11,244 nt of DNA from an uncultured delta proteobacterium (lineage in GTDB: Bacteria; RBG-13-61-14; DRUE01), in NCBI GenBank assembly GCA_903930515.1, contig CAIYYW010000015.1:1-11244 (forward strand). The letters are read 5' to 3'. The position numbers and the translations under genes were made by a program. Under the pieces are notes generated by a model. It was given only the letters and a program-made list of their open reading frames with translations, was not told the DNA's origin and did not search any database. Below are positions 1 to 11,244 of the stretch, in pieces; within the stretch, counting starts at the first letter, position 1; each line of letters begins with the position of its first letter.

Positions 1-312
1 CATACGTTCGATGCTTTTCAAAAGATGACCGACGAAACGCTTAAGAAATGCCCGCAATGCGGAAAGCTAAAAATTCAACGCCTTATTGGAGGAGGAACGG
101 GCCTCATCTTCAAGGGTTCGGGATTCTACGCCACCGACTATAAGAAAAGCGACCGCGGAAACGGCGACAACGGCAAGAAAAAGGCCAAAGAGGTTGAAAC
201 CCCCAAGGTTGAGCCGGCCAAAACTGAAGCCCCCAAAGAAACCTCCACCGCGAAGGAAACCGCGCCCGCCAAGCAAACTTCCACCGCCAAGCAAACCTCC
301 CCGGCCAAGTAA
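1..312 (+). CDS. FmdB-type zinc-ribbon protein, 5' truncated by the window edge
   Basis: The reading frame is open from the first base. The codons before the first ATG (position 25) read HTFDAFQKM, the usual continuation of the FmdB/CxxC_CxxC_SSSS zinc ribbon, so the true start and first Cys pair lie outside the window. The second CPQC pair is at bases 49-60, followed by the family signature RLIGGG and GFYATDYKK. After about residue 58 comes a Lys/Glu/Thr/Pro/Ala-rich tail with short repeats of the type A-K-[EQ]-T, which is low complexity and probably disordered. FmdB-family proteins are small putative regulatory or metal-binding proteins whose exact role is poorly defined. The stop (TAA) lies 25 bases before the cyaB-like gene, so the two are probably co-transcribed. 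Family call is firm, function is not. Confidence 0.88.
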   Translation, partial: HTFDAFQKMTDETLKKCPQCGKLKIQRLIGGGTGLIFKGSGFYATDYKKSDRGNGDNGKKKAKEVETPKVEPAKTEAPKETSTAKETAPAKQTSTAKQTSPAK

Positions 313-337
313 CCGCTTGCCGGATTCTGTCAGCTTA

Positions 338-931
338 ATGCCTAAACTTAATCCCGGAAAAATAGAAGTGGAGCTCAAGGCCTGGGCGGACGACCTGAAT
401 GGCCTTCGGAAAAAGGTTGAAAAAATCGCCAAGCTCAAAGAGGAAATCATCCAGGAAGACATTTACTTTGCTTTTGCGAATACCAAAGGCTACCAGAAGC
501 AACGGTTCCGTTTACGCAAATGCGGAATGCAATCCATCGTCACGGTCAAGCTGGAAGGCAAGGCCTGCCCTGGCGTGGAGGCCAACCGGGAGTTTGAGTT
601 TGAAGTCTCGGACCCGGAAGGCTTCAAGGTCTTCTGCCAACAATTCGGATTCCGGGTACTGATCTCCAAAAAGAAAATCGTCCGAAAATATCTCTACCTG
701 CCCGCGAAAAAGGAATTCTACCGCCCCTCCAAAGACGGGGTCATTATTGAACTGAACCAGGTTGAAGGATTGGGCGATTTTATAGAAATTGAAGCGATGG
801 TTGACCATCCCCGCCAAATCCGGCCCGCCTCCCGATTCCTCAAATCCCTGCTGAAAAAACTGGGAGTCCCCGCTTCGCAAATAGAGCCGACCCCTTATAC
901 GGAGTTGCTTTATAAAAAATTGTTCGCTTAA
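338..931 (+). CDS. cyaB: Class IV adenylate cyclase-like CYTH domain protein (CyaB)
   Basis: A 197-residue protein spanning one CYTH (triphosphate tunnel) domain. The diagnostic ExExK is at residues 10-14 (E10-V-E12-L-K14). Other expected tunnel residues are R56/R58/R60 in RFRLR, K71 in VTVK, acidic strand EFEFE at 85-89, E138 in IELN, and G-L-G-D-F-x-E-I-E ending at E152. CYTH proteins bind Mg/Mn and triphosphates; CyaB-type members make cAMP from ATP, while relatives hydrolyse thiamine triphosphate or inorganic triphosphate, so substrate is inferred from the CyaB-like length and pattern. ATG at 338 is chosen because the domain begins within ten residues. An in-frame TTG at 317 is possible. 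The frame stays open upstream to about 86, but that part is the FmdB gene read in another frame. No clear Shine-Dalgarno is seen, consistent with coupling to the gene 25 bases upstream. Confidence 0.85.
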   Translation: MPKLNPGKIEVELKAWADDLNGLRKKVEKIAKLKEEIIQEDIYFAFANTKGYQKQRFRLRKCGMQSIVTVKLEGKACPGVEANREFEFEVSDPEGFKVFCQQFGFRVLISKKKIVRKYLYLPAKKEFYRPSKDGVIIELNQVEGLGDFIEIEAMVDHPRQIRPASRFLKSLLKKLGVPASQIEPTPYTELLYKKLFA

Positions 932-937
932 ATTCCA

Positions 938-1009
938 GGGACATCCTTCATCCATCTGTCCATAACCGGGATCGCACAAGCATTGATTGTCAATTCCATC
1001 ACACACCCT
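938..1009 (-). pseudogene. Relic of a MopE-type metal-binding motif
   Basis: On the minus strand, from about 1009 down to 938, the translation reads R-V-CDGIDNQC, two residues, DPGYGQ-M-DEGCP. This matches the closing motif of MopE-type (putative copper-binding) repeats, whose usual form is CDG-x-DN-x-C followed by a short loop and DEG. An in-frame TAA a few codons upstream, inside the palindrome at 1019-1044, leaves no room for the rest of such a protein. Downstream the frame only continues as antisense of cyaB. It is therefore read as the leftover 3' end of a lost gene facing cyaB. A complete gene with a related motif lies on the same strand at 8424-9656. The match is by pattern recognition; function is assumed lost. 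Confidence 0.5.
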
Positions 1010-1018
1010 TTTTCCCCG

Positions 1019-1044
1019 CTGACATTTTTAATTTAAAATGTCAG
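1019..1044. promoter_or_regulatory. 26-bp near-perfect palindrome, candidate operator
   Basis: Arms CTGACATTTT (1019-1028) and AAAATGTCAG (1035-1044) are perfect inverted repeats around TAATTT. Only one symmetric pair in the 26 bp is mismatched. It lies just upstream of the candidate promoter of the acyl-CoA dehydrogenase. Dyad operators of this size are typical for TetR- or GntR-type regulators, which often control acyl-CoA genes, but no regulator gene is present here. It could also be a weak AT-rich terminator hairpin for cyaB, although no T tract follows. Confidence 0.4.
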
Positions 1045-1059
1045 TAAAAGGTTCGGGAT

Positions 1060-1088
1060 TTGACAAGGTTTGGAAGGTGTGGTAAACA
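1060..1088 (+). promoter_or_regulatory. Candidate sigma-70 promoter for the acyl-CoA dehydrogenase
   Basis: A perfect TTGACA (1060-1065) is followed after 17 bases by TAAACA (1083-1088), a weak -10 match. It sits about 100 bases before the dehydrogenase start and just after the palindrome. The -35 box and spacing are good, but the -10 box makes the call tentative. Confidence 0.35.
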
Positions 1089-1187
1089 AAAAAGGTTGAA
1101 CGGTTTCAAGGTTAAGAGAAGGAAAAACCATGCGCCCGGTTCACGGAACCCGAAACGCTAAATAATAACGATAAGGAGGAAAGTAAA

Positions 1188-2348
1188 ATGGCGGAGAAGG
1201 TGTGGAATTTTTTTTCGGAGGAGCACGAGATATTCCGGCAGCAGGTGAGGAGTTTTTGCGAGGAGCAGTTGGCGCCGCATGCGGACGAATGGGAAGAAGA
1301 GGGGAATTTCCCGCGCTGGGTATTTGAGAAGATGGGCGAGTTGGGATTCCTGGGCATAACCTATCCGGAGAAATACGGCGGGACCGCGGCTGATTTCTGG
1401 ACCAAGGTGGTTTTCGCAGAGGAGCTTCCCCGGTGCCAAAGCTCGGGCGTGCTTTTGAGCGTTCTGGTCCAGACTGATATGTGCACACCCGCGATCGTGA
1501 CCTTCGGGACCGATGAGCAGAAGGAAGAGATTTTAAGGCCGGCGATCCAGGGCAAGAAGATCGGCGCCATTTGCGTGACCGAGCCGAACGCGGGCTCGGA
1601 TGTGGCCGCGATCCGGAGCACGGCTAAAAAAGACGGCGATTACTATATTATCAACGGCTCCAAGACTTTTATCACCAACGGCTCCAAGGCCGACTGGCTG
1701 ACTTTAGCGGTCAAGACCAATCCGGACAAGGGCTATTCCGGGATCAGCCTGTTCCTGTTCCCAACCACCACCCCCGGCTTCACCGTTACCCGCAAGCTCA
1801 ACAAGCTCGGACACCGCGGCACGGACACGGTTGAGCTGGCTTTTGAAGACTGCAAGATTCACAAAAAATATCTCCTGGGCGAGGAAGGAAAGGGCTTTTA
1901 CGCGATCATGCACGGGTTCCAGTATGAGCGCCTGGTCGGATGCATCGCCGGCATCGCCGGGATCAAGCTGCTGCTCCAGGAGACCGTCAACTATTGCAAG
2001 GAGCGCACCGCGTTCGGGAAAAAGATCTGCGAGCACCAGGCCAATGCCCACAAGCTCGCGGACCTGGCCACCGAGATTGAGGCGGCCCAGTCCCTGATCT
2101 ATCACTGCTCGGATATGGTCAACCGCGGCTTGAACGCGATCAAGGAAGTCAGTATGTGCAAGCTCTTGGTGGGGGAACTGGGAGTGAGCGCGGCAAGGCA
2201 ATGCCTCCAACTCCATGGCGGATACGGCTACATTGAAGAATACCGGGTCTGCCGCGCCTACCGAGATGTCATGCTCGGGACCATCGGCGGAGGCAGTTCC
2301 GAAATTATGCGCGAAATCATCGCAAGGATGATGGGGCTTTACGGCTGA
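1188..2348 (+). CDS. Acyl-CoA dehydrogenase, FAD-dependent
   Basis: A 386-residue protein of standard length for the acyl-CoA dehydrogenase family, which makes a 2,3-enoyl-CoA using FAD and passes electrons to ETF. The helical N-domain is at about 1-120. The beta domain carries CVTEPNAGSD (129-138) and FITNG (161-165), and the C-terminal domain runs from about 235. The signature GGYGY (344-348) and IGGGSSEIMR (366-375) are clear. The position that holds the catalytic Glu in medium- and short-chain enzymes is Gly368. E247 in QYERL matches the alternative base site of isovaleryl-CoA and long-chain type enzymes, so that kind of substrate is more likely; this is inference. The start is set by a textbook AAGGAGG at 1173-1179, eight bases before ATG. 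A run of eight T at 1208-1215 lies in codons 7-10. The gene appears monocistronic, with no ETF or thiolase gene in view. Confidence 0.95.
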   Translation: MAEKVWNFFSEEHEIFRQQVRSFCEEQLAPHADEWEEEGNFPRWVFEKMGELGFLGITYPEKYGGTAADFWTKVVFAEELPRCQSSGVLLSVLVQTDMCTPAIVTFGTDEQKEEILRPAIQGKKIGAICVTEPNAGSDVAAIRSTAKKDGDYYIINGSKTFITNGSKADWLTLAVKTNPDKGYSGISLFLFPTTTPGFTVTRKLNKLGHRGTDTVELAFEDCKIHKKYLLGEEGKGFYAIMHGFQYERLVGCIAGIAGIKLLLQETVNYCKERTAFGKKICEHQANAHKLADLATEIEAAQSLIYHCSDMVNRGLNAIKEVSMCKLLVGELGVSAARQCLQLHGGYGYIEEYRVCRAYRDVMLGTIGGGSSEIMREIIARMMGLYG

Positions 2349-2369
2349 ATTTGAGCAGATGATGATCGG

Positions 2370-2410
2370 CTGATCGGAATCGCGGCTAAGCCGTTCGCGA
2401 TTCCGATCAG
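2370..2410. terminator. 15-bp inverted repeat after the acyl-CoA dehydrogenase
   Basis: Arms 2370-2384 and 2396-2410 (CTGATCGGAATCGCG and its exact complement) pair perfectly around an 11-base loop, starting 22 bases after the dehydrogenase stop. The loop region contains a second small stem, GGC-TAA-GCC. Position fits a transcription terminator, but only TAATTT follows rather than a T run, so a Rho-dependent stop or an RNA-stabilising hairpin is equally possible. Confidence 0.5.
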
Positions 2411-2425
2411 TAATTTGCGAGCGGT

Positions 2426-2471
2426 ATCCCGCGAGTCCCGCGGATGCCTGCGGAGCAGGCCGAGGCGGGAT
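2426..2471. repeat. GC-rich extragenic hairpin element
   Basis: The outer arms ATCCCGC (2426-2432) and GCGGGAT (2465-2471) enclose an inner hairpin GCCTGC-GGA-GCAGGC (2446-2460). A second TCCCGC at 2436-2441 offers an alternative outer pairing. It is much more GC-rich than the AT-rich sequence right after it. A related sequence occurs at 9917-9940, with an exact 11-base match AGGCGGGATGC. It looks like a small dispersed extragenic palindromic repeat; the copy number in the genome cannot be judged here. Confidence 0.4.
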
Positions 2472-2567
2472 GCGACTGAATTCGCTTGCGCATTTCTTTT
2501 CAACTTATCAACTTCTCAACATTTTTCAGCCGTCATTTTCAAGGTCTTTGCGGCAGAAAAATATTCC

Positions 2568-2587
2568 TTTATCATACAAATGATAAA
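2568..2587. promoter_or_regulatory. AT-rich palindrome just upstream of pcrA
   Basis: TTTATCAT (2568-2575) and ATGATAAA (2580-2587) are perfect 8-bp arms around ACAA, ending 15 bases before the helicase start. The left arm contains TATCAT, a plausible -10 box with TTGCGG at 2548-2553 (16-base spacer). The dyad could be an operator overlapping the promoter, or a leader hairpin near the ribosome site. No established SOS-box consensus is recognised in it. Confidence 0.3.
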
Positions 2588-2602
2588 ATCCGGAACCTAG
2601 GG

Positions 2603-4825
2603 ATGATGATAGACGACCAATACCTTTCCGAGTTGAACCCGGTCCAGCGCGAGGCCGTGCTTGCGGCTGATGGCCCGGTGTTGATTGTGGCCGGGGCCGG
2701 CTCGGGCAAGACGCGGGTTTTGATCTACCGGATGATCCATCTGGTCCAGGGCCGCGGGGTTAACCCGGCCAACATCCTGGGCGTGACCTTTACCAACCGG
2801 GCGGCCGAGGAGATGAAAAACCGGATCCGTAAAAGCTTGGGGCCGATCGCGGACCGGATCTGGATCGCGACCTTCCATTCCACCTGCGCCCAGATCCTGA
2901 GGCAGGAGATTCATCGGCTGGGATATTCCCGCAGTTTTGTGATCTATGACGATGACGACAGTTTGAGGCTGATCAAGCAGGTGATGAAGGAAAAGGATGT
3001 GGACGACCGGGAGTTGAGTCCCAAATGGATCCGGGCCAAGATTGAAAAGATCAAGCGGGACCTGGAACAGTTTGACTATGAGGCCGAGCTAAACCAGGGC
3101 GGGAAGTCGGCCTCGTTCGCCAAGGTATATCAGACTTTTCAGGAGCGGCTCCGTCTGGCCAATGCGGTGGATTTCACGGACCTGCTGATCCTGGCCCTGC
3201 ATTTGTTTGAACAATACCCGGAGGTGCTGTCCCGCTACCAGGAGCGCTTCATATATATTATGGTGGACGAATACCAGGACACCAACCTTCCGCAATATTT
3301 GCTGGTCCAGCATCTGGCGGCCAAGAATAAAAATATCTGCGTGGTCGGTGACGAGGACCAGAGCATTTACCGCTGGCGCGGTGCGAACATTGAGAACATC
3401 CTCAATTTCAACAAGGATTTCCCCGAGGCCCGGGTGATCAAGCTGGAGCAGAACTACCGGAGCACCAGCCGGATCATTGACGCGGCCAGCCATCTGATCA
3501 GCCATAACCAGAAGCGGATTCCGAAAACCTTGTGGACGGAAAATCCGGAGGGGGAAAAAATCCGGCTGGTGGAAGTGGAGGATGACCGGGAAGAGGCTCA
3601 GAATGCAGTGGAAACCATACTCAGACTAGGGTCGGAAAATTTTTCCTACAACGACTGCGCCATCTTTTACCGCACCCACAGCCAGAGCCGACCGATAGAA
3701 GACGAACTCCTGATGCGCGGCCTGCCCTACCAGATTTTCGGCGGCTTGAAGTTTTACGACCGCAAAGAGGTGAAGGACCTTTTGGCTTATCTGCGCCTGC
3801 TAGTCAATCCCGATGACGATGTCGCATTGCTCCGGATCATCAACTCCCCTCCGCGCGGGATCGGAGCCGCGACCGTTGACGCGCTGAACCAAATCTGCCT
3901 GTCCCAAAACCTCTCCCGAACCAAGGCGCTCCCGCTCGCGGTCCGGTCCAATGAGCTTTCCGAGCGCGCCAAAAAATCTCTCCGGGAATTTCAAACCCTG
4001 ATGGCCGGGATTTATGCGGAATGGAAAAAAGGGGGCCCGCTGCCCGAGCTGGTGAGTATTGCGCTGGAAAAAACCGGCTATTTGAAAGACCTGGAGCAGG
4101 AAGCGACCTCGGAGGCCGAGGCTCGGCTGGAAAATTTGGAAGAATTGATCAACGCCATTGCCGAGTATGAGGCCAGCCAACCGGAGCCGACCCTGGAGGG
4201 GTTCCTGGAAAAAACCGCGCTTTTTCAGGACACGGAAAAATTCTCGGAACAAGGATTGGTCACCCTGATGACGATGCACAGCGCCAAGGGATTGGAGTTC
4301 CCGGTGGTGCTGATCGTGGGCCTGGAAGAGGGAATGTTCCCGCATTACCGATCTATCGAAGAGGATGACCCGGATGAGATGGAAGAGGAGAGGAGATTGT
4401 GCTATGTGGGAATGACCCGGGCAAGACAGAGGCTCTATCTTTTCCGCGCGAGCCGAAGGCTGATCCGGGGCGCGATCACGGATACCGAGCCGAGCCGGTT
4501 CCTTGATGAAATTCCGGCCGAGCATCTCCAGGTCATCCACAAGCACCGGGCCAAATTGATAAAAAAAATACATGTCCGGAAATTGACGGAGCCGCAGGCG
4601 GAATCCGGCTATGACGATTCCGATATGGATTCTCCGGAAATCTGGGACCCGGAATTGGAGGTTGCCTGGAAACGGGGCCTCAAGGTCAATCATCCAACTT
4701 TTGGCCAGGGCGTGATTGAAAAAGTGGAAGGAACCGAGGATAAAATAAAATTGATCGTAAAATTCAAGAGCGCGGGGTTGAAAAAACTGATGGCCAAATT
4801 CGCCAAACTGGAGATCGTTGGTTAA
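2603..4825 (+). CDS. pcrA: UvrD/PcrA-type superfamily 1 DNA helicase
   Basis: A 740-residue ATP-dependent 3'-5' helicase of the UvrD/PcrA/Rep group, acting in repair and replication fork maintenance. All SF1A motifs are present: Q motif LNPVQREAV (11-19), Walker A AGAGSGKTR (30-38), motif Ia TFTNRAAEEM (62-71), motif II VDEYQD (221-226), motif III GDEDQSIYRWRG (249-260), QNYRS (283-287), motif V MTMHSAKGLEF (556-566) and motif VI YVGMTRARQR (601-610). The C-terminus (692-739) holds VNHPTFGQGVI and KKLMAKFAKLE, the Tudor-like RNA polymerase-binding tail of PcrA/UvrD, which separates it from Rep. The frame is open back to an ATG at 2486, but those 39 residues are unlike the family and overlap the AT palindrome. 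ATG 2603 (or 2606) puts the Q motif at its usual place. The Shine-Dalgarno is poor. Confidence 0.95.
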   Translation: MMIDDQYLSELNPVQREAVLAADGPVLIVAGAGSGKTRVLIYRMIHLVQGRGVNPANILGVTFTNRAAEEMKNRIRKSLGPIADRIWIATFHSTCAQILRQEIHRLGYSRSFVIYDDDDSLRLIKQVMKEKDVDDRELSPKWIRAKIEKIKRDLEQFDYEAELNQGGKSASFAKVYQTFQERLRLANAVDFTDLLILALHLFEQYPEVLSRYQERFIYIMVDEYQDTNLPQYLLVQHLAAKNKNICVVGDEDQSIYRWRGANIENILNFNKDFPEARVIKLEQNYRSTSRIIDAASHLISHNQKRIPKTLWTENPEGEKIRLVEVEDDREEAQNAVETILRLGSENFSYNDCAIFYRTHSQSRPIEDELLMRGLPYQIFGGLKFYDRKEVKDLLAYLRLLVNPDDDVALLRIINSPPRGIGAATVDALNQICLSQNLSRTKALPLAVRSNELSERAKKSLREFQTLMAGIYAEWKKGGPLPELVSIALEKTGYLKDLEQEATSEAEARLENLEELINAIAEYEASQPEPTLEGFLEKTALFQDTEKFSEQGLVTLMTMHSAKGLEFPVVLIVGLEEGMFPHYRSIEEDDPDEMEEERRLCYVGMTRARQRLYLFRASRRLIRGAITDTEPSRFLDEIPAEHLQVIHKHRAKLIKKIHVRKLTEPQAESGYDDSDMDSPEIWDPELEVAWKRGLKVNHPTFGQGVIEKVEGTEDKIKLIVKFKSAGLKKLMAKFAKLEIVG

Positions 4826-4878
4826 TGCAATTAATAAATTGTTATGGAACCGCAGAACTATATTTTTAGATATACGAA

Positions 4879-5724
4879 ATGGACGAAGAAGATAATAAAT
4901 TGCCGATTGAGCCGGTGCCGGAAAGCGAATACGGCAAGAAGCACAAGCAAGAAGAGGAATACTTCCGCAAAGAGGAAGAGGAAAAGATTAAGCGGCTGCA
5001 CGAGAAACTGACGGTTCAGGCGGCAGCGGGGAATAAGACGAAGACGCTGGCGACTCTGACCAATAAGGACCGGCTCAGATTGGCCGAGGCGGTCTTCGCT
5101 TTGCTCATCGCCCTGGCATTGACCTGGCTGGTGGTTTCGGTCAAGTCCGGCCCGATCGCCAAATACGCGGAGCTGATCCTGGCCTGGATCTGGCTTTACC
5201 TGCCGGTTCTTTTTATCTGGACGCGCAAAGAAGGTCTCAAAGATTTTGCCATCGCCCGGCTCAATTTGCTCCGGGGTCTGGCCTGGTTTTTGCTCGCATT
5301 GATCGCGATCTTTCCGATCTTTTACCTGGCCTCATATTTCTTTGCCGTCAAAGTCCTGGACTGCCGGTTTGTGTTGACCATTCCGAAAAATTTCTCCGGG
5401 CTCGCCATCAGCCAACTGCTCCTGATCTCGCTCCCGGAAGAATGGTTCTTCCGCGGATATTTGCAGGCGCGGTTCAATCAGGTCTTGGGCAAACCCTGGA
5501 AATTTTTATCCGCACAAATCGGCCCCGGGCTGTTCCTGACCGCGATCCTGTTCAGCCTCGCCCATTTCAGCCTCAATCCCTCCCCGGAACGATTGCTGGT
5601 CTTTTTCCCCGGCCTGGTCTTCGGCTGGCTCCGGGAAAAAACCGATTCCATCCTCGCGCCCATGCTCTTCCATTTTGCCTGCAATCTGACTTTTATCATC
5701 TTTCAGGTAAGCTTGCTCAAATGA
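4879..5724 (+). CDS. CPBP-family (Rce1-like) glutamic intramembrane protease
   Basis: A 281-residue multi-pass membrane protein. A highly charged cytosolic N-terminus (about 1-65, rich in Glu/Lys, possibly helical) precedes roughly seven hydrophobic segments at about 70-88, 95-114, 132-156, 173-185, 216-230, 239-250 and 258-278. The three family motifs are intact: EExxxR at E187-E188-WFF-R192, FxxxH at F225-H229, and HxxxN at H265-N269. These form the catalytic site of Rce1/CAAX-type glutamic proteases, which cleave substrates within the membrane. The PEEWFFRGYLQ stretch also recalls bacterial CPBP proteases linked to sorting of surface proteins, but no sorting-tag protein is seen in the window, so the substrate is unknown. 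Its TGA overlaps the ATG of the next gene (ATGA, 5721-5724), so the two are translationally coupled. No clear Shine-Dalgarno precedes ATG 4879. Confidence 0.88.
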   Translation: MDEEDNKLPIEPVPESEYGKKHKQEEEYFRKEEEEKIKRLHEKLTVQAAAGNKTKTLATLTNKDRLRLAEAVFALLIALALTWLVVSVKSGPIAKYAELILAWIWLYLPVLFIWTRKEGLKDFAIARLNLLRGLAWFLLALIAIFPIFYLASYFFAVKVLDCRFVLTIPKNFSGLAISQLLLISLPEEWFFRGYLQARFNQVLGKPWKFLSAQIGPGLFLTAILFSLAHFSLNPSPERLLVFFPGLVFGWLREKTDSILAPMLFHFACNLTFIIFQVSLLK

Positions 5725-6392
5725 TTGCAGAAAATATTTTTGAAGGGATTTACCTGGTCGGGTCGTCAAATCTGACCGACGAAAAGGATTGCTGCGTCTA
5801 TTTGATTGAGTTCCAGAGCGAGCTGGTCCTGATTGACTCAGGCGCCGGCTAGTCGGTTTCCCGGATTATTGAAAATGTCCGGGAGTTGGGCCTTGAGCCG
5901 GAGCGGATCAAAAAACTTATTCTCACCCACTGCCATATTGACCACATCGGGGGCGCCAACCAGCTCAAGAACCAGCTCGGCCTGGAAATCATCGCGCATA
6001 AAAACACCGCTGAAATCCTGCTCCGGCAAGACCCGGTCCTGACTGCGGCCAAGTGGTACGGACTGACGCCTGAAGTCATTCTGGTTGACCGAACTTTCAA
6101 TGAGCCGGAAATGATTTTGGAAATTGATCGGGAAAAATTGCATTTGCTTTTCATCCCCGGCCATTCCCCGGATTCCATTGCCGTTTATCTTGACCGCTCC
6201 GGAAAACGAGTGCTCTTCGGCCAGGACATCCACGGCCCCATCCATCCCAGCCTCGGCTCCGACCAATCCCTTTATCAAGCAAGCCTGCGTAAATTGATCG
6301 CCCTGAAACCCGATCTCCTCTGCGAAGGCCATTTCGGAATTTATCAGCCCAATTCCGCGCTTGAAAAATACATCCGGAGTTTTATTGCCTGA
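5721..6392 (+). pseudogene. MBL-fold metallo-hydrolase interrupted by one in-frame UAG
   Basis: A single frame runs 224 codons from ATG 5721 to TGA 6392, broken only by TAG at codon 44 (5850-5852). Before it lies the normal N-terminal half-sheet ending LVLIDSGAG; after it come SVSRIIENV and the whole active site. The metal ligands are complete: THCHIDH (HxHxDH, about bases 5926-5946), GHSPDS, the bridging Asp of GQD, and a final EGHFG. Family members read straight through this point with a variable residue, so the TAG looks like a point change of a sense codon rather than a gene boundary. The possibilities are a recent pseudogene, a base error, or UAG read-through. If translation restarted at TTG 5886 the product would lack the first beta strands. 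It is coupled to the protease gene by a 4-base overlap. The family hydrolyses thioesters, lactones and similar; the substrate is unknown. Confidence 0.8.
5859..5884 (+). other. 7-bp stem-loop six bases after the in-frame UAG
   Basis: TCCCGGA (5859-5865) and TCCGGGA (5878-5884) pair perfectly around a 12-base loop, beginning six bases after TAG 5850-5852. Downstream structures at this distance are known to stimulate stop-codon read-through or recoding in other systems. A 7-bp stem can also arise by chance in coding DNA, so this is suggestive only. Confidence 0.3.
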
Positions 6393-6395
6393 GAT

Positions 6396-6425
6396 TTGCT
6401 TTTTCCTTGCAAGCCTGCCTATAAT
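6396..6425 (+). promoter_or_regulatory. Candidate sigma-70 promoter for the propeller protein gene
   Basis: A consensus TATAAT (6420-6425) is preceded after 18 bases by TTGCTT (6396-6401). It lies about 55 bases before the ATG at 6479, in the short gap after the hydrolase gene, so the downstream gene probably has its own transcript. Confidence 0.5.
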
Positions 6426-6478
6426 ATCATTATCAAATGCTTTGTTTTTGAATTTGGTCTCTGAAATCTGAAACTAAA

Positions 6479-8404
6479 ATGAACAAGGGATTGATCAAAG
6501 TTTTTCTCAAAACCCTGGCTCTCCGAGTCCTTAAACTCGGAGCCATTGCCCTGCCGTTCTTTGCGATTATCTTTTTCATCTTTTTTATGAAACATGCGGA
6601 TGAAGAGGGGCTGGAGGCATATTATAAAATCACTCATCTCACACCTGACTATCGCAAATGGTTCAGACAAAGGTCCCCCAAAATTATGGGTTATGCTGTC
6701 AATCCGGATTCAATTTATTTTTGCTGGGGGGTACCCAAAAGCAGATTCTTATCAAGCGTTAAAATAGAGAGAGCCATCAAAGAAGAAAATCAATTTCAAA
6801 TCGTCACCAAAATTCCGAAGAATCAGGATTATTTCAAGGATACAAATATTTCCCTGGGGACTTCTTATATTTACCGGGTAGAGGTCTGCTACTATTTATT
6901 TTGTTCTCACTCGTATCCTATAGAGTTCAGGACCTATAATCCTCCTCCGCCGGCTCCCAGCGACTTGGAAGCGGTTGTGGTTTCGCCCTATCAGATTGAT
7001 TTAAGATGGAAAGATAATTCCGATTATGAACAAAGATTTGAGATTGAAAATGGAATTAATGGGAAATGGATCAAAATCGGGCAGGCCGGCCCTAACCAAA
7101 CTACCTTTTCTCTTTGTCCGGTTAATCCGGGAATTAGCTATCAGTATCGGGTTCGGGCTTTTGATGGGCACTTTTATTCTGAAGACAACCCTATTGTATT
7201 TATTACGACGCCTGATCTGGAAAAAGAAGGAGAAATTCATCCGCTGGAAAAATATCTCAAAATACACTCTCTGATCTGGAACGGGAAAGAATGGGCGACG
7301 GCATATTCGGAAGCGACCCAAGACGATCCGTTGACAAAAGAAGATGAATGGAAAATTAACACAGAGATCTATTTCCAGCGGCTGGATTCGGATTTCAAGG
7401 CCATTGGAGAAAAAGCCAGGATCAGTTTTGACCCCTGTGAATCAGAAGGTCCCTCATTAGCCTGGAACGGAAAAGAATATGGTGCGGTCTGGAGCGATTC
7501 GCGGGTATCCAAACCTTGGTGTTATTCCGGGGGAGATTCTTCTCCGCCGAAGGAGGTATTTTTTGCCAGAATCTCGGCAGAGGGGAAAAGAATCGGATCA
7601 GAAGTCCGACTTTTAAGCGAATTTGATTATCGTCCTGTCCAGCGGTTGTTCTGGCAAAAGGATCATTATGATTTATTTTATGCCGGTCCCACGGATATCA
7701 CTTATTTAAAATTAGATCTGAATGGCAAGATCCTGAATCAGCCGGTTCCAGCAGGAGAAAGCACATATTTGTGGGATATGATCCAAGCCGGGGATCATTA
7801 CGGTATTACCTGGATCAGCTCCGGATCATTAAACAGCAAAATCCTGTATTTCCTGGATTTTGATCCGGAATCCAAATCTGAAATTAAGCCGATTAAGCTC
7901 GCAAGGGACTCCTGTGAAGAACCCGCTTGTTTGAATCTGGACTATACCATTGCCGCGCCTTCGGTTTTATGGACCGGCTCCCATTTGGGAGTCTGCTATA
8001 AGAATTGCAGAACTGACACGGTCCTGGCTTTGGTCAATCCCAAGACCAAGCAATACCAAACTCTGATTGTCATGCATATGAGATCATATCAATGTACTTC
8101 CAAAAATTTTGATGCCAGAGGCGAATGCGCGGAAAGACTAAACGGACCAGACGGAGATCTGCAAATGCAATCGGCTCAGTGCCTATGGAATGGGTCCGAG
8201 ATCGCGGTATTTTCAACTACAGTTGCCGGATTCGGTGCGAATGCGGCTCTGGCCCGATTCAGCCCGGAAGGAAAACCGATTGATCAGGTCAGACTCCTGC
8301 CCATTTCCGGTCAAATTGCCTGGCTCCCGCTCCCCAAACTCTACTGGCACCAAGACCATTATTTCACTTTTTACGAAGATTCATTGATCCTGATCAAGCC
8401 CTGA
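6479..8404 (+). CDS. Membrane-anchored surface protein with FN3 domains and a putative beta-propeller
   Basis: A 641-residue protein not assigned to a named family. Residues 1-20 are basic, followed by one hydrophobic segment (about 21-37) with no obvious signal peptidase site, so it is probably anchored with the bulk outside the cytoplasm. Residues about 68-152 look like a divergent fibronectin type III fold (IERA, then YIYRVEV). Residues 159-244 are a clear FN3 domain (APSDLEAVVVSP, IDLRWKDNS, YQYRVRAF). From 265 on there are seven copies of a hydrophobic-x-W-x-G/Q-x-x-[YWLI] strand motif, centred near residues 267, 329, 392, 435, 498, 570 and 623. This suggests a seven-bladed propeller (inference). 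Cysteines are frequent, fitting disulfides outside the cell. The gene is AT-richer than its left neighbours, lacks a clear Shine-Dalgarno, and converges on the LRR gene with a 19-base gap. Adhesion or binding is plausible but unproven. Confidence 0.8.
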   Translation: MNKGLIKVFLKTLALRVLKLGAIALPFFAIIFFIFFMKHADEEGLEAYYKITHLTPDYRKWFRQRSPKIMGYAVNPDSIYFCWGVPKSRFLSSVKIERAIKEENQFQIVTKIPKNQDYFKDTNISLGTSYIYRVEVCYYLFCSHSYPIEFRTYNPPPPAPSDLEAVVVSPYQIDLRWKDNSDYEQRFEIENGINGKWIKIGQAGPNQTTFSLCPVNPGISYQYRVRAFDGHFYSEDNPIVFITTPDLEKEGEIHPLEKYLKIHSLIWNGKEWATAYSEATQDDPLTKEDEWKINTEIYFQRLDSDFKAIGEKARISFDPCESEGPSLAWNGKEYGAVWSDSRVSKPWCYSGGDSSPPKEVFFARISAEGKRIGSEVRLLSEFDYRPVQRLFWQKDHYDLFYAGPTDITYLKLDLNGKILNQPVPAGESTYLWDMIQAGDHYGITWISSGSLNSKILYFLDFDPESKSEIKPIKLARDSCEEPACLNLDYTIAAPSVLWTGSHLGVCYKNCRTDTVLALVNPKTKQYQTLIVMHMRSYQCTSKNFDARGECAERLNGPDGDLQMQSAQCLWNGSEIAVFSTTVAGFGANAALARFSPEGKPIDQVRLLPISGQIAWLPLPKLYWHQDHYFTFYEDSLILIKP

Positions 8405-8423
8405 CTGATCCTTATAAACATCC

Positions 8424-9656
8424 TTATTTAGCAGATGTACATGGATTATCATTAATTCGGACACCCCTTTGAATCAAAGCTGGAATTTCCACCTCACAGG
8501 CTTCTGGATCCAGTTGATTTGAGGAAATGGTCAACTGGCTAAGATGTTTTAGCCCTAAAAGAGGTCCAAGATCACGGACATCGCACTTCCATAAAGTCAA
8601 ATTTTGTAGGTTCCGGAGATTGGCTAGAGGAGAAATATCTGTGGCTTTCATTCCACCCAGCGAAAGCTTCTTAAGCCTGGTTAAACCAGAGAGTGGGCTT
8701 AAATCCATAATTGGATTGCCGACTAAATTCAATTCCTCCAGCCACACCAAACTAGATAATTGTTTAATCTCCTTAACTCCTTGGCCGGGCAATTCCAGAA
8801 TTCTTAATCCAGCTAGATATTCAATCCCGCTCAGATTCAAAATCGGACCACCAGAGCCATAATCACGACCTTCAACAAAGCTATAAAATTCTCTCATTCC
8901 GCAAAGCCGAGTTCTTGGAAAGGATTTTGGCTCTCTTTCTTTTTTATCATAATCCCTCGGTTCAATTCCTTCCCATGACCAAGTCAATACCCACATTTCC
9001 AAATTGGGATCCGGAAATTTCACGAACTCCGGCTTGAGCCCTTCATCAACCAAACCGTTGCAATCATTGTCAAAACCATCGCAAATTTCCTTAGCGCCAG
9101 GATGGATGAAATCAACTCCGTCATTGCAATCCGGACCTTTGATCCCATTATAACCATCGCAATTCGCCCAGAAGCCGTCCTGATCATAATCCTGGCAACG
9201 ATACCAATAGCAACTGGACCATTGGTTTGCCTGGTTGTCATCACAATCTTTTTTCACGGTTTTATACCGATCGCAATTGCTATAGTAGCCATCACCGTCT
9301 TTATCCTTGCATTCATCGCAACTTTTCCAGTTATTCGGATCCTGATCATTGCAATCCTTTTTGTGACGAACATATTGTTCGCATCCCACATAAGCCCCGT
9401 CTTGATCTTCATCCCGGCAGGTTTCGCATTTAGACCAGACATCCTGGTTGGCATCATTGCAATCTCCTCCGCCCTTCCGGTACTTCCAACCATCCGCATA
9501 ATGACCGTCCTGATCCCGATCCTTGCAAACAATCCATTTCCGCGCTCCATAGATTGCGCCATAAATAGCCCAGCCCAGGATTAGAACAAAAAATAAGGTT
9601 AGACTAGCCGCGCGTTCCAGCTTTTTTCGATCCCGCGGCTGATGATTTTCGGCCAT
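8424..9656 (-). CDS. Membrane-anchored MopE-type metal-binding repeat and leucine-rich repeat protein
   Basis: A 410-residue protein with a basic N-terminus and one hydrophobic segment (about 17-36), probably a signal anchor. Residues 44-206 hold four units beginning C-x-D-x-D-x-D-G at C44, C80, C116 and C154 (spacing 36, 36, 38), each followed by D-C-[ND]-D. They resemble thrombospondin type-3/EF-like calcium loops. The last unit ends in the MopE-type motif CDGFDNDCNGLVDEG (192-206). A linker of about 60 residues follows. Then come four or five 22-residue leucine-rich repeats (register points L284, L306, L328, L350, L372) of the internalin-like kind, with a short Cys-containing cap. The architecture says extracellular, metal-stabilised binding protein; the partner is unknown. 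The start is supported by GGAG nine bases upstream (9669-9666). The gene shares the AT-rich composition of the convergent gene and is on the same strand as the MopE relic near 1 kb. Confidence 0.85.
   Translation of the reverse strand: MAENHQPRDRKKLERAASLTLFFVLILGWAIYGAIYGARKWIVCKDRDQDGHYADGWKYRKGGGDCNDANQDVWSKCETCRDEDQDGAYVGCEQYVRHKKDCNDQDPNNWKSCDECKDKDGDGYYSNCDRYKTVKKDCDDNQANQWSSCYWYRCQDYDQDGFWANCDGYNGIKGPDCNDGVDFIHPGAKEICDGFDNDCNGLVDEGLKPEFVKFPDPNLEMWVLTWSWEGIEPRDYDKKEREPKSFPRTRLCGMREFYSFVEGRDYGSGGPILNLSGIEYLAGLRILELPGQGVKEIKQLSSLVWLEELNLVGNPIMDLSPLSGLTRLKKLSLGGMKATDISPLANLRNLQNLTLWKCDVRDLGPLLGLKHLSQLTISSNQLDPEACEVEIPALIQRGVRINDNPCTSAK
9039..9527 (-). repeat. Four tandem 108-114 bp coding repeats (Asp/Cys calcium-loop units)
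   Basis: Units run 9527-9420, 9419-9312, 9311-9198 and 9197-9039 (the last extended by the MopE motif), encoding the 36-residue periods of the LRR protein. Regular Asp codons make the antisense strand open and rich in Ile/Val codons, which creates a spurious hydrophobic frame on the plus strand (9102-9584). Confidence 0.75.
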
Positions 9657-9895
9657 ATTAAAATTCTCCGCCTAAAAGATGTTTTATTCAAGTCAGGGTT
9701 CCTATAATTCCCCGGCAACTTTCCCGCGGCAGCGACCCTATATCTATGGTCTGCCGTTGGTGGAATTGGCGGAGGGGCTTTTGCTTTTGGCCGGGCGGTT
9801 CACACGAGGAACGCTTTTTCTGACCATCCTGACCGTCATCTGGGCCTCGGAGTTTGACCGTTTCTCGCTGGACGCCCTTCGGAAAAGGAAAACTT
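9657..9895. other. Non-coding or degraded stretch between the LRR gene and the VWA stub
   Basis: No confident gene is seen here. A 77-codon frame on the plus strand (9679-9912, ATG to TAA) has a hydrophobic middle (LAEGLLLLAG, LFLTILTVIW) and could be a small membrane protein. It has no Shine-Dalgarno, is not recognised, and overlaps the VWA remnant on the other strand. None of the three minus-strand frames continues the VWA protein. The left end supplies the Shine-Dalgarno of the LRR gene. Confidence 0.35.
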
Positions 9896-9964
9896 TTAAA
9901 CCAAGGATTTAACAGCAGGCGGGATGCCGGCGGAGCGGAGTTCGTAGAAGAAGGGCACGAACAT
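9896..9964 (-). pseudogene. 5' remnant of a CoxE-like VWA protein gene
   Basis: Starting three bases after the MoxR stop, ATG (9964-9962) opens a frame reading MFVPFFYELRSAGIP, the conserved beginning of CoxE-like von Willebrand factor A proteins that sit directly downstream of this class of MoxR ATPase. A GGGAG Shine-Dalgarno lies within the end of the moxR gene, about seven bases upstream. After about residue 15 similarity ends, and a TAA at 9898-9896 stops the frame at 22 codons, against several hundred in intact genes. No other minus-strand frame downstream resumes the protein, so this is a truncation by rearrangement rather than a simple frameshift. The break lies next to AGGCGGGATGC (9917-9927), shared with the hairpin element at 2426-2471. 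Confidence 0.6.
9917..9940. repeat. Second copy of the GC-rich element, at the VWA break
   Basis: Bases 9917-9927 (AGGCGGGATGC) equal 2463-2473 exactly. In addition, 9919-9940 aligns with 2440-2464 with one extra G, one substitution and a 4-base gap, sharing ATGCC and GCGGAGC. Part of it encodes the conserved ELRSAGIP of the VWA stub, so the similarity could partly be coincidence. Confidence 0.3.
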
Positions 9965-9967
9965 TTT

Positions 9968-10828
9968 TCAGCTCCCGCCCTTGAAGCTGCTGACAAACAT
10001 TTTGGCCTGGTCCAGGTCCGCGCTCTTCTTGAACAGCACCCCCAAAAACGGGACATAGCCGTCCTTGCCCAATTCCTTGGCGTGGAAATTCGGGTCGGAT
10101 TGAAGCGCCCGCGCCCAGTTGATCAACTCGCGGGTGGACGGTTTCTTTTCCACATTCGGGACCCGCCGGAGCGCGTAAAAGGTGTTGATCGCCGCGGCCT
10201 CCAAATGCTTGTCAATCTCCGGGAAATGCGCGCGCACGATCTGGTGCATCATCTCCGGGCCGGGGAAAGCGATGTGATGGAAATTGCATCGGCCCAGGAA
10301 TGGGTCCGAGAGGTCCTTCTTGGCGTTGGAAGTGATGATCACGATCGGCCGGTTTTTCGCCGGGACGGTCTTGTCTATTTCCATAATGTCAAAGGTCATC
10401 TGGTCCAGGACATCCAGCAGGTCGTCCTGGAAATCGGTGTCGGCCTTGTCAATCTCGTCAATCAACAGCACCACCTTGGTCTCCGAGACAAAGGCCTGTC
10501 CGATCTTGCCCATCCGGATGTATTCCTCAATGTTCTTGACATTGCGCTTGGAATCCCCGAACCGCGCGTCATTGAGCCGGGTCAGGGTGTCATACAAATA
10601 AAGCGCGTCCACCGCCTTCATATTTGACTTGACATTGAGCGCGATCAGGGGCAGCCGCAAATCCTGAGCGATCGCGTGCGCCAGCAAAGTCTTGCCCGTG
10701 CCCGGCTCGCCTTTGAGCAATAGCGGCATCTCCAGCGCGATCGTGATGTTGACAATCTTCTTCAGCTCCGGATCCAGCACATAGGTCTCCGTGCCCTCAA
10801 ACTGCTTCAAGTTCTTCAATTCCTTCAT
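9968..10828 (-). CDS. MoxR-type AAA+ ATPase (CoxE/VWA-associated)
   Basis: A 286-residue AAA+ ATPase of the MoxR group, thought to act with VWA-domain partners in assembling or activating protein complexes and metal cofactors. Walker A GEPGTGKT is at 40-47, Walker B VVLLIDE at 119-125, sensor 1 N168 in IITSN, a candidate arginine finger R180 in PFLGRC, and sensor 2 in STREL (R233). The length and the short C-terminal lid fit single-domain MoxR proteins. The start ATG is preceded by AAAGAGGAG abutting the codon, a usable but close Shine-Dalgarno; the family N-terminus (FEGTETYVL) begins at residue 10, so the start cannot move far. The usual partner gene follows immediately but is reduced to a stub, so this ATPase may be orphaned or may use a VWA protein encoded elsewhere. 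The gene is divergent from groES. Confidence 0.92.
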   Translation of the reverse strand: MKELKNLKQFEGTETYVLDPELKKIVNITIALEMPLLLKGEPGTGKTLLAHAIAQDLRLPLIALNVKSNMKAVDALYLYDTLTRLNDARFGDSKRNVKNIEEYIRMGKIGQAFVSETKVVLLIDEIDKADTDFQDDLLDVLDQMTFDIMEIDKTVPAKNRPIVIITSNAKKDLSDPFLGRCNFHHIAFPGPEMMHQIVRAHFPEIDKHLEAAAINTFYALRRVPNVEKKPSTRELINWARALQSDPNFHAKELGKDGYVPFLGVLFKKSADLDQAKMFVSSFKGGS

Positions 10829-10864
10829 CTCCTCTTTACCCCGGTTTTTTTCTTCTTAAATAGA

Positions 10865-10893
10865 AAAATAACACCACCCGGCGGATTCTGCAA
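10865..10893 (-). promoter_or_regulatory. Weak candidate promoter for the moxR-type gene
   Basis: Read on the minus strand, TTGCAG (10893-10888) and TATTTT (10870-10865) are separated by 17 bases, placing a start about 30 bases before the ATG. Both boxes match only half of consensus, so the call rests mainly on spacing and position. Confidence 0.22.
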
Positions 10894-10936
10894 GCAAGGT
10901 TGACGGCGTAATGGTCTAATGAAGCCCTGACCCGAC

Positions 10937-10956
10937 TCCCGCTTGCAATCGCGGGA
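10937..10956. promoter_or_regulatory. Inverted repeat overlapping the groES -35 region
   Basis: TCCCGC (10937-10942) and GCGGGA (10951-10956) flank TTGCAATC, which contains the proposed -35 box of groES. A regulator bound here would block the promoter. It is not a CIRCE element, and the same TCCCGC/GCGGGA words appear in the extragenic element at 2426-2471, so it may instead be a repeat relative. Confidence 0.3.
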
Positions 10957-10970
10957 AAAAGAATTATATT
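10943..10970 (+). promoter_or_regulatory. Candidate sigma-70 promoter of groES
   Basis: TTGCAA (10943-10948) and TATATT (10965-10970), spaced by 16 bases, match consensus at four and five of six positions. They lie about 80 bases before the groES start. No CIRCE inverted repeat (the usual HrcA operator) is recognised between promoter and gene, and no clear sigma-32 boxes. Confidence 0.45.
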
Positions 10971-11048
10971 GATTCCAGAGTGCGGTATTTACAGTATTCA
11001 CCACATTCAAATCGGGAAAAAATGTCAAATTAAGCAGGAGGGTTGCAG

Positions 11049-11244
11049 ATGAAGGTAAAACTTTTACACGACCGGGTTTTGATCAAGCGGCTGGCGCAGG
11101 AGGAAAAAACGGAATCTGGAATTCTTATCCCGGACGCGGCCAAGGAACGGCCTCAGATGGGTATCGTGGTTGAAGCCGGCCCGGGCAAGGTGCTCAAGAA
11201 CGGCAAAGTGCTTCCGCTGGAAGTCAAGAAAGGCGACAAGATCG
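11049..11244 (+). CDS. groES: Co-chaperonin GroES, 3' truncated by the window edge
   Basis: The first 65 residues of GroES (Hsp10), the heptameric lid of the GroEL folding chamber. The start MKVKLLHDRVLIKR is the classic GroES beginning (usual form K-x-x-PL-x-DRV-x-[VI]-[KE]). The mobile loop that docks on GroEL is at about 18-34, around KTESGILIPDAA, with the conserved S-G-[IL]-[IV]-[IL]-P. It is followed by GIVVEAGPG and the second strand. The start is fixed by AGGAGG at 11036-11041, seven bases before ATG. groEL is expected just downstream, outside the window. The gene is divergent from moxR with a 220-base gap holding its promoter. Confidence 0.97.
   Translation, partial: MKVKLLHDRVLIKRLAQEEKTESGILIPDAAKERPQMGIVVEAGPGKVLKNGKVLPLEVKKGDKI

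Follow-up and report, generated by a model that had tools for sequence, protein, structure and literature searches.

A lone in-frame UAG in an MBL-fold hydrolase gene of an uncultured delta proteobacterium is most likely a nonsense codon of an ordinary kind

Our analyses indicate that the in-frame UAG interrupting an MBL-fold metallo-hydrolase gene in an 11,244 nt stretch of DNA (the window) from an uncultured delta proteobacterium arose by chance as a nonsense change at a codon that is variable and non-catalytic, and represents a null allele of recent origin, a polymorphism among strains or a single-base consensus error (probability about 0.9). All relatives examined have a sense codon at the site, TAG acts as a normal stop in the part of the genome sampled, and a second lesion is absent from the gene. 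If the UAG is real, ribosomes would stop at codon 44 and release a fragment of 43 residues that lacks every metal ligand, and the downstream part would owe its intactness solely to the short time elapsed since the nonsense change. The original prediction left a choice between recent loss and read-through. The first of these (or a consensus error) agrees with what we find, and the second is disfavoured, given that neither the UAG nor the stem following it is conserved, that no PylS above the cut-off and no amber tRNA were found, that RF1 is present and that TAG behaves as an ordinary stop.

The interrupted hydrolase gene and its surroundings

The predicted complete MBL-fold enzyme, with all metal ligands in place and the UAG as its sole break, is borne out by the read-through translation, which matches Pfam Lactamase_B (PF00753) over residues 26–204 (E 7e-26) and has the full set of seven ligands (HxHxDH, comprising H70, H72, D74 and H75, plus H148, D169 and H204). 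The TAG is flanked by the segments LIDSGAG and SVSRII, and apart from it the frame holds neither a stop nor a frameshift until the TGA at 6390–6392, in agreement with what had been claimed for the part downstream of the UAG. The coding score is 0.39 on the 5' side of the TAG and 0.31 on the 3' side, and the latter value indicates that what follows the stop is genuinely coding. Assignment to the class B beta-lactamases was rejected, the best bla model giving 77.3 bits (curated cut-off 100), as was subclass B3 (73.8 bits, cut-off 240).

An in-frame TTG at 5886, 33 bases past the end of the UAG, opens a 168-aa frame in the ORF list, and translation could in principle restart there to give a shortened 168-residue protein. 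Such a product would, however, have neither the strands at the N-terminus nor the conserved segment LIDSGAG, to which D39 belongs, and every matched orthologue aligns across the N-terminal region; we therefore consider a restart highly improbable.

Table 1. Positions of the hydrolase frame, its interruption and adjoining features within the window
Feature	Positions	Strand	Basis or remark
CPBP/Rce1-like intramembrane protease	4879–5724	+	Pfam PF02517; NCBIfam Mrt_core above cut-off; upstream of hydrolase
MBL-fold metallo-hydrolase frame, one interruption	5721–6392	+	224 codons including final TGA; PF00753, orthologues, coding score
In-frame TAG, codon 44	5850–5852	+	82 orthologue loci: varied sense codons, stop in none
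Inverted repeat (7-bp arms, 12-nt loop), attributed to chance	5859–5884	+	Chance-level count; pairing not conserved in orthologues

The TGA of the upstream protease gene and the ATG of the hydrolase overlap as ATGA, an arrangement which suggests that translation of the hydrolase is probably coupled to that of the protease. The protease also passes the NCBIfam model of the myxosortase core domain (123 bits, cut-off 100) but falls short of every named myxosortase model. Elsewhere in the window, the stretch 8424–9656 (− strand) carries a MopE-like metal-binding motif together with leucine-rich repeats, and it is possible that this and the protease are a candidate sorting system. The stretch 2368–2488, which separates the acyl-CoA dehydrogenase gene from that for UvrD, contains an inverted repeat; parts of it recur as 75–96% identical copies at at least seven other places in the genome (C37, C78, C25 twice, C394, C323 and C357), and it is probably a dispersed repeat element.

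Orthologues and the age of the stop

A search of genome contigs gave 80 orthologue loci (45–53% identity), nearly all from uncultured Deltaproteobacteria of the Syntrophaceae/Smithella kind, and a further genome search gave one additional distinct orthologue; the set as used comprised 82 loci, 81 of them distinct (L087 and L006 are one gene). Conservation of the UAG, which an alignment of orthologues was proposed to reveal, is not seen: codon 44 is a stop at none of the 82 loci, and the residue found there is R, N, G, A, K, D, W, S, T, L, H, P, M or I. Since 14 different residues are tolerated, site 44 appears to be hypervariable, non-catalytic and free to vary, and a special residue would be neither needed nor expected there. 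The original prediction had named, as a result that would count against it, sense codons in all close relatives combined with further disabling changes in this lineage. Sense codons are present at 82 of 82 loci, and no further disabling change was found, which points to a recent event. Intact relatives and a lineage-specific lesion, as looked for in a recent nonsense pseudogene or null allele, are thus both observed, the copy in a genus-mate (G001) being a fragment without codon 44. That copy lies at a contig end and retains the last 24 codons only (12 identical to the window, 5 with synonymous and 7 with non-synonymous changes, and a stop at the same place), so it cannot date the event. On the same genus-mate contig (G001:C461, L137) the hydrolase tail is about 2.4 kb from a homologue of the window gene at 1–931, and the gene order therefore differs between the two genomes.

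Of 70 positions at which at least 93% of relatives agree, the hydrolase differs at 13; its sister, the relative nearest to it and a member of the same order, departs at nine of them, and several changed sites are common to both. The hydrolase has the longest terminal branch in the tree (0.63, compared with 0.37 for the sister), which hints at faster evolution and to that extent speaks against a chance nonsense change, yet a relative-rate test was not significant (mean chi-square 1.3); the same test was likewise not significant for UvrD from the window. Considering that the changed sites are partly common to the sister and that the rate test was not significant, long-term decay was rejected. 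Synonymous divergence from the nearest full-length relative appears too high to allow a meaningful dN/dS for the hydrolase branch. With no second lesion, and with the relative-rate test passed despite the divergence, we infer that the stop either arose recently, is polymorphic among strains or reflects an error in the consensus. Two further points tell against the chance nonsense explanation: the lack of a second disabling change and the intact ligands would be expected also of a gene still in use, and the genus-mate copy gives no state for codon 44.

A single-base consensus or assembly error, with the gene intact in the organism itself, is a sub-case of this explanation. The genome is a fragmented draft (401 contigs, 93% complete), the lesion is isolated in a gene that is otherwise intact, and a substitution at the hypervariable site 44 would leave no other trace; single-base consensus errors are, on the other hand, rare per base, and we regard an error here as possible though rather unlikely.

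The stem downstream of the UAG

The perfect 7-bp stem predicted at six bases after the UAG is indeed there, its arms being TCCCGGA (5859–5865) and TCCGGGA (5878–5884). When perfect 7-bp stems with loops of 3–15 were counted, overlapping stems included, the window was found to contain 25, compared with 13.3 in shuffles, and the hydrolase gene 2, compared with 0.83 expected (46% of shuffles contain at least one). The 50 nt after the UAG have a folding energy of −18.0 kcal/mol, for which dinucleotide shuffles give z = −1.4, and are within the most stable 5% of 50-base stretches, as sampled on the + strand between 1188 and 8400. The stem, for which conservation had also been proposed as a check, is not conserved: in 77 gap-free orthologues a mean of 2.4 of the 7 pairs can form, compared with 2.7 at random places. 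Moreover, no Rfam family matches the region 5700–6100 up to E 10. Given the chance-level counts, the z of −1.4, the lack of conserved pairing in orthologues and the lack of an Rfam match, we attribute the stem to chance within the reach of these tests.

Decoding of UAG in this genome

RF1, which reads UAG, is present (493 bits, cut-off 423). The search for pylS or an amber suppressor tRNA that was proposed with the original prediction yielded no PylS above the cut-off and no amber tRNA. The best PylS (TIGR02367) match in this 93% complete genome reaches 24.7 bits (cut-off 178) and sits in a 495-aa frame adjoining prfB that is, by eye, a lysyl-tRNA synthetase, and a CUA anticodon is found in none of 36 tRNA matches, a set that is incomplete (Trp, Tyr and Ile unseen) and in which tRNA-Pyl may escape the tRNA model. 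Anticodons were typed by ARAGORN for 35 of these; the 36th, partial at a contig end, is GAA by eye.

Since the tRNA set is incomplete, the behaviour of TAG itself is a stronger test than the tRNA search, and was judged on a sample of this genome amounting to about 0.69 Mb. Of the 297 long ORFs in the sample, 44 end in TAG, and the mean coding score in frame after the stop is −0.135 for TAG, −0.133 for TGA and −0.113 for TAA; TAG is an ordinary terminator in the sampled genome, and the in-frame sequence after it is as non-coding as that after TGA or TAA. Genome-wide suppression of TAG was rejected: 28 of the 111 same-frame candidate pairs in the sample follow TAG, but no domain crosses a stop in ten checked. 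At these ten, the most gene-like of the other TAG junctions, no Pfam domain spans the stop (five have different families on each side, two have a one-sided domain, and three are without a Pfam match and uninformative), and no domain crosses the stop in ten TGA/TAA control junctions either. The genome has 18 MBL-domain matches, and a stop lies inside this hydrolase only, the other 17 being uninterrupted. As a separate observation, at L203 (8209–9387, − strand) a TAA divides two coding-like halves; ABC-2 transporter models match the second half only, the best of them in its C-terminal part only (profile 166–339 of 347), and this could be another interrupted gene.

Insertion of pyrrolysine at the UAG is largely refuted, and we consider it extremely improbable. 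A UAG followed by a stem is found in some pyrrolysine genes, in which such structures are neither universal nor essential (PMC3639795), but no PylS exceeds the cut-off in a genome of this completeness, the residue at site 44 is not conserved in orthologues and TAG is an ordinary stop. A PylC-like N-domain match in one gene was set aside, given that the model also matches Bacillus subtilis and other control genomes.

Programmed or basal read-through of the UAG, stimulated by the stem and sustaining a low level of full enzyme, would be consistent with the intact downstream frame and ligands and with the start of the stem six bases past the UAG, and a case has been made for frequent low-level read-through in bacteria (PMC7918605). 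It is nevertheless improbable, considering that the UAG and the stem are unconserved, that the stem occurs at chance level and has no Rfam match up to E 10, that RF1 is present and that no amber tRNA was seen among the 36. The base directly after the UAG is U, a context usually regarded as favouring termination. That the UAG might act as a lineage-specific attenuator, low-level read-through, perhaps aided by the stem, setting a small dose of hydrolase, is very improbable; were read-through true, the UAG would serve an uncultured lineage as a means of setting enzyme dose.

Conclusions and comparison with known systems

A chance nonsense codon thus remains our preferred explanation, and the case is mainly cautionary: an isolated stop in frame, when a hairpin lies close by, can be mistaken for recoding, yet chance often produces hairpins of this size. 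The orthologues, together with the genome-wide behaviour of TAG, settle most of the recoding question.

The hydrolase shares full-length homology and all metal ligands with PF00753 MBL-fold hydrolases of uncultured Deltaproteobacteria (Syntrophaceae, Smithella and RBG_13_61_14), and departs from them in having UAG where they have a sense codon at site 44. It resembles pyrrolysine genes with a PYLIS (PMC3639795) in the order of UAG and stem; unlike in these, PylS stays below the cut-off, no amber tRNA was seen, and neither conservation nor an Rfam match is observed.

Finally, a published survey (Belinky et al., 2021; PMC7918605) describes isolated in-frame stops as widespread in bacteria and, for the most part, short-lived, and names among their sources pseudogenes, functional genes with a premature stop, errors of sequencing and artefacts of annotation. 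The interrupted ORFs of that survey likewise have one in-frame stop in a frame that is otherwise intact and show no further decay; the stops surveyed are common to at least two species, whereas the stop described here is from a single genome. The UAG in the hydrolase gene is most likely a lone nonsense codon of this ordinary kind.
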